A DNA stretch of 64,000 nt from Luteitalea pratensis. GTDB lineage: Bacteria; Acidobacteriota; Vicinamibacteria; Vicinamibacterales; Vicinamibacteraceae. The DNA lies in NCBI RefSeq assembly GCF_001618865.1, contig NZ_CP015136.1, positions 779,001-843,000 of the forward strand, given 5' to 3'. Below the pieces are notes generated by a model. That model was not told the DNA's origin. It ran no database searches and saw only the letters and a list, made by a program, of their open reading frames with translations. This document shows positions 1-64,000 of the stretch, in pieces; within the stretch, counting starts at the first letter, position 1, and each line of letters opens with the position of its first letter. Position numbers and translations under genes: made by a program.

Positions 1-740
1 AGACCAAGTACGAGATCGGCGATCTGGGGATCGCGCCGTCGGTCCACCCCGAGATCGCACAGGTCTTTGCCGGCAGCAACGCCGCCGAGGTCGGGCTCCG
101 GGTCAAGGACGTGATCGTCTCGTTCAACGGGGCCGATACGACCGGCTTCACCCTGCAGCAGATGATCAGCGAGATCGGCAAGCGCGCCGGCCAGCCGGTG
201 ACGCTGGGCATCCTCCGCGGCGGTCAGCGCCTCGATGTCCAGGCGACGCCCCGCGATCAGGGCGGCGTCGGCCGCCTGGGGATCAGCCTGAGCCCCTTCG
301 AGACGGTCACGATCACGCCGGGTTTCGTGCAGGCGATGGGCATGAGCCTGCGGCAGAACTGGGAATGGACGGCGATGATCGGCGAGATGCTCGCGGGATT
401 CTTCACCGCCGAGACATCGCCACGGCAGTTGATGGGGCCGCTGGGGATCGCCGAGGTGGCCGGTGGCGCAGCGGCGGTCGGCTGGGCGGCCCTGTTCGGC
501 ACCATGGCAATGGTCAGCCTGAACCTCGGGTTGCTCAACCTGATGCCGATCCCGATTCTCGACGGCGGCCACATCACCATCCTCGCCATCGAGGGCCTCG
601 CGCGCCGTGATTTCAGCATGCGGGTCAAGGAGCGGATGCTGATGGCCGGCTTCGCCGTGCTGATGCTCCTCATGGTGACGGTCATCTACAACGACTTGCG
701 GCGTGTCGAGTGGCTCAGCCGCCTGCTGAGCCGCAGCTGA
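1..740 (+). CDS. rseP: RIP metalloprotease RseP, 3' part
   Basis: This is the C-terminal part of a site-2 intramembrane zinc protease that cleaves anti-sigma factors in the inner membrane. The open frame runs from base 3 with no start in the window, so the N-terminal HExxH helix lies upstream. Visible are a PDZ-like segment (SNAAEVGLRVKDVIVSFNG), a hydrophobic stretch, the conserved NLMPIPILDGGH motif whose Asp is the third zinc ligand in S2P proteases, and a final membrane helix. The short tail after the last helix is typical of RseP. Family assignment is secure; the substrate is not visible. Confidence 0.93.
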   Translation, partial: TKYEIGDLGIAPSVHPEIAQVFAGSNAAEVGLRVKDVIVSFNGADTTGFTLQQMISEIGKRAGQPVTLGILRGGQRLDVQATPRDQGGVGRLGISLSPFETVTITPGFVQAMGMSLRQNWEWTAMIGEMLAGFFTAETSPRQLMGPLGIAEVAGGAAAVGWAALFGTMAMVSLNLGLLNLMPIPILDGGHITILAIEGLARRDFSMRVKERMLMAGFAVLMLLMVTVIYNDLRRVEWLSRLLSRS

Positions 741-815
741 CACCCTGGGCACGCGCACGTCCGCGCACCGTCCTGCAGCGTCCAAGAGTCTGGTAGCCGT
801 TGGATTACGCTCGAT

Positions 816-857
816 CGGAATCGGGAATCGCGAATCGGGAATCGGGAATCGCCGATC
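816..857 (+). repeat. Heptamer array, unit GGGAATC (6 units)
   Basis: Six consecutive 7-bp units lie upstream of the 920-1789 gene: CGGAATC, GGGAATC, GCGAATC, GGGAATC, GGGAATC, GCCGATC. It belongs to the widespread 7-bp-period intergenic arrays of this window. Confidence 0.85.
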
Positions 858-919
858 GCGCACATGGCGCGATCGTGGCAATCGGGAAGGTCGGAGCCGA
901 GGACGTGACGAAGACCAAT

Positions 920-1789
920 ATGAGACACGTGGCGCGGGCGGTGGTGCTGAGCCTGGTCCTGCCGCTGGGCGCATTCGCGCAGGGCGGCCCTGGATCGCAG
1001 GCCGATCTCGACGAGTTGCAGGCTCAGTACAGCATGGTGCAGCAGCGTGTGGCCGCTGCGCGTCAGGCTGACCCGGCCCTCGGCACGAGGCTGGAGCACG
1101 ACCTCGCGCTGGTCGGCGAGGACCTGACCTACCTGCGCGTGCGCTTGCGGCGCGAGAACAGCGTGCCACGCACCGAGCTCTCCGCCGTTCGCGATCGGCT
1201 CGCCGCGCTGGAGCGCGAGGCCAACGGCACCACCTTGCGGGAAGCGGCACCCGCCGTACGCGCCGGTGAAATCGCCGTCGGCCAGGAACTCGACGCCAGG
1301 CTGCAGACGCCCCTCAGTTCACAGAATGCCCAGGTCGAGGACCGCTTCGAGGCCACGACGCTCGTCGATCTCTACCAGGGCAGCACGCTGCTCGTCCCGG
1401 CGGGTTCGGTGCTGCGTGGTGTGGTCAGCAGCGTCGAGCGCGCCACTCGCACGGATCGGCGCGGCAGCCTGACGCTCTCCTTCGACCAGATGACGGTCGG
1501 CGGCCAGACCTACCGGATTCGTGCCTCGGTGACCGAGGCGCTCCAGGGACCGGGTCTGAAGGGCGAAGTGGGGAAGATGACGACGGGTGCGGCCGCCGGC
1601 GCGATCATCGGCGGCATCCTGGGAGGCTTCCAGGGCGCTGCGGTCGGCATTCTCGTCGGCGGTGGCGGCTCGTTGCTCGCGCTGCCCGGCACCAACGTCA
1701 AGGTCGATGCCGGCACCGTGCTGCGCGTCCGGTTCGACGCCTCGGTCGCCCTCGGCGCCGCCCCGGCGCCGACCCCGGAACCCCGGTAG
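920..1789 (+). CDS. Exported protein with Gly-rich (glycine-zipper-like) C-terminal segment
   Basis: About 289 aa. The ATG at 920 is chosen because it begins a clear signal peptide (MRHVARAVVLSLVLPLGAFA); the upstream in-frame extension is encoded by heptamer repeats. The N-terminal third is rich in Leu, Arg and Glu and probably helical. A beta-rich middle follows (LYQGSTLLVPAGSVLRGVV), recalling the TrbI/VirB10-like fold in which a ligand-inducible barrel protein sets an expression limit. Then comes a Gly/Ala segment (GAAAGAIIGGILGGFQGAAV) resembling glycine-zipper membrane motifs. No enzyme motif is visible. It is likely periplasmic or outer-membrane associated. The function is unknown. Confidence 0.7.
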   Translation: MRHVARAVVLSLVLPLGAFAQGGPGSQADLDELQAQYSMVQQRVAAARQADPALGTRLEHDLALVGEDLTYLRVRLRRENSVPRTELSAVRDRLAALEREANGTTLREAAPAVRAGEIAVGQELDARLQTPLSSQNAQVEDRFEATTLVDLYQGSTLLVPAGSVLRGVVSSVERATRTDRRGSLTLSFDQMTVGGQTYRIRASVTEALQGPGLKGEVGKMTTGAAAGAIIGGILGGFQGAAVGILVGGGGSLLALPGTNVKVDAGTVLRVRFDASVALGAAPAPTPEPR

Positions 1790-1816
1790 GCATCAGGCAT
1801 CAGGCATTAGGCATGA
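1789..1816 (+). repeat. Heptamer array, unit GGCATCA (4 units)
   Basis: Units GGCATCA, GGCATCA, GGCATTA and GGCATGA start on the last base of the TAG stop codon of the preceding gene. The array is therefore flush with the ORF end. Confidence 0.85.
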
Positions 1817-1824
1817 AGTCGTCG

Positions 1825-1848
1825 ATCGGCGCGGAAGCGCCGATCTAC
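1825..1848 (-). repeat. GTAG-headed palindrome (REP-like)
   Basis: Read on the minus strand: GTAG, stem ATCGGCG, loop CTTCCG, stem CGCCGAT. The TAG of the head is the stop codon of the minus-strand VWA gene ending at 1845. GTAG plus a hairpin is the architecture of REP elements handled by RAYT transposases. Confidence 0.75.
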
Positions 1849-2723
1849 GACTTCGGTGCCTGATAGCTCCTCCGGCCGCGGGCGACGAGGCCAGGGCGAG
1901 TGACGCGGACGTCGATCTTGTGGACCTTGCCGTCGGTCTGTGGCTCGAAGCCGAGCAGGTACTGGCTGTGCAGCTCCTGCGCGACCCGTGTGAAGGTCGG
2001 TCCGAGGTCGTCGGTGTCCTTCAGCTCGAAGTAGCCGCCACCGGTCTCTTCGGCCATTTTCCTCAGCGCGCTGTCGGGCTTGGTCCGCATGCCCATCATC
2101 ACCGACTGCAGCCCGATCCCGTAAATCATCACTTCCTCTTCGCGGGCCCGCCGCAGCACCTCGCCGAGGCCGCTGCGGCTCGCCGTGTCGGCGCCGTCGG
2201 TGAACTCCAGGATCACCTTGCGGCCCTCGACGTTCTTCAACTCGTCGAGGCTGAACAACACCGAGTCGAACAGGCGCGTCGGGTTGCCGAACTGCATGTC
2301 CTTGATTGACGCGATCAGCATGTCGCGGTCGTTGCTGAAGTCGCTGAGGAAGGCGATCTTGTCGTTGAAGTACCCGATGCGGCCGCGGTCCTCGGGCAGC
2401 AGGCGGATCACGAACTGTTCGGCGGCCTGCTTCAACAACTCCAGGTTCATCGTCATGCTGCCGCTCGAGTCGAGCATGACGGCGACGGTGACCGGCTGGA
2501 TCTGGTTGTCGAAGATCGTGATGGGCGCCTTGGTCTTTTCGTCGTAGATCTCGAAGTCGCCCTGCTCGAGCCCGGGGACGAGCCGCTTGTTCGCGTCGGT
2601 GACCGTCACGTAGACGGGGACGTTCTGTGCGCCGACACGGAACGTCGGCTGCTGCGCGTGCAGCAGGCGGGCGCCCGCGACAGACGCCGGCACCGAAAGA
2701 AGCAGGTCACGCCGGGTGATCAT
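1845..2723 (-). CDS. VWFA-related domain protein, exported
   Basis: About 292 aa. The start at 2723 gives MITRRDLLLSVPASVAGA, a twin-arginine-like signal; a longer frame to 2816 adds an unlikely leader. A short beta domain (VPVYVTVTDANKRLVPGLEQ) precedes a von Willebrand A domain with the MIDAS motif DSSGSM and a second TDGAD motif. This matches the VWFA-related proteins that are abundant in Acidobacteriota. It is probably extracytoplasmic and metal-dependent in ligand binding. Partners are unknown. Its stop codon lies in a REP-like head. Confidence 0.85.
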   Translation of the reverse strand: MITRRDLLLSVPASVAGARLLHAQQPTFRVGAQNVPVYVTVTDANKRLVPGLEQGDFEIYDEKTKAPITIFDNQIQPVTVAVMLDSSGSMTMNLELLKQAAEQFVIRLLPEDRGRIGYFNDKIAFLSDFSNDRDMLIASIKDMQFGNPTRLFDSVLFSLDELKNVEGRKVILEFTDGADTASRSGLGEVLRRAREEEVMIYGIGLQSVMMGMRTKPDSALRKMAEETGGGYFELKDTDDLGPTFTRVAQELHSQYLLGFEPQTDGKVHKIDVRVTRPGLVARGRRSYQAPKS

Positions 2724-2810
2724 GGAGGTAAGCCTAGCAAAGGTCGAGCAAAGGAGCAGCAGGGCGCTTGACGCCCCGGCCGCCGGCGGCCGACACTGGG
2801 CGCCATTTCC

Positions 2811-3890
2811 GTGCACGTGGACACTGCCATCGCCGCTTGCCGGCGCGCTCTACCGTGGGACGCTCTCGGCGTCGCTTTGGTCTGTCTTGCGAGCCTGGCC
2901 ACAGGGACTGCGGGCGCGCAGGCCGTCAACGGCGCCCCGCCGCCGAAGGTGGTCTACCAGGTGCGCGAACTGCTCCGGCAGGGCGACCTGGTGCTGTCGC
3001 TCGTTCAGCCGACGACCGCCGGGGGGCTCGATGGCAGCGTGTTGCGGGTGCAGCAGGCGGGTCGCCGCACGGATGTCCCGTTGGACGGCACCATGACAGG
3101 CAGGCGGGCGCGCATGGTCGGCAGCGCCCGCTATCTCCCCACAGTGGGCCGGGTCCTCCTGCATCTCGATCCCGCCTACGAAGCATCGGGTTTGCTGGTG
3201 GTCGACGTCGCGGCCGGCCTCGTCGTGGATGCGGTCACGGCGCACGACCTGGTGGCCTCGCCGGACGGGCGCTTCTGGGCGTTCGAGGAACATGCCGTCC
3301 GCACCCTCGCCGTCTGGCCGCACACCGAGACGGTCTATGCCGTGTACGATGCGGCAGCTCCGCCTGCCGCCAACGCGCGCCCGTGTCCCAGTGCCGACGA
3401 CCGGTGCCGTGGCCAGGTGCTGTTCCTGCCGGACCGCCTCGCGCTGTGTCGCGAAATTGCCGCCGAGCGGGGCGGTTCGTGCCTGACGCCGGCGCGCGCG
3501 CCGCGCCATGTGCGCCGGTCGCCGTTCGTGTGGCTGTCGGCCACCGAACTCGCCTGGGTGGACGTGGACGTCGCCCGGCAGGCCAGCACGCTGGTCGTGG
3601 CGACACCGGGCCGGGAGCCGGCGGTGGTGCACGCCGTCCCGCTGGAGCGGGCGCGCGTCATCGGGGACGTGGAGTTTCCGTCCGCGCGTGAGGCGTGGAC
3701 GATTGACGGGATTTCGCGCGACGGCGATCCGGCGCGTGTCTGGCTGCACTTCCGCAGCCCCCTGCCGCAGGCGCCGGGCGGCCGCCTCGGGATACGGGTC
3801 GGGAGGCGACGCGTGTCAAAGGGCGAAAAGGGCAAAAAGGCCGAAAAGGACAAAAAGACAGAATCGAAGGAGGAAGGCATCAAGGATTGA
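2811..3890 (+). CDS. Exported hypothetical protein with repeat-encoded Lys/Glu tail
   Basis: About 359 aa. A signal peptide precedes the Ala-X-Ala site near residue 37 (TGTAGAQA). The body is beta-rich, without a recognised catalytic motif, and contains several Cys residues (RPCPSADDRC, LALCREIA, GGSC) that could form disulfides. The last 23 residues are Lys/Glu-rich and are encoded by four 9-bp units of the GGGCGAAAA type. This tail looks like a repeat expansion rather than a conserved domain. It is divergent from the VWA gene, with 87 bp between starts. The function is unknown. Confidence 0.65.
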   Translation: MHVDTAIAACRRALPWDALGVALVCLASLATGTAGAQAVNGAPPPKVVYQVRELLRQGDLVLSLVQPTTAGGLDGSVLRVQQAGRRTDVPLDGTMTGRRARMVGSARYLPTVGRVLLHLDPAYEASGLLVVDVAAGLVVDAVTAHDLVASPDGRFWAFEEHAVRTLAVWPHTETVYAVYDAAAPPAANARPCPSADDRCRGQVLFLPDRLALCREIAAERGGSCLTPARAPRHVRRSPFVWLSATELAWVDVDVARQASTLVVATPGREPAVVHAVPLERARVIGDVEFPSAREAWTIDGISRDGDPARVWLHFRSPLPQAPGGRLGIRVGRRRVSKGEKGKKAEKDKKTESKEEGIKD

Positions 3891-3993
3891 AGACGCTTGA
3901 CCTTTCAAGACCGAAGGGTTTCCTGCCTGCCTTTGTCCGTTATCCTTCGATTCTGCCCTTACCCTTTTTGCCCTGTTCGCCCTTTTACCTTTG
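3817..3993. repeat. Imperfect inverted repeat built from nonamers
   Basis: The left arm (3817-3871) covers the tail codons of the preceding gene: units GGGCGAAAA, GGGCAAAAA, GGCCGAAAA, GGACAAAAA, then CAGAATCGAAGGA. The right arm (3943-3993) is its approximate reverse complement, including TCCTTCGATTCTG and CCCTTTTTGCCC-like blocks. About 71 bp separate the arms. It could fold as a long hairpin between two co-directional genes and act as a terminator, or it may be a relic of a small element. Confidence 0.65.
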
Positions 3994-4004
3994 CTGAGGT
4001 TCCG

Positions 4005-5531
4005 ATGGTTCGAGGTTGGCTCGCCAGGCGTAGCACGACGCTGGTTGCATTCACCATCACGTTCGGCGCGCTCGCGCTCGTCGGCTCCGCGCAGGTGCGC
4101 CCGGCGGGCCGCGACACCGCGGTGCATGCGCGCAAGCCGTCCCGGCTGCTGATCCGGCGGGCGATGGTGATCTATGGCAACGGCAAGCCGCCGTACGGGC
4201 CGATGGACATCCTCGTGCAGGACGGCGTGATCGCCAACATCGCGCCGTCGCTGCCGGTGGAAGCCGATGCCGTCATCGACGCCACCGGCAAGTACGTGAT
4301 GCCCGGCCTGGTCGACACGCACATGCACTGGCACGAGGAGCGTGGCGGCATCCCCATGCCGATCCAGTACGAGCGCAATTTGTACCTGGCCAACGGCGTC
4401 ACGTTGACGCGGGAGAACGGCGGCAACTTCGCCAGGAGCAAGCAATGGCAGGCCGAATCGGCTGCCGATCAGATCGTCGCGCCACGCATGCAGGTCTACT
4501 GGGTGGTGGCTCGCGGCAACGGCACCACCGAGGCGATTCGCGCGAACGTCCGCGAGGCCAAGACGCGCGGCGCCGACGGCTTGAAGATCTTCGGCATGGA
4601 TCGCGATCAGCTCGAGGCGACCATGGCCGAGGCCAAGGCGCAGGGGCTGAAGACCACGACGCACATCGCGGTCGAGGAGGTCACGGCGAAGGACTTCGCC
4701 GAGCTCGGTGTCGACTCGATCGAGCACTTCTACGGCATCGCCGACGCTGCCCTCGACGGTGTGCAGCACTTCCCGGCGGAGATGAACTACAGCAACGAGC
4801 TGATGCGCTTCTCCAGGGCTGGCGAGCTCTATGCCCAGGCCGATCCCGCCAAGCTCGAACAGGTGCTCGACCTGATGGTTGCCAGGAAGGTCGCGTGGAG
4901 TCCGACGCTCTCGATCTACGAGGCCAGCCGCGACGTCGTGAAGGCGCAGAACCTGCCCTGGTACAGGGATTACCTGCACCCGGCCCTGCAGGCGTTCTTC
5001 GAGCCGAATCTCGCCAACCATGGCTCGTACTTCACGGGCTGGACCAACACGATGGAAGTCCGCTGGAAGCAGCAGTACCGCCTCTGGATGGACGCGCTCC
5101 TGTCGTTCGGGCACAAGGGTGGCGTCATCACGACCGGAGACGACGCCGGGTTCATCCATTCGCTGTACGGGTTCGGCCTGGTGCGCGAACTCGAGCTGCA
5201 GGAGGAAGCCGGATTCTACCCGCTCGACGTCATCAAGCACGGCACCGTCAACGGCGCGACGCTGCTCGGCATGGGTGACAAGCTCGGTCGCGTGCGCCAG
5301 GGCTATCTCGCGGACCTGCTGGTCGTGAATGGCAATCCGCTCGAGAACCTGCGCGTCCTCAATCCGTACGGCATCGACGTCTACAAGGACGGACGGATGT
5401 CGCGTGGCGGCGGCATCGAGTGGACCATCAAGAACGGCATCCCGTATCACGTGCCGACGCTGATGAAGGAAGTCAAGGCGATGGTCGACGCGGACCGGAA
5501 GAAGGCCGAGGTGCGGACGACGAATCCGTAA
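4005..5531 (+). CDS. Exported amidohydrolase-family protein
   Basis: About 508 aa. The ATG at 4005 follows a GAGG ribosome-binding site and begins a signal peptide ending near GSAQV. Amidohydrolase superfamily signatures are in order: the first-strand metal motif DTHMHW, a later His (TTHIAVEE), SIEHFYG, and ITTGDDAGFIHS carrying the catalytic Asp region. The end has the usual return to the composite beta domain (GRVRQGYLADLLVVNGNP). It resembles the exported imidazolonepropionase-like or prolidase-like amidohydrolases common in Acidobacteriota, which hydrolyse cyclic amides or dipeptides. The substrate is not inferable. Confidence 0.88.
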   Translation: MVRGWLARRSTTLVAFTITFGALALVGSAQVRPAGRDTAVHARKPSRLLIRRAMVIYGNGKPPYGPMDILVQDGVIANIAPSLPVEADAVIDATGKYVMPGLVDTHMHWHEERGGIPMPIQYERNLYLANGVTLTRENGGNFARSKQWQAESAADQIVAPRMQVYWVVARGNGTTEAIRANVREAKTRGADGLKIFGMDRDQLEATMAEAKAQGLKTTTHIAVEEVTAKDFAELGVDSIEHFYGIADAALDGVQHFPAEMNYSNELMRFSRAGELYAQADPAKLEQVLDLMVARKVAWSPTLSIYEASRDVVKAQNLPWYRDYLHPALQAFFEPNLANHGSYFTGWTNTMEVRWKQQYRLWMDALLSFGHKGGVITTGDDAGFIHSLYGFGLVRELELQEEAGFYPLDVIKHGTVNGATLLGMGDKLGRVRQGYLADLLVVNGNPLENLRVLNPYGIDVYKDGRMSRGGGIEWTIKNGIPYHVPTLMKEVKAMVDADRKKAEVRTTNP

Positions 5532-5537
5532 GGCGTA

Positions 5538-5561
5538 ATGCCGCGATGCCGCGATGTCGCG
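5538..5561 (+). repeat. Octamer array, unit ATGCCGCG (3 units)
   Basis: ATGCCGCG, ATGCCGCG, ATGTCGCG and a partial fourth unit start six bases after the amidohydrolase stop codon. Confidence 0.75.
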
Positions 5562-5630
5562 ATGCAGGAACGTAGCATAAGCCGTGAGCCATCTGGCGGC
5601 GTCTTCTCACATTCCCGTGAGGAGGCCCCT

Positions 5631-6218
5631 ATGCGAGTGATGGCAGCAACGATCGCGGTGCTCTGCATATTCGTTCCCCACGAGACCAGTGCACAAACGT
5701 CCACCTCGGCACCACCGCCGCCTGACGCCGAACGCGAGCGACGACAGCACCTGAGCGTGCAGGTGGCGGCTGGGCCAACGTGGCAGGGTGGCGCGACAGT
5801 CATGTCTGCGGCGTTGGGGTACGCGCCGGCGTCCTGGCTGGAGTTGCTCGTCAACGTCGAGCGCATCCACGCGCCGCTTCAATCGACGCGTTATCCGAGC
5901 GGATACAGCATGAGCCGGGGCGGGACGATGACCTTTGCCAGCGGCGAGCTGCGGGTCGCCCCATTGCCGGGCGCGCGCGTGTCGCCGTTCGTGATGGCCG
6001 GCGTCGGCTGGGGCGTCTCGCGTCCCAACGTCAACGCCGAGTTTCCGGAGTCCGTAAGAAACGACCTTCGTGTCGTGTACCTCGGCGGTGGTGCGCGCGT
6101 TCCTCTACGCCTGGGGTTCAGCCTGCTGGGCGATGCGCGGGCGATGGTCGCGTTGGAGGGCTACGACTCGGTCGTGGGGGTCTGGGCCGTTCGTGGCGGC
6201 ATCGCATGGCGCTTCTGA
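5631..6218 (+). CDS. Small outer-membrane beta-barrel-like protein
   Basis: About 195 aa. The ATG at 5631 sits behind a good GTGAGGAGG site; the longer frame adds repeat-derived residues. There is a signal peptide (MRVMAATIAVLCIFVPHETSAQ), then a short Pro-rich linker and alternating amphipathic strands (LSVQVAAGPTWQGGATVMSA, GVSRPNVNAEF). It ends in aromatic-terminated WRF, as outer-membrane barrels do. The size fits an eight-stranded OmpA/OmpW-like barrel. Specific function is unknown. Confidence 0.65.
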   Translation: MRVMAATIAVLCIFVPHETSAQTSTSAPPPPDAERERRQHLSVQVAAGPTWQGGATVMSAALGYAPASWLELLVNVERIHAPLQSTRYPSGYSMSRGGTMTFASGELRVAPLPGARVSPFVMAGVGWGVSRPNVNAEFPESVRNDLRVVYLGGGARVPLRLGFSLLGDARAMVALEGYDSVVGVWAVRGGIAWRF

Positions 6219-6292
6219 AGGCCGGGCGCGATCAAGTAAGCTGACGAAGGTCGCGGCGTCGGCCGTCTTCAACTCGTCGTGCAGGAGTCGAC

Positions 6293-6667
6293 ATGACCGG
6301 GACCACGGGCAACGAGCACGTCGCGCACAGGTGGTACGCCAGGCCCGTCTTCTTCGTGGCCGACGTCCAGCGTGCCCTTCGGTTCTATATCGACATGCTC
6401 GGCTTCGAAAAGGCGTGGCACGAGGGCGACGGGGCGGGCACGGTCTGCCAGGTCAATCGTGGAGAATGCGAGATCATCCTGTGCGAGGATGCCGTTCGCA
6501 GGGACAAGGCACGATTGTTCGTCGAGTTGACCGTGGAGGGGCTTGCCGAGTTCTTCCGGGAGCTCGACGAACGCCAGGTTCGCAGCAACAACTTCTGGTG
6601 GGGCTACAACGTCATCCAGATCAATGATCCAGACGGCAATGAATTGCTCTTCCCTCTGTCCGAGTGA
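6293..6667 (+). CDS. VOC-family protein (glyoxalase/bleomycin-resistance fold)
   Basis: 124 aa, a single vicinal-oxygen-chelate domain. The pattern VADVQRALRFYIDMLGFEKAW is the typical first beta-alpha-beta unit, and INDPDGNELLF is the typical last unit with its metal-binding Glu. It is cytosolic and likely dimeric. Possible roles are isomerase, lyase, dioxygenase-like or drug-binding, and the sequence does not say which. Its neighbour at 6743 is a paralogue. Confidence 0.85.
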   Translation: MTGTTGNEHVAHRWYARPVFFVADVQRALRFYIDMLGFEKAWHEGDGAGTVCQVNRGECEIILCEDAVRRDKARLFVELTVEGLAEFFRELDERQVRSNNFWWGYNVIQINDPDGNELLFPLSE

Positions 6668-6742
6668 CCAGGGCAGCCATCGTGTCGCCCAGGTGCGCGC
6701 GGCCAATTTGAGGCGTTGAGCGACTTCGGAGGGCGTGCCTCA

Positions 6743-7114
6743 ATGGCCTCGATTCGCGCGGCAGCCCCACAGTTCCTCGTCGATCGGCTCGACGCCTCGC
6801 TGGCCTTCTATGAGCAACACCTCGGCTTCGACCGCGACTTCGTCTATGAGGATTTCTACGCCAGCGTGTCGCGCGATGGCGCCGTGATTCACCTCAAGTG
6901 CGCGCCGAAGCTCGAGGCAGAGCGTGCGCATCGCCGGTCCGAGGAGCACCTCGACGCGTTCCTGGCCGTCTCCGGGGTCCAGGAGTTGCACGACGAGTTC
7001 GTGCGCCGCGGCGCTTCCATCATCAAACCAGTCGAGCAGCGGCCCTGGGGCCAGCGCGACTTCTACGTCGAGGATCCCGACGGCTACATCCTCTGCTTTT
7101 CGGAAGCCGTCTGA
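6743..7114 (+). CDS. VOC-family protein (glyoxalase/bleomycin-resistance fold)
   Basis: 123 aa. The ATG at 6743 follows a GGAGG about 10 bases upstream, preferred over the start at 6716. The N-terminal unit is LVDRLDASLAFYEQHLGF and the C-terminal unit is FYVEDPDGYILCFSE. Blocks such as VIHLKCAPK recall bleomycin-resistance-like binders. It lies 75 bp after the first VOC gene on the same strand and is probably co-transcribed. Confidence 0.84.
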   Translation: MASIRAAAPQFLVDRLDASLAFYEQHLGFDRDFVYEDFYASVSRDGAVIHLKCAPKLEAERAHRRSEEHLDAFLAVSGVQELHDEFVRRGASIIKPVEQRPWGQRDFYVEDPDGYILCFSEAV

Positions 7115-7161
7115 CGCACCTCGCCGCCGGTGGCGGGCTTGCAGTGTGCGCCGCTGACGCA

Positions 7162-7731
7162 TCACTCACCGCCGGTCGCGGACCAGAGCCGGTCGAATAC
7201 CGGCAGTAGATCGCTCTGGCCCAGTGCTTGCTCGAGAACCACCAATGTGTGCCGCGTGTAAGTCGCGTCGAACGACGCATGCTGGGCCGACAGAACCGCG
7301 GCGACGTCCTCGAGATCCTTCGGCCGGGTTGCGAGGATCTTCATCACGACGATGTCCTCGGCCGACGCGACGGGCAGGTCCACGCCCTCGACGATTCGGC
7401 GTTGCGCGCGTGCCGCGAATGCTTCTTCCAGCCCGGGGCCGCCAAGTACGAGGTCGACCGGTATCCCAGTTGCCGTGTGTGCGACCGGGATGACACGTGT
7501 GTGCTCGAGGAAATGTGAATCCCCGAATCGCGGCTCGAACTGGGCCAACGCTTCGACCAGTGAGCGCCTGGAGAATGCGGGGGGCAGCAATACCGTGACA
7601 TCGACATCCGCGGTCAGTCGGGCGGCACCGTGCACGATCGCTGCCTGAGCACCGAACACGTACCACTCGACGTCGAGTCCGTCGAGAGACGTTGCGAGAT
7701 CGCGCAGGAGTTCAGCGACGGGCGAAGGCAT
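7162..7731 (-). CDS. Nucleotidyltransferase-fold protein (AbiEii/MNT-like)
   Basis: About 189 aa, start ATG at 7731. The motif FGAQAAIVHGAARLTADVDV matches the pol-beta nucleotidyltransferase signature (GxxAxxxHG, then DxD) seen in AbiEii-type and related stand-alone enzymes. A later Asp (PVDLVLGG) and the helical SAEDIVVMKILA with RPKDLEDV are also typical. Such proteins transfer NMP to RNA, protein or small molecules, and many act in toxin-antitoxin pairs. The first 20 bp overlap the end of the small upstream gene at 7712-7969, so the two are probably translated together. Confidence 0.8.
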   Translation of the reverse strand: MPSPVAELLRDLATSLDGLDVEWYVFGAQAAIVHGAARLTADVDVTVLLPPAFSRRSLVEALAQFEPRFGDSHFLEHTRVIPVAHTATGIPVDLVLGGPGLEEAFAARAQRRIVEGVDLPVASAEDIVVMKILATRPKDLEDVAAVLSAQHASFDATYTRHTLVVLEQALGQSDLLPVFDRLWSATGGE

Positions 7732-7969
7732 GGGCGGCCCGGTCGAGCAGCATCCGCAGGCGGACATGACCGGCCATGTCAGCGCGTCGCTCATCCTCGG
7801 TTGGATAGTCGGGTCGCACGTGACGAATCTCGGCCAGCAGAGCCCGCGAGGCCTCGACCGTCGCACGAAGGCCCTCGCGCTGAAATCGGCCCGCCCAGTA
7901 CGCGCGTTTGGCCGCCGCCATCGACGCCCAGTCGCGCGCCGCGTACGCTCGAATCGAGGCAGGGTCCAT
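7712..7969 (-). CDS. Small helical protein paired with the nucleotidyltransferase
   Basis: 85 aa from ATG 7969 (ATG at 7978 is also possible). It is rich in Ala and Arg and strongly helical (WASMAAAKRAYWAGRF, DERRADMAGHVRLRML), with no known motif. It overlaps the nucleotidyltransferase start by 20 bp, which indicates coupled expression. It could be a partner or antitoxin of that enzyme, but I recognise no family. Confidence 0.6.
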   Translation of the reverse strand: MDPASIRAYAARDWASMAAAKRAYWAGRFQREGLRATVEASRALLAEIRHVRPDYPTEDERRADMAGHVRLRMLLDRAAHAFARR

Positions 7970-8071
7970 GGGGCGCATTGTAGCGGCGGCGCCTCCGGTA
8001 CGGAGCCCGGATGGGTTGTCCGCTGGCTGACACGCGTTCACCTGATGGGTCATGCTCCGACCCGATACAGG

Positions 8072-8683
8072 TCAAAGGATGGGCGCCGCGCTGCCCCCCA
8101 ACCCGCCGCCAGTGGCGAGCCTGCGTGTCCACACATGCAGCGTGACCGCCGCTGCCGCGTCGCCGGACACGCCGGCGGTGCTCACGCTGTCGGACAGCTC
8201 GAAGCCGAGCCGGCGAGCAATTGCCGCACTGGCGCCATTGCGGGCGTCACACCTGATCTCCACGCGGCACAGTGCCGGCATCGTCGTCGCCAGGTCGACC
8301 ATCGCCTGGGCGGCCTCGCTCGCCAGGCCCGTGCCGGTGGCGTCGGCGCGCAGCCAGTAGCCGATCTCCGCGCGGTCGGCCTCGCCGTACGGCACACGTC
8401 CATCCACCGATCGCGGAAACAATGAGACCTCGCCAAGCACGCGGCCATCGATCAGGGCGAAGAGTGCGAACCGCCATTCGCGGTCGGAGGCGAAATCTGC
8501 CGCGAACGCGGCGAGACGCCTCGCCAGCACGGGCAGCGGCGCCGGCTCGGCCACGCGCGCAGGAATCCAAGGTCCGAGGTGCGATCGGTTCGCCTCGAGC
8601 ACTGGAAGCAGGTGCTCGGCGTCATCGGCTGTCCACGGTCGCAGCAGGAGGCGGGAGGTACGGATCTCGTTCGGAGCGCGCAT
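8072..8683 (-). CDS. GNAT acetyltransferase, RimJ/RimL type
   Basis: About 203 aa, start ATG at 8683. IRTSRLLLRPWTADDAEHLL is the classic N-terminus of the ribosomal-protein-Ser/Ala acetyltransferase-like group. It continues with EIGYWLRADATGTGLASEAA (acetyl-CoA loop region) and IRCDARNGASAAIARRLGFE. It uses acetyl-CoA to N-acetylate a peptide or small amine. The acceptor is unknown. It is divergent from the FG-GAP gene. Confidence 0.86.
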   Translation of the reverse strand: MRAPNEIRTSRLLLRPWTADDAEHLLPVLEANRSHLGPWIPARVAEPAPLPVLARRLAAFAADFASDREWRFALFALIDGRVLGEVSLFPRSVDGRVPYGEADRAEIGYWLRADATGTGLASEAAQAMVDLATTMPALCRVEIRCDARNGASAAIARRLGFELSDSVSTAGVSGDAAAAVTLHVWTRRLATGGGLGGSAAPIL

Positions 8684-8750
8684 GGCAGCGGTGACCAAAG
8701 TGCGAGTGCTGGAGGGTGTACAGTCCGTCGAGACACCCGACGATGCCTCG

Positions 8751-9941
8751 ATGACATCTCATCGTATACATGCCCTGCTCGCCGCGACCATGGCCGTCGG
8801 GCTTTGCGGATCGACGACGGCGCGGTCGGCGGTGCCGAGCTTCATCGCGCACACGATCGCGACCGGACTCTCCAGGGGCTACCAGGTCGTCGTCTCCGAC
8901 CTGAACCGTGATGGGAAGCCGGACGTCATCGCGCTGGAGAGTGGCTCCAGTCAGTTGCAGTGGTATGAGAACCCGGGCTGGACGCCACATGTCCTGGTTG
9001 CTGGCATCCGTGCGGCCATCAATGCGTCGGCCTACGACGTCGACAGCGATGGCATCCCCGAGATCGCGCTCGCCCACGAGTTCGCGAACGACTACGCGAG
9101 CAGTCGCGGCATCGTTTCCATCCTGACCCACGGCGCCGATCCGACGGCACCGTGGACGGCACGGGAGATCGACCGCCTGCCGACGTCGCACCGGCTGCGG
9201 TTCGTGGATATCGACGGCACGGCCAAGCGGGTGCTGGTGAACGCGCCGCTCATCGGGTCGCGTGCGATGGCGCCCGACTACCGCGATCACGTGCCGCTGG
9301 TCATGTACCGGCCCGGCGAATGGAAGCGAGAGGCGATTGACGAGGGTGAAGAGGGCGTCGTGCACGGGATCGTGGCCATCGCGTGGAACAGCGACAGGCG
9401 CGAATCGCTATTGAGCGCAGGTTTTCTCGGGCTTCACGCGCGCCGTTTCGACAATGCTCGATGGACGCGAACCAAGCTCGCCGACGGCGATCCGGCACCG
9501 TGGCCGAAGGGCGGCTCGAGCGAGATCGTCGTCGGACACGTCGGCTCCGAGCCCTTTCTCGCCTCGATCGAGCCGTGGCACGGCAACCAGGTGGCGGTAT
9601 ACCGGCAACGCGCCGGTGCGTGGACGCGCCATGTCGTCGACGAGTCGATGGTGGATGGACACACGATCAGCGTCGGCGATTTCGATGGCGACGGGCAGGA
9701 TGAGATCGTTGCCGGCGAAAGGGGCGGCAGGCGCAGCGTCTATATCTATCGGCTGACGAATGCTGCCGAGGACCAATGGACGCGCCAGGTACTCGACGAC
9801 GGCGGGATGGCGGCGGCGGGTTGCGCGGTATCGGACCTGGATGGCGACACGCGCCTGGACATCGTGTGTGTGGGTACAGCGACTGCGAATTTGAAGTGGT
9901 ACGAAAACGCCGTCGATGTGAAGCCCACGAAGACGCCCTGA
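8751..9941 (+). CDS. Exported FG-GAP/VCBS repeat protein
   Basis: About 396 aa from ATG 8751, chosen because it starts the signal peptide (MTSHRIHALLAATMAVGLCG). Several FG-GAP/VCBS units are visible through their calcium-loop motifs: DLNRDGKPDV, DVDSDGIPEI, DFDGDGQDEI, DLDGDTRLDI. They are spaced as blades of an integrin-like beta-propeller. It is expected to be secreted or periplasmic, with a binding rather than catalytic role. The ligand is not predictable. Confidence 0.85.
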   Translation: MTSHRIHALLAATMAVGLCGSTTARSAVPSFIAHTIATGLSRGYQVVVSDLNRDGKPDVIALESGSSQLQWYENPGWTPHVLVAGIRAAINASAYDVDSDGIPEIALAHEFANDYASSRGIVSILTHGADPTAPWTAREIDRLPTSHRLRFVDIDGTAKRVLVNAPLIGSRAMAPDYRDHVPLVMYRPGEWKREAIDEGEEGVVHGIVAIAWNSDRRESLLSAGFLGLHARRFDNARWTRTKLADGDPAPWPKGGSSEIVVGHVGSEPFLASIEPWHGNQVAVYRQRAGAWTRHVVDESMVDGHTISVGDFDGDGQDEIVAGERGGRRSVYIYRLTNAAEDQWTRQVLDDGGMAAAGCAVSDLDGDTRLDIVCVGTATANLKWYENAVDVKPTKTP

Positions 9942-9962
9942 TACCAACTGGAGGACGAGGTC

Positions 9963-10442
9963 ATGGCAACCAGTGTCAAGCCCATTCCCGACGGCGCGTC
10001 CGTCGTCATCCCCAGGCTCGTCTGTCAGGACGTAGTGGCCGCGATCGAGTTCTGCACGCACACGTTCGGCGCGGTGGAGCGTGTCCGTCGGCCAGGTCCT
10101 GATGGCGCCGCCGGGCATGCGCTGCTGACGATTGGCCCGGCGATGATCATGATCGAAGCCGAGTGGCCGACATTGCCGAGCCGCGTTCCCAGGCCAGACG
10201 GCAGTTCACCCGTGGTGATCTACGTCTACGTCGAGGACGTGGACGCAACCGTGGCGCGCGCAATCGCCGGCGGTGCGCAGGTACTCTTTCCCGTGCAGAA
10301 CCAGTTCTGGGGGGACAGGATCGCGTGGATCATGGACCCGTCCGGCCACGTGTGGACGGTGGCGACGCGAGTCGAAGAGACCACGGCACCAGAGAGGGAC
10401 AGCCGCTGGGCCGGCATCCGCGATGCGGCGGGTGATGCGTGA
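9963..10442 (+). CDS. PhnB-like VOC protein
   Basis: 159 aa, with the ribosome-binding site GGAGGACGAG before ATG 9963. VIPRLVCQDVVAAIEFCTHT and the C-terminal WIMDPSGHVWTVATRVEE match the PhnB/YcgJ-like glyoxalase subfamily. The DRIAWIMDPSGH segment carries the probable metal-site region. It lies 21 bp after the FG-GAP gene and may share its transcript. Catalytic role is unknown. Confidence 0.84.
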   Translation: MATSVKPIPDGASVVIPRLVCQDVVAAIEFCTHTFGAVERVRRPGPDGAAGHALLTIGPAMIMIEAEWPTLPSRVPRPDGSSPVVIYVYVEDVDATVARAIAGGAQVLFPVQNQFWGDRIAWIMDPSGHVWTVATRVEETTAPERDSRWAGIRDAAGDA

Positions 10443-10522
10443 GCGCCCCTGGGTGTGTGCGCCGCCTTGTCCCAGCGCGGCGTTGCGTGACAGCTGCCTA
10501 CTCAGGCGGCAGGTGAGGTGAC

Positions 10523-11566
10523 GTGCACGGAGTGTGCTTCAGGGCGCCCGGTGTCGTGGCCTGGGAAGATGTGATCGACCCGGCGATCCAGGATCCTGCC
10601 GACGCCGTGGTGGGAGTCGATCTCGCGGGGCTGTGCGGGTCGGATCTGCACCCGTTCTTCGGCCGTGAGCAAGGCCTGGACCCCGGCACGGTGATGGGCC
10701 ACGAGTTCGTCGGCCGGGTCCTCGACGTCGGGCCGGCCGTGCGATCGGTCCGCCCCGGCGATCACGTCTACGCGCCGTTCTCGACCAGTTGTGGGCAGTG
10801 CGCGGCGTGTCGCTCCGCACTGACGAGCCGTTGCGAGTGCGGTCAGTTGTTCGGGTGGCGAAGCGACGGTGTGGGGTTGCACGGCGGCCAGGCCGAACGC
10901 GTGCGCGTGCCGTTGGCCGATGGCACGCTGCAACCGGTGCCGGCGGGCCTGTCGGTGGAGGCGGCGTTGCTGCTCGGCGACAATTTCAGCACCGCCTGCT
11001 ACTGCGCCGACATGGCCGGGATCCAGCCCGATGGCGTCACCGTGGTCATCGGCTGCGGGTCGGTCGGCGTACTCGGCATCATCGCCGCGACGCTGGCCGG
11101 GGCTCGCACCATCGTGGCCGTCGACCCCGTGCCCGAGCGGCGTGCGCGTGCCGCGGCGCTCGGTGCCGTTGCGATGGCGCCGGGGCCGGACGTGGCGCGG
11201 ACCGTTGCCGCGCTGGGGCACGGTCGAGGCGCCGACAGCGTGATGGAGTTTGTCGGCTTGCCAGCCGCGCAGCGACTCGCCTGGGAGGTCCTGCGCCCGG
11301 GTGGCGTGATGGCCGTCATCGGATGCCACACGTCCGCGTTCGCCTTCTCACCGTCGGAGGCGTACGACAAGAACCTGACGTACCGCACTGGCCGCTGTCC
11401 GGCGCGTCATTACATGGAACGCCTGACCGAACGGGTCATGCAGGATCTGCCACACATCACGCAAGTGGTCACGCACCGATTCGCACCCTCGGACTGCGTC
11501 CGCGCGTACGACGTCTTCGCGCACCAGCGCGACGGCTGCGTCAAGGCTGTCTTCGACTTTGCCTGA
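10523..11566 (+). CDS. Zinc-dependent medium-chain alcohol dehydrogenase
   Basis: 347 aa, GTG start at 10523 behind GGTGAGG. Catalytic zinc ligands are in GLCGSDLHPF (Cys) and the GHEF motif. The structural zinc cluster is CGQCAACRSALTSRCECG. The Rossmann motif is VVIGCGSVGVLG, followed by AVDP, which suggests NAD. It would oxidise an alcohol or reduce an aldehyde with NAD(P), and it resembles the threonine/formaldehyde-dehydrogenase-like branch. The substrate is unclear. Confidence 0.9.
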   Translation: MHGVCFRAPGVVAWEDVIDPAIQDPADAVVGVDLAGLCGSDLHPFFGREQGLDPGTVMGHEFVGRVLDVGPAVRSVRPGDHVYAPFSTSCGQCAACRSALTSRCECGQLFGWRSDGVGLHGGQAERVRVPLADGTLQPVPAGLSVEAALLLGDNFSTACYCADMAGIQPDGVTVVIGCGSVGVLGIIAATLAGARTIVAVDPVPERRARAAALGAVAMAPGPDVARTVAALGHGRGADSVMEFVGLPAAQRLAWEVLRPGGVMAVIGCHTSAFAFSPSEAYDKNLTYRTGRCPARHYMERLTERVMQDLPHITQVVTHRFAPSDCVRAYDVFAHQRDGCVKAVFDFA

Positions 11567-11602
11567 CGGCCGGCCGTTTCCGTCAGCGAGACCTCGCCGG
11601 AC

Positions 11603-11657
11603 GTAGTCGTCGACCTTCCACCTTCGCCAAGGCTCCGGCGGACAAGTCAGGTCGACG
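11603..11657 (+). repeat. Nested REP-like element: GTAG palindrome with 32-nt cassette in loop
   Basis: GTAG (11603-11606) is followed by the stem arm CGTCGACCT (11608-11616), a 32-nt insert (11617-11648), and the return arm AGGTCGACG (11649-11657). The insert begins TCCACCTTCGCCAAGG and is itself palindromic. It carries a GGAG head in the opposite orientation. A sister with a different outer stem is at 47793-47848, and the empty form is at 47958-47983. Confidence 0.8.
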
Positions 11658-11705
11658 GTCACCGTCAGACCAGGGAAGGCTCCGCTCCCGCTGGCTCGCG
11701 AGCGG

Positions 11706-13553
11706 TCAGGCACCCGTACGAACGTACTCATCCACGTTGCGACCGAGCACGTCCAGCGGCACGTTGCCGCCTCGCACGACGGTATCGTCGAACGCCTTGA
11801 GGTCGTACCGCGAGGCCAGGGATGCCTGGGCCTGTCGTCGAAGCCGGTTGATCTCGGTGTGCCCGACCTTGTAGCCGCACGCCTGCCCGGGCCACGAACA
11901 GTACCGGTCGACTTCGCTCGCCACTTCCAGCGGATTCGAGCCGTTCTCGTCGACGAAGAACTGCACGCCGCGCTCGCGTGTCCACCCCTTGGCGTGCAGG
12001 CCGGTGTCGACGACGAGGCGGCACGCGCGAAACGCCAGTGACTGCAGGTAGCCGAGCCGTCCGACGCGGTCGTTGTCGTACGCCCCGAGTTCGTCGGCGA
12101 GTTGTTCGGCGTAGAGACCCCACCCTTCCGAGAACGCGTTGAATGACAACAGCTGGCGGATGAGCGGCTGCGCGTGCGTGTACTCGCCCTGCCAGATGTG
12201 CCCGGGAATCGCCTCGTGAAACGTGAGATCGGCCAGGCTGTACTTGCTGTGCAGCTCAGTGGTCCTGAGGTTGATCCAGAACCGGCCGGGGATCTTGCCG
12301 TCGATCGAGCCGGCGCCTCCATAGGCGCCAGGTGCGCCGGGCTCCTCCTCCGGCGGCAGGCGCTTCACTTCCATGTTCGGGTTGACGACCGTGTTGAACG
12401 CGCGCGGCATCTGCGCCTTGATCCAGGCCAGCCTTTCGTCGATGAAGGCCATGATCTCGGCTCGCCCGGGGTCACCTTCGGCAAACGCGTACTTCGGATC
12501 CTCTGCCAGCGCCCGCATGCGGGTGCCGACGCTGCCCGAGGTGTAGCCGATCTCGCGCAGGATCGAGTCCATTTGCACGTGGAGGCTGCGCAACTCGTTC
12601 AGGCCGAGTTCGTGCACCTCGTCTGGCGTCATCGTCGTCGTGGTGGACGCCTTGAGTGCCCAGCGGTAAAACGCGTCGCCCTGTGGACGGGTCGAGATAC
12701 CAGGCGCCGCCGTCGCCGCCTTCCGCTGCGTCTGTAATTCGGCCAGCTGCCGTTCCAGCGCCGGGGCGATCTCCTGCTGCGCGATGACCGACGCACGTTC
12801 GGCCCAGTTGCCCGGAATCGCCTTCGTCCGGCGCGCGATGGATTCGACGACCGAACCGCCCTTCCGCGCGTTCTGTACAGACAGCGTCAGCTGCTCCAGC
12901 GCCTTGTCGAGCAGGAAGGCAGGGGGCACCAGTCCCGCTGCATGCGCTGCCCTGATGCGACCGAGTTCGCCGTCGAGCTGCGTGGCAAACGACTGCAATC
13001 GCGCGAGGTACGACTCGGCGTCTTCGCGGCCGGCGATCAGGTGATCGCTGTCGAGGAAGCGGGGGATGTCGAGATACGCGCCGACGTTCTGGATCACCAC
13101 GTACGGCGTGTTGCGCCAGCTGCCGACCGTGATGTCGCCATAGGGAAGCGTCAGGCCTTCCAGCGCCGTCGCGTACGCACTGCGCACGACCTGGAAGCTG
13201 GTGCGCATGGCGAAGGGCAGCCGGCTGATATCGACCGCGCTCACGAGCGCCAGGTCGGCCCGCACGCGCTCGGCGATCCGTTGCTTGCCGGCCTCGGAAC
13301 GATCCGTCAACTGCGAACGCAGCGCCGCGCGACTTCCCGTGTCGACCCCCAACGAGGTGGCGGTTTCAGGGAACAGGGCGAGCAAGTGGTCGGCGCACTG
13401 ATCGAGCAGCGCACGCGCCGCGGTGTCCTCGGGGCCAGGCCCGCTCTCGTTGTTCGGGCCCGCGCACCCGTGAAGCCACGGAAGCGCGGCGGTCGAGGCA
13501 AGGGCGGCGATGATTGCCCGGCGGCTGGGTAGGGCTGTGGATAGGCGCGTCAG
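11706..13553 (-). CDS. DUF885 lipoprotein, probable metallopeptidase; non-canonical CTG start
   Basis: About 615 aa. The DUF885 signature FHEAIPGH gives an HExxxGH-like zinc site, followed by AFSEGWGLYAEQL and GYKVGHTEINRLR, all typical of this predicted carboxypeptidase-like family. A TTG at 13385 is the only canonical in-frame start, but it would cut off an open extension. That extension encodes RRAIIAALASTAALPWLHGC, an almost ideal lipoprotein signal. No ATG, GTG or TTG precedes it in frame. A GAGGAG at 13566-13561 sits 4 and 7 bases before two CTG codons (13556 and 13553), so CTG at 13553 is inferred as the start. A base error at the start codon is the alternative. Confidence 0.8.
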   Translation of the reverse strand: MTRLSTALPSRRAIIAALASTAALPWLHGCAGPNNESGPGPEDTAARALLDQCADHLLALFPETATSLGVDTGSRAALRSQLTDRSEAGKQRIAERVRADLALVSAVDISRLPFAMRTSFQVVRSAYATALEGLTLPYGDITVGSWRNTPYVVIQNVGAYLDIPRFLDSDHLIAGREDAESYLARLQSFATQLDGELGRIRAAHAAGLVPPAFLLDKALEQLTLSVQNARKGGSVVESIARRTKAIPGNWAERASVIAQQEIAPALERQLAELQTQRKAATAAPGISTRPQGDAFYRWALKASTTTTMTPDEVHELGLNELRSLHVQMDSILREIGYTSGSVGTRMRALAEDPKYAFAEGDPGRAEIMAFIDERLAWIKAQMPRAFNTVVNPNMEVKRLPPEEEPGAPGAYGGAGSIDGKIPGRFWINLRTTELHSKYSLADLTFHEAIPGHIWQGEYTHAQPLIRQLLSFNAFSEGWGLYAEQLADELGAYDNDRVGRLGYLQSLAFRACRLVVDTGLHAKGWTRERGVQFFVDENGSNPLEVASEVDRYCSWPGQACGYKVGHTEINRLRRQAQASLASRYDLKAFDDTVVRGGNVPLDVLGRNVDEYVRTGA

Positions 13554-13645
13554 CAGAGTGCTCCTCGTCGGGTCCTTGAGTGATGGAAGCGTCGAGCTGA
13601 CCCGGCCGACGAAGCCGGGCGCCCGGTTGATGGTGCCCCGACCCC

Positions 13646-13715
13646 GGTACCCGGTACCCGGTACCCGGTACCCGGTACCCGGTACCCGGTACCCGGTTCC
13701 CGGTTCCCGGTTCCC
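13646..13715 (+). repeat. Heptamer array, unit GGTACCC then GGTTCCC (10 units)
   Basis: Seven GGTACCC units are followed by three GGTTCCC units in perfect register. The array ends one base before the stop codon of the minus-strand aldehyde dehydrogenase. It fills much of the spacer upstream of the DUF885 gene. Confidence 0.92.
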
Positions 13716-13716
13716 G

Positions 13717-15162
13717 TCAGTACTTCATGTACACCGTCTTCAGCGTCGTGTAGAAGTCGATGGCCTCGGGTCCCTGTTCCCGCGGCCCGAGCGAACTCGC
13801 CTTCGATCCACCGAACGCGACCTGGTACTCGACGCCTGCCGACGGCAGGTTCACCATCACCAGCCCGGCTTCGATGCGCTGCGCGAACTGCAACGCGTGC
13901 GACAGCGACCGCGTGCAGATGGTCGCCGAGAGGCCGAAGCGCACGTCGTTGGCGATGGCGAGGGCGTGCTCGAAGTCGTCGGCAGACAAGACCGCGGCCA
14001 CCGGCCCGAAGACCTCCTCCTGCGCGATGGTCATCGTCGGCGTCACGCCGCCGAGCACGGTGGGGGCGACGAAGTGACCCCGGCCAAGCGCGCCGTCGGT
14101 GAGCCGTGTGCCACCGGCGAGTACCTGCGCACCCGCGCCGGCCGCCGCGGCGACTTCGGTGACGACCCGATCGGCATGTGCGGCATTGATGCTCGGCCCG
14201 ACGTCGATGCCCGCCTCGAGGCCCGGCCCCACCTTCATGGCCTTCGCCTTGGTGACCAGCTTCTCGCTGAAGGCGTCGGCCACCGAGCGCTCGACGATCG
14301 CGCGTGACGTGGCGGTGCAGCGCTGTCCGGTCGATCCGAACGCCGCGTTGAGGACGATGCCGGCGGCCTCGTCGAGGTCGGCATCGGCGAGCACGATCGT
14401 CGGGTTCTTGCCGCCCATCTCGAGCTGCACCCGCGCGCGCCGCTTGCCACACACGTCGGCGACCTTGCTGCCTGTCGCCTCGGACCCGGTGAACGAGATC
14501 GCGCGGACCTGCTCGTGCGCGACGAGTGCGCTGCCTGCCTCCCCGCTCCCGTGCACGACGTTGAGCACGCCGGCAGGCAGGCCGGCCTCGACGAGGATCT
14601 CGGCCAGGCGCGTGGCGCACAGAGGCGCGAGCTCGGATGGCTTGAGCACCACCGCGTTGCCGCTGATCAACGCCGGGCAGGATTTCCACGCGGGAATGGC
14701 GATGGGGAAGTTCCACGGCGTGATCGCGCCGATCACGCCCAGCGGCGTGCGCAGCGTGTGCATGAAGACGCGGTCGCGTTCGGAGGGGATGACGCGTCCG
14801 TAGAGCCGCGCGCCCTCACCACCGTAGTAGCGGAGAATGTTGATGGCCCGGCCCACTTCGCCCTTCGCCTCGGGCAGCGTCTTGCCTTCCTCGCGGGTCA
14901 TCTCGCGGGCGACGGCGTCGGCGCGGGCTTCCAGCAGGTTGGCGGCGCGGTACAGCACGTCGCCGCGCTTCGGTGCAGGCATCGCGGCCCACGCCGGCTG
15001 CGCGGCCCGTGCCGCCACGACGGCAGCCGCGACGTCGTCGGCCGACGATTCGGGGAACGTCCCGACGAGGTCGTCCACGTCGGCAGGGTTGCGGTTCTCG
15101 AACGTGCGGCCCGTAGCGGAGGGCGCCCACTGGCCGGCGATGAGGTTCTGGTAGGCAGACAC
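13717..15162 (-). CDS. Aldehyde dehydrogenase, alpha-ketoglutarate-semialdehyde type
   Basis: 481 aa, GTG start at 15162. It is a full-length ALDH-superfamily enzyme with oxyanion-site Asn in ITPWNFPIAIPAW, glycine motif SFTGSEATGS, catalytic Glu in LEMGGKNP, catalytic Cys in GSTGQRCTATSR, and EEVFGPV near the end. The opening SAYQNLIAGQW is typical of 2,5-dioxovalerate (alpha-ketoglutarate semialdehyde) dehydrogenases of sugar-acid and hydroxyproline breakdown. No pathway partners adjoin it, so the substrate is tentative. It oxidises an aldehyde to an acid with NAD(P)+. Confidence 0.9.
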   Translation of the reverse strand: MSAYQNLIAGQWAPSATGRTFENRNPADVDDLVGTFPESSADDVAAAVVAARAAQPAWAAMPAPKRGDVLYRAANLLEARADAVAREMTREEGKTLPEAKGEVGRAINILRYYGGEGARLYGRVIPSERDRVFMHTLRTPLGVIGAITPWNFPIAIPAWKSCPALISGNAVVLKPSELAPLCATRLAEILVEAGLPAGVLNVVHGSGEAGSALVAHEQVRAISFTGSEATGSKVADVCGKRRARVQLEMGGKNPTIVLADADLDEAAGIVLNAAFGSTGQRCTATSRAIVERSVADAFSEKLVTKAKAMKVGPGLEAGIDVGPSINAAHADRVVTEVAAAAGAGAQVLAGGTRLTDGALGRGHFVAPTVLGGVTPTMTIAQEEVFGPVAAVLSADDFEHALAIANDVRFGLSATICTRSLSHALQFAQRIEAGLVMVNLPSAGVEYQVAFGGSKASSLGPREQGPEAIDFYTTLKTVYMKY

Positions 15163-15210
15163 GTCCTACAGCCTACAGCGCCGCGCTCTCATCAGGTAGC
15201 CTTCTACCCT

Positions 15211-15287
15211 GAGACCTGAGACCTGAGACCTGAGACCTGAGACCTCAGACCTGAGACCTCAGACCTGAGACTTGAGACTTGAGACTA
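15211..15287 (+). repeat. Heptamer array, unit GAGACCT (11 units) entering a gene start
   Basis: Eleven units in strict 7-bp register: GAGACCT with CAGACCT, GAGACTT and GAGACTA variants. The last two units contain the TTG start codon (15279-15281) and codons 2-3 of the downstream phosphatase gene. Confidence 0.92.
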
Positions 15288-16097
15288 ATCGTCACCGACC
15301 TCGACGGCAGCCTGATCGACCACGACACGTACCTGGCCGATGCCGCGCGTCCGGCGCTCGACGCCGCCCGGGCTGCGGGCGTGCCGATCGTGCCGTGCAG
15401 CAGCAAGACGCTGGCGGAGATGCGTCGGCTTGTCGTGCAGGTCGATCTGGTCCCAGCTCCGCTGATCGTCGAGAACGGTGGCGCCCTCTGGTTTCCGGCT
15501 GACTGGCCACGCCTGCCCCCGGGCACGGCCGCCCTTGGCGACCGAAGCGCCCTGCTGATCCTTGGTGCCGACGTCGCTTGGCTTCGCCCACGGCTCGACC
15601 TCGTCGCCGCCGCCACCGGTACCTCGGCGAGAGGCTTTTCGCGCATGACCGACGCCGAGGTCGCGCATCGCACCGGCCTGACCCTCGACGTCGCCGCGCT
15701 CGCGCGCAAACGGCAGTTTTCCGAGCCATTCCTGTGCGAGGGTGACGAGGTCCCGCTGCGGACGCTCGACGACGCGGCACGGCGCGTCGGTGCGAGGGTC
15801 ACGCGCGGAGGCCGTTTCTTCCACCTGACCGGCGACACCGACAAGGGCGTCGCCGTGAACGTACTGCGCGCTTGCTGTCCACCGGGTGTGCGCCTGCTGG
15901 GGCTTGGCGATGCGCCCAACGACATCTCCCTGCTCAAGGCCGTCGACGATCCCGTGATCGTGCCCGGAGTCGCGGGAACGTTGCATCCCGACCTCGTTGC
16001 GGCGCTTCCGCTCGCGAGCCACGCATCATCCACCGGGCCTTTCGGCTGGAATGCGGCGGTTCTCGACTGGCTCGTCGCCACCGAGCCACAACGCTGA
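15279..16097 (+). CDS. gpgP: HAD-IIB phosphatase, probable glucosyl/mannosyl-3-phosphoglycerate phosphatase
   Basis: 272 aa. HAD motif I is IVTDLDGSL, motif II lies in IVPCSSKT, and motif IV is LLGLGDAPNDISLL. The cap region with IVENGGALW is typical of the mannosyl-3-phosphoglycerate phosphatase family. Such enzymes remove phosphate from glycosyl-3-phosphoglycerate to give the compatible solute glucosylglycerate or mannosylglycerate. The TTG start at 15279 is the only choice, because an in-frame TGA lies two codons upstream. Start and first codons are made of heptamer repeat. A matching synthase lies nearby at 16975-18189, which favours the glucosyl pathway. Confidence 0.78.
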   Translation: MRLIVTDLDGSLIDHDTYLADAARPALDAARAAGVPIVPCSSKTLAEMRRLVVQVDLVPAPLIVENGGALWFPADWPRLPPGTAALGDRSALLILGADVAWLRPRLDLVAAATGTSARGFSRMTDAEVAHRTGLTLDVAALARKRQFSEPFLCEGDEVPLRTLDDAARRVGARVTRGGRFFHLTGDTDKGVAVNVLRACCPPGVRLLGLGDAPNDISLLKAVDDPVIVPGVAGTLHPDLVAALPLASHASSTGPFGWNAAVLDWLVATEPQR

Positions 16098-16167
16098 CGC
16101 CTTTCGTGCGAGCATCACCGTGCCGCCGGCGGGCGCCGCCCCCGTTGACGCGCCGCACGAGTGCCCC

Positions 16168-16968
16168 ATGACCGATCAGGCTACAGCCTATGCCGGCCCC
16201 ATCCCGGCGCAGTACGACGACAAGCTCCGGCCGATGTTCTTCGAGCCCTACGCGCGAGACATCGTCAGCCGCATGCCGTCGACTGCCACTCGCGTCCTCG
16301 AAGTCGCCGCCGGCACGGGCATCGTGTCGCGGGCCTTGCTGCGGGCGCTTCCACCGACGGCCTCGCTGATGGTCACTGATCTGCAGCCAGGGATGCTGGA
16401 CGTCGCGGCGGCTGCGATCGGGAACGACCCCCGCGTCGAAATACGCCAGGCCGACGCACTGTCGCTGCCGTTCGGCGATGCGCAATTCGTCGTCGTCTGC
16501 CAGTTCGGCGTGATGCTCTTTTCCGACAAGATCGCCGGCCTGCGGGAGATCCGGCGCGTGCTGACGCCGGGCGGTGCGTTCCTGATGAACACCTGGGGCT
16601 CACTGGAGGACAACCCGGTCGCAGGGAGCGCCCACGAGGAAATGGCACGGGCGTTTCCCGACGCACCACCGCAGTTCCTGTCCATTCCGTTCGGCCTGCA
16701 CGATGCCGGGGTCATCACCGGCTTCCTGCACCATGCGGGATTCAGCTATGTGCAGTCGGCAGTCGTCGAGTGCACGGCCGAGAGCCGGTCGGCTCACGCT
16801 GCGGCGATGGGAGTGCTGTGCGGGACGCCGCTGTTCACCCAGTTGCAGCAGCGGGGCGTCGATGACCCGCGACGGCTCGTCGATGTTGTCGCCGCCCGCC
16901 TCGCGCGCGAAGGCGGCTTCGCGCCGATGCGATTGCCGATGAAGGCGCTCGTGTTCACGGCGCAGTAG
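16168..16968 (+). CDS. Class I SAM-dependent methyltransferase
   Basis: 266 aa from ATG 16168. The SAM motif I is VLEVAAGTGIVSRALL, followed by MVTDLQPGML (acidic end of strand 2) and ADALSLPFGDAQFVVVCQFG. This is a UbiE/methyltransferase-11-like layout. It lies 70 bp after the phosphatase on the same strand and converges on the synthase with a 6-bp gap. Its position suggests a role with the glycosylglycerate genes, but the methyl acceptor is unknown. Confidence 0.85.
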   Translation: MTDQATAYAGPIPAQYDDKLRPMFFEPYARDIVSRMPSTATRVLEVAAGTGIVSRALLRALPPTASLMVTDLQPGMLDVAAAAIGNDPRVEIRQADALSLPFGDAQFVVVCQFGVMLFSDKIAGLREIRRVLTPGGAFLMNTWGSLEDNPVAGSAHEEMARAFPDAPPQFLSIPFGLHDAGVITGFLHHAGFSYVQSAVVECTAESRSAHAAAMGVLCGTPLFTQLQQRGVDDPRRLVDVVAARLAREGGFAPMRLPMKALVFTAQ

Positions 16969-16974
16969 CGCGGC

Positions 16975-18189
16975 CTACTCGTTGTCGGCCCGCACCGCGT
17001 CGCGCAGATCGTCGAAGATCCTCGGCATCGCCGCGATCACGCGGTTCCAGTTCGGGATCAGCGGTGCACCGAGCGGGTCGTCCAGGAACTGCTTGCTGGC
17101 GATCTGGATGGCGCGCGCGAAGGCCTCCACGGCAGTCTCCTCGGCGTGGCGGTCGAAGTCGAGGCCGTTCAGCATGGCATCGTGGTGGAAGCGCAGCAGT
17201 GTGTCCTCGGCCGTGCGCACGTATGCGGCCTGCAATGTCCGGAACGTGCCGCTCGACATCACGACGCCCTCGGCGGCAAGTTGCCGAAACAGGGACTTGC
17301 AGATGTCGACGGTCATCTTCATCAGGCCCGTCGTCGGGTCGTTCAGGGACACGGCCTGGTGCTTGTGGTCGTATCGGTCGGCCACGCCGACCTGGCAGAT
17401 ACGACGCAGTGACGTGTTGCGGTAGACCTCTCCGAGCAAGCCGACCTCGAGTCCCCAGTCGCCGGGGATACGGACGGTGCGCACCAGATCCACATCCATC
17501 GCGAACTCGCCGGCCAGCACGTAGCGGAAGCTGTCCATGTACGACAGCAGGGGCTGTGGCCCGAGAATCTTCGACAGGCTGCGAATGAGCGGCGTCATCA
17601 GCAGTCGCGTCACGCGGCCGTGCATCCGATTGCGTCCGACGCGCGGGTAGAAGCCCTTGGCGAACATGTACCCGAGGTTCGGGTTGGTGACCGGGTAGCA
17701 GAGGCGCGCCAGCATCGAGCGGTCGTAGGTGACGATGTCGCTGTCGTGCAGGGCGACGACCTCGACGTCGCTCTCGCCGAGGATGGCGCCGTAGGTCATC
17801 CAGCACGAACGGCCCTTGCCTTGATCCCCGATCGGCAGACCGGTCGCCTGAACCTCACTGTACAGTTGCTGAAGGCGCGGACCATCGTGCCAGACCACGG
17901 TGACGGGCGTCCCGATTCCGTCGAATGCCCTGCGTGCCTGATCGAACTGCGTCCGGTCGGCATGGTCGAGCGAGACCACGATTCGCGTCAGGTACGGCAC
18001 GCGCGCCAACTCGGCAATGATGCGGGGCATCGCCGGCCCCTCGAACTCCGAATAGAGCGCGGGCAGGAGGAGGGCCGTCGGCCTCGTCCGCGCGTGCACG
18101 ACCAGCTCGGCCTCGAGGCGCTCCAAAGCCTCCGGTGTGCCAAGGTTGTGAATCGTGGTGAAGACGCCGACCTGGTAGAAGTCGCTCAC
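16975..18189 (-). CDS. gpgS: Probable glucosyl-3-phosphoglycerate synthase (GT81-like)
   Basis: 404 aa, GTG start at 18189. A nucleotide-sugar glycosyltransferase with the DxD-type motif ALHDSDIVTYDR. The conserved opening FYQVGVFTTIHNLGT, LPALYSEFEGPAM and WGLEVGLLGEVYRN segments resemble bacterial glucosyl-3-phosphoglycerate synthases of about 400 aa. The enzyme would join glucose from an NDP-sugar to 3-phosphoglycerate in the cytosol. The nearby HAD phosphatase supplies the second step. Mannosylglycerate chemistry remains possible. Confidence 0.75.
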   Translation of the reverse strand: MSDFYQVGVFTTIHNLGTPEALERLEAELVVHARTRPTALLLPALYSEFEGPAMPRIIAELARVPYLTRIVVSLDHADRTQFDQARRAFDGIGTPVTVVWHDGPRLQQLYSEVQATGLPIGDQGKGRSCWMTYGAILGESDVEVVALHDSDIVTYDRSMLARLCYPVTNPNLGYMFAKGFYPRVGRNRMHGRVTRLLMTPLIRSLSKILGPQPLLSYMDSFRYVLAGEFAMDVDLVRTVRIPGDWGLEVGLLGEVYRNTSLRRICQVGVADRYDHKHQAVSLNDPTTGLMKMTVDICKSLFRQLAAEGVVMSSGTFRTLQAAYVRTAEDTLLRFHHDAMLNGLDFDRHAEETAVEAFARAIQIASKQFLDDPLGAPLIPNWNRVIAAMPRIFDDLRDAVRADNE

Positions 18190-18258
18190 CCGGGAATCAT
18201 TCGTGCGAGGTCATGGCCCATGCAAGCTCAACACTAGCATGCGGCCGGAGAACCAGAC

Positions 18259-19155
18259 GTGACAGGTACGTTGTTTCTCATTTCTCCCGTGGTCGCTTTC
18301 TCGCTGCTGGCGATTGGTTGCGCGGGAGCGGCGCCGGAAGCCAGCTACGAAGCCAGCGCGCAGGCCAGGGAGTACCCGATCGCTGGTGTCGTACGGGGCG
18401 TCGACAAGGGCGCGCGCCAACTCACCGTGGCGCACGAGGCCATTCCCGGATTGATGGATGGCATGACGATGAGTTTCGCGGTGAAGGAGACGTGGGCCAT
18501 CCAGGTCGCACAGCCAGGCGATCGACTGTCCGCCCTGCTTGTCGTCGACGGCGCGCGTTCGTGGATTCAGGGCATCTCGCTGAGTAAGCCAGCCACGGGC
18601 GCCGACGCCACCGGCAGTGCCGCAAGTGCCACCGACGCCGGCATCGGTCCGGCCGCCGGCACGCCGTTGCCGCCGACGCCACTCCGGGATCAGGCCGGAC
18701 GCGTGGTCACCGCCCGCAGCTTCGCTGGACGCGACATCATCGTCACGTTCATCTACACCAGGTGTCCGCTGCCAGATTTCTGTCCCTTGATGATGCGTCG
18801 CCTCGATGACGTGGCGGCGCGCCTGCGCAAGTCGGGACGACGCGACGACGTGCAGATGGTGGCGATCTCGATCGACCCGGCACACGACACGCCCAGGGTG
18901 CTCGAGGCGTACGGCCGCGCACACATCACCGGCGAGGCGGCGGATCCGTTCCAACGCTGGTCGCTCCTCACCGGCACACCGGAGCAGGTCGGCGAATGGG
19001 CCACCTTCTTTGCGCTGACCTACGAACCGGATGGCAAGGAGATTGCGCACGGCCTGCGTACGGCCGTCGTCGATCGCGAGGGGCGAGTCGTCGGCGTGCT
19101 GCGTGGCAACCAGTGGACGACCGACGAACTCATGCGGCTGCTGCCACCGCGGTAG
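18259..19155 (+). CDS. CusF-like copper domain fused to SCO1/SenC, lipoprotein
   Basis: 298 aa, GTG start at 18259. Lipobox LLAIGC near residue 21. Residues about 38-100 form a CusF-like metal-binding domain (GLMDGMTMSF). After a linker comes a thioredoxin-fold SCO1/SenC domain with FIYTRCPLPDFCPLM, and a downstream His in KEIAHGLRTAVVD. The Cys pair is spaced CxxxxxC rather than CxxxC. It likely delivers copper to a heme-copper oxidase in the periplasm. No oxidase genes adjoin it here. Confidence 0.87.
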   Translation: MTGTLFLISPVVAFSLLAIGCAGAAPEASYEASAQAREYPIAGVVRGVDKGARQLTVAHEAIPGLMDGMTMSFAVKETWAIQVAQPGDRLSALLVVDGARSWIQGISLSKPATGADATGSAASATDAGIGPAAGTPLPPTPLRDQAGRVVTARSFAGRDIIVTFIYTRCPLPDFCPLMMRRLDDVAARLRKSGRRDDVQMVAISIDPAHDTPRVLEAYGRAHITGEAADPFQRWSLLTGTPEQVGEWATFFALTYEPDGKEIAHGLRTAVVDREGRVVGVLRGNQWTTDELMRLLPPR

Positions 19156-19244
19156 CTGACGTTCGCGAGGTCCAAGCGGTAACACTCCGACCAATCGCCG
19201 GGCTCCAGTGTCTAACACCTCCAGACGGCTTCACTGGAGGTTCC

Positions 19245-21260
19245 ATGCATCGTTCTCTCGTGGCTGCGGCCCTCATCGCGGTGTGCGCGATGGTGGGCTA
19301 CGCGGCCGTGCCGCTCGGCGTGTCTCCGCGCATAACCCAGCCGGCTGCGACCGGCAACCAGGCCCCACGTGATCGCCCGGGACAGGCCGCCGCTACGCAG
19401 CGACCGGCGCAACAGGCTGCTGTCGCTACGATCGAAGGCCAGGTACTGGACGCCACGGGGGCGCCGATGACAGGTGCCGTCGTCGACGCCTGGCACGAGG
19501 CCAGCGGCTGGCGCGCGCTGGCGCTGACTGACAAGGAGGGACGTTTCCGCCTGCAGGCCGTGCCTGCTGGCAGCGTCACGATGACCGTGCGGCGTGGCCC
19601 GATCGAGTTCGCGCAGGTAATCCAGGTCGGCACAGGTATGGGTCGGCTTACGCTTCGCGACGCCCGACCCGACGCCAGTGACATGGTCCAGGCTCGGTCC
19701 ATGGCCGGGGCCATGGCGGCCCGGCAGGCGAGTCCGGCGCCCGCAACGAGCGCTCCCATGTACGCCACCGGGAAGGTGTACACCCAGGAGATGCGTTCAA
19801 GGGGCGTGGGTGTGATACCGCCGCCGACGTCGATGGACGCCTACGCGCGCGTCGATCCTTCCGGCTTCCGCCGGGTGGGCGATGCGCCACTGTCTACCTT
19901 CAGCGTCGACGTCGACACGGCGTCCTACACCAACGCGCGCCGGTTCCTGGTGGAGGCTGGACTGCCGCCGGCCGACGCAGTCCGGGTCGAGGAGTGGATC
20001 AACTACTTCCCCTACGCCTATGCCTCGCCGGAGGGGCACGACGCGTTCCGTGTGAACACCCAGCTCACCGCCTGTCCGTGGAACGCGGAGCACCAGCTCC
20101 TGCGGATTGGTGTGCGTGGACGCGAGGTGCCCACGACCAACGCGCCGGCGCGCAACCTCGTCTTCCTGGTGGACGTGTCGGGGTCGATGCTGTCACGCGA
20201 CAAGCTGCCGCTGGTGCGCACCTCGCTGAAGATGCTCGCCGATCAGCTCACGGCGCGCGATCGAATCGCCCTGGTCGTGTATGCCGGGCGTACCGAAACG
20301 GTGCTCCCCTCGACGCCTGGCAATCAGCGCGAGCGGATCCACGGCGCGATTGAGCAACTCGAGGCGGGCGGATCGACCAATGGAGCGGGCGGGATTCAAC
20401 TGGCGTATCAGGCTGCCCGCGAGGGTTTCATCGCGGGTGGCGTCAACCGCGTGGTGCTGGCCACCGACGGCGACTTCAACGTCGGCGTGACCAGCATCGG
20501 CGAGTTGGCGCGCCTCATCGAGAAGGAACGTGAGAGCGGCGTGTTCCTCTCCGTCCTGGGCGTCGGCCGCGGCAACCTGAAGGACACCACGCTGGAGATG
20601 CTGGCCGATCGCGGCAACGGCAACTACGCCTATGTCGACTCGCTGCAGGAGGCACGGCGCGCGCTCGTCGAACAGGTCGGCGCCACCCTCGTGACGATTG
20701 CCAAGGACGTGAAGTTGCAAGTCGAGTTCAACCCCCGCCATGTGGCCGCCTATCGGCTCATCGGCTACGAGAACCGCGCCCTGCGGACCGAGGACTTCGC
20801 CGACGATGCGCGGGATGCCGGCGAGATTGGCGCGGGGCACACGGTGACCGCGCTCTACGAAATCGTGCCGCCCGGGCGCGATGCGCACCTGCCAGGCACG
20901 ACGACCTTGCGATACCAGCAGACGCCGGCGCCCAGGGGCGATGGTGGCGACGAGTTGGCGACGGTCAGCGTGCGCCACAAGCAGCCGGATGGCGGTGCGA
21001 GTGCGTTGCAGGCGCATCGCGTCGCGGCGAAGGTCGTCCAGGCCGACACCGACGCTGCATTTGCCGCAGCCGTCGCCGAGGCGGCGCTGGTGCTTCGCAA
21101 GGATCCGCTCGCCACGCGCGCCTCGCTGGCGTCGGCGACCACGAGGGCCGCGGCGGCCCTGGGTGCAGACAAGGGCGGCTGGCGTGCGGAGTTCGTGCGG
21201 CTGATGCAGCTGGCCGCGAGCCTGCAGGCGCTGGAAGCGTCGCCGACGTCGGAACAGTAG
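19245..21260 (+). CDS. YfbK-type von Willebrand A protein with N-terminal regulatory-like domain
   Basis: About 671 aa from ATG 19245, with the TGGAGG site just upstream. A signal peptide comes first, then a carboxypeptidase-regulatory-like beta domain (IEGQVLDATGAPMTGAVVDA). The YfbK N-terminal domain follows (STFSVDVDTASYTNARRFL), then a vWA domain with MIDAS DVSGSM and TDGDFN, then a C-terminal DUF3520-like region. It is exported. In YfbK-type proteins the vWA domain mediates metal-dependent protein contact. The partner is unknown. Confidence 0.88.
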   Translation: MHRSLVAAALIAVCAMVGYAAVPLGVSPRITQPAATGNQAPRDRPGQAAATQRPAQQAAVATIEGQVLDATGAPMTGAVVDAWHEASGWRALALTDKEGRFRLQAVPAGSVTMTVRRGPIEFAQVIQVGTGMGRLTLRDARPDASDMVQARSMAGAMAARQASPAPATSAPMYATGKVYTQEMRSRGVGVIPPPTSMDAYARVDPSGFRRVGDAPLSTFSVDVDTASYTNARRFLVEAGLPPADAVRVEEWINYFPYAYASPEGHDAFRVNTQLTACPWNAEHQLLRIGVRGREVPTTNAPARNLVFLVDVSGSMLSRDKLPLVRTSLKMLADQLTARDRIALVVYAGRTETVLPSTPGNQRERIHGAIEQLEAGGSTNGAGGIQLAYQAAREGFIAGGVNRVVLATDGDFNVGVTSIGELARLIEKERESGVFLSVLGVGRGNLKDTTLEMLADRGNGNYAYVDSLQEARRALVEQVGATLVTIAKDVKLQVEFNPRHVAAYRLIGYENRALRTEDFADDARDAGEIGAGHTVTALYEIVPPGRDAHLPGTTTLRYQQTPAPRGDGGDELATVSVRHKQPDGGASALQAHRVAAKVVQADTDAAFAAAVAEAALVLRKDPLATRASLASATTRAAAALGADKGGWRAEFVRLMQLAASLQALEASPTSEQ

Positions 21261-21262
21261 CA

Positions 21263-21318
21263 GCTTGATGCTTGATGCTTGATGCTTGATGCCTGGTGCC
21301 TCAGCCCTCAGGCCTCAG
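21263..21318 (+). repeat. Heptamer array drifting from GCTTGAT to GCCTCAG (8 units)
   Basis: Four GCTTGAT units are followed in the same register by GCCTGGT, GCCTCAG, CCCTCAG and GCCTCAG. Sequence drifts while the 7-bp period is kept. It begins two bases after the stop codon of the vWA gene. The 296-bp spacer to the next gene contains only this array, a REP-like palindrome and the GACCTGA array. Confidence 0.85.
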
Positions 21319-21342
21319 GCAGGGCCGGCCGTCCCGATGAAG

Positions 21343-21368
21343 GTAGGGCCGGCTCTCCGAGCCCGGCC
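21343..21368 (+). repeat. GTAG-headed palindrome (REP-like)
   Basis: GTAG is followed by GGCCGG and CTC, a TCC loop, then GAG and CCGGCC with one bulged C. It is intergenic between the vWA and S41 genes. Confidence 0.65.
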
Positions 21369-21403
21369 AAACGTCGCGGCTCAAGTCTCACGTCTCAGGC
21401 AAG

Positions 21404-21452
21404 GACCTGAGACCTGAGACCTGAGACCTGAGACCTGAGACCTGAGACCTGA
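21404..21452 (+). repeat. Heptamer array, unit GACCTGA (7 units)
   Basis: Seven perfect GACCTGA units, preceded and followed by degenerate TCAAGTCTCA-like and GAGACG blocks. It is upstream of the S41 peptidase gene. Confidence 0.92.
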
Positions 21453-21556
21453 GACCCTGGGAACTGAGACGTCTCCAGTCGTGTCTTGAGACGTGAGACC
21501 TGCGACTGTACGAGAATGGGTCGCGCCGCGCCTGACGCCCGGCGCCACCCATACTC

Positions 21557-24500
21557 ATGACCCAGCGTCTGTACTCTTTGACACTCGTGGTCCGTCGTGC
21601 GCTCGGCGCCGTCGCGATCCTCGCCACCATCGTCGCGACCGCATCGCCGGCCGCCGCGATCGATACGACCGATACACGGATGCTGTCGCAGCCGGCCCTC
21701 AGTGCCCGACAGATCGCGTTCATCTACGCCGGCGATCTGTACGTCTGCGACCTCGATGGGCATAACGTCGGTCGCCTCACCAGCGACGAAGGCATCGAGC
21801 GATCGCCGGCCTTCTCGCCCGACGGCACGCAACTGGCGTTCAGTGCCGAATACGACGGCAACGTCGACGTGTACGTGGTGCCCGTTGCCGGTGGCGTACC
21901 GCGGCGCCTCACCTGGCATCCGGGCGCCGACGTGGTCCAGGGCTTCACGCCGGATGGGACGCAGGTCCTGTTCACGTCGCCCCGGGCGGTGTTCACGGGG
22001 CGCTACACGCAGTTGTTCACGGTGCCGGTGAAGGGCGGGGTCGAGGTCGCCCTGCCGATTCCGAACGCGTCGCGTGGCAGCTACAACGCCGACGGCACGC
22101 GCATCGCCTACAACCCGCTCAATCCGGCGCACCTGCAGTGGAAGCGCTATCGCGGCGGTTCGGCAGCCACGATCATCCTGTACGACCCGAAGACGCACGC
22201 CACCGAGAAGATCGCCCAGCCGGCAACGCGCGCCAACGACGTCGACCCGCAGTGGCTCGGCGGCATGCTGTACTTCCGCTCCGATCGTGACGGCGAGTTC
22301 AACCTCCATCGCTTCGATCCGGCCTCGAAGCAGGTGACGCGTCTGACCTCGCACGACGACTTCCCGGTGCTTGGCCTCTCGGTCGCCGCCGGCAGGATCG
22401 CCTACGAGCAGGCCGGCTACCTGCACCTGTTCGACATCGCGTCGAAGCAGGCACGCCGGTTCACCATCGGCATCGGCGCCGACCTCGTCGAGCTGCGGCC
22501 ACGCTACGTGAAGGGACCGGAATGGATTCGCGCGATGTCGGTCTCGCCCTCGGGCGCCCGCATCGCCATGGAGTACCGCGGTGAGATCCTGACCGTGCCG
22601 GCCGAGAAGGGTGATCCCCGCAACATCACCGCCACGACGGCCGTGCACGAACGCGCACCGAAGTGGTCGCCTGACGGCAGGAGCCTCGCCTACTTCTCCG
22701 ATTCGGGAGGCGAGTACGCCCTGCACATCCGCGCCCAGGACGGCAAGGGCGAACCGTCTGTCGTGCGCCTGGCCGGCAGCGGCTTCTACGACGCGCCGGT
22801 GTGGTCCCCCGACAGCCGCCACATCGCGTTGCGCGACAACGGCCGCACGCTCTACGTGCTCACTGTTGCGACCGGCACGATCAGCAAGGTCGTGACCGAG
22901 CCCGTCTATCGTCCCGGTGCGTTCTCGGACACGACCTGCAGCTGGTCGCCCGACAGCAAGTGGCTCGCCTACACGACGACCAGTCGCGCGCAGATCCAGT
23001 CGGCACGCGTCTGGTCGGTCGACACGCAGGCGTCGTTCCCGGTGACCGATGGCCTCAGTGACGTAAGTGAGCCGGTGTTCGATCGCAACGGCAAATACCT
23101 CTACCTGTTCGGCTCCACTGACGCCGGTCCCGTGCGCGACTGGTTCTCCCAGGCCAACGCCGACATGCGCTCGACGAGCGCCATCTACCTGGTGGTGCTC
23201 AAGAAGGGCGAGGTCTCGCCGCTGGCCAGGGAAAGCGACGAAGAGAAGGCCGAGGGCGGAGGAAAGGGCGAAAAGAACGAAAAGGGCGAAAAGGACGAAA
23301 AGGGCGAAAAGGAGACCGGCGGCGACGCGGCGACGTCGACTCCGGCCGCGACGGTGATCGACACCGACGGGCTCGGCGCCCGGGTCGTGGCGCTGCCCGT
23401 GCCGCCCGGCGACTATTCCGGCCTGCAGAGCGGTGAGACCGGCAAGCTGTTCTATCTGCGATCGGCCGACGGCAAGTCCTCGCTGCAGCAATTCGATCTC
23501 AAGACCCGCAAGGTCGAGACGTGGGTGCCCGCTGCCGACGCCTTCATCGTCACCGCCGACGCGAAGAAGTTGCTGTACCGGAATGGCACGGCCTTCCACG
23601 TGGTCGTGACGTCGAAGAAGGCCGATGGCACCGAGGGCAAGGTGAACGTCGACGCGTTGCAGGTGCGCGTCGATCCGCAGGCCGAATGGCCGCAGATCTT
23701 CGACGAGGCCTGGCGCATCAATCGCGACTATTTCTATGCCGCCAATTACCACGGCCGCGACTGGCCGGCGATGAAGAAGAAGTACGCGCAGTTCCTGCCC
23801 CACCTGGCGCACCGCACCGACCTCGCACGCGTCATCCAGTGGATGGCGAGCGAACTCGCGGTCGGTCACTCGTACGGCGGCGGCGGCGACGTGCGCCGCA
23901 AGCCCGGGATCGTGCCCGGTGGCCTGCTCGGGGCCGACTATGAAGTGGTGAGCGATCGCTATCGCATTCGCAAGGTGTACGGCGGCCTGAACTGGACGCC
24001 AACCCTGCGCGCACCGCTCACCGAACCCGGCGTCGACGTGCAGGCCGGCGAGTACCTGCTGGCGGTCGACGGGGTCGATCTCCGCGCTTCCACGACCAAC
24101 CTGCATGCGCCGTTCGAGAACACCGCCGGCAAGCTCGTGGAGCTGACCGTCGGCGCCAACGCCGACGGGGCCGGATCACGCACCGTCAAGGTGGTGCCCA
24201 TCGAGAGCGAGGCGGCACTCCGCAATCGCGACTGGGTGGAGGGCAACCTGCGCAAGGTGACCGAGGCCACCAGGGGACGCGTCGCGTACGTGTACGTGCC
24301 CAACACCGCCGGGCTCGGCCACGAGTATTTCAAGCGCTACTTCTACCCGCAGACCGGCCGCGACGCGGTCATCGTCGACGAGCGCTTCAACGGCGGCGGC
24401 CAGGTTGCCGACTACTACATCGATCTCCTGCGCCGTCCGCTCGTCAGCTACTGGGCGACACGGCATGGCGATCCGATCCGGACGCCGGCCGCGGCGATTC

Positions 24501-24871
24501 TCGGTCCGAAGGTGATGATCACCGACGAGACCGCCGGCTCGGGTGGGGACCTGCTGCCCTGGATGTTCCGCAAGTTCCAGCTCGGACCCATTGTCGGCAA
24601 GCGCACGTGGGGCGGCCTCGTGGGGATCCTCGGCTACCCGGTGCTGATGGATGGCGGTAACGTGACCGCTCCCAACCTCGCGATCTTCACCGACGAGGGC
24701 TGGGTCGTGGAGAACGAGGGCGTGGCGCCGGACATCGAGGTGGAGCAGACACCCGCCGACGTCATCGCCGGCAAGGATCCGCAACTCGAACGCGCGATCG
24801 CGGCAGCGCTCGACGCCCTGGCGAAGAATCCCGTCAAGACACCCGTGCGTCCGAAGGATCCGGTCAGGTAA
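21557..24871 (+). CDS. Exported tricorn-like S41 peptidase
   Basis: 1104 aa with a signal peptide (ends near SPAAAID). The N-terminal half holds PD40/beta-propeller repeats (SPAFSPDGTQLAFSA, APKWSPDGRSLAYFS). A helical tricorn core with VGHSYGGGGD, a PDZ-like segment and the S41 catalytic domain follow. The nucleophile Ser is near residue 995 in DETAGSGGDLLPW, and ENEGVAPDIEV lies near the end. The propeller probably filters unfolded peptides for cleavage in the periplasm. A Lys/Glu-rich insert at about residues 566-590 is encoded by nonamer repeats. Confidence 0.92.
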   Translation: MTQRLYSLTLVVRRALGAVAILATIVATASPAAAIDTTDTRMLSQPALSARQIAFIYAGDLYVCDLDGHNVGRLTSDEGIERSPAFSPDGTQLAFSAEYDGNVDVYVVPVAGGVPRRLTWHPGADVVQGFTPDGTQVLFTSPRAVFTGRYTQLFTVPVKGGVEVALPIPNASRGSYNADGTRIAYNPLNPAHLQWKRYRGGSAATIILYDPKTHATEKIAQPATRANDVDPQWLGGMLYFRSDRDGEFNLHRFDPASKQVTRLTSHDDFPVLGLSVAAGRIAYEQAGYLHLFDIASKQARRFTIGIGADLVELRPRYVKGPEWIRAMSVSPSGARIAMEYRGEILTVPAEKGDPRNITATTAVHERAPKWSPDGRSLAYFSDSGGEYALHIRAQDGKGEPSVVRLAGSGFYDAPVWSPDSRHIALRDNGRTLYVLTVATGTISKVVTEPVYRPGAFSDTTCSWSPDSKWLAYTTTSRAQIQSARVWSVDTQASFPVTDGLSDVSEPVFDRNGKYLYLFGSTDAGPVRDWFSQANADMRSTSAIYLVVLKKGEVSPLARESDEEKAEGGGKGEKNEKGEKDEKGEKETGGDAATSTPAATVIDTDGLGARVVALPVPPGDYSGLQSGETGKLFYLRSADGKSSLQQFDLKTRKVETWVPAADAFIVTADAKKLLYRNGTAFHVVVTSKKADGTEGKVNVDALQVRVDPQAEWPQIFDEAWRINRDYFYAANYHGRDWPAMKKKYAQFLPHLAHRTDLARVIQWMASELAVGHSYGGGGDVRRKPGIVPGGLLGADYEVVSDRYRIRKVYGGLNWTPTLRAPLTEPGVDVQAGEYLLAVDGVDLRASTTNLHAPFENTAGKLVELTVGANADGAGSRTVKVVPIESEAALRNRDWVEGNLRKVTEATRGRVAYVYVPNTAGLGHEYFKRYFYPQTGRDAVIVDERFNGGGQVADYYIDLLRRPLVSYWATRHGDPIRTPAAAILGPKVMITDETAGSGGDLLPWMFRKFQLGPIVGKRTWGGLVGILGYPVLMDGGNVTAPNLAIFTDEGWVVENEGVAPDIEVEQTPADVIAGKDPQLERAIAAALDALAKNPVKTPVRPKDPVR
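23266..23310 (+). repeat. In-frame nonamer array, unit GGGCGAAAA (5 units) inside the S41 gene
   Basis: Units GGGCGAAAA, GAACGAAAA, GGGCGAAAA, GGACGAAAA, GGGCGAAAA. Nine bases keep the frame and encode a Gly/Lys/Glu/Asp/Asn low-complexity linker. The same unit forms the tail of the 2811-3890 gene. Confidence 0.9.
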
Positions 24872-24890
24872 GGGAGTGCTTCCGTGTCGA

Positions 24891-25538
24891 TCAACGGACG
24901 CGCAGGGCGACAACGGTCATGTCGTCCGCGCGACCGTGCCTGGCGGAGAGATCGAGCAGCGTCCCCGGCAGGTCGGTGAAGTCGCCGAGTCTGGCAGACA
25001 TGACCGTGCGGTGGACGATGGTGAGCGGCAGGGGCGTCCACGCCCCGTCGCTCATGAGCAGCAGCGTGTCGTGAGGCTCGAGTGGTTCGTGGATCGGCAA
25101 CGGCTCGGCCTCCCCGCTCCCGAGACGCCGGGACGGCTGCTCGGTCAGCATCCGACATCCGTGCTCGTTCACGAGGTAGGCACGCGAGTCACCGGCGTAG
25201 GCGCCAAGCAACCGCTGTTCGACCACGGCGACGCCGACAAACGTCGACTGCACCCCTCCGGCCATCGCCGCGTCGGTGGTGCGGATCCACTGGCTCCAGG
25301 CGGGGAAGCGCTCAATCTGCAGGGTGCCGCCCTCGACCTGGCGCGCGAACAGCCGCAGCACGTGCGCGGCGCAGTGCTGCGCATTGCCGGCGCCGTCGCA
25401 CAGTGCGGCGACCGTCGACGTGGGACGCCAGATCCAAAAGGCGTCTTCGTTGGCGCCACCGCCGTCCCGGGGGCGTGTCCCCGCGTAGCACTCGACCTTC
25501 ACACCTGTTTCATCGGCAAATGCCCGTGACGGCTCCAC
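24891..25538 (-). CDS. Stand-alone PP2C-type protein phosphatase
   Basis: 215 aa. PP2C metal and catalytic motifs are in order: ANEDAFW, ALCDGAGN, GAYAGDSRAYLV, LLMSDGAW and GRADDMTVVALRV. It is cytosolic, removes phosphate from Ser/Thr (Mn/Mg-dependent), and has no sensor or membrane domain. It is somewhat shorter than the usual 240 aa. It converges on the S41 gene with an 18-bp gap. No partner kinase is in the window. Confidence 0.85.
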   Translation of the reverse strand: MEPSRAFADETGVKVECYAGTRPRDGGGANEDAFWIWRPTSTVAALCDGAGNAQHCAAHVLRLFARQVEGGTLQIERFPAWSQWIRTTDAAMAGGVQSTFVGVAVVEQRLLGAYAGDSRAYLVNEHGCRMLTEQPSRRLGSGEAEPLPIHEPLEPHDTLLLMSDGAWTPLPLTIVHRTVMSARLGDFTDLPGTLLDLSARHGRADDMTVVALRVR

Positions 25539-25702
25539 GGCAGACGCCGGTCGTTGTCAGGGGTTCCGCTCGACGTTGCCCGAGTCGTGTCCCGATCATC
25601 CCCGCTCCTTGCGGCCGCCGCGGGCGACACGTCCGTTTTCACCCGGTCCTTGCGGCGCCGGGAGGAAACGTGCGGTGCCGGCGCGCAGTATAGCTTTGAC
25701 AG

Positions 25703-25733
25703 GCCACGGACCCCCGTGGCGAAATAGCGCCAC
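25703..25733 (+). promoter_or_regulatory. Two mutually exclusive hairpins before the ribosome-binding site
   Basis: GCCACGG (25703-25709) pairs with CCGTGGC (25714-25720). GTGGCG (25716-25721) can instead pair with CGCCAC (25728-25733). The two share the same GTGGC bases and lie just before CTGGAG and the ATG at 25748. This layout could act as a leader switch, but no ligand or protein is known. The rest of the 209-bp spacer shows no clear feature. Confidence 0.4.
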
Positions 25734-25747
25734 TTCTGGAGTCGATC

Positions 25748-26653
25748 ATGCTTACTCGCCGCCAATTCCTGCGGACCACCTCGGTGGCGACCGCTGCCGT
25801 TGCCACCGCCGACCTGTCGTTTGCCTTCCGCGCGCCGGAAATGGGCCGATTCGCCATCTCGCTCGCCGAGTGGTCGCTGCACCGGGCCCTGTTCAAGAAG
25901 GAGATCACGAACATCGATTTCCCGCGCCTCGCGAAGGAGCACGGGGCAACAGGCCTCGAGTACGTGAACCAGTTCTTCAAGGACAAGGCGAAGGACACCG
26001 CCTACCTGGCCGACCTCAAGTCGCGCGCCGAGGGCCTGGGACTGAAGAACGTCCTGATCATGATCGACGGCGAGGGCATGCTCGGCGCTCCCGATGATGC
26101 GGCAAGGACCACCGCCGTGGAGAACCACAAGCCGTGGATCGATGCCGCGAAGTTCCTCGGCTGTCATGCGATTCGTGTCAACGCCGCCAGCCAGGGTGAA
26201 TACGCGGAACAGCAGAAGCTGGCGGCAGACGGCTTGCGCCGGGTCGGTGAGTACGGCGCCTCGCAGGGCATCAGCGTCATCGTCGAGAACCACGGCGGCC
26301 TGTCGAGCAACGGCGAATGGCTGGCGGGCGTGATGAAGATGGTTGGCATGCCCGGCGTCGGCACGCTGCCCGACTTCGGTAACTTCCGCATCAGCAAGGA
26401 CGTCGAGTACGACCGCTACAAGGGCGTCTCGGAACTGCTGCCGTATGCCAGGGGCGTGAGTGCCAAGACCCACGACTTCGACGCCCAGGGCAACGAGACG
26501 CATACCGACTACAAGAAGATGCTCGACCTCGTCATCGCCTCGAGGTATCGCGGCTTCATCGGCATCGAGTACGAAGGGACCACCCTCGGCGAGCCCGACG
26601 GGGTCAAGGCGACCAAGGCGCTCCTCGAGCGTCACCTGCAGGGCTATCTGTGA
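25748..26653 (+). CDS. Exported sugar-phosphate isomerase/epimerase-like TIM barrel
   Basis: 301 aa. It opens with [19 protein letters not shown], a twin-arginine-like signal (RRxFLR). The rest is an AP-endonuclease-2/xylose-isomerase-like TIM barrel: [29 protein letters not shown] and FIGIEYEG supply probable metal-binding Glu, Asp and His. It would isomerise or epimerise a sugar or cyclitol in the periplasm. Its TGA overlaps the next gene's GTG start by 4 bp, so the two are coupled. Confidence 0.85.
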
Positions 26654-29382
26654 ACACACGTCTTCTCGAGTTTTCCCTGGCCGTCATGCTCACCAGCATG
26701 GCGGCCTCGTCGTCTCTCGCCCAGGCACCGGCCGCGACCCCGGCCCCGTTCGCGCCAGGTGTCCGCTATAGCGATGCCGTCCCGACCCTCGAGCAGGTGC
26801 TCGGTCACGCACCAGGGACGGCGATCACGCTGCCTGACGGGGTCGTGACCTATCTGAAGGCGCTCGCGCAAGCGGCGCCGACCCGCACTCGATTGATCGA
26901 GTACGGCCGTACCTGGGAGGGGCGGCCGCTGGTCGTGCTCGTCATCGCCTCGGCCGAGCGGATGGCGCAACTGGACGCCGTGCAGAAGGGACTGCAGCGC
27001 CTGGCCGATCCGCGCGTGCTCGCGTCTGGCGAGGAGGATCGGCTGGTTGCGTCCCTGCCGGTCACGGTGTGGCTGATGCATGCGGTGCACGGCAACGAGA
27101 TCTCCTCGGTGGATGCCGCGCTGCTCGAGGCCTATCACCTGCTCGCGGCCCAGGACGATCCCCAGGTCACGCAGATCCTGCGAGAGTCGCTCGTGTTGAT
27201 CGACCCGCTGGAAAATCCTGACGGGCGCGCGCGCTTTGTCGCCTCCAACGCGCAGGCGATGGGGCCGCTCCCCGATGCCGAACCGTTCGCAGCCGAGCAC
27301 AACGAGCCGTGGCCCGGCGGGCGAGCCAATCACTACCTGTTCGACATGAACCGTGACTGGTTCGCGCAGTCGCAGGCCGAAACGCGCGGGCGCACGAAAT
27401 TCTTCCTGCAGTGGTTTCCGCAGGTCGTGGTCGATTTGCACGAAATGAGCGGCGATTCGTCGTACTACTTCGCGCCGCCGGCCGACCCGCTCAATCCGCA
27501 CATCACCCCGCAGCAGATCGGCTGGTTCAACACGATCGGCAAGGCGAACGCCGCGAAGTTCGACGAGCGCGGCTTCGCCTACTTCAACCGCGAGGTCTAC
27601 GACTCGTTCTATCCGGGGTACGGCGAGTCGTGGCCGATCTTCCACGGTGCGATCGGCATGACGTACGAGATGGCCTCGGCGCGCGGGCTGACCTGGCGCC
27701 GCACGGACGAGGACCTGCTCACGTATCGCGACGGCGTGCTGCGCCATTTCACGTCGGCGATCACCACCCTCGCGACGTCGGCGGCCAATCGCGAGCAGCT
27801 CCTGCGCGACTTCGTGGCCTATCGCCGCAGCGCCATCAGCGACGGCGAGAAGGGCAGGACGCGCGCCTGGCTGGTGCCGGTCGGCGCCGATCCCGCCCGC
27901 GCGCACCGGTTCGCGCAGCTGCTGCGCGACCAGGGCTTCGACGTGCTGCAGTCGTCCGAGTCGATCACGGTCGGCACCCGGACGCTCGCAGTCGGCACTT
28001 ACGTCGTGCCCGCCGCGCAACCGGCCGGCCGCCTTTTGCAGAACCTGCTCGATCCGTCGATTGCGCAGCCCGATGCCTTCGTGAAGGAGCAGGATCGCCG
28101 TCGCCGGAAGCGTCTGCCGGACCAGATGTACGACGTGACCGGCTGGCATCTGCCCTCGGCCTACGACGTCGAGGTCCTGGCGCTGGACCACCCGGTGCGG
28201 ACGCAGGCAATGGCGGCGTTGCCGCCCGCGACGGTGCCGGCGGCCAAGGTAGGCTACCTGGTGCCTTGGGGGCTCGGGGCAGCCCGCCTGGTGGTGGCTG
28301 CGCAGGCGGCGGGGCTGCGCGTCCGGTTCGCCGGCGAGGGCTTCACCGTCGTCGGCCGTGCCTATCCAACGGGCACCGCGATCATCCGCTCGGCCGAGAA
28401 CCCCGCTGACACGGCGGCCACGTTGTCGCGACTGGTCACCGAACACCGCGCCGACGTCGTCGCCATCGACTCCGCGTTCACCGAGGCAGGCATCTCCCTG
28501 GGGAGCAACGAGGTCGTGGCGCTCAAGGCGCCGCGGGTGCTGCTTGCGTGGGACGCCCCGACATCGTCCCAGAGCGCCGGCTGGGCGCGGTATGTCCTCG
28601 AACGTCGGTTCGGGCAGCGCGTGACCGCCGTCCGGGTCAGCGCGTTCATGCAGGCCGACCTGACGCGCTTTGACGTCGTCGTGTTGCCGTCGGGCAACTA
28701 TTCGCCGGCATTGTCAGGCGCGGCAGTGCAGCGGCTGAAGGACTGGGTGTCGGCCGGCGGCACGCTGATCACGATCGCGGAGGCCACGCGCTGGGCGACG
28801 CGTGATGGCGTCAACCTGCTCGACACGACGGCGGAACTCCGTGACGGCCGTCCGGAAGCCAGTGGCGGTGGTGGCAGTGGTTCCGGTAGTGGTGGCGGCA
28901 GCGGCGCGGGCGGCGGCAGTGCCCGGCCGAGCGGCGGCGGTGGCGGCGGGGCAGCGGCGACGGTGCCAGCGGCAGCCGAGCCGAAGTCGATCGATCTCGA
29001 GAAGGCGACCCTCCCCAAGGAAGAACCGCCCGTGTCCACCTCCGGCGCACTGATGCGCGCCAACGTGGATCCCGAGCATTGGCTCTCTGCCGGAAGCGGC
29101 AGGGAACTGCACGTCATGGTAGAGGGCACGCGTGTCTTCTCGCCCATCACCCTCGACAAGGGCCGCAACGTCGCGACGTATGCCACCGGCGAGAGTGCCG
29201 TGTCGGCCGGGTTGATGTGGCCGGAAGCCCGCACGCAGCTGGGCAACAAGCCGGCGCTCATCGAACAGCCACGCGGGCGCGGACATGTAATCGCGTTTGT
29301 CGAGGACCCGAACTTCCGCGCCTTCATGGAAGGGACCGAACTGTTGTTCATCAACGCCGTGCTGCTCGGCCCGGCGCATTAG
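26650..29382 (+). CDS. Large exported M14-family carboxypeptidase-like protein
   Basis: 910 aa, GTG start overlapping the previous stop. There is a signal peptide (SSSLAQA). The M14 zinc site is HAVHGNE (His147, Glu150) with the third His in [11 protein letters not shown] long C-terminal region with a glutamine-amidotransferase-like fold ([15 protein letters not shown]) contains a Gly/Ser-rich linker at about residues 737-775. It is much longer than classical 300-aa carboxypeptidases. It belongs to a trio with the genes at 30923 and 54664. It probably trims peptides in the periplasm. Confidence 0.88.
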
Positions 29383-29490
29383 AAATTGCAGAATTGAAAA
29401 TTGCAGAATTGCAGACGTTCACCACGACCTCGGCGCTTCGACGGTTGGCGGTGGAAATGAAATTCTGCAATTCTGAAATCCTGAAATTCC
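29383..29490. terminator. Opposed octamer arrays forming a stem between convergent genes
   Basis: AATTGCAG-type units begin at the base after the M14 stop codon. Four units (GAAATTCT, GCAATTCT, GAAATCCT, GAAATTCC) end one base before the stop of the minus-strand GNAT gene. CAGAATTGCAG (29404-29414) pairs with CTGCAATTCTG (29465-29475). This could be a bidirectional terminator made from repeats. The AT-rich content contrasts with the flanking GC-rich genes. Confidence 0.6.
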
Positions 29491-29491
29491 A

Positions 29492-30016
29492 TCAGAGGTG
29501 GCGCGTGTAGATGAGCGCCACCTCTGGTCCGCCGTGCGGCCCGAACGGGGCGTAAATCGCGCGCTCGCCGGCGACCGTGAAGCCGCACGCCTCGTAGAAG
29601 CGGATGGCCGGCAGGTTGCCCGGCAACACGGCCACATCGAGACGGTGCGCGCCTGCTGTCTCGCACGCGGCGACGGCCTGCGCCACCAACCGCTGGCCGA
29701 TGCCGCGGCGTTGCGCGGCAGGATCGACGTACAGCGCGAACAACTCGCACGCCTCCGGGTGCTGGGCGCTCTGCCCGGTGCCCGCGACACCCACGACCTC
29801 CTCGCCATCCACGGCGACGACGAACCCGAACCAGCCCGGCGAGGGCGCGATCTCCTGACGCATCCGGTCGGTGCCATAGAAATGGGCAATCATGCGATCG
29901 AGGTAATCACCCGTGACGAGATCGGCGTACGCCACGCGTGACGCGCGTGTGCACACCGCCGCGATGGCAGCGGCGTCGGCCTCACTCGCCGCACGGATCA
30001 CGAAGGTGCCGCTCAT
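29492..30016 (-). CDS. GNAT acetyltransferase
   Basis: 174 aa from ATG 30016. It is a GNAT domain with the acetyl-CoA loop VDPAAQRRGIGQRLV (R/QxxGxG/A) and the C-terminal LPGNLPAIRFYEACGF. It uses acetyl-CoA to modify an unknown amine. The start overlaps the stop of the upstream SGNH gene (ATGA), so they form a coupled pair. Confidence 0.88.
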   Translation of the reverse strand: MSGTFVIRAASEADAAAIAAVCTRASRVAYADLVTGDYLDRMIAHFYGTDRMRQEIAPSPGWFGFVVAVDGEEVVGVAGTGQSAQHPEACELFALYVDPAAQRRGIGQRLVAQAVAACETAGAHRLDVAVLPGNLPAIRFYEACGFTVAGERAIYAPFGPHGGPEVALIYTRHL

Positions 30017-30918
30017 CCCGCGATCGTCATGAATCCGCAACTGCCGGCAGGGGCTGGCGCGGATCCGGTGGTGATCGCCTGCAGGAGGACTTCCGAGAGG
30101 TAGGCATGTCCCTGGTCGTTGGGATGGAAGCCGTCGGCCGAATACATGCCGGGCTGATAGGAACGCGCGTCACACATCAGGTCCACGACCGGCACACGAC
30201 TGGCAAGTGGATTGATGGCTTCCCTCGTGAGACGCACCGAGACGTCCTGCACGATCCGCCGATCCTCAACCGGCCGCCCGGCCATGTACGGAAGGGCGCC
30301 GAAATTCGGCGTGTTCATCACCACGATGAACGCGCCCGGCGCGCGAGCGCGCACGGCGTCGATGAGGCGTCCATAGTCGCGCGCAAACCCCTGCACCTGC
30401 TGCGTGAGGTAGCCGGACGGATCAGTGCCACCGCGGCCGGCGCCGATCGCCGACGCGATCGTGTTGGTGTCGTTGCCACCCGCAAAGATGGTGACCAGCG
30501 TCGTCGCCGGGGGTACCAACGGTGCCAGGTGGGCGAGAAAGTTGCCGGGGATGTTGCGTCCGAGATCGTCGCCGAGCGCCTCGACGTCCGGGCTCAGCAC
30601 GCCGCCAGGCAAGGCCAGGTTGAGGAGCGAGACGGTTCGCGACTCAGAGAGCCGGCGTTGCACGAGGCCCACGTAGCCGGTGCTGTCGCGGCAACTGGTG
30701 GCCAGTGGCAGGCAGGGGACACTCGCGCCCCCACCCGCGGCGTCGCTCGCGCCGAGAGGTGTGTAGGCAACCGGCGTCGACGTGCCTGGCGTGGGCGAGG
30801 TCGGCGTGGTGCCGCTGTTGCTGCCGCTACACCCTGACAGGCAGAGCGAAAGCACGGCCGCGATGGCGACATGGACACCGCTGCTATGATTCGCCCTGCC
30901 GATCACTTCATCGCACAT
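30013..30918 (-). CDS. SGNH/GDSL hydrolase lipoprotein
   Basis: About 301 aa from ATG 30918, which leads into a lipoprotein signal (VAIAAVLSLCLSGC); a longer frame overlaps the divergent gene and is unlikely. SGNH blocks: LGASDAAG (nucleophile Ser in a GASD variant of GDSL), FAGGNDTNT (block III), and DGFHPNDQGH with the catalytic Asp/His. It is a membrane-anchored esterase or lipase of unknown substrate. Its ATG is only 4 bp from the start of the divergent M14 gene. Confidence 0.84.
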   Translation of the reverse strand: MCDEVIGRANHSSGVHVAIAAVLSLCLSGCSGSNSGTTPTSPTPGTSTPVAYTPLGASDAAGGGASVPCLPLATSCRDSTGYVGLVQRRLSESRTVSLLNLALPGGVLSPDVEALGDDLGRNIPGNFLAHLAPLVPPATTLVTIFAGGNDTNTIASAIGAGRGGTDPSGYLTQQVQGFARDYGRLIDAVRARAPGAFIVVMNTPNFGALPYMAGRPVEDRRIVQDVSVRLTREAINPLASRVPVVDLMCDARSYQPGMYSADGFHPNDQGHAYLSEVLLQAITTGSAPAPAGSCGFMTIAG

Positions 30919-30922
30919 ACGT

Positions 30923-33715
30923 ATGCCAGAGTCCGAGTCCAGACGCTTACCCGCGCGCCTTCGTCGCGCGTCGCTCATCTTCTGCCTCGTTGCAGCCGGC
31001 GCCGCGGCCATCGGCACGGAGTCGCGTGCCGCTGCCGGGCAGGCGGCCGTTGCCGCGCCGACGACCTCGTCAGGCATCACGTCGCCCAGGGAGCAATTCG
31101 GGTTCGCCATCGGTGACGATTACCAGCTCGCAACGTACGAGCAGCTCACCGCGTACTGGAAGCGGCTCGACGAGCAGTCGGACCGCATGAGCCTCGTCGA
31201 CATCGGCAAGACCGCCGAGGGTCGCCCGCAGTGGATGGCCATCATCACCTCGCCGGAGAACCATCGCAAGCTGGAGCGCCTGAAGACCATCGCGCGCCGG
31301 CTGGCCCTGGCCGAGGACGTCTCGACCGAATCCGAGGCGCGGGCGTTGGCCGCGGAGGGCAAGGCGGTGGTGTGGATCGACGGGGGACTGCACGCCAACG
31401 AGACGCTCGGCGCGCAGCAACTGATCGAGACTGTGTACCAACTGGTGAGCGGCACCGACGCGGAACTCACGCGCATCCTCGACAACGTCGTGATCCTTGC
31501 GGTGCACGCCAACCCGGACGGCCACGACCTGGTCGCCAACTGGTACCTGCGCGAGCGCGATCCCCTCAAGCGCTCGCTCGACGACCTGCCCCGGCTCTAC
31601 CAGAAGTACGCGGGTCACGACAACAACCGCGACTCGTACATGAGCGCGCTTGCCGAGTCGGCGAACATGAACCGCGTGTTGTACCGCGAGTGGTACCCGC
31701 AGATCATGTACAACCACCACCAGACGGGCCCAATCGGCACCGTCATGTTCGCGCCGCCGTTCCGCGATCCGTTCAACTACGTGTTCGACCCGCTGATACC
31801 GACGACGCTCGACCTGGTCGGTGCGGCGATGCACACCAGGTTCGCCGCCGAGAACAAGCCCGGCGTGACGATGCGCAGGGGAGCGAACTATTCCACGTGG
31901 TGGAATGGCGGGCTGCGAACCACGGTGTACTTCCACAACATGGTCGGTCTGCTTACTGAGACGATCGGCAATCCGACCCCCATCGAGATTCCGTTCAGGC
32001 CCGATCGTCAGTTGCCGAGCGCCGATCTCCCGTTCCCGATCGCCCCGCAGACGTGGCACATGCGGCAGAGCATCGAGTACTCGCTGACGGCCAACCGTGC
32101 CGTGTTCGACCTGGCGGCGCGCTATCGCGAGCAGTTCCTCTTCAACATCTGGCGCATGGGGCGCAACGCCATCGAACGTGGCCAGCGTGACACCTGGACG
32201 ATGTACCCGCGCCGAGTGCAGAAGGTGCAGGCGGCGGCGCAGGCGTCGGGGTCCGCGTCCGCGCAGCGATCGCCTCGCGGCGCTGCCGGCAGCGCGCCGC
32301 GGGCGCTGTTTGACACCGTGCTCCGCGACCCGGCACTGCGTGACCCGCGCGGTTACGTGCTGGCTGCCGATCAGGCCGACTTCCCGACGGCGATCACCTT
32401 CGTGAACACCCTCATCAGGGCCGGTGTGACAGTCCATCGCGCGACCGCACCGTTCACCGTGCAGGGCCGCTCGTATCCCGCGGGGTCGCTGGTCGTGAAG
32501 ACCGCGCAGGCGTTCCGGCCGCACGTGCTCGACATGTTCGAGCCACAGGATCACCCCGACGACTTCCAGTACCCCGGTGGGCCGCCCATCCCGCCGTACG
32601 ACAGCGCAGGCTGGACGCTGGCGTTCCAGATGGGCGTGCAGGCCGATCGCATCCTCGATGCCTTCGACGGGCCGTTCGAGCGCGTGCCCGATGAACTCGG
32701 CATCCCCCCAGGCCGCGTGACCGGCGCCGCCTCGGCCAATGCGTTCGTCTTCACTCACCAGAGCAACCAGGCGTTCAGGGCCATCAACCGGCTCCTGAAG
32801 GCGGGCGAGCGCGTCGAGTGGCTGCCCGACGGGCGGTTTCGCGTCGCCGGCACGCGCGCGACGAAGGCGCGGCTCACGGAGATCGCCGCCAGCACCGGCG
32901 TGAATTTCGAGGGTGTCACCGAGGCGACGCCCGGCGGGCAGGCGCTCGGTCCGGTGCGGATCGCCCTCTGGGACCGCTACGGCGGGTCGATGCCCTCAGG
33001 CTGGCTGCGGCTGGTGCTTGAACAGTTCGAGTTCCCTTACGAAGTTGTGTACCCGCCGCAATTGGACGCAGGACAGTTGCGGTCGAAGTACGACGTCATC
33101 ATCCTGCCCGACGGCGCCATCCCGGAGGCCGGCGCCGGCGCGTTTGCGGCACGGGCACTGCGATCCGAGAACATCCCGGACGAGTACCGCGCCCGCATCG
33201 GCGCCTACTCGGAGGCCACGACGCTGCCGCAGTTGCGTGCATTCCTCGAGGCAGGCGGGACGGTGCTGACGATCGGGAGTTCGACGGCGCTGGGGCAGCA
33301 GCTCGGATTGCCGGTCGGCAACAAACTCGTCGACGCCAAGGGCGCCCCTCTTGCCGCCGAGCAGTTCTACGTGCCGGGCTCGATCCTGCGCGTGAAGGTG
33401 GACACGACCCAACCGCTTGCCCAGGGGCTGCGCGCCGAGACCGACGTCTACTTCGACAACAGCCCGGTCTTCACGTTGCCCGCTGATGCCAAGTCGAAGG
33501 GAATCACGCCTGTTGCCTGGTTCGATTCACCGGCGCCACTGCGCAGCGGGTGGGCGTGGGGCCAGGCACAGTTGGACGGTGGCGTCGCCATCGCAGAGGC
33601 GAAGGTAGGGCAGGGGCGTCTCGTCCTGTTCGGACCGGAAATCACCTTCCGGGCCCAGCCGCACGGCACGTTCAAGTTCCTGTTCAACGGCATCTACCGC
33701 AGCTCTGTGAGGTAG
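30923..33715 (+). CDS. Large exported M14-family peptidase
   Basis: 930 aa with a signal-like N-terminus (ASLIFCLVAAGAAA). The M14 zinc site is GGLHANE (His157, Glu160) with a candidate third His in MYNHHQTG. A long C-terminal region (IALWDRYGGSMPSGWLR, YDVIILPDGAIPEAG) has the same amidotransferase-like fold as the gene at 26650. Its TAG stop codon is the TAG of a REP-like GTAG head. Substrate is likely peptides; specificity is unknown. Confidence 0.86.
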   Translation: MPESESRRLPARLRRASLIFCLVAAGAAAIGTESRAAAGQAAVAAPTTSSGITSPREQFGFAIGDDYQLATYEQLTAYWKRLDEQSDRMSLVDIGKTAEGRPQWMAIITSPENHRKLERLKTIARRLALAEDVSTESEARALAAEGKAVVWIDGGLHANETLGAQQLIETVYQLVSGTDAELTRILDNVVILAVHANPDGHDLVANWYLRERDPLKRSLDDLPRLYQKYAGHDNNRDSYMSALAESANMNRVLYREWYPQIMYNHHQTGPIGTVMFAPPFRDPFNYVFDPLIPTTLDLVGAAMHTRFAAENKPGVTMRRGANYSTWWNGGLRTTVYFHNMVGLLTETIGNPTPIEIPFRPDRQLPSADLPFPIAPQTWHMRQSIEYSLTANRAVFDLAARYREQFLFNIWRMGRNAIERGQRDTWTMYPRRVQKVQAAAQASGSASAQRSPRGAAGSAPRALFDTVLRDPALRDPRGYVLAADQADFPTAITFVNTLIRAGVTVHRATAPFTVQGRSYPAGSLVVKTAQAFRPHVLDMFEPQDHPDDFQYPGGPPIPPYDSAGWTLAFQMGVQADRILDAFDGPFERVPDELGIPPGRVTGAASANAFVFTHQSNQAFRAINRLLKAGERVEWLPDGRFRVAGTRATKARLTEIAASTGVNFEGVTEATPGGQALGPVRIALWDRYGGSMPSGWLRLVLEQFEFPYEVVYPPQLDAGQLRSKYDVIILPDGAIPEAGAGAFAARALRSENIPDEYRARIGAYSEATTLPQLRAFLEAGGTVLTIGSSTALGQQLGLPVGNKLVDAKGAPLAAEQFYVPGSILRVKVDTTQPLAQGLRAETDVYFDNSPVFTLPADAKSKGITPVAWFDSPAPLRSGWAWGQAQLDGGVAIAEAKVGQGRLVLFGPEITFRAQPHGTFKFLFNGIYRSSVR

Positions 33716-33822
33716 GGACCGCTCTCTGAGCGGTCCATCTCCTACTCCTGGCGGTCGATGGCCATGAAGAGGGGGACGCTTCGGGCGGCGTGGTCATGGA
33801 CGCCTCGGAGAGGCGTCCCTAC
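33712..33822. repeat. Pair of opposed GTAG-headed palindromes (BIME-like)
   Basis: Plus-strand copy 33712-33736: GTAG, stem GGACCGCTC, loop TCT, stem GAGCGGTCC. Minus-strand copy 33798-33822: GTAG, stem GGACGCCTC, loop TCC, stem GAGGCGTCC. The TAG of the first head is the stop codon of the M14 gene. The same two stem types recur, with orientations swapped, in the 53.4-54.1 kb array. Confidence 0.85.
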
Positions 33823-33867
33823 CTGACTCCGGGGAACCCGACATAGCCGCGGCGCGTACCCTTCGCC

Positions 33868-34728
33868 ATGCGACGAGCGCCTGCGTTTGCCGTCCTCGGG
33901 TTCCTCGCCGCGCTCGCGGCGGAACTGCCGGCCCAACCTCCTGGCGCCTGGCAGTCGCTCGTGGAGGCGGAGCGCGCGTTCGCCGCCGACTCCGTCCGGA
34001 CCACGATTCGTGAGGCGTTCCTTGCGCATCTGCATCCGCAGTCGGTGCTGTTCAACCCAGGCCCGGTCAACGGCATCGAGCTCTACACCGGCCGGCCGCC
34101 GCGGGCCGGGCAGCTCGCGTGGGCCCCAGAGGTCGTGGACGTCGCGGTGTCCGGCGACTTCGGCTACTCGACGGGGCCGCACCAGTTTCGCCGCACGCCG
34201 GACGGCGAAGTCTTGCGGCAGGGGTATTTCTGCAGTGTGTGGGTGCGTTCGGCGAGCGCGCCCTGGAAAGTCCTGATCGACCTCGGCACGGCCCAGCCGA
34301 CGCCGGTAACGCTCGACGTGACCCCGCGGGACCCGACGCCCGCGGCCGGGGTCTCGGCGGGTGCCGGCGCCGCGGCCACACTCGCGGAGGCGGAGCGGCA
34401 GTTCGCGCAGGCGGCCGAACGAGACCAGGTCGCGACGTACCGCGCCCTGCTCGCACGGCACGCGCGCGTGTACCGCGATGGCGGCGCCCCGACGGAGGGC
34501 GTGCTTCCGGCCCTGGAGGTGATTGCGCGCCGTGGCACACTCGCGCGCGTCACACCGGAGAAGACCGACGTGGCGTCATCGGGCGACATGGGTTACGCGT
34601 ACGGTCGTCTCGAACTGGCCGACGCTGGTCCCGGTGCGGCCCCCGTCTACTACGTGCGCGTCTGGCGGCACGACCCGCAAGGCTGGCGCGTCGTGCTCGA
34701 CGTGGACACGTGGGTCGCTACACACTGA
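33868..34728 (+). CDS. Exported NTF2-like (DUF4440) double-domain protein
   Basis: 286 aa. Signal peptide MRRAPAFAVLGFLAALAAELPAQ. Two tandem NTF2/SnoaL-like domains are suggested by repeated helix-sheet patterns: SLVEAERAFAADSV with VAVSGDFGYSTGPHQF, and TLAEAERQFAQAAERD with VASSGDMGYAYGRLEL. Such domains bind small hydrophobic ligands or act as hydrolases/isomerases. No catalytic residues are identifiable. The stop codon is the first unit of a heptamer array. Confidence 0.75.
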   Translation: MRRAPAFAVLGFLAALAAELPAQPPGAWQSLVEAERAFAADSVRTTIREAFLAHLHPQSVLFNPGPVNGIELYTGRPPRAGQLAWAPEVVDVAVSGDFGYSTGPHQFRRTPDGEVLRQGYFCSVWVRSASAPWKVLIDLGTAQPTPVTLDVTPRDPTPAAGVSAGAGAAATLAEAERQFAQAAERDQVATYRALLARHARVYRDGGAPTEGVLPALEVIARRGTLARVTPEKTDVASSGDMGYAYGRLELADAGPGAAPVYYVRVWRHDPQGWRVVLDVDTWVATH

Positions 34729-34816
34729 ACGCTGAACGCTGAACGCTGAACGCTGAACGCTGAACGCCGAACGCCGAACGTCGAACGTCGAACATCGAAC
34801 GTCGACCGCCGACCGC
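34726..34816 (+). repeat. Heptamer array TGAACGC drifting to CGAACGT and CGACCGC (13 units)
   Basis: Thirteen units in strict register: six TGAACGC, then CGAACGC, CGAACGT, CGAACGT, CGAACAT, CGAACGT and two CGACCGC. The first TGA is the stop codon of the preceding gene. Confidence 0.92.
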
Positions 34817-34829
34817 TGAACAGAGGGAC

Positions 34830-34854
34830 GTAGGCGTCGAGCTTGCTCGACGCC
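34830..34854 (+). repeat. GTAG-headed palindrome (REP-like)
   Basis: GTAG whose G begins the stem GGCGTCGAGC, loop TT, stem GCTCGACGCC: a 10-bp perfect stem. It is intergenic. Confidence 0.75.
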
Positions 34855-34870
34855 CCGATCGGCTACGCGA

Positions 34871-34894
34871 CGGTCGACCAAGGTCGACCGCTAC
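34871..34894 (-). repeat. GTAG-headed palindrome (REP-like)
   Basis: Minus strand: GTAG, stem CGGTCGACC, loop TT, stem GGTCGACCG. It opposes the element at 34830, forming another BIME-like pair. Confidence 0.75.
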
Positions 34895-34902
34895 GTCCAG
34901 TC

Positions 34903-34951
34903 ATGAGGCATCGAGCATGAGGCATGAGGCATCAGGCATCAGGCATTACAT
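34903..34951 (+). repeat. Heptamer array, unit ATGAGGC/ATCAGGC (7 units)
   Basis: ATGAGGC, ATCGAGC, ATGAGGC, ATGAGGC, ATCAGGC, ATCAGGC, ATTACAT. The last unit contains the stop codon of the minus-strand GGDEF gene. Confidence 0.85.
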
Positions 34952-36793
34952 CTTGTGGAGAGGCGGCCGGGGCAGGCCGCCCGGGAAGCTGTCGCCGGCG
35001 CGCCGCTCGCCGTCGTCGCGCCAGCGCTGCTTGTCCTGGTACATACGGGCGTCGGCCGCAGCCAGCAGGGCCTCGGCCGAATCGCCGTCGCGCGGGAAGA
35101 CCGCCGCGCCGATGCTGACGGCGAGCGAGAACGCTCGTCCGTCGCCCAGGCGTACTTCGTGCCGCTTGATAGCGGCCTGGAGGTCTCGGAGGCGCTCCTC
35201 GGCCTCCTCGCGTCCACACTCGGGCAGCATGATGACGAACTCGTCGCCGCCGTACCGCGCGCACACGTCGTAGGGGCGTACGGCCTGCCGCAGCACCGTG
35301 GCCAACTCACGCAGGGCGAGGTCGCCGACCGGGTGACCTTCGTTGTCGTTGACCGTCTTGAAGTCGTCGACGTCGATCAGCAGCAGCGCCAGCCGGGACG
35401 CCTGCCGCGACGCACGCGCCAGCTCCTGGGTCAGGTGCATCCAGAGGAAGCGTGTGTTGGGCAGGCCCGTCAGCGGGTCGGTCAGTGCCTCTTCCTGCGC
35501 CCGCGACAGTTGCAGCGCGTGGCTGACGACCGGGCCCGCCTGACGCGCCACCATCTCGAGCAGCCGGCATTCGTCCTGCGTATAGCAGCCGGGCGTCACG
35601 TGGTAGATGGCCAACGCGCCCACGAGGTCGTTCTGCTCGCCGTAGAGCGGGCACACGATGGAAGAGCGGAGCCGGGTCACGGCGGCGGCGCGCGCGTCCA
35701 TGCAGGTCTGCGGGTCGCCATTGGCCACCGCGCGCTGCTCGCGCAGCGACTGCCCGAACATGCCTGCATCGGCCGCCATCACGACTGTGGCCAGCATCTC
35801 GGCCTCGATCCCCTCGGTGAACGCCGCCTTGAAGCTGCGGCGTGACACGTCGTACAGGTAGAGGGCCGCGCTCGAGTACGGAATCACCCGGCGCAGCTTC
35901 TGCGCCAGCAGCTGGGCGGTGCCCTCGACGCCGAGGCCCGCGGTGATGGCCTGCGAGATTTCGAACAGCGCCACGTCTTCGCGCCGCGCGGAGACGATGG
36001 AGACAAGCGATCGGTCCATCGTGATGTCCAGCGACGGCCCGCCCTCGATCGAGGGCAGCAACGTGATGAACCGTTCCACGAGCGAGGGATCGAGCGACTT
36101 GCCTTCCTCCTCACGAAGGACGGCGATTGCCGCGTCGCGTGTCAGCCGATCGCGGTAGGGCCGCTCGCTGACCAGCGCGTCGTAGTTGTCGACGACGGCG
36201 AGCACGCGTGCACCGACGGGGATTGCTTCCCTGGCCAGTCCCTCGGGATAGCCCTTGCCGTCCCAGCGCTCGTGATGCGAGCGCACGAATTCGCCGACAG
36301 CCTTCGGCAGCGGCACGCCCTCGATCAGCCCGGCGCTGACCTGGGGGTGAATCCGGATCTTGTGAAACTCCTCGACCGACAGGGGACCCGGCTTGAAGAG
36401 GATGTGGTCGGGGACGGCGAGCTGGCCAATGTCGAGCAGCAACGCGGCCGTCCGCAGCGCTTCGATGTCGGCGGCCGGCAGCCCGATGGCCTCGCCAAGG
36501 GCGGCGGCCCAGGTGCGCCGGCGGTGCAGACGCTTGCCGGACGGATCGTTTTTGGCGTCGATGGCGCCAGCCAGGGCCTCGACGAGTGAGGCCTGGACGT
36601 AGTCGGTCGTCGGCTCCCGGCGGACCCGTGGCGGGGTCCGTGCGACGAGCAGTCCCAGGGCGCCGGCTCCGAGGCCCATCCCGAGGAGCAGCGCTCCCGC
36701 CACAGCGCGTCCGGACGCGAGCAGGATCGCGCCGGCGAAGGCGCAGGCCGCTACGACGGGTAGCAACCGGACGGGGTGGAGGAAGGCGGCCAC
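34946..36793 (-). CDS. HD-GYP-like (degenerate), GAF and GGDEF signalling protein
   Basis: 615 aa. Two N-terminal membrane helices, then an HD-GYP domain (about 65-265), GAF (about 280-435) and GGDEF (about 445-600). The GGDEF motif is intact (YGGDEFVIM), so c-di-GMP synthesis is likely. The HD-GYP has HHERWDGKGYPEG but the expected HD dyad reads LLLDIGQLAVPD (Leu120-Asp121) and the usual GK is GQ, so hydrolysis is probably lost. GAF may sense a ligand or redox state. It is divergent from the Cys-His/TonB pair. Confidence 0.9.
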   Translation of the reverse strand: MAAFLHPVRLLPVVAACAFAGAILLASGRAVAGALLLGMGLGAGALGLLVARTPPRVRREPTTDYVQASLVEALAGAIDAKNDPSGKRLHRRRTWAAALGEAIGLPAADIEALRTAALLLDIGQLAVPDHILFKPGPLSVEEFHKIRIHPQVSAGLIEGVPLPKAVGEFVRSHHERWDGKGYPEGLAREAIPVGARVLAVVDNYDALVSERPYRDRLTRDAAIAVLREEEGKSLDPSLVERFITLLPSIEGGPSLDITMDRSLVSIVSARREDVALFEISQAITAGLGVEGTAQLLAQKLRRVIPYSSAALYLYDVSRRSFKAAFTEGIEAEMLATVVMAADAGMFGQSLREQRAVANGDPQTCMDARAAAVTRLRSSIVCPLYGEQNDLVGALAIYHVTPGCYTQDECRLLEMVARQAGPVVSHALQLSRAQEEALTDPLTGLPNTRFLWMHLTQELARASRQASRLALLLIDVDDFKTVNDNEGHPVGDLALRELATVLRQAVRPYDVCARYGGDEFVIMLPECGREEAEERLRDLQAAIKRHEVRLGDGRAFSLAVSIGAAVFPRDGDSAEALLAAADARMYQDKQRWRDDGERRAGDSFPGGLPRPPLHKM

Positions 36794-36878
36794 GCTGGTT
36801 CAATAGTATCGCTCTTCCGACACCTGCCCGGCAACGTGCGCCTTGACGGGTGGACGAGTCGAGTGGCACTGTGGGCAG

Positions 36879-37247
36879 ATGGCGGTGCCCTTGGCGACCC
36901 GACTCCGGGCGCTCTGGCTCGTGATCCTGCTCGTACTGGCGCCAGCCGGACCGGCGGGACTGATCCTCTCCGGCCACGTCGCCGGCGCGGACGCCCATGC
37001 CGAGACCGCGATGCACAACGCGGCCGACCACGGCATCGCCGCCGGGGCGCTCCCGGTGAACACCCCCGACAGGCACTGCCCGTACTGCCAGACCGCGTCA
37101 TCGCTGCGATTTGGCTGGATCGAGACACCACAATATCTCCGCGCTCCCGCGTCGATGTCAGTCGACTGGATCGAGCTACAGGGTGGTGCGCCGCGCTCGG
37201 ACTCGCGCGCCGCACTCCCCGCCCGCGCCCCCCCGACCCGCGCCTGA
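36879..37247 (+). CDS. Small secreted or membrane Cys-His protein (DUF2946-like)
   Basis: 122 aa from ATG 36879. A hydrophobic N-terminal segment (ALWLVILLVLAPAGPAG) is followed by His-rich stretches (HAETAMHNAADHG) and the Cys pair DRHCPYCQ. This pattern resembles DUF2946 proteins, which often sit beside copper or TonB genes. It lies 145 bp before a TonB-dependent receptor on the same strand, so a role in metal handling is plausible but unproven. Confidence 0.55.
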   Translation: MAVPLATRLRALWLVILLVLAPAGPAGLILSGHVAGADAHAETAMHNAADHGIAAGALPVNTPDRHCPYCQTASSLRFGWIETPQYLRAPASMSVDWIELQGGAPRSDSRAALPARAPPTRA

Positions 37248-37392
37248 TCGGCCGACCGGCCGATCGCCGCTCCCCATCCAGCTACGAGTTCGAGTCCAGG
37301 TGCCGCGTCGCAGTCGCGGGCACCGGCGGGTGGCCCGATCGCACCCGCGCGGGGTGTCTCCTGATCCCCGTCCTGCGTGGAGTGTCGTCGAC

Positions 37393-39645
37393 ATGTTTTT
37401 TGGGTTCACCACGCGGTGTGGTCGGATTTCCGACCCCCCCGCGGTCCTGTTTTTTCTCGCCCTCCTCTGGGCGACCCCGGGCGTCGCACAGCCTGCCGCG
37501 CCGTCTGCCACGCCTGAGGTGCAGGGGCGTGTCGTCGCCGGCGAGACGAAGACACCGTTGCCGGGCGTGACCGTGACCATCGAGGGACGTCCCGCCGTCG
37601 CCGTCACCGACGAGAACGGCGCCTTCTCCATCGCGGCCCCGCCCGCCGCCATCGTCCATCTCAAGGCCACCGCGCCAGGGTTCCTCCCGGTCCGCGTCGA
37701 GGTCAACACGGGCGCGGGTCCTGCGCCGCTGGAACTCGTCATGCAGGATGACCTGCACTACGCCGAGTCGGTCACCGTCGGCCCGGCGCCGCGCGATCCC
37801 TTCGAGTCCTACCAGCCGACCTCGGTGCTATCGGGGCAGGAACTCTCGCTCAAGAGCGAGGGTTCACTCGGCGGCCTGCTCAAGAACGAGCCGGGCGTGT
37901 CCGAACGTTCGCTCGGGCCCGGCCCGTCCAGGCCGGTCATTCGCGGCCAGGACGGTGATCGGGTGCTGGTCCTGCAGAACAGCCAGCGCACCGGCGACCT
38001 GTCCAGCCAGTCCGGTGACCACGGCGTGACCATCAACCCGGCCGCAGCGAGCCAGGTCGAAGTGGTTCGCGGCCCGGCCACCCTCCTGTATGGCGCCAAC
38101 GCGATTGGTGGCCTGGTCAACGTCATCTCCAACCAGATCCCGACCCAGGCGGTCACGCGGACCATCGGCAACACGCAGGTCGACCTGGCGACCAACGGCG
38201 GTGAAGCCGCGGTCGCGGGTGACCTCACGGTCGGCAATGGCAAATGGGCGATGAACCTCGGCGGATCGGGGCGCCGTTCGAGCGACTACGAGACACCGGA
38301 AGGCAGCGTCGAGAACACGCAGTCGCGCGGGGCGTTTGCCAGCGTCGGCGTGTCACGCACGTCGCAGAATGCGTATCTCGGCGCCGGCGTGCAGATCGAC
38401 GACACGAAGTACGGCGTCCCGGTGATCGAGGAAGGGGCGATTACGCTGACGCCACGGCGGCAGGTCTATGGCGTGCGCGGCGAAGCGCGCAATCTTTCCG
38501 GATTCTTCACGTCCGCGCGCGGGTCGTTCGCCTACCACCGCTACCGCCACGAGGAACTCGTCGGCAACATCGTCGGCACCGAGTTCCGCAACGACCTGGT
38601 GGACGTGGACGTGCGTGCGACGCACCGCGAGATCGGCAACATGACGGGCACGGTCGGCGTGTCTGGCTACGCGCGCACGTTCGACTCCATCGGCGAGGAA
38701 GCGCTCTCGCCGAAGGTGGAGCAGGACGTCTACTCGGCCTTCAGCTACCAGGAGGTGACGTGGCCGCATGCGACGTTGCAGTTCGGCGGCCGTTTCGACC
38801 ACGCCGGCTACTCGCCGGAGGGCGGCCTGCGGGCCCGCAACTTCAACAACGTCTCGTTCTCGCTGGGTTCGCTCTTCCGGCCCAACGAGAAGAGCACGCT
38901 GGCGGTGAGCTTTGCGCGCGCCGCGCGCAACCCTGCCCTCGAGGAGCTGTACTTCTACGGCCTGCACGCCGGCAACTTCTCGTTCGAGATCGGCAACGAG
39001 AATCTCGACTCGGAGGTCGCGTACGGCCTCGACGTGTCGTACCGCGCCCGCCTGTCGCGCCTATCGGCCGAGGTCACGTACTTCAACAACCGCATCGACA
39101 ACTACATCTTCCGCAGCCCTGTCGACGGGGCGGACTTCGCCGCCCGCTTCGGCGCAGCGACGAGCGGCGACGCGACAATGCCGGACGAAACCCTGCCGAT
39201 CATCGAGTTCCTCGGCCGCGATGCCCGTTTGCAGGGCGTCGAGGCGCATGCCGACGTCGACGTCACGGCCGGCTTGCACCTCGAACTGGGCATGGACACG
39301 GTGCACGGCAGCCTGCGCGACAGCGACGAACCCCTGCCGCGCATTCCGCCGGTGCGGTTCATCGGCGGCATGCAGTACCACCGGGATGCGCTGCAGGTCG
39401 GCGGGCAGGTCGTCAGCGCGCTCGAGCAGGATCGCGTGTACGGGAGCGAGACGACGACGCCCGGGTACACGACGCTGCGGCTGTTCGGCGCCTACTCGCT
39501 GCAGGCGGGACGACTGCTGCACACGTTCTCGGCACGATTGGACAACGTGACCGACGAGCTGTACCGCAATCACCTGTCACTCGTGAAGGACCTCGTGCCC
39601 GAGATGGGGCGCAACTTCCGGGTGGTGTGGAGCGTGAAGTTCTAG
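37393..39645 (+). CDS. TonB-dependent outer-membrane receptor, possibly metal-related
   Basis: About 750 aa from ATG 37393 (signal ending GVAQ). A CarboxypepD-regulatory-like domain (VQGRVVAGETKTPLPGVTVT) is followed by a plug (SVLSGQELSLKSEGSLGGLL, RPVIRGQDGDRVLVLQ, VEVVRGPATLLYGANAIGG) and a 22-strand barrel ending in VVWSVKF. The plug motif NSQRTGDLSSQSGDH resembles ZnuD-type zinc receptors. The preceding Cys-His protein supports metal uptake. The ligand is not proven. Confidence 0.85.
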   Translation: MFFGFTTRCGRISDPPAVLFFLALLWATPGVAQPAAPSATPEVQGRVVAGETKTPLPGVTVTIEGRPAVAVTDENGAFSIAAPPAAIVHLKATAPGFLPVRVEVNTGAGPAPLELVMQDDLHYAESVTVGPAPRDPFESYQPTSVLSGQELSLKSEGSLGGLLKNEPGVSERSLGPGPSRPVIRGQDGDRVLVLQNSQRTGDLSSQSGDHGVTINPAAASQVEVVRGPATLLYGANAIGGLVNVISNQIPTQAVTRTIGNTQVDLATNGGEAAVAGDLTVGNGKWAMNLGGSGRRSSDYETPEGSVENTQSRGAFASVGVSRTSQNAYLGAGVQIDDTKYGVPVIEEGAITLTPRRQVYGVRGEARNLSGFFTSARGSFAYHRYRHEELVGNIVGTEFRNDLVDVDVRATHREIGNMTGTVGVSGYARTFDSIGEEALSPKVEQDVYSAFSYQEVTWPHATLQFGGRFDHAGYSPEGGLRARNFNNVSFSLGSLFRPNEKSTLAVSFARAARNPALEELYFYGLHAGNFSFEIGNENLDSEVAYGLDVSYRARLSRLSAEVTYFNNRIDNYIFRSPVDGADFAARFGAATSGDATMPDETLPIIEFLGRDARLQGVEAHADVDVTAGLHLELGMDTVHGSLRDSDEPLPRIPPVRFIGGMQYHRDALQVGGQVVSALEQDRVYGSETTTPGYTTLRLFGAYSLQAGRLLHTFSARLDNVTDELYRNHLSLVKDLVPEMGRNFRVVWSVKF

Positions 39646-39688
39646 TTCGCCTCCGCTCGCGGCCGCGAGCTCGGCTCACAACGCTCAT

Positions 39689-39712
39689 CGACGGGGCCCT
39701 CGAGCCCCGTCG
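39689..39712. terminator. Palindrome after the TonB receptor
   Basis: Stem CGACGGGGC and GCCCCGTCG around CCTCGA, 44 bp after the receptor stop. It has no T-run and no GTAG head. It may act as a terminator or be a relic REP. Confidence 0.45.
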
Positions 39713-39724
39713 AAGTTCTAGGCA

Positions 39725-39804
39725 GGAACTCAGGAGCTCAGGAGCCCAGACCAGGATCTCAGTCCAGTGGCCTGCGGTCCTGTGATCCTGTGATCCTGTG
39801 ATCC
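39725..39804 (+). repeat. Octamer-period repeat ending in TGTGATCC units
   Basis: GGAACTCA, GGAGCTCA and GGAGCCCA at one end and three TGTGATCC units at the other share one 8-bp register. The middle units are degenerate. The block ends four bases before the stop codon of the minus-strand adenosyltransferase gene. Confidence 0.65.
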
Positions 39805-39808
39805 TGCG

Positions 39809-40372
39809 TCAGGCTTTGCTCTGCCACCGCGGCTCGGGGATGCCGCGCTGGTGGTTCTCGTACCGAGCCATGATGAAGAGCGCGTCCGAGAGCCGATTCA
39901 GGTAAGGGATCACGAACGTCCCGATCTTCTCGCCGCGTGTGAGCGCGATCGCCTCGCGCTCCGCACGGCGGCAGACGGTGCGCGCGACGTGCAGGTGAGC
40001 GGCACCGGGCGCACCGCCCGGCAGGACGAAGTTCTCGATCGGCCCAACGATCTCGTTCAGCTCGTCCATCAGCCGTTCGAGGGCTTCGACGTGCCGCGAC
40101 TCGATCTGCGGAATCCTGAAGGCGACCTTGTCGTCCTCGAGGAAGCAGAGGTCCGACCCGAGGTGGAACAATTCGTTCTGGATCACGGGCAGGGTCTCGG
40201 CCAGCCGCGGCACGAGGCCGTTGGCAAGGGCGACACCGATCACCGAATTCAGTTCGTCGACGGTGCCGTACGTCGCCACCCGCAATGCGTCCTTGGCAAT
40301 CCGCTGGCCACCGCCGAGCCCCGTGGTCCCATCGTCTCCCTTGCGTGTGTAGATGCGCGTCAACCGGGGCAT
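39809..40372 (-). CDS. Cob(I)alamin/corrinoid adenosyltransferase, PduO type
   Basis: 187 aa. PduO-type ATP:corrinoid adenosyltransferase: [19 protein letters not shown] is the conserved ATP-binding N-terminus, followed by YGTVDELNS and [11 protein letters not shown], and it ends in [12 protein letters not shown]. The trimeric enzyme transfers the 5'-deoxyadenosyl group of ATP to cob(I)alamin or cobinamide in the cytosol. No B12-dependent enzyme or other cobalamin gene is in the window. Confidence 0.95.
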
Positions 40373-40395
40373 CGTTCCATTCTAAGGGCAGCGTG

Positions 40396-40430
40396 CGAAC
40401 GCCGAACGCCGAACGCCGAACGCCGAACGC
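40396..40430 (+). repeat. Heptamer array, unit CGAACGC (5 units)
   Basis: Five exact CGAACGC units plus a CGAATCT relic, 23 bp upstream of the adenosyltransferase start. Confidence 0.9.
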
Positions 40431-40443
40431 CGAATCTGCGGAT

Positions 40444-40467
40444 GTAGGCGCCGAGCTTGCTCGACGC
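40444..40467 (+). repeat. GTAG-headed palindrome (REP-like)
   Basis: GTAG, stem GCGCCGAGC, loop TT, stem GCTCGACGC with one mismatch. It resembles the element at 34830. Confidence 0.65.
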
Positions 40468-40496
40468 GCGTAGACTGACCAACGACTGCAACGCAG

Positions 40497-40523
40497 GTAG
40501 CGCCGGCCTGTCCCAGCCCGGCC
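40497..40523 (+). repeat. GTAG-headed palindrome (REP-like)
   Basis: GTAG then GCCGG and CTG, loop TCC, CAG and CCGGC, with unpaired C on each side. Confidence 0.55.
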
Positions 40524-40552
40524 TCGATTCCCGCTCTTGAACCGGGGTGGTT

Positions 40553-40636
40553 GTACCCGGAACCCCGTACCCGGAACCCCGTACCCGGAACCCGCTACCC
40601 TGTCCCGACTTCCGACTCCCGACTCCCGACTCCCGA
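40553..40636 (+). repeat. Register-locked heptamer array with drifting sequence (12 units)
   Basis: GTACCCG alternates with GAACCCC, then CTACCCT, GTCCCGA, CTTCCGA and three CTCCCGA follow, all in one unbroken 7-bp register. It ends 12 bases before the GluQ start. Confidence 0.9.
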
Positions 40637-40648
40637 TTCCTCTCGCTG

Positions 40649-41506
40649 ATGCTTGTCGGCCGCCTCGCGCCCACGCCCTCAGGACTGCTGCACCTCGGCA
40701 ACGTGTGTGCGTTTGCCGGCGCGTGGCTTTCGGCGCGCGCCGCGGACGGGCGTCTGCTGCTGCGCATCGAGGACGTGGATCGGGAGCGTGCGCGCCCGGA
40801 TGTCGAGCAGGCGCTCCGCGATGATCTCGCGTGGCTGGGGCTCACCTGGGACGTCGAGACGCCTCGCCAGTCCGCGCGTGACTACGCACCGGCGCTGGCG
40901 CGCCTCGCGCCGCGTCTCTATCGCTGCCAGTGCACGCGCGCGATGCGGGCTGCGCCCTTGCCAGACGGCGCCGGCTGTCAGGGGCGATGCGACGGCAAGG
41001 GGTACGCCACTGGAGCGGTCCGCTTCAGGCTCGAAGCGGGTTCCCTGTCGTTCATCGACTGCCGCTGGGGCCCCCAGCACGCGGATCCTCGCCGTTTCGG
41101 CGATCCGATCCTCGTGCGCCGCGATGGGCTCGTGTCCTACAACCTCGCCGTCGTCGCCGACGACATCGACGATGGCGTGAACGACGTGGTGCGGGGGAGT
41201 GACCTGCTCGAGTACACGGCGGTGCAGATGCAGTTGTGGAGCGCGCTGGACGCGGCCGCGCCGCGATGGCTGCACACGCCGCTGGTGCTGGGTGCGGACG
41301 GCAGGAAGCTGTCCAAGTCGCACGGGTCGGCGCATGTCGGCGCGATGCGCGATGCAGGGGCGACGCCCGCCGACGTGTGGCGCCTCGTGCTGCCGTGGCT
41401 GGGCATCGCAGGAGCGACATCGCTCGCCGAGGCCGTGCCGAGGTGGGAGCCCTCTGGAGGTCCCCTCGGCCCGATTACCGTGAGCGCTTCTGGCGCTGAC
41501 TTGTAG
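40649..41506 (+). CDS. gluQ: Glutamyl-Q tRNA(Asp) synthetase
   Basis: 285 aa from ATG 40649. A GluRS-like catalytic core without an anticodon-binding domain: RLAPTPSGLLHLGN (HIGH motif variant), RIEDVDRERARP, and KLSKSHGS (KMSKS motif). Zinc ligands are in YRCQCTRAM and GCQGRC. The enzyme attaches glutamate to queuosine at position 34 of tRNA-Asp. Its TAG stop codon lies in a GTAG palindrome head. The upstream spacer contains only repeats. Confidence 0.95.
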   Translation: MLVGRLAPTPSGLLHLGNVCAFAGAWLSARAADGRLLLRIEDVDRERARPDVEQALRDDLAWLGLTWDVETPRQSARDYAPALARLAPRLYRCQCTRAMRAAPLPDGAGCQGRCDGKGYATGAVRFRLEAGSLSFIDCRWGPQHADPRRFGDPILVRRDGLVSYNLAVVADDIDDGVNDVVRGSDLLEYTAVQMQLWSALDAAAPRWLHTPLVLGADGRKLSKSHGSAHVGAMRDAGATPADVWRLVLPWLGIAGATSLAEAVPRWEPSGGPLGPITVSASGADL

Positions 41507-41527
41507 CCGCCGGACTTTGTCCGGCGG
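41503..41527 (+). repeat. GTAG-headed palindrome (REP-like) at the GluQ stop
   Basis: GTAG, stem CCGCCGGAC, loop TTT, stem GTCCGGCGG: a 9-bp perfect stem. The TAG is the gluQ stop codon. Confidence 0.85.
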
Positions 41528-41608
41528 GCATGCCTCGCCTCACGTCGCCGCGACTGCGTCCTTGGCTCAGGCTGCCGTGCCCAAGTCTCGAGGCTCAGGG
41601 TCGAGGGG

Positions 41609-41699
41609 CCTGAGACCTGACGCATGAAGCATGAGGCCTGAGACCTGAGACCTGAGACCTGACGCATGAGGCCTGAGACCTGAGACCTGCGACCTGAGA
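41609..41699 (+). repeat. Register-locked heptamer array, CCTGAGA with CATGAGG blocks (13 units)
   Basis: Thirteen units in one register: CCTGAGA types alternate in blocks with CATGAAG/CATGAGG types. It lies in the 306-bp spacer before the SEC-C gene, which otherwise contains only the REP-like element at 41503. Confidence 0.9.
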
Positions 41700-41812
41700 C
41701 CTCGCGGGTCCTTGACACTGACGGTGTTCGTGACAGGACGCCTTGACGCAAGAGCCTCGCCGGCGGGATCGTGCTCGTCGTGGCGAAGTCACCAGGCCGC
41801 TCGCGTTTTCCC

Positions 41813-42997
41813 ATGGCCACTCTCGCCTGTTACGGGCCGACGCCGCAGCATGCGACGAAGTTGGTGGCGTCGATCCTGCTGCGACAGGGTGGTGAGGTCG
41901 CCGATCGCCAGATCTGGACGACCCTGGTCAGCGATGTGCGGCACGACCCGACGGTCCGCGAGGAAGTCCGAGCGTTCATCGAGGCACACGCCGTGCGAGA
42001 CACCGTCACCGCGTCTCGCCTGCTCGGCTGCCCGCATCAGGAGGGCATCGACTACCCCATGGGGGAGGAATGCCCGCGATGCCCGGCCTGGGCCGGCATC
42101 GACCGCTGGACTGGCCAGTCACGCGTGCCGCGCCAATGGTCAGCCTCGGTGGCGCTCGCCATTCTGTCTACTCCCGGGCATGTCGGGCGTCCGGCCGCGA
42201 TCGTCGCCGCCGACCAGTACCGTGACGCCATCGTCGAGGCCGTCCTCGCCACGCTCGCTCGCATCACCGCGCATCCCGAGACAGCCACCGATGCCGACAG
42301 CAGCCTGATCACGGACGGCCTCTATCTGTGCGCTCGCTGGCGCGACGTTCGTGTTTACGTCCCGCTCGTGACGTGGTTCCGCACGGCCGAGACCACCGAC
42401 CTCGACCTGATTGGAGACGTGCTCACCGAGGACGCCGGGCGCATGCTCGCGGCCGTGTGGGGCGGCGACCGCGGACCACTGCAGCGGCTCGTCGAGTCGC
42501 CGACGGCCGACGAGTACGCCCGTGCGGCGGGGTTGAACGCGCTGGCGCTGCTCGTCGCCTGGGAGGAAGCGCCCCGCGACGCCGTCGTGAGCTACTTCGT
42601 ACGGCTCGCCACCGAGGGGCTTGAACGGACGCCCGGCCAGACATGGAACAGTCTGGCCGTCGAGTGCGCCGAGATCGAGGCCCTCGAGGTGTTCCCGGCG
42701 TTGCGTGCGGCGTGCCTGGAGGGCCTCATCGAGCTCGACTACATCCCCGCGGTCGAACTCGACGAGGTCGAGGCGGGGCAGCGAGGCGTCCGACTGCAGG
42801 ACTTTCGCTCGCGCCACCCAGCCATCCGCGACGTACTGCAGGAGATGAAGTGGGCCCAGCCGGTGCGTGTCACGACGCACGCCCCGAACCGTCGCAGCGA
42901 TGGCAGCAAGATCGGCCGTAACGAACCGTGTCCCTGTGGCAGCGGACGCAAGTACAAGAAGTGTTGCGGCGCGACTATCGAATGGTCAACTCTCTGA
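41813..42997 (+). CDS. DUF1186-like protein with C-terminal SEC-C motif
   Basis: 394 aa from ATG 41813; a GTG at 41771 would add 14 residues and cannot be excluded. Residues about 60-75 hold a Cys/His cluster ([20 protein letters not shown]) that may bind zinc. A helical-repeat, DUF1186-like middle follows. The C-terminus is a classic SEC-C zinc motif, [20 protein letters not shown], as found at the end of SecA. It is cytosolic. The function is unknown, with protein binding via SEC-C most likely. It overlaps the convergent SGNH gene by 23 bp. Confidence 0.8.
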
Positions 42998-43745
42998 CCA
43001 CCTCGAGCAGCGCGTCCGCCATGCGCCGGTAGCCCTCCGGCGTGGGGTGCAGTCGATCAGGCGTGTCGAACAGGCGGTCCATGTCATCGGGCCGCGCCGC
43101 CGCAGCACGCGTGTCGCAAAACACCAGGCCCGGCATCGACAGGGCGGTCTCGCGAATCCAGGTGTTGATCGCGTGCATGCCTGCATTCTGGTCCGGCGTT
43201 GCCGTGTCGTACGGAATGATCGAGCACGCGATGGTCGGCAGGCCCGCTTTCAGCGCGCGGGTGTACATCGCCAGCAATTGCCCCTGGACGGTAGACGGGT
43301 CGCGGCCCTGGTAGACATCGTTGACGCCGGCAAGCAGGATCAGGACGTCGGGGGCATGGACGAGCACGTCGCGTTCGAAACGCGTGGCGATCTCGTCGGT
43401 ACGCTCACCGTTCACGCCGCGGTTGAGCACGCGCCAGGCCGGCTCGGCCTGCATCAGCCACCACGTGAACTGGCTGGTCGTATCGCCCTCGCCGTCTGGC
43501 GGCGCTTCGAGCGGCGATCGAAACCCGGGCGTCCCCGCTGTCGTCGAGTCGCCGAGCGCGACGATTGTGAGGGCCGGGCTCGGCCGCCTCCGCCAAGGCT
43601 TCGGCGCCCAGGGAGAGCCGGCGCTGTCAGCGGCATCACCATGCGCCGCGCTGAGGCCGACGAGCGACGGTAGCGAGAGGCAGTCCGGTCCCGGTGCCCG
43701 GAACCCGGTACCCGGTGCCCGACCCGGGTTGTCGGCGTCAGACAT
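42975..43745 (-). CDS. SGNH/GDSL hydrolase with repeat-derived leader
   Basis: 256 aa. Catalytic blocks are [10 protein letters not shown] (nucleophile Ser), [18 protein letters not shown] and [10 protein letters not shown] (Asp and His). It is a likely esterase or lipase-acyl hydrolase. The only in-frame canonical start is ATG 43745, about 58 residues before the catalytic core. That leader is encoded by a heptamer array and a degenerate copy of the nested REP cassette and lacks a clear signal peptide. Expression of the whole leader is doubtful. Confidence 0.75.
43687..43721 (-). repeat. Heptamer array inside the SGNH leader (5 units)
   Basis: Plus-strand units GGTCCCG, GTGCCCG, GAACCCG, GTACCCG, GTGCCCG. 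Because 7 is not a multiple of 3, the encoded leader is not a simple peptide repeat. Confidence 0.75.
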
Positions 43746-43766
43746 CAGCCCTGCCAGCGTCAGGCA

Positions 43767-45074
43767 TCAGGGCGCTACCGGCGCGCCCCTGCGTGTGACG
43801 TGATCCATGTCCTCGATGGTCTTGATCGACGGCGTGGCCGTGGGCTGCAGTCGCGTCGCCACCGCCTCGGCCGCGCGCATCACCCGCAGGATGTTGCGGC
43901 TGCTGATCTTCGCGATGTCGTCGTCCGCGTACCCGCGTCGCGAGAGTTCTCCGAGCAGCGCCGGGTACGTGCTCACGTTTTCGAGCCCCTGCACCACTGA
44001 GGTGATGCCGTCGAAGTCGCTGCCGAGGCCGATGTGATCGATGCCGGCGACCTTGCGAATGTGATCGATGTGATCGGCCACCTGGGCGAGCGTCGCGCGC
44101 GGAGCCGGATTGGCGGCGGTCCATACGTCCAGGCCCTTCTTCTGCGCCGCCGCGTCGCCGGGAAACTGCGCGCGCAGTCGCTCGGTCTCGGCTGTCGAGC
44201 GGCGGGAGTGTTCGGCTGCCTCCTGCGAGATGAATCCCGGCACGAACGTCACCATGACGATGCCGCCGTTCTTCGGAATCTGGCGCAGGATGTCGTCAGG
44301 CACGTTGCGGACGGAGTCGGCCACGGCGCGTGCGTCGGAGTGCGAGAAAATCACCGGCGCCTGCGACACGCGGATCGCGTCTGCCATCGTGTCCGGCGAG
44401 ACGTGACTGAGGTCCACCAGCATCCCCAGGCGGTTCATCTCGCGCACGACCTCTTCGCCGAAGGGCGAGAGGCCCTGCACCTTCGGCGTGTCGCTGCACG
44501 AGTCGGCCCATGGCACGTTCTTGCTGTGGGTGAGAGTCATGTACCCCGCGCCGAGCCGATGCATCATGCGCAGGGTCGCGATCGAGCTGTCGATCGAGTG
44601 TCCGCCCTCCACGCCGATCATCGACGCGACCTTGCCCGCGGCGATTGCGCGCTCCACCTCTGCGGCGGTCCGCGTCAACGCGAACGCCGACGGGTAGCGC
44701 CGCACCATCTCGTGCACGGCGTCGATCTGCTCGAGCGTCGCACTCACCGCGGCATCGCCCTGCAGTTCGACAGGGACGTAGACCGACCAGAACTGCCCGC
44801 CGACCCGCCCGGCCCGGAGCCTCCCGATATCGGTCATCAGCTGTGGCTGCGGCTTGGCGATATCGATCAGGTCGAAGTCGTACTTCGCGCGCGTCCGCAT
44901 TTCCCACGGCAGGTCGTTGTGCCCGTCGATGACGGGCGCCTTCTTCAGGACGGCATCGAGCCGCGCCGGGATCGGCGCAGCCGGTGACGCAGCGGGCTGC
45001 GCGGCCACGTGGCCCAGGGCACCGGCAGTGAGGAGGGCGGCACACGCCAGCAGCGATCGGGTCGAGACGGGCAT
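43767..45074 (-). CDS. Exported membrane dipeptidase (M19)
   Basis: 435 aa from ATG 45074. Signal peptide STRSLLACAALLTAGALG. M19 renal-dipeptidase metal ligands are VIDGHNDLPW (HxD), MIGVEGGHSID (bridging Glu), LVDLSHVSPD and IFSHSDARA, followed by GLGSDFDGI. It hydrolyses dipeptides with a binuclear zinc centre and fits the exported peptide-degrading set. It lies 43 bp downstream of the CoA-transferase gene on the same strand. Confidence 0.92.
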   Translation of the reverse strand: MPVSTRSLLACAALLTAGALGHVAAQPAASPAAPIPARLDAVLKKAPVIDGHNDLPWEMRTRAKYDFDLIDIAKPQPQLMTDIGRLRAGRVGGQFWSVYVPVELQGDAAVSATLEQIDAVHEMVRRYPSAFALTRTAAEVERAIAAGKVASMIGVEGGHSIDSSIATLRMMHRLGAGYMTLTHSKNVPWADSCSDTPKVQGLSPFGEEVVREMNRLGMLVDLSHVSPDTMADAIRVSQAPVIFSHSDARAVADSVRNVPDDILRQIPKNGGIVMVTFVPGFISQEAAEHSRRSTAETERLRAQFPGDAAAQKKGLDVWTAANPAPRATLAQVADHIDHIRKVAGIDHIGLGSDFDGITSVVQGLENVSTYPALLGELSRRGYADDDIAKISSRNILRVMRAAEAVATRLQPTATPSIKTIEDMDHVTRRGAPVAP

Positions 45075-45078
45075 TGTC

Positions 45079-45106
45079 GGCGTTCGGCGTTCAGCGTGCG
45101 GCGTTC
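45079..45106 (-). repeat. Heptamer array, plus-strand unit GGCGTTC (4 units)
   Basis: GGCGTTC, GGCGTTC, AGCGTGC, GGCGTTC on the plus strand, four bases upstream of the dipeptidase ATG. On the minus strand it is the same GAACGCC type found at 34.7 and 40.4 kb. Confidence 0.8.
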
Positions 45107-45117
45107 GCATTTGGCTC

Positions 45118-46404
45118 CTACACATGGCGGATGTCAGCGAGCTGACGGCGCAATTCGGCGCGGAAATCAGGGTGCGCAATGCTGATCAGCATCTCGCCAC
45201 GCTCGCGAATCGAGGCGCCGTGCAGGTTCACCGCGCCGTACTCGGTGACGATCCAGTGGACGTGGCCGCGCGTGGTGACGACGCCCGCGCCGGGCTTCAG
45301 CGCCGACACGATGCGCGACACCTGGCCCTTCGCGGCGGTGGCAGGCAGCGCGATGATCGGCTTGCCACCCGCCGAGAGGGCAGCGCCGCGGATGAAGTCC
45401 ATCTGCCCGCCGATGCCGGAGAAGATGCGATAGCCGATCGAATCGGCGCAGACCTGGCCGGTGAGGTCGATCTCGAGTGCGGAGTTGATCGCCACCACGC
45501 GGGGATTGCGGCGGATCAACGCCGTGTCGTTGGTGCGATCGCAGGGATGGAACTCGACCTGCGGGTTGTCGTCGACGAAATCGAACAGTCGCCTGGTGCC
45601 GTTCACGAACGACGTGACGGTGCGATTGGGATGGACGACCTTGCGCCGATTGGTGATGACGCCGCCCACCTGCAGATCGATCAGGCCATCCGAGAACATC
45701 TCGGTGTGGACGCCGAGTTCGAGCTTGTTGCCGAGCCGCCGCAGCACCGCGTCCGGGATCCCGCCGATGCCCATCTGCAGTGTCGAGCCATCCTCGACGA
45801 GGTCGGCGATCAACTCGCCGATGGCGGCCTCGATGGCGGTTTCCGGCGCCCCCTGGTGCTCGTGCAACGGGCGGTCGTTGGCGATGAATGCGTCGAGCCG
45901 TTTCACCGGCACGACGACGTTGCCGCGCGTGCGTGGCATCCGCGTGTTGACTTCCGCGATGAGCAACGGCGCCGTGTCGGCGGCCGCGCGCGCAGCGTCG
46001 ACCGAGGTGCCCAGCGTGCAGAGGCCGTGACGGTCCGGCACCGACACCGACAGCAGTGCCGCATCGAGCTTCACCCGGCCCGAGAAGAACAGACCGGGGA
46101 TGTCCGACAGGAAGATCGGGACGAAGTCGGCCCGGCCCTCGTCGATGGGACCGCGTAGCGGCGCGCCGGTGAACAATGACACCGAGCGGAACTGGCCGGC
46201 CTTGTCGGGCTCGGCAAATGGCGCCGGTCCAGCGGTGTGCAGGTGATAAACGGTCACGCCTTCGAGGTCGGTGCGGCGCGCAAGCGCTTCGAGCAGCGTC
46301 GTCGGTGTCGCAGCGGCGCCGTGGACGAACACTCGCATCCCGCTGCGGATGGCTGTCACCGCTTCGTCAGGCGACACGGCGCGCGCGGACCACTCAGAAG
46401 TCAT
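45118..46404 (-). CDS. Acetyl-CoA hydrolase/transferase family CoA transferase
   Basis: 428 aa. Class I CoA-transferase with the catalytic Glu in VHTEMFSDGLID and glycine-rich GIGGIPDAVL. GIGGQMDFIRGA and TEYGAVNLHG are typical of the 4-hydroxybutyrate/acetate CoA-transferase branch. It would move CoA between acyl-CoA and a free acid via a glutamyl-CoA intermediate in the cytosol. The acids used are unknown. Confidence 0.9.
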   Translation of the reverse strand: MTSEWSARAVSPDEAVTAIRSGMRVFVHGAAATPTTLLEALARRTDLEGVTVYHLHTAGPAPFAEPDKAGQFRSVSLFTGAPLRGPIDEGRADFVPIFLSDIPGLFFSGRVKLDAALLSVSVPDRHGLCTLGTSVDAARAAADTAPLLIAEVNTRMPRTRGNVVVPVKRLDAFIANDRPLHEHQGAPETAIEAAIGELIADLVEDGSTLQMGIGGIPDAVLRRLGNKLELGVHTEMFSDGLIDLQVGGVITNRRKVVHPNRTVTSFVNGTRRLFDFVDDNPQVEFHPCDRTNDTALIRRNPRVVAINSALEIDLTGQVCADSIGYRIFSGIGGQMDFIRGAALSAGGKPIIALPATAAKGQVSRIVSALKPGAGVVTTRGHVHWIVTEYGAVNLHGASIRERGEMLISIAHPDFRAELRRQLADIRHV

Positions 46405-46443
46405 GACCGCAATTCTGCATCAGCGCCGAAAGATGAAAGGGCA

Positions 46444-46476
46444 AAAAGGTAAATGGCAGAACCCTTCTTACCTTTT
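46444..46476 (+). promoter_or_regulatory. AT-rich inverted repeat before the M20 gene
   Basis: AAAAGGTAA (46444-46452) pairs with TTACCTTTT (46468-46476) across 15 nt. The left arm belongs to the GGGCAAAAA nonamer type. It lies 17 bp before the M20 ATG and could form a leader hairpin. Confidence 0.4.
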
Positions 46477-46493
46477 CAAATACCATCGGCATC

Positions 46494-47783
46494 ATGAGAT
46501 TGCTTGCCCTCTTCGCCGCCGGGCTCTGTGCCGGTCTGCCCGCGGCCGCCGCTGGACAGGACATGAGCCTTCCGCCGGCCATCCGGCAACGCGTCGCCAG
46601 CCAGGCGACCGCCCTGTCGGCCCGCCTGGTGGAGACGCGCCGCGACATCCATCGCCATCCCGAGCTCGGGTTCCGCGAGACGCGCACGGCGAAGCTGATC
46701 GCCGATCGCCTCCGCGCCCTCGGCTTCGACGAGGTCCGTGAGCAGGTTGGCGTCACGGGTGTCGTCGGCGTGCTGAAGGGAGGGCGGCCAGGCAAGGTGG
46801 TCGCGGTGCGGTCGGACATGGACGCGCTGCCCATCCCGGAACTGATCGACGTGCCCTACAAGTCGACGGTGCCCGACGTCAAGCACGCCTGCGGACACGA
46901 CGGGCACATCGCGATCCTGCTCGGGGTGGCCGAGATCTTCAGCGGGATGCGCGCCGACATCCCCGGGACCGTGGTCTTCCTCTTCCAGCCGGCCGAGGAG
47001 GGCGATCCCGACGGCGGATCGTCCGGCGCGCAGCGGATGCTCGAAGGCGGAGCGTTCGGGGCTCCCGCGCCGGCGGCGATCTTCGGCCTGCACGTGATGC
47101 CGACGCTGCAGATCGGCACGATCGGCGTCAACGTCGGGCCGGCGATGGCCAGCAGCAACCGGTTCACCGTGACCGTCACGGGCAAGAAGACCCACGCGGC
47201 CTACCCGCACACGGGGGTCGACCCGATTCCGATCGCGGCGCAGGTGATCGACGCGCTCCAGACCATCCCCAGCCGCATGAACAACGCCGCCGAGCCGATC
47301 GTCGTCTCGGTCGCCACCATCAACGGCGGCAACCGCTACAACATCATCGCCGACGCCGTGACGATGACCGGCACCGTCCGCACGCTCGCGAAGGACGGGC
47401 CGGATCGCGTGAAGGCCCTGATGGAGCGCGCGATCAAGGGCGTGACCGAGGCGTCCGGGGCCACCTACGCGTTCGAGTTTCACAGCGGTAACCCGGTGAC
47501 CTACAACGAGGAGACGCTCGCGACCGCGAGCCTGCCGGTCCTCGCGGAGACCGTCGGCGGGCGGACGAAGATCCTCGAGCCGCCGCCGCAGATGGGGGCG
47601 GAGGACTTCGCGATGTACCAGCAGCGGATTCCTGGGCTGTTCTTCTTTCTCGGCGTCGGCAACACGGCCAGGAAGATCACGGCCATGATCCACACGGAGT
47701 ACTTCGATCTCGACGAGGACGCGCTGCCGATCGGCGTACGTGCGCTCGCCGGCGTCACGCTGGATTTCCTGTACAGGAAGTGA
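46494..47783 (+). CDS. Exported M20 amidohydrolase (hippurate hydrolase-like)
   Basis: 429 aa. Signal peptide MRLLALFAAGLCAGLPAAAA. M20D motifs: RRDIHRHPELGF, VAVRSDMDALPI, HACGHDGHIAILL, FLFQPAEEG, and QMGAEDFAMY near the end. The binuclear metal enzyme hydrolyses N-acyl amino acids or related amides, here probably in the periplasm. It is divergent from the CoA transferase. Confidence 0.93.
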   Translation: MRLLALFAAGLCAGLPAAAAGQDMSLPPAIRQRVASQATALSARLVETRRDIHRHPELGFRETRTAKLIADRLRALGFDEVREQVGVTGVVGVLKGGRPGKVVAVRSDMDALPIPELIDVPYKSTVPDVKHACGHDGHIAILLGVAEIFSGMRADIPGTVVFLFQPAEEGDPDGGSSGAQRMLEGGAFGAPAPAAIFGLHVMPTLQIGTIGVNVGPAMASSNRFTVTVTGKKTHAAYPHTGVDPIPIAAQVIDALQTIPSRMNNAAEPIVVSVATINGGNRYNIIADAVTMTGTVRTLAKDGPDRVKALMERAIKGVTEASGATYAFEFHSGNPVTYNEETLATASLPVLAETVGGRTKILEPPPQMGAEDFAMYQQRIPGLFFFLGVGNTARKITAMIHTEYFDLDEDALPIGVRALAGVTLDFLYRK

Positions 47784-47792
47784 GGGATCGCC

Positions 47793-47848
47793 CGCGGACC
47801 TGACCTGTCCACCGTAGCCTTGGCGAAGGTGGAAGGTCCGCGGCTACA
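47793..47848 (-). repeat. Nested REP-like element with 32-nt cassette in loop
   Basis: On the minus strand: GTAG (47848-47845), stem CCGCGGACCT (47844-47835), a 32-nt cassette (47834-47803), and return stem AGGTCCGCGG (47802-47793). The cassette matches that at 11617-11648 at 29 of 32 bases, although the outer stems differ. The cassette carries its own GTAG on the plus strand, opposite to the host head. Confidence 0.82.
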
Positions 47849-47957
47849 GCCCCCCGGCGGAGCCGCCGATGGCTGCACCCTGGTCGACGGACGCTTAGCT
47901 GCAGAGGACGATTGCAGCAACTTTGCGAGGCAATGTTCGGGCACTCCGTGCCAGTTC

Positions 47958-47983
47958 GTAGCCGTCGACCTTCAGGTCGACGG
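47958..47983 (+). repeat. GTAG-headed palindrome, possible empty form of the nested element
   Basis: GTAG, stem CCGTCGACCT, loop TC, stem AGGTCGACGG. The stem is nearly that of the nested copy at 11603, but with two loop bases instead of the 32-nt cassette. The 220-bp spacer here otherwise shows only degenerate GTCGACGG-type fragments. Confidence 0.78.
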
Positions 47984-48003
47984 ACGCCCAAGTCGACGGT
48001 CGC

Positions 48004-48213
48004 TTAGCGGGTCGCGTGCTTCTTGTGCGCCGCGTTTCCGGCGGCGCAGTGGCTGCACCCTGGTGCGCCCTGCGCCATGCCGGCCGACGATGCCGGCGGG
48101 CGCCGCTCGAACACCCCGAGCACACGGCGCAGCACCACGCCCAGCGCCCCGAGGGCGACAACCGACACCACCGCATGCTGCACGAAGCCATTCACGGTTG
48201 CGGCGTCTGGCAT
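48004..48213 (-). CDS. Small FeoB-associated Cys-rich membrane protein
   Basis: 69 aa. One N-terminal membrane helix (AVVSVVALGALGVVL) and a C-terminal CSHC pair with several His and Lys residues. It starts at the last base of the feoB stop codon (TGATG overlap), so it is translated with FeoB. The layout matches the small FeoB-associated proteins that replace FeoC in many bacteria. Its role in ferrous-iron uptake is presumed from position. Confidence 0.7.
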   Translation of the reverse strand: MPDAATVNGFVQHAVVSVVALGALGVVLRRVLGVFERRPPASSAGMAQGAPGCSHCAAGNAAHKKHATR

Positions 48214-50225
48214 CACGGTATGCCTCCTGAGCGCAGCGCCTGGTACACGATCAGCGACGCCACGTAGGCCAGCACGGACATGTACGAGAACTGCAGCAAC
48301 GCGTAGCGGCCCGATCCGGTCTCGCGGCGCGTCACGGTCAGCGTCGGCAGGCACTGCATCGCCAGCACGAAGAACACCAGCGCGCTTGCCGAGGTCGCCG
48401 CGGTGAACAACGGCGTGCCGTCGTCTCGCGTCGCGCTCCGGATGCGTTCGATCACGCCCACGTCCACGTCCGCCCTTGCCGATCCTCCCACAAGCACCGA
48501 CATCGTGGATACGAAGACTTCGCGCGCCAGGAAGCTCGTGAGGATGCCCACCGTGAGCTGCGAATCGAAGCCGAGCGGCGCGAAGACCGGCTGCGCCAGC
48601 CGGCCGAGCCGTCCGGCGAACGACCCACGCTGCGACGCACGCACCTCGAGGGTAGTTGCTTGTTCGTTCCACGCCGCGCGCTGGGTGTCGCTCACCGATG
48701 GCTCGGCCGCCCGCGCGCGCAGGGCCGTGGCCTGCTCGGGCGGTGGCACCTGCGGATAGGCGCTGAGCCACCACATCACGATGCAGATCGCCATGATCAC
48801 CGTGCCGGCCGTCTGCAGGAACGAAATCCCCTGATCCTTGGCGGTGAACACTGCGTTGCGCAGGGACGGCCATTTGTAGGTCGGCAGCTCGAGCACCATC
48901 GGTCGCGCGTCGCCGCGCAGCCATGTACGGCCGATGAGCGTCGCCGTGCCGAGTGCGGCTAGCGCCCCGAGCAGGTAACAGGCCGAAAAGGCGGCGGCGG
49001 CGTAGAGCGGGCGGTTGGCGAACAAGAGGCTGGTGAGCAGCACGTACACCGGCAGGCGCGCCGAGCAACTCATCAGGGGAGCGACCAGAATCGTCGCGAG
49101 GCGATCGCGCCGGTCCGGGATCAGCCGGGTGGACATGATCCCTGGCAGCGCACACGCCGACGAGGTCAGCAGCGGCACGAACGCATGTCCCGGCAGGCCG
49201 AACCGGCGCAGCACGCGGTCCATCACGAATGCGGCCCGCGCCAGATACCCCGTGTCCTCGAGCAGGCTGATCAGAAAGAACAGCAGACAGATCTGCGGCA
49301 GGAACACGACGGTCCCGGCCACGCCGCCGATGATCCCCTGCGAGACCAACGCGCGGACCGGACCGTCCGGCAGTATCTGCGCCGCGAAGTCACCGAGGCG
49401 CGCGAACGTCGCCTCGATGAGATCCATCGGGATGGTGGCCAGGGCGAACAGCGTATAGAAGAGCCCGCCCATCACCAGGATGAAGAACAGCAGGCCGAGC
49501 ACCGGATGCGTGAAGACGCGGTCGAGGCGCTCGGTGAAGGCGTCACGCTCGTGCGGCGCCGAGGGCCGCCCGGCGCTGTAGGCCATCACGTCGTCGGCCC
49601 AGTTGGTGAGGGTCTCTATCGATGCGCCCTCGCCAGGCACGCCGGGTGCTGCGTCCGGCGTGCGGCCATGGCTCAAGGCCCCCGCCAACGCCGCGCGCAC
49701 GTCGTCCACGCCCTCACCGCGGCGTGCGATCATCGGCACGACCGGGCAACCGAGGCGCTCGGAGAGCTTGCGCCCGTCGATCGTCAGGCCGCGGCCCTGT
49801 GCCAGATCGATCATGTTGAGCGCCACGACGACCGGCAGTCCGTAGGCGAGCAGTTCACCGACCAGTACGAGATTGCGCGTCAGGTTGCACGCGTCGATCA
49901 CGACGAGCACCGCGTCGGGCTGGCGGTACAGTCCGGCGCCGCTCAGCACGTCGCGAGCGATGCGCGTCTCGGGCACCTCGAGGCTTAACTCGTACAGCCC
50001 AGGCAGGTCGATGATCTCGGTCAGCCACTCGCCGGGCAGGGCAGCGCGCCCCACGCGTGACGCCGTGGTTGTACCGGGGAAGTTGGAGGTCTTGGCGCGG
50101 GCGCCGCAGAGGCGATTGAAGAGGGTGGTCTTGCCGGTATTCGGATTGCCGATCAGCGCGACACGGGCCACTGCCTGCGCCGCGACGCGACCGTGGGTCA
50201 CCGTCTCGGGGGCCGAGACCGCCAT
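48213..50225 (-). CDS. feoB: Ferrous iron transporter FeoB
   Basis: 670 aa. N-terminal G domain: G1 LIGNPNTGKTTLFN, G2 region NFPGTT, G3 DLPGLYEL and G4 LNMIDLAQ. A helical spacer and a C-terminal membrane domain of about eight helices follow, with the conserved VVFLPQICLLFFLIS and LTSSACALPG segments. It drives GTP-linked Fe(II) uptake across the inner membrane. It is cotranscribed with feoA, whose stop is only 1 bp upstream, and with the small downstream gene. Confidence 0.97.
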   Translation of the reverse strand: MAVSAPETVTHGRVAAQAVARVALIGNPNTGKTTLFNRLCGARAKTSNFPGTTTASRVGRAALPGEWLTEIIDLPGLYELSLEVPETRIARDVLSGAGLYRQPDAVLVVIDACNLTRNLVLVGELLAYGLPVVVALNMIDLAQGRGLTIDGRKLSERLGCPVVPMIARRGEGVDDVRAALAGALSHGRTPDAAPGVPGEGASIETLTNWADDVMAYSAGRPSAPHERDAFTERLDRVFTHPVLGLLFFILVMGGLFYTLFALATIPMDLIEATFARLGDFAAQILPDGPVRALVSQGIIGGVAGTVVFLPQICLLFFLISLLEDTGYLARAAFVMDRVLRRFGLPGHAFVPLLTSSACALPGIMSTRLIPDRRDRLATILVAPLMSCSARLPVYVLLTSLLFANRPLYAAAAFSACYLLGALAALGTATLIGRTWLRGDARPMVLELPTYKWPSLRNAVFTAKDQGISFLQTAGTVIMAICIVMWWLSAYPQVPPPEQATALRARAAEPSVSDTQRAAWNEQATTLEVRASQRGSFAGRLGRLAQPVFAPLGFDSQLTVGILTSFLAREVFVSTMSVLVGGSARADVDVGVIERIRSATRDDGTPLFTAATSASALVFFVLAMQCLPTLTVTRRETGSGRYALLQFSYMSVLAYVASLIVYQALRSGGIP

Positions 50226-50226
50226 G

Positions 50227-50517
50227 TCAACCTTCGTGCGCGTAGGGAACCACGAGGATGCCGTCGGCGACCTTGCCGGACAGGCCGATGCGCGTGGAGC
50301 GCACCTGGACGATGCACGGCTCGCCGGCCTTGCACAACGTCAGCTGGCATTCACGTGTGAGGCCGAGGGCGCGCAACAGGTCGCACGATGCGGGATCGAG
50401 CTCCGTGCCGCGGAAGCGGACGACGGCGCCGGCTCGCAGGGAGCTCAGCCGAATGGGCGCAGGGCCCGAGGTCTTGGCCGCACGGGTCGGTGCGGCAATC
50501 GCGGCGTGGTCGATCAT
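50227..50517 (-). CDS. feoA: Ferrous iron transport protein FeoA
   Basis: 96 aa. An SH3-like FeoA domain: PIRLSSLRAGAVVRFRG, LLRALGLTRECQLTL and a basic C-terminal strand. It is cytosolic, supports FeoB and is first in the feoA-feoB-small gene operon. The N-terminal 20 residues are a low-complexity extension. A Fur-like operator lies upstream at 50594-50608. Confidence 0.92.
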   Translation of the reverse strand: MIDHAAIAAPTRAAKTSGPAPIRLSSLRAGAVVRFRGTELDPASCDLLRALGLTRECQLTLCKAGEPCIVQVRSTRIGLSGKVADGILVVPYAHEG

Positions 50518-50578
50518 TGGGGATGCCCGCGTGGCCCATCGGAGGATGGCGACCTGGCGGGTCCGATTTCCACATTCG

Positions 50579-50609
50579 ATACTAACACGGTAGTGAGACT
50601 GGCTCTCAA
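50579..50609 (-). promoter_or_regulatory. Candidate feo promoter with Fur-like operator
   Basis: Plus strand 50594-50608 reads TGAGACT, G, GCTCTCA: a 7-1-7 inverted repeat with TGAGA/TCTCA cores as in Fur boxes. On the minus strand TTGAGA (50609-50604) and TAGTAT (50584-50579) are a possible -35/-10 pair with a 19-bp spacer. The operator overlaps the -35, which fits iron-dependent repression of feoAB. Confidence 0.5.
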
Positions 50610-50616
50610 TACCAGT

Positions 50617-50672
50617 GGCTACGGCCTACAGCCTACGGCCTACAGCCTACGGCCTGCCGCCTGCGGCCTACC
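50617..50672 (+). repeat. Heptamer array, unit GCCTACA/GCCTACG (8 units)
   Basis: GGCTACG, then GCCTACA and GCCTACG alternating, then GCCTGCC, GCCTGCG and GCCTACC in one register. It lies upstream of the feo promoter region. Confidence 0.88.
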
Positions 50673-50717
50673 GGCGTTATGTCTCAACTCTCAAGTCTCA
50701 GGCAGGACGATGGGTTG

Positions 50718-50752
50718 CTTGAGACCTGAGACCTGAGACCTGAGACCTGAGT
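50718..50752 (+). repeat. Heptamer array, unit CCTGAGA (5 units)
   Basis: CTTGAGA, three CCTGAGA and CCTGAGT. Three TCTCAAC-type units precede it at about 50682-50702. It lies before the OsmC gene. Confidence 0.88.
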
Positions 50753-50804
50753 CCCAACGGGCCGCGGCCGGCCGCGAGGTGAATGCGCGGCCTAGAATCT
50801 ACTG

Positions 50805-51218
50805 ATGGCCAAGCCCCCCGTCGAGGTTGCCCTCGAATGGACCCGCGACCTGGTGTTCCAGTCCCAGCTGAGCGGTCAGCCGGGTCCGCTCATCGACAGC
50901 GACGGCGTGGCGGGTGCCTCGCCGGTGCAGGCCCTGGTCGTGGCCCTCGGGTCGTGCATGGCGGTGGATGTGGTGATGATCCTCCAGAAGGGGCGCCACG
51001 ACCTCCGGGGCTTGCGCGTGAGGGTCGTCGGCACGCGCGCTGACGGGCCACCGGCCTACGTCACCGGCTACCGCATCGAGTACGAGGTGAAGGGGCAGGT
51101 CCCGGATGCCGCGATCGAGCGGGCGATGGCGCTCTCTCGCGACACCTACTGCTCCGTATGGCACAGCCTGCGGCCCGACGCCACCCTCGAGCTCACGTAC
51201 ACTCGCGTGGATGGCTGA
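50805..51218 (+). CDS. OsmC-family peroxiredoxin-like protein
   Basis: 137 aa. The OsmC/Ohr fold is shown by GASPVQALVVALGSCMAVDVV, holding the first redox Cys, and DTYCSVWHSL, holding the second. Such proteins reduce organic hydroperoxides or protect against osmotic/oxidative stress using a Cys pair. The gene overlaps the next start by 8 bp, so both are translated together. Confidence 0.9.
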   Translation: MAKPPVEVALEWTRDLVFQSQLSGQPGPLIDSDGVAGASPVQALVVALGSCMAVDVVMILQKGRHDLRGLRVRVVGTRADGPPAYVTGYRIEYEVKGQVPDAAIERAMALSRDTYCSVWHSLRPDATLELTYTRVDG

Positions 51219-52323
51219 ACTGGCGCCCGGGAGCGTCGCACGGTCACCACGCTCGCGCGCCGGCTACATTGACTGGCTCCGCGGTCTGGCGGTCGTCATC
51301 ATGATCCTCGCCCACGCCGTCGACTCGTGGACGGTGCTCGGGCCGACCCGCCACACGAATCCGTACTTCTGGTTCATGGTGCTTGCCGGTATGGGGGCGC
51401 CACTCTTCCTGTGGCTGGCCGGCCTGGCGGTGCCCCTCGCCGCGCACGCCCGCATGCGCCGCGGGGCCTCGCAGGCCGAGGCGAGCTGGACGCTGCAGAA
51501 ACGCGGCTGGCAGATCTTCGGCCTCGCCCTGCTCTTCCGCCTCCAGGCCTATGTCTTCAGTGCCGGCGCCACCCTCTACGGCACCCTCAAGGTCGACATC
51601 CTCAACGTCATGGGCCTGTCACTGGTGGCCGCTGGCTGGCTGTGGGGGCGGGGTCGTACCAGGAACGGCCGCGTCACGGCCGCCCTGGCCGCGACGATCG
51701 GCGTGCTCGTCCTGGCGCCCTTGCTGCGGCTGTGGTCCTGGCCCGCCCTCGTGCCGGATCCGATCGAGTGGTACCTGCGTCCGCCACCCGCCCGCAGCAC
51801 CTTCACGCTGTTCCCGTGGAGCGCCTTCGCCTTCGCGGGACTTGCCCTCGGCGAGTGGCTCGCCGGCGTGACGGCTGAGGCGCGCGATCGCTTCCACGCG
51901 TGGTGTCTCGCGGGAGGCGCCGGCATCGCGGCGGCGTCGTACCAGTCGTCGTTCCTGCCGACGCTGTTGCCTGGCTCGAAGTTCTGGACGACGTCGCCTG
52001 CCTTCTTCTCGATCCGCCTCGGCGCCATGATCGCGGTGTTCGGGCTGCTCTACTTCCTGTTGCGACCGGGCGGGGCGTGGTCGCGCATCGCGCTGCCGCA
52101 AGCGTGGAGCCCGATGGAGTTGCTCGGGCGCACGTCGCTGTTCATCTACTGGGTGCACGTTGAACTGGTGTACGGGCTCGCCACGCGCCGGCTGCACAAG
52201 GCGCTGTCGTTCAACGCCGCCTTGATCGCGTTTGCGATCTTTACGGTCGGCATGCTGGCTCTGGCGATGGTCAAGAGCCGATACTGGGACAACGAAGCGC
52301 CCTGGCGCACACGTGATGCCTGA
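51211..52323 (+). CDS. Multi-pass membrane acyltransferase-like protein (DUF1624/YeiB-like)
   Basis: 370 aa from ATG 51211, overlapping the OsmC stop. About nine membrane helices. The opening YIDWLRGLAVVIMILAHAVD matches the DUF1624/heparan-alpha-glucosaminide acetyltransferase-like family, where the His after the first helix is conserved. GRTSLFIYWVHVELVYGL lies near the end. It may transfer acyl groups across the inner membrane; the acceptor is unknown. The last codons and stop are heptamer units TGATGCC. Confidence 0.85.
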   Translation: MAELAPGSVARSPRSRAGYIDWLRGLAVVIMILAHAVDSWTVLGPTRHTNPYFWFMVLAGMGAPLFLWLAGLAVPLAAHARMRRGASQAEASWTLQKRGWQIFGLALLFRLQAYVFSAGATLYGTLKVDILNVMGLSLVAAGWLWGRGRTRNGRVTAALAATIGVLVLAPLLRLWSWPALVPDPIEWYLRPPPARSTFTLFPWSAFAFAGLALGEWLAGVTAEARDRFHAWCLAGGAGIAAASYQSSFLPTLLPGSKFWTTSPAFFSIRLGAMIAVFGLLYFLLRPGGAWSRIALPQAWSPMELLGRTSLFIYWVHVELVYGLATRRLHKALSFNAALIAFAIFTVGMLALAMVKSRYWDNEAPWRTRDA

Positions 52324-52341
52324 TGCCTGATGCCTGATGCT
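52314..52341 (+). repeat. Heptamer array, unit TGATGCC (4 units)
   Basis: TGATGCC three times and TGATGCT. The TGA of the second unit is the stop codon of the preceding gene. Confidence 0.88.
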
Positions 52342-52347
52342 TGCTTG

Positions 52348-52373
52348 TCCGCCGTAGCCTTGGCGAAGGCGGA
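52348..52373 (+). repeat. Solo copy of the REP cassette
   Basis: TCCGCC, GTAG, CCTT, GGCG, AAGG and CGGA: the palindromic core of the cassette found in the REP loops at 11617 and 47803, here without an outer stem. It lies before the MBL-fold gene. Confidence 0.75.
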
Positions 52374-52426
52374 ACGCTTGACGCACGCACTAGTCAGGTC
52401 GGCGCACCCCCTCGAGGAAGTACACC

Positions 52427-53449
52427 ATGCGCATGCTGTTCTCCCTGTTCGGTATCGTGCTCACCACCGCCGTGGCCTCGGCCCAGCCGTCGCTCGACAT
52501 CTACTACCTCGATGTCGAGGGCGGTGCAGCCACGCTGATCGTCACCCCGGCGCGGGAGTCCGTCCTCGTCGATGCCGGCTGGCCAGGCAACGGCGGGCGC
52601 GACGTCGATCGGATCCAGGCGGCGATGAAGGCGGCCGGGATCACGCGCATCGACCACCTGATCGTCACGCACTACCACACCGATCACGTCGGTGGCGTGC
52701 CGCCCCTGCTCGCGAAGGTGCCGGTGGGGACCGTCTACGATCACGGCCTGATGTCGCCGCCGCACGATCCTGACTACGCCAGCAACTACGAGGCCTACGT
52801 GAAGGCCGTACCGCAGCGCAAGGGGCTGGCAGCCGGCGATGCCATTGGCCTCAAGCCGTCCGCCGATGGCACCCCCGTCTCGCTCAGCGTCGTCGCCGCG
52901 CATGGCAAGGTGCTGTCACGCGCGTCAGCACCGCGCAACGCCCGGTGCAGCAGCGTACCCGCCAAACCCGCCGACACCAGTGACAATGCCCGCAGCGTTG
53001 CGTTCGTGCTGACGTACGGGGCCTTCGACTTCTTCGACGCAGGCGACCTGACGTGGAACACCGAAGCCGAACTCGTGTGCCCGAACGTCAACGTGCCAGC
53101 GGTGGAGGTGTACCAGGTGACGCACCACGGGCTCGACGCCAGCAATCACCCGCTGTTGCTCGAGGCGCTCGCGCCCACGGTGGCGGTGATGAACAACGGT
53201 GCGAAGAAAGGGGGATCGGCTGCGACGGTGAAGACCCTCAAGTCGCTCCCGTCGTTGAAGGCGCTCTACCAACTGCACCGCAACGTCGCGACCGGGCCAG
53301 ACGACAACACCACGCCAGACCTGGTGGCCAACCCCGACGAGTCGCCCGATGCCGGTCACATGGTCAGCGTCCACGCGAAGAAGGACGGCTCGTTCGAGGT
53401 GGCCAACCACCGCACGGGGGAGAAGCGTTCGTTCGCCTCGGCCAGGTAG
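52427..53449 (+). CDS. Exported metallo-beta-lactamase-fold protein (ComEC C-domain-like)
   Basis: 340 aa. Signal peptide MRMLFSLFGIVLTTAVASA. Metal motif THYHTDHVGG, then FFDAGDLTW and TQ/VTHHGLD, as in ComEC/Rec2 C-terminal and related hydrolases. It probably binds two zinc ions and cleaves a phosphoester or similar bond in the periplasm. Its TAG stop lies in a REP-like head, and the last codons are part of a tandemly repeated 175-bp unit. Confidence 0.87.
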   Translation: MRMLFSLFGIVLTTAVASAQPSLDIYYLDVEGGAATLIVTPARESVLVDAGWPGNGGRDVDRIQAAMKAAGITRIDHLIVTHYHTDHVGGVPPLLAKVPVGTVYDHGLMSPPHDPDYASNYEAYVKAVPQRKGLAAGDAIGLKPSADGTPVSLSVVAAHGKVLSRASAPRNARCSSVPAKPADTSDNARSVAFVLTYGAFDFFDAGDLTWNTEAELVCPNVNVPAVEVYQVTHHGLDASNHPLLLEALAPTVAVMNNGAKKGGSAATVKTLKSLPSLKALYQLHRNVATGPDDNTTPDLVANPDESPDAGHMVSVHAKKDGSFEVANHRTGEKRSFASAR

Positions 53450-54107
53450 GGACGCCTCTCCGAGGCGTCCATCTCCTTGGTGAGACGTCTGCCCGCCCAG
53501 GCGTCATCTCCGCAGATGGACCGCTCGGAGAGCGGTCCCTACCCCTACCGCTCCAAGGTCATGGACCGCTCGGAGAGCCAACCACCGCACGGGGGAGAAG
53601 CGTTCGTTCGCCTCCTCCAGGTAGGGACGCCTCTCCGAGGCGTCCATCTCCTTGGTGAGACGTCTGCCCGCCCAGGCGTCATCTCCGCAGATGGACCGCT
53701 CGGAGAGCGGTCCCTACCCCTACCGCTCCAAGGTCATGGACCGCTCGGAGAGTCAACCACCGCACGGGGGAGAAGCGTTCGTTCGCCTCGGCCAGGTAGG
53801 GACGCCTCTCCGAGGCGTCCATCTCCTTGGTGAGACGTCTGCCCGCCCAGGCGTCATCTCCGCAGATGGACCGCACGGAGAGCGGTCCCTACCCCTACCG
53901 CTCCAAGGTCATGGACCGCTCGGAGAGCCAACCACCGCACGGGGGAGAAGCGTTCGTTCGCCTCGGCCAGGTAGGGACGCCTCTCCGAGGCGTCCATCTC
54001 CTTGGTGAGACGTCTGCCCGCCCAGGCGTCATCTCCGCAGATGAACCGCTCGGAGAGCGGTCCCTACCCGACCGCTCCAAGGTCATGGACCGCTCGGAGA
54101 GCGGTCC
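53403..54107. repeat. Tandem 175-bp array (four units) holding opposed REP palindromes
   Basis: Units begin at 53403, 53578, 53753 and 53928, each 175 bp. A unit contains the last 47 bp of the MBL gene (original plus three copies), a plus-strand GTAG palindrome (stem GGACGCCTC), a middle hairpin (GACGTCTG with CAGGCGTC) and a minus-strand GTAG palindrome (stem GGACCGCTC). The last ends next to the dps stop. Duplication junctions lie inside a truncated palindrome. The 660-bp spacer has no credible gene; three 118-aa frames are the repeat read in turn. Confidence 0.93.
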
Positions 54108-54109
54108 AC

Positions 54110-54613
54110 CTATCCGCGGTGCGACTCGACGAACCACAGGTACTTGTCGACCCCGTGTGCGATTCCAGTCAGGAGATCGACGGTGACCGCATCCTCGAGT
54201 TCGTCGGCATCCTCGATGGCCTGACGCAGCGCGGTCCCGAGCTTTGCGAGGGCCGACGAAAGGCACTCCACGTGGCTCTTCCAGTCCTGCGCGTCGACCG
54301 GATACGGCGGCAGCGTGGTCCGCTCGACGACGGCCTGCGACGTGCCGACGGCGACGCCGCCGAGCATCACGGCCCGTTCGGCGATTTCGTCCTTGTACGT
54401 GGCCGCTGAGGCCGAGACCTGGTCGAAGAGTTCGTGAAGGCCGATGAAGTTCGGGCCCTTGACGTTCCAGTGCGCCTGCTTGGCCTGCAGCTCGAGATCG
54501 ATGACATCGGCGAGGCGGGCATTCAACAACTCGACCACCGACTGCCGTGTCTCGGCGTCGAGGCCATGCTTGGTGCTGTTCAGGTGTATCTCGGCAACGC
54601 TCTTGTTCGACAT
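54110..54613 (-). CDS. dps: Dps-family DNA-binding ferritin-like protein
   Basis: 167 aa. The ferroxidase signature AKQAHWNVKGPNFIGLHELF and DEIAERAVMLGG match Dps dodecamers, which oxidise Fe(II) with hydrogen peroxide, store iron and protect DNA in starvation or stress. A short N-terminal tail precedes helix A. It converges on the MBL gene across the 175-bp array and lies within 4 kb of feoAB. Confidence 0.95.
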   Translation of the reverse strand: MSNKSVAEIHLNSTKHGLDAETRQSVVELLNARLADVIDLELQAKQAHWNVKGPNFIGLHELFDQVSASAATYKDEIAERAVMLGGVAVGTSQAVVERTTLPPYPVDAQDWKSHVECLSSALAKLGTALRQAIEDADELEDAVTVDLLTGIAHGVDKYLWFVESHRG

Positions 54614-54663
54614 ACCTGATTAGACGCACCGAAGCGCGCACGAGGCAACCCCAGCCGCACGAT

Positions 54664-57435
<2,772 letters not shown>

Positions 57436-57552
57436 GCGGGCGACTATAGCCCACCAGATCCGTGATCTCACCTTCCACAAGCGTGATCCGCGTTCCGGTG
57501 CGCCTCACGGGCGCGAGCTGCGATTTCCGCGAAAAGGCGATGCAATTTCGCG

Positions 57553-57568
57553 TGGCACGTCGGTTGCT
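57553..57568 (+). promoter_or_regulatory. Sigma-54 (-24/-12) promoter for pxpA
   Basis: TGGCACG, 4-bp spacer TCGG, TTGCT: an exact match to the sigma-54 consensus TGGCACG-N4-TTGCW. The start site would be near 57580, about 130 bp before the pxpA GTG. The spacing and orientation fit control of pxpA and the following gene by an enhancer-binding activator. No such activator gene is in the window. Confidence 0.7.
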
Positions 57569-57594
57569 CTTGATCGACGCGTCGGCGGTCTGTT

Positions 57595-57611
57595 TGTGGC
57601 ACGATGCCACA
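57595..57611. promoter_or_regulatory. Perfect palindrome in the pxpA leader
   Basis: TGTGGCA, CGA, TGCCACA: 7-bp arms. It lies just downstream of the predicted sigma-54 start site and could be an operator or leader hairpin. The rest of the 277-bp spacer shows no feature. Confidence 0.35.
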
Positions 57612-57712
57612 GTGCTGGGGAGCCAGATCGTCGGCAGCAGGGGCTGCGCAATTCTGCGCGGCCTCTGCCCGTTTGTGCTGGTCCTTCCGTCCGCGTGCTG
57701 CAGGGAGGACCG

Positions 57713-58477
57713 GTGACATCGCGCCTCGACCTCAACGCCGATCTCGGTGAGCACGACGGCCCGCCGCCGCCACCAGCACGTGCCCTCCTCCACATCGTGA
57801 CGTCGGTCAACATCGCCTGCGGTGCCCACGCAGGTGATGCCGAGAGCATGCGTCTCGTCGTCGCGGAGGCGGCCGCCCTGGGCGTGCAGATCGGCGCCCA
57901 TCCCTCGTTTCCCGACCGCGCCGGCTTCGGGCGCCGCATCGTGCCGATGACGATGGCCGCGATCAGCGACACTGTCGCGCAGCAGGTGAGCGAGCTTGGC
58001 GTCATCGCGTCGCGGCAGGGCGCCGCGATGCGTCACGTGAAGCCGCATGGCGCGCTCTACAATCTCGCTTCGCGTGATCGCGCCGTGGCCGATACCGTGG
58101 TCGCCGGCATCATTCGTACCGACGCGTCGCTGGCGCTGTACGCACCGCACGGATCGGCGCTCGCGGCCGCCGGGGCGGAGGGGCCACTCCGCGTGGTGTA
58201 CGAGGGCTTTCTCGATCGGGCCTACGAGGACGACGGCACGCTGACGCCGCGCGACGTGCCCGGCGCGGTGCTGCACGATCCTGAGCTCGCCTGCAGGCGT
58301 GCGACGACGTGGGCCGGGTCCGGGCTGGTGCGCACGCGTACCGGTCGCCTGCTGGCGCTACCGCTCGAGACACTCTGCGTCCATGGCGACACACCGGACG
58401 CCGTGGCCATCGCCACCCGGGTGCGCGAGGCGCTCGCCGCCGCTGGCGTCAGCCTCGTTGCTGCGTTGCAGCCATGA
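57713..58477 (+). CDS. pxpA: 5-oxoprolinase subunit A, LamB/YcsF family
   Basis: 254 aa from GTG 57713 behind CAGGGAGGAC. LamB/YcsF signatures: LDLNADLGEH, VNIACGAHAGD, IGAHPSFPDRAGFGRR, and HVKPHGALYN. PxpA works with PxpB and PxpC to hydrolyse 5-oxoproline to glutamate with ATP, in the cytosol. No pxpB or pxpC is in the window, so partners must be elsewhere or absent. A sigma-54 promoter precedes it. Confidence 0.9.
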   Translation: MTSRLDLNADLGEHDGPPPPPARALLHIVTSVNIACGAHAGDAESMRLVVAEAAALGVQIGAHPSFPDRAGFGRRIVPMTMAAISDTVAQQVSELGVIASRQGAAMRHVKPHGALYNLASRDRAVADTVVAGIIRTDASLALYAPHGSALAAAGAEGPLRVVYEGFLDRAYEDDGTLTPRDVPGAVLHDPELACRRATTWAGSGLVRTRTGRLLALPLETLCVHGDTPDAVAIATRVREALAAAGVSLVAALQP

Positions 58478-58490
58478 GCGCGGGGCGCGG

Positions 58491-59264
58491 ATGATGATGC
58501 TGGTCGTGGGCCTGGTCGCCTTCGTGGCGTCTGCGCTGACGTTCGTGTCCGGCTTCGGGCTCGGGACGCTGCTGATGCCGGTGTTTGCCGTCTTCATGCC
58601 CGTCGAGCGTGCGGTGGCCGCCACCGGCGTCGTCCACTTCCTCAACAGCGTCTTCAAGTTCGGACTGGTCGGTCGTCGGGCGCACTGGCCAACCGTCTGG
58701 CGGTTCGGCGTGCCGGCATTGTTTGCATCCTTCGTCGGTGCCTGGTGGCTCCTGCGTCTCGCCGCCCAGCCGCCGCTCCTGACGTGGGCACTCGGCAGTC
58801 GCCTGCTGCACGTGACCACGGCGAAACTGCTGATCGGCGCGTTGTTGCTGGTCTTCGTGCTGGTGGAGTGGGTGCCGCGCTGGAAGCGGCTGACCTTCTC
58901 CCCGTCGTACATGCCGCTCGGCGGCTTGTTGAGTGGCCTGGCCGGTGGCGTGTCGGGCATGCAGGGCGCCTTGCGATCGGGGTTCCTGGCGAGGGCAGGG
59001 CTGTCGCGCGACGCGTTCGTCGCCACAGGCGTGGTGATCGCCTGCCTGATCGACATCTCGCGGCTGGGGGTCTACTCGCGGATGTTCGCCGTGCACCAGG
59101 CGTCGCTGGATATCGGCCTGCTCGTGGTGGCCGTGCTGTGTGCTTTTGCCGGTGCGCTCGTCGGGCGCCGCTTCCTCGAACACCTCACGATGGACGCGGT
59201 GCGGCACGTGATTGCAGTGCTGCTCCTGCTCATGGCGGTCGGGCTCGTGGGGGGCCTCCTGTAG
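58491..59264 (+). CDS. TauE/SafE-family membrane protein
   Basis: 257 aa from ATG 58491, 13 bp after the pxpA stop. About eight membrane helices, with the repeated TauE/SafE halves VSGFGLGTLLMP and LAGGVSGMQGALRSGF. Family members export or import anions such as sulfite or organic sulfonates. It probably shares the pxpA transcript, so a role in organic-nitrogen or acid traffic is possible. The substrate is unknown. Confidence 0.86.
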   Translation: MMMLVVGLVAFVASALTFVSGFGLGTLLMPVFAVFMPVERAVAATGVVHFLNSVFKFGLVGRRAHWPTVWRFGVPALFASFVGAWWLLRLAAQPPLLTWALGSRLLHVTTAKLLIGALLLVFVLVEWVPRWKRLTFSPSYMPLGGLLSGLAGGVSGMQGALRSGFLARAGLSRDAFVATGVVIACLIDISRLGVYSRMFAVHQASLDIGLLVVAVLCAFAGALVGRRFLEHLTMDAVRHVIAVLLLLMAVGLVGGLL

Positions 59265-59267
59265 AAG

Positions 59268-59365
59268 GAAGGAGGATGGAGGAGAGAGGACGGAGGAGAG
59301 GACGGAGGAGAGAGGACGGAGGTAGGAAAGAGGACCGAAGACAGAGGTAAAGACAAGGCAGCGGG
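59268..59365 (+). repeat. Purine-rich repeat, GGAGAGAGGACGGA-like
   Basis: The spacer begins right after the TauE stop and is almost pure purine on the plus strand, with repeated GGAGGAGAG and GGACGGAG blocks in a period of about 14. It may also form unusual DNA structure. Confidence 0.75.
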
Positions 59366-59426
59366 AAGAGCGGTTGGAACGTGAGGTTCAGGAATGGAGA
59401 TGTGCGTGCTGCAGAGGGATTTTCGC

Positions 59427-61553
59427 ATGCGACCGGTGCAGGCCGTGCTCGCCGTCGTGCTGGTTGCGTCGTCGGCGACCGCGCAACCGCGTGGGCTCGT
59501 GCCCGCGGACTTCTACAAGGAAGTCACGGTCGAGGAGGTGGCGATGCGGCCACAGGGCGACATGGTCGCCTTCACCGTGATGACCATCGTCGAGAAGGAG
59601 AACACGCGCCATCGCGAGATCTGGCTGCAGCCCTTGCAGAACGGCAAGGCTCTCGGGGCGGCCTTCCCGTTCACGTCGCCGACCGAGAACTCGGCGCAGC
59701 CGCGGTGGAGCCCGGACGGGGCGCTGCTGGCGTTCACCTCCCGGCGTGACAAGGACGAAAACACGACATGGTTTGCGCGTGTAGGAGGGACGGGCGGCGA
59801 GGCCTTCCACGTGGATGGCGTGTCGGCCGAACCGGTATGGTCGCCCGACGGCAAGTGGATCGCGTACGTCAAGGCGCCGATGCGCGACGGCGATCACGAC
59901 GGCACGGCCGACAAGAAGGACGAGCACGAGGGCTGGGTCGCGCCTGATGCGCTGACAAAGACACTCGACGCCAAGCGCTTCGACGGGCGCGTCATCACGT
60001 CCACCCGCTACAAGTCCAACGGCACGCTGACGTGGCTGCCCCACTACAGCACCAAGGACGTTGCGCAGGTCTTCGTCGTGCCGGCCGCGGGCGGCACGCC
60101 GGTGCAACTGACGCGGCTGACCTTTGCACCCTCCCAGCTGACGTGGACGCCGGACAGCGCGACGATCCTCTTCTCCGCCGATCCCAGCCAGGATGACGAG
60201 TACAAGCAGGATCCGACGTCGGATCTCTACGCGATCGGCCGAACCGGCGGAGAACCACGGCTGCTGACGGCCGCCGCTGGCAGCGAGCGAGCCCCCGTCG
60301 TCTCTCGGCAGGGCACGCGCCTCGCGTTCCAGTCGGTTCCCGGACGCGGCGCCGAGACCGACATCCTCGTCGTCGACATTGCGTCCGACGGCACCTTCCG
60401 CGGCCAGCCGCGCAACCTGACCGCGGACTGGAATCGTGTACCTGGCGTGCCCCGGTGGTCGCCGGACGGCCGCGCCATCCGCTTCGACGCCGAGTTCAGC
60501 GGCAATGCGCACGTCTTCGAGGTGCCCGTGACAGGCAAGGCGACGGTTCGGGCCGTGACGATGGGCGACCGCACGATCAAGGCTGCGTCGGACAGCCGCG
60601 ACGGCGCGTGGATGGCCTACACCGTGGACACACCGCTGTCGCCGCCGGAGTTGTTCGTGGCTGCTGGCGTCGGCTCCTCAGAGGAGCAGCTCACGCACCT
60701 CAACGCGGCATGGCTGGCGGGCGTGACGCTGCAGCCGGCCGAACGACTGACATGGAAGGTCGGCAACGGCACCGAGATCGAGGGCTGGCTGGTCAAGCCG
60801 ATCGGCTATGTGCCCGGCCGCTCGTACCCGATGGTGCTGAAGATCCATGGCGGGCCGCACACGCAGTACGGCAACACCTGGTTCCGTACCTTCCACGTGC
60901 TGTCGGCTTCCGGCTTCTTCGTGCTGTACCCGAACCCGCGCGGCTCGTCAGGCTACGGCCATGCGTTCACCTATGCGACCAAAGCCAAGTGGGGCGAGCT
61001 CGACACCGAGGACTACCTGAAGGGCGTGGATGCGGCACTGGCGCGATACCGGGACATCGATCCGAAGCGTGTCGGCGTCTCCGGGGGCAGTTACGGCGGC
61101 TACATGACCAACTGGCTGAGTGCGACCACGACGCGATTTGCCGCGGCCGTGACGAGCCGGTCGATCACCAACTGGGAGAGCTGGTACGGTGCCTCCGATG
61201 CGCAGCCGCTGACCGAGTTCGAGTTCAACGGCCCGCCGTGGGAACAGCGCGAGCTCTATCGCCGCCTGTCACCGATCAGCTACGTCGAGAAGGTCACCAT
61301 CCCGACACTCATCATCCACAGCGAGAACGACTACCGCACGCCGATCGCTGATGGCGAGCAGTGGTTCATGGCGCTGAAGAAGCGCAAGGTGCCGGTCGAG
61401 ATGGTGCGCTATCCCCGATCCACGCACGACCTGTCTCGTACGGGCGAGCCATGGCTGCTCGTCGATCGCCTCGAGCGCATCCGGAGCTGGTTCGACCACT
61501 GGCTGAACACGCAGGCCAGCGCGCGCCCGGCCACGACGCCGTCGCTGCCATGA
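59427..61553 (+). CDS. Exported S9-family prolyl-oligopeptidase-like peptidase
   Basis: 708 aa from ATG 59427. Signal peptide MRPVQAVLAVVLVASSATAQ. The N-terminal half is a PD40-type propeller (AQPRWSPDGALLAFTSRRD), the C-terminal half an alpha/beta-hydrolase with Ser in SGGSYGGYM (near residue 554), Asp in SENDYRTP and His in RSTHDLS. It belongs to the dipeptidyl/acylaminoacyl peptidase group and cleaves short peptides. It is probably periplasmic. Confidence 0.93.
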   Translation: MRPVQAVLAVVLVASSATAQPRGLVPADFYKEVTVEEVAMRPQGDMVAFTVMTIVEKENTRHREIWLQPLQNGKALGAAFPFTSPTENSAQPRWSPDGALLAFTSRRDKDENTTWFARVGGTGGEAFHVDGVSAEPVWSPDGKWIAYVKAPMRDGDHDGTADKKDEHEGWVAPDALTKTLDAKRFDGRVITSTRYKSNGTLTWLPHYSTKDVAQVFVVPAAGGTPVQLTRLTFAPSQLTWTPDSATILFSADPSQDDEYKQDPTSDLYAIGRTGGEPRLLTAAAGSERAPVVSRQGTRLAFQSVPGRGAETDILVVDIASDGTFRGQPRNLTADWNRVPGVPRWSPDGRAIRFDAEFSGNAHVFEVPVTGKATVRAVTMGDRTIKAASDSRDGAWMAYTVDTPLSPPELFVAAGVGSSEEQLTHLNAAWLAGVTLQPAERLTWKVGNGTEIEGWLVKPIGYVPGRSYPMVLKIHGGPHTQYGNTWFRTFHVLSASGFFVLYPNPRGSSGYGHAFTYATKAKWGELDTEDYLKGVDAALARYRDIDPKRVGVSGGSYGGYMTNWLSATTTRFAAAVTSRSITNWESWYGASDAQPLTEFEFNGPPWEQRELYRRLSPISYVEKVTIPTLIIHSENDYRTPIADGEQWFMALKKRKVPVEMVRYPRSTHDLSRTGEPWLLVDRLERIRSWFDHWLNTQASARPATTPSLP

Positions 61554-61641
61554 CGGGCGAAGCGGGAGCACTGACCTGGGTCGGCTGAACAAGGGAGAAG
61601 CCGTTGTCCCTTGTCTCTTGGATTTCGACGCTCCCCGGCGG

Positions 61642-63069
61642 TCACCGGGCTTCGGTCAGGCGAATCGACTGCGCCACCCGCTGGAACGCGTCATCGAACG
61701 CTGCCGCATCGCGCTCCGGCACGATGGTCAGGCAGTAGAAGAGCGTGCCGTCTGCGAGAAAGGTCGTGTACACGTCGACGCGTTCCTGCCCGCCCAGTGG
61801 CGACGGGTTCACCAGCGGTGTCCTGATCGCGGACCGCTGCGAGAGTCGTACGGCCGTCTGCGTACCGGCAGCGCGCAGTTCCGGGTTGTTCTGCGCGACA
61901 GCACCCAGCCACGCGTCGGTCGCCGTGCGAAGGTCCCGTGAGCTGGCGCGGGAGATGCCGAATTCGACGCCGTGGCTGAAGACCGTGCGCCCCTCGAGTT
62001 GCCCATAGCCGTTCTGGGGCACGACCTTGATGGCGCTGGCAGATCGCAGGGCCGTCCAGTTGGCGGGCACATCTGCCTGGAACACGCCGCCTCCGTTGAT
62101 GGTCTGGTACTGCGCCGATGGCGGCGGGACGGGCTGGCCGGGCGTGCCGACGGTGGCCGGGCCGCCGCCGCCTTCGCCCGCCGAAGCGCGTGCGAGATCG
62201 GCCATCGACTTGGCAGGTGGCTGCGACGCAAACGCCGATTTCACCGCCGTGAAGCCGCGGTCGTCGGCCGGGTTCGAGACGGTCAGCGACGCGGCCTCCC
62301 GTTCGATGTATTGCGTCCGGTTGCCAGGATCCGGGTGGCTGCTCAGCCACTGGGGTCCGCCTCCTCCGCTGCTGCGAGACTCGCGCTCGATGGTCTCGAA
62401 CATGCGGGCGAGCGCGCGCGGGTCGTAGCCGGCACGGGCCAGGATCTGCACGCCGAGCAGGTCGGCCTGCTTCTCGAAGTCGCGACTGTACTTGAGGAGC
62501 AGCGTGCCGAGGCCGAACTGGCTGCCCTGTGCAATCGCCGATCCCGCCGCGCCACCGACGACGGCGCCGCCCAGGGCACCGGCGACCTGGCCGAGCTGGA
62601 GCCACGGATTCTGCGCCTTCGAGACGTTTGCCGTGCCGTGCCGCAGCAACACGTGCGACAGCTCGTGGGCCATCACGCCGGCGACCTCGCCCTCGGAGGC
62701 CGCGGCGTCGAACATCCCGCGATGGACGAACATCGGCCCGCCCGGAAGGGCGAACGCGTTGATTTCCTTCAGGTTGACGGGAGTGAACGAGTACTCGTAG
62801 ACAGGCTGGTTGAGGTCGGACGGCGCCGCGGCAACGAGACGGTCACCGAGGGTGCGCAGGTAGCCCGCGATGCGCTCGTCAGCGATGATCGGGTACTGGC
62901 GCTTTACCTCCGCGGCCGCCTCTTTTCCCAACTCCACGTCCTGCGCGGGCGTGTAGCGGTTCTTGGGCAGCTTGATGGCCGTCTGCGCCCAAAGCATGGG
63001 CGCTGACAGCGCCACTGCCAGCAGCAACGAGACGGCGCGCGCGGCCCCGGTTGCGGTCGTCCTATCCAT
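61642..63069 (-). CDS. Exported M48-family metalloprotease
   Basis: 475 aa from ATG 63069 (GTG 63072 possible). Signal peptide VSLLLAVALSAPMLWAQ. The zinc motif is MAHELSHVLLRHG (HExxH near residue 137), with the third ligand in DFEKQADLLGVQIL. The C-terminal part is a substrate- or membrane-binding extension. It resembles BepA/YfgC and other secreted M48B proteases of envelope quality control. It starts inside the end of the 63062-63286 gene. Confidence 0.92.
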   Translation of the reverse strand: MDRTTATGAARAVSLLLAVALSAPMLWAQTAIKLPKNRYTPAQDVELGKEAAAEVKRQYPIIADERIAGYLRTLGDRLVAAAPSDLNQPVYEYSFTPVNLKEINAFALPGGPMFVHRGMFDAAASEGEVAGVMAHELSHVLLRHGTANVSKAQNPWLQLGQVAGALGGAVVGGAAGSAIAQGSQFGLGTLLLKYSRDFEKQADLLGVQILARAGYDPRALARMFETIERESRSSGGGGPQWLSSHPDPGNRTQYIEREAASLTVSNPADDRGFTAVKSAFASQPPAKSMADLARASAGEGGGGPATVGTPGQPVPPPSAQYQTINGGGVFQADVPANWTALRSASAIKVVPQNGYGQLEGRTVFSHGVEFGISRASSRDLRTATDAWLGAVAQNNPELRAAGTQTAVRLSQRSAIRTPLVNPSPLGGQERVDVYTTFLADGTLFYCLTIVPERDAAAFDDAFQRVAQSIRLTEAR

Positions 63070-63286
63070 CACGCTCGACCCGTGTGACCTGGTTCAGCAG
63101 GATGTGCAACTTGACGCGGTCGCCCGGATGCAGCCCGGCATCGACGTCCTCGCCGCCCACCCGTGCCATCTGTGGGATCAAGTCCTCGTCATCGGTCTTG
63201 ACGTAGTGCACGTCGTAGAAGACCTGCCCATGGATGCTGACGGGCTGCAGTTTGGTGATCACGCCGACCTGGATGCCTCGCAGCAT
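63062..63286 (-). CDS. Small conserved protein between argF and the M48 gene
   Basis: 74 aa from ATG 63286, with GGAG four bases upstream. It is beta-rich (IQVGVITKLQPVSIHGQVFY, GDRVKLHILLNQVTRVE) and lacks signal or membrane segments; an OB- or SH3-like fold is possible. It starts 4 bp after argF and overlaps the M48 start by 8 bp. I recognise no family. Confidence 0.65.
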   Translation of the reverse strand: MLRGIQVGVITKLQPVSIHGQVFYDVHYVKTDDEDLIPQMARVGGEDVDAGLHPGDRVKLHILLNQVTRVERDG

Positions 63287-63290
63287 GCTC

Positions 63291-64000
63291 CTATTGTGAC
63301 CTGCCCATGAGGAGCATGAGCAAGGCCTTTTGTGCATGCAGGCGGTTCTCCGCCTGGTCGTAGATGATCGACGCCGGACCGTCCATGACCTCGTCGGTCG
63401 CCTCTTCGCCGCGGTGGGCCGGCAGGCAGTGCATGAACACGGCGTCGCCGGCCGCGTGCATCAGGGCCTCGTTCACCTGGAACGGTGCGAATACCTTGCG
63501 GCGCTGCTGCGCCTCGGCCTCCTGGCCCATCGACGTCCAGGCATCGGTGTAGACCGCCGAGACACCATTGACCGCCGCCCGCGCGTCGCGCGACACCTCG
63601 AGGGTCGCGCCGTGGCGGGCCAGGTCACGCAGCTGGCTCTCCATCTCCGGCACGAACTCGTAGCCGGCCGGCGTCGCCAGCCGCACGTGCATGCCGAGCA
63701 TCAGCGCGCCCTGGGTGAGCGACGTGGCAACGTTGTTGCCGTCGCCGACAAACGCCACCGTGTGACCCTTCAGGTCGCCGAACTGTTCGTGCAGGGTCAG
63801 CAGGTCGGCCAGCGCCTGGCATGGGTGCTCCTCGTCGGTGAGCGCGTTGACCACATGCAGCCGCGGCGCCGCTGTCGCGAACTCCACCAGCCGATCCTGC
63901 GCGAACGTGCGGATCACCACGCCCGATACCCAGCGTTCGAGGTTGCGGGCGACGTCGGCAATCGGTTCGCGTTCGCCCATGGCCACGTCCTGCGGTGGCG
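63291..64000 (-). CDS. argF: Ornithine carbamoyltransferase, C-terminal part
   Basis: The visible C-terminal part of an OTCase/ATCase-family enzyme; the N-terminus lies beyond 64000. REPIADVARNL, DEEHPCQALADLLTL (HPxQ) and FMHCLPAHRGEEATDEV are OTCase signatures, with the last containing the ornithine-site Cys. It joins carbamoyl phosphate and ornithine to make citrulline for arginine synthesis. It is cytosolic and trimeric. It is followed at 4 bp by the small gene, suggesting an operon. Confidence 0.92.
   Translation of the reverse strand, partial: PPQDVAMGEREPIADVARNLERWVSGVVIRTFAQDRLVEFATAAPRLHVVNALTDEEHPCQALADLLTLHEQFGDLKGHTVAFVGDGNNVATSLTQGALMLGMHVRLATPAGYEFVPEMESQLRDLARHGATLEVSRDARAAVNGVSAVYTDAWTSMGQEAEAQQRRKVFAPFQVNEALMHAAGDAVFMHCLPAHRGEEATDEVMDGPASIIYDQAENRLHAQKALLMLLMGRSQ

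Follow-up and report, generated by a model that had tools for sequence, protein, structure and literature searches.

A four-copy tandem array of paired REP palindromes between convergent genes of Luteitalea pratensis

Architecture of the array

How did a piece of DNA that holds two facing palindromes and the end of a gene come to stand four times in a row between two convergent genes of Luteitalea pratensis? We analyzed this locus within a window of 64,000 nucleotides, i.e., the whole stretch at positions 779001–843000 of the genome, a single contig of 7,480,314 bp. The array occupies window positions 53403–54101, where four copies of a 175-bp unit follow each other head to tail (TRF: period 175, 4.0 copies, 97% matches, score 1353, at 53402–54102). 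Each unit runs from the 3′-terminal 47 bp of an MBL-superfamily gene (53403–53449 in unit 1) through a GCC-type REP on the plus strand, a 47-bp spacer and a CGC-type REP on the minus strand to a partial third palindrome (Table 1). The REPs of each unit read GTAGGGACGCC../GGCGTCC (+) and GTAGGGACCGC../GCGGTCC (−). The original prediction of a tandem amplification of a REP pair together with a gene end was thus borne out, including the exact 175-bp spacing of the unit starts, the 47 bp of the MBL gene and the two opposed GTAG palindromes with different stems; the last unit measures 174 bp up to the breakpoint. About six small events in 700 bp distinguish the units. The third palindrome is truncated in units 1–3 and whole only at the array end (to 54107/54111), with the right edge of the array at its position 10–11.

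Table 1. Features of the array and its flanking genes (window positions)
Feature	Position	Strand	Remarks
MBL-superfamily gene (Lactamase_B)	52427..53449	+	ORF; PF00753, 56.2 bits
Unit 1	53403..53577	+	175 bp; only copy whose CDS tail is still coding
REP, GCC stem type	53446..53470	+	copies at 53621-53645, 53796-53820, 53971-53995; four exact matches
Structured spacer between REPs	53471..53517		predicted to fold with both REPs into one long hairpin
REP, CGC stem type, opposed to GCC REP	53518..53542	−	copies at 53693-53717, 53868-53892 (1 mismatch), 54043-54067 (1 mismatch)
Third CGC palindrome, truncated in arm at unit junction	53563..53577	−	copies at 53738-53752, 53913-53927
Unit 2	53578..53752	+	175 bp; vs unit 1, GG to CT in CDS-tail copy
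Unit 3	53753..53927	+	175 bp; vs unit 1, two substitutions, one in second REP
Unit 4	53928..54101	+	174 bp to breakpoint; vs unit 1, one substitution and CT to G
Third palindrome at array end, stem whole	54087..54111	−	GTAG tag decayed, 4 mismatches to CGC REP
Dps-like ferritin gene, convergent	54110..54613	−	ORF; PF00210

As had been proposed, the flanking genes are convergent, with 660 bp from the MBL stop to the Dps-like stop. The MBL gene ends at a TAG stop that belongs to the GTAG of the first REP. Of the 280 REPs whose TAG is intact, 29 have it in use as the stop of a called gene. REP-supplied TAG stops are described for other bacteria in parts of an earlier account (PMC3733652).

The RNA fold of 53446–53577 in unit 1 was predicted at −74.6 kcal/mol (z −6.65; shuffles −49.0, sd 3.9). 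In this fold, the third hairpin that had been suggested between the REPs does not stand alone: it forms the end of a single long hairpin that contains both REPs and the spacer and is broken up by small internal loops. By its predicted fold, the pair is therefore a REPIN, i.e., two inverted REPs able to form one hairpin. We rejected a coding repeat array, since REPs are present in the units and a length of 175 bp is not divisible by three, and also a known RNA family, since an Rfam scan of 53300–54300 with 4227 families gave no match at E ≤ 1.

A second facing REP pair lies at 33712–33822 of the window and is mismatched too, with a CGC-type REP of changed loop (+, 33712–33736) and a GCC-type REP (−, 33798–33822). 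The window also holds many tandem arrays of 7-bp period with differing units, e.g., at 13643–13716, 15208–15285, 21404–21470, 34727–34821 and 41609–41702. They are unrelated to the REPs in sequence and reminiscent of cyanobacterial heptamer repeats.

The REP family and RAYT genes

Three 25-mers make up the core of the family, each consisting of GTAGGGAC, the triplet GCC, CGC or GGC, TCTCCGA (with GGC also TCTCTGA), the complement and GTCC. Exact copies number 73 (GCC), 77 (CGC) and 55 (GGC), i.e., at least 205 in total. A looser pattern gave 256 matches in the L. pratensis genome compared with 15 in a reversed control. Among relatives it gave 23 matches in G004 (control 11), 75 in G005 (control 19) and 35 in G006 (control 18). 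The search covered 40 genomes, L. pratensis included, and the remaining 36 gave at most six matches. The REP centre in G005 and G006 is mostly TCGCCGA.

We took 77 stretches (703 kb) around REPs, covering all 205 exact copies, and found 291 REPs in them by a degenerate scan; base-shuffled versions of 30 of the 77 stretches gave no match, compared with 94 in the real sequence. By gene context, 117 clusters were assigned after seven near stretch ends had been dropped: 40 lie between unidirectional, 31 between convergent and 10 between divergent genes, two miss a neighbour on one side, and 34 lie inside an ORF, although with the simple gene caller used these may partly be spurious ORFs. The family is thus high in copy number, mainly intergenic and found at gene 3′ ends, and its members have an unpaired GTAG, a 9-bp perfect stem and a 3-base TCC loop, as expected of the GTAG REP super-family.

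The stem and loop sequences of Escherichia coli BIME-2 differ from those of the Luteitalea REPs. In the part of the BIME-2 description available, several tandem copies of a unit with oppositely oriented REPs are a feature shared with the Luteitalea array (PMC2817692). The GTAG super-family in passages of its description shares the unpaired GTAG tag, the 9-bp stem, the 3-base loop and facing (HH) dimers (PMC3733652, Di Nocera 2013). Further shared features are heterodimers, which occur in some of its families, clusters in tandem that include flanking DNA, TAG supplied as a stop, and a location at convergent 3′ ends (PMC3733652). In the available portion of that account no such family from Acidobacteria was found; its one passage on this phylum deals with RAYT-like genes whose terminal repeats are of another kind, TIRYTs (PMC3733652). 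The class 3 TnpA elements of Acidobacteria, as partly documented, are likewise high-copy palindromes tied to Y1 transposases, with about 600 structures in Solibacter usitatus, but they have a CnGA foot instead of GTAG and another transposase Y motif (YLRQNP in Luteitalea) (PMC6006769).

Two Y1 transposase genes with intact frames, at 4000311–4000772 and 1497499–1497918, are flanked by GTAG palindromes, and both score above the PF01797 cut-off. H78-x-H80 and Y131, presumably the HUH motif and catalytic tyrosine expected in the Y1 transposase domain of a RAYT, are invariant among four aligned sequences. REPs of its own type lie on both sides of the gene at 4000311–4000772, as expected of a RAYT, and this intact gene is adjoined by an array of 15 × 56 bp with a GGC-type REP in each unit (G000:C1:3999436–4000274; stretch L064, 6504–7342). 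A third Y1 transposase (G000:C1:2122613–2122866; stretches L010 and L011) is broken into two pieces with a TAG inside, and the 9 kb around it contain no GTAGGG palindrome. Relatives of the RAYT at 4000311–4000772 are 62% identical in G001 and 55% in G004, where palindromes with other stems flank them. At E ≤ 0.001, G006 lacks a RAYT relative and G005 has only a 30% one. G006 therefore has its REP pattern matches without a RAYT relative, and the REP–RAYT link is not clean across relatives.

Tandem arrays at REPs and the probable origin of the 175-bp array

The 175-bp array is not unique in the genome. Arrays with a period of at least 12 (TRF) overlap 36 of 124 REP clusters; 45 arrays overlap REP clusters (15.9 kb) and 30 lie in the remaining sequence of the stretches. 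Among intergenic gaps of 60–1500 bp, defined with a simple codon-based gene caller, 31 of 86 with a REP but only 17 of 187 without one hold an array (odds 5.6, P = 2e-7 in a Fisher test that treats gaps as independent). For periods of at least 30 the counts are 15 of 86 and 1 of 187 (P = 1.4e-7, same test), and in both comparisons the control gaps share the REP neighbourhoods, since the stretches are centred on REPs. A gene 3′ tail of at least 10 bp is present in just 3 of the 45 REP arrays (23, 48 and 10 bp), and we hence conclude that the CDS tail is incidental.

The closest sister array, 177 bp × 5.9, carries the same two REP types in reverse order (G000:C1:4605329–4606374; stretch L076, 3976–5021). 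Its period is divisible by three, and a minus-strand ORF that is long but perhaps spurious spans it. Another array has 19 units of 15 bp, each made of a REP loop and 3′ arm (G000:C1:6572336–6572623; stretch L102, 6476–6763), and in some others the repeated piece is just the GTAG half of a REP and a few bases next to it.

In the relative G004, the syntenic MBL gene (protein 77% identical) and the Dps-like gene converge with stops 6 bp apart and no REP between them. In G001, both genes stop in TAGs at opposite ends of a short GTAGGG...CCCTAC palindromic insert, perhaps an unrelated or decayed REP pair; this was noted just after the MBL gene (stretch L015, 2501–2520 onward). The array is absent from both of these closest orthologous loci. 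As G004 lacks it, the array either arose in the L. pratensis line once this had parted from G004 or has since disappeared from G004. Its proposed recent age stands in a relative sense, given this absence and the few differences between units.

We consider it probable that the array originated from a REPIN insertion at the stop codons, followed by an illegitimate duplication provoked by the hairpin and by expansion between the copies. A REPIN, i.e., a facing pair of GTAG-tagged REPs with the third palindrome, would have inserted at the abutting 3′ ends of the convergent genes and supplied the MBL stop; its putative spreader would be a RAYT encoded elsewhere in the genome. The hairpin DNA may then have provoked a tandem duplication when synthesis halted in the third palindrome and restarted in the end of the MBL gene, with microhomology of about 2 bp. 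With two 175-bp copies present, slippage or unequal recombination could then have raised their number to four. In favour of this course of events are the high-copy REP family, the intact RAYT genes flanked by such palindromes, the REP-free locus of G004 and the concentration of arrays at REPs.

At the junction, only GC is common to both parent sequences, which points to an illegitimate first duplication and not to recombination between repeats. Both duplication ends had been placed in a truncated palindrome; this holds for the right-hand end, but the left breakpoint lies in coding sequence, which counts against a hairpin-provoked duplication. Array edges elsewhere point both ways. Outside called REPs lie 59 of 90 edges, again counting against it, and 31 lie within. 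Of these 31, 22 fall at positions 8–14 of 25 where 28% were expected (binomial P = 8e-7, for a range picked after inspection of the histogram); the right edge of the 175-bp array was left out of this count, its third palindrome being too diverged.

That the RAYT transposase itself built the array, through cleavage at GTAG and tandem joining of the REP circles it had excised, would fit the REP array found next to a RAYT gene, but we regard it as unlikely: the ends of the 175-bp unit do not coincide with GTAG, one lying 43 bp upstream in the gene and one within a palindrome, and GTAG starts are rare among the other arrays. Alternatively, selection might keep the array as a BIME-2-like element that would act as gyrase site, transcription barrier or 3′-end stabilizer. 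The position between convergent genes and the strong predicted fold of the REP pair are in line with such a role, as are reports, in the part of the source at hand, that BIME-2 binds gyrase and that REPs affect Rho-dependent termination (PMC2817692). We find selection improbable as the explanation, since the copies are already drifting, with one REP stem base and bases of the CDS tail changed, similar arrays stand at many unrelated sites, and the relatives manage without one.

The array is known from the assembly, so that a single unit in the true chromosome might have been misassembled. We take the acidobacterial strain HEG_-6_39 to be the L. pratensis analyzed here. Its 7,480,314-bp genome was published from Illumina data and from PacBio reads (HGAP), whose mean length of 13,738 bp is roughly 20-fold that of the array (PMC4882960). 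With four non-identical copies and a mean PacBio read of 13.7 kb, an assembly artefact is hardly credible.

For such an array there are precedents. In Pseudomonas fluorescens SBW25, tandem REPIN clusters with flanks adjoin RAYTs, and the largest given in the part of the report available has four REPINs and one REP in more than 700 bp (PMC3116915, Bertels and Rainey 2011). SBW25 belongs to a different phylum, its doublets as described there are inverted copies of one REP group, whereas the REPs of a Luteitalea pair always differ, and the Luteitalea unit includes a CDS tail. Descriptions from other bacteria already exist for REPINs arrayed in tandem with their flanks, for stops whose TAG comes from a REP and for REP pairs that do not match. 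A literature search joining REP, tandem duplication and hairpin found no paper. A search with Luteitalea and REP terms gave none naming Luteitalea among the matches listed, although 'repin' and 'rayt' also matched inside other words and absence from print is unproven. The array adds a clean example of a REPIN multiplied in tandem, in which both breakpoints can be read and for which a relative has a locus free of REPs.

Mismatched REP pairs

The most interesting by-product, which outranks the array itself, is the mismatch within REP pairs. All 97 facing pairs less than 250 bp apart in the 77 stretches are mismatched, with not one identical pair; in four the stem triplets agree but a further base of stem or loop differs. 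Positions 7 and 9–11 carry the same bases in one of the 97 pairs, whose centre differs, whereas 2000 shuffles of partners averaged 29.3 such pairs and never gave fewer than 15. An uninterrupted arm-to-arm match of 15 bp was found in three pairs and none was longer, compared with a shuffle mean of 30.9 pairs with 15 bp or more; the shuffle ignores common descent and copies within arrays. When the count was limited to exact REPs and each cluster contributed a single pair, 0 of 50 were matched. In 22 stretches from relatives, 18 opposed neighbours were mismatched, and the one scored as matched is a single near-perfect palindrome that was called on each strand at a distance of 4 bp.

Among the genes of L. 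pratensis is one for an SbcD homologue (170 bits, above the NCBIfam cut-off). Heterodimer-only REP families are known, and in passages of the GTAG super-family account their preference is without obvious explanation, with protection from SbcCD proposed (PMC3733652). As a tentative and rather doubtful rule, REP pairs in this family of Acidobacteriota might persist only if their arms cannot form a long uninterrupted duplex. An SbcCD-type palindrome nuclease would remove matched pairs and the rule would drive the splitting into stem types, while imperfect hairpins would escape cutting, stall synthesis and seed tandem arrays like the 175-bp one. Alternatively, RAYT may need two different ends, and the evidence does not separate the two readings. 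With three main REP stem types, 97 mismatched pairs, an SbcD homologue and dozens of REP-centred arrays, the L. pratensis chromosome is a natural test set for the SbcCD idea.
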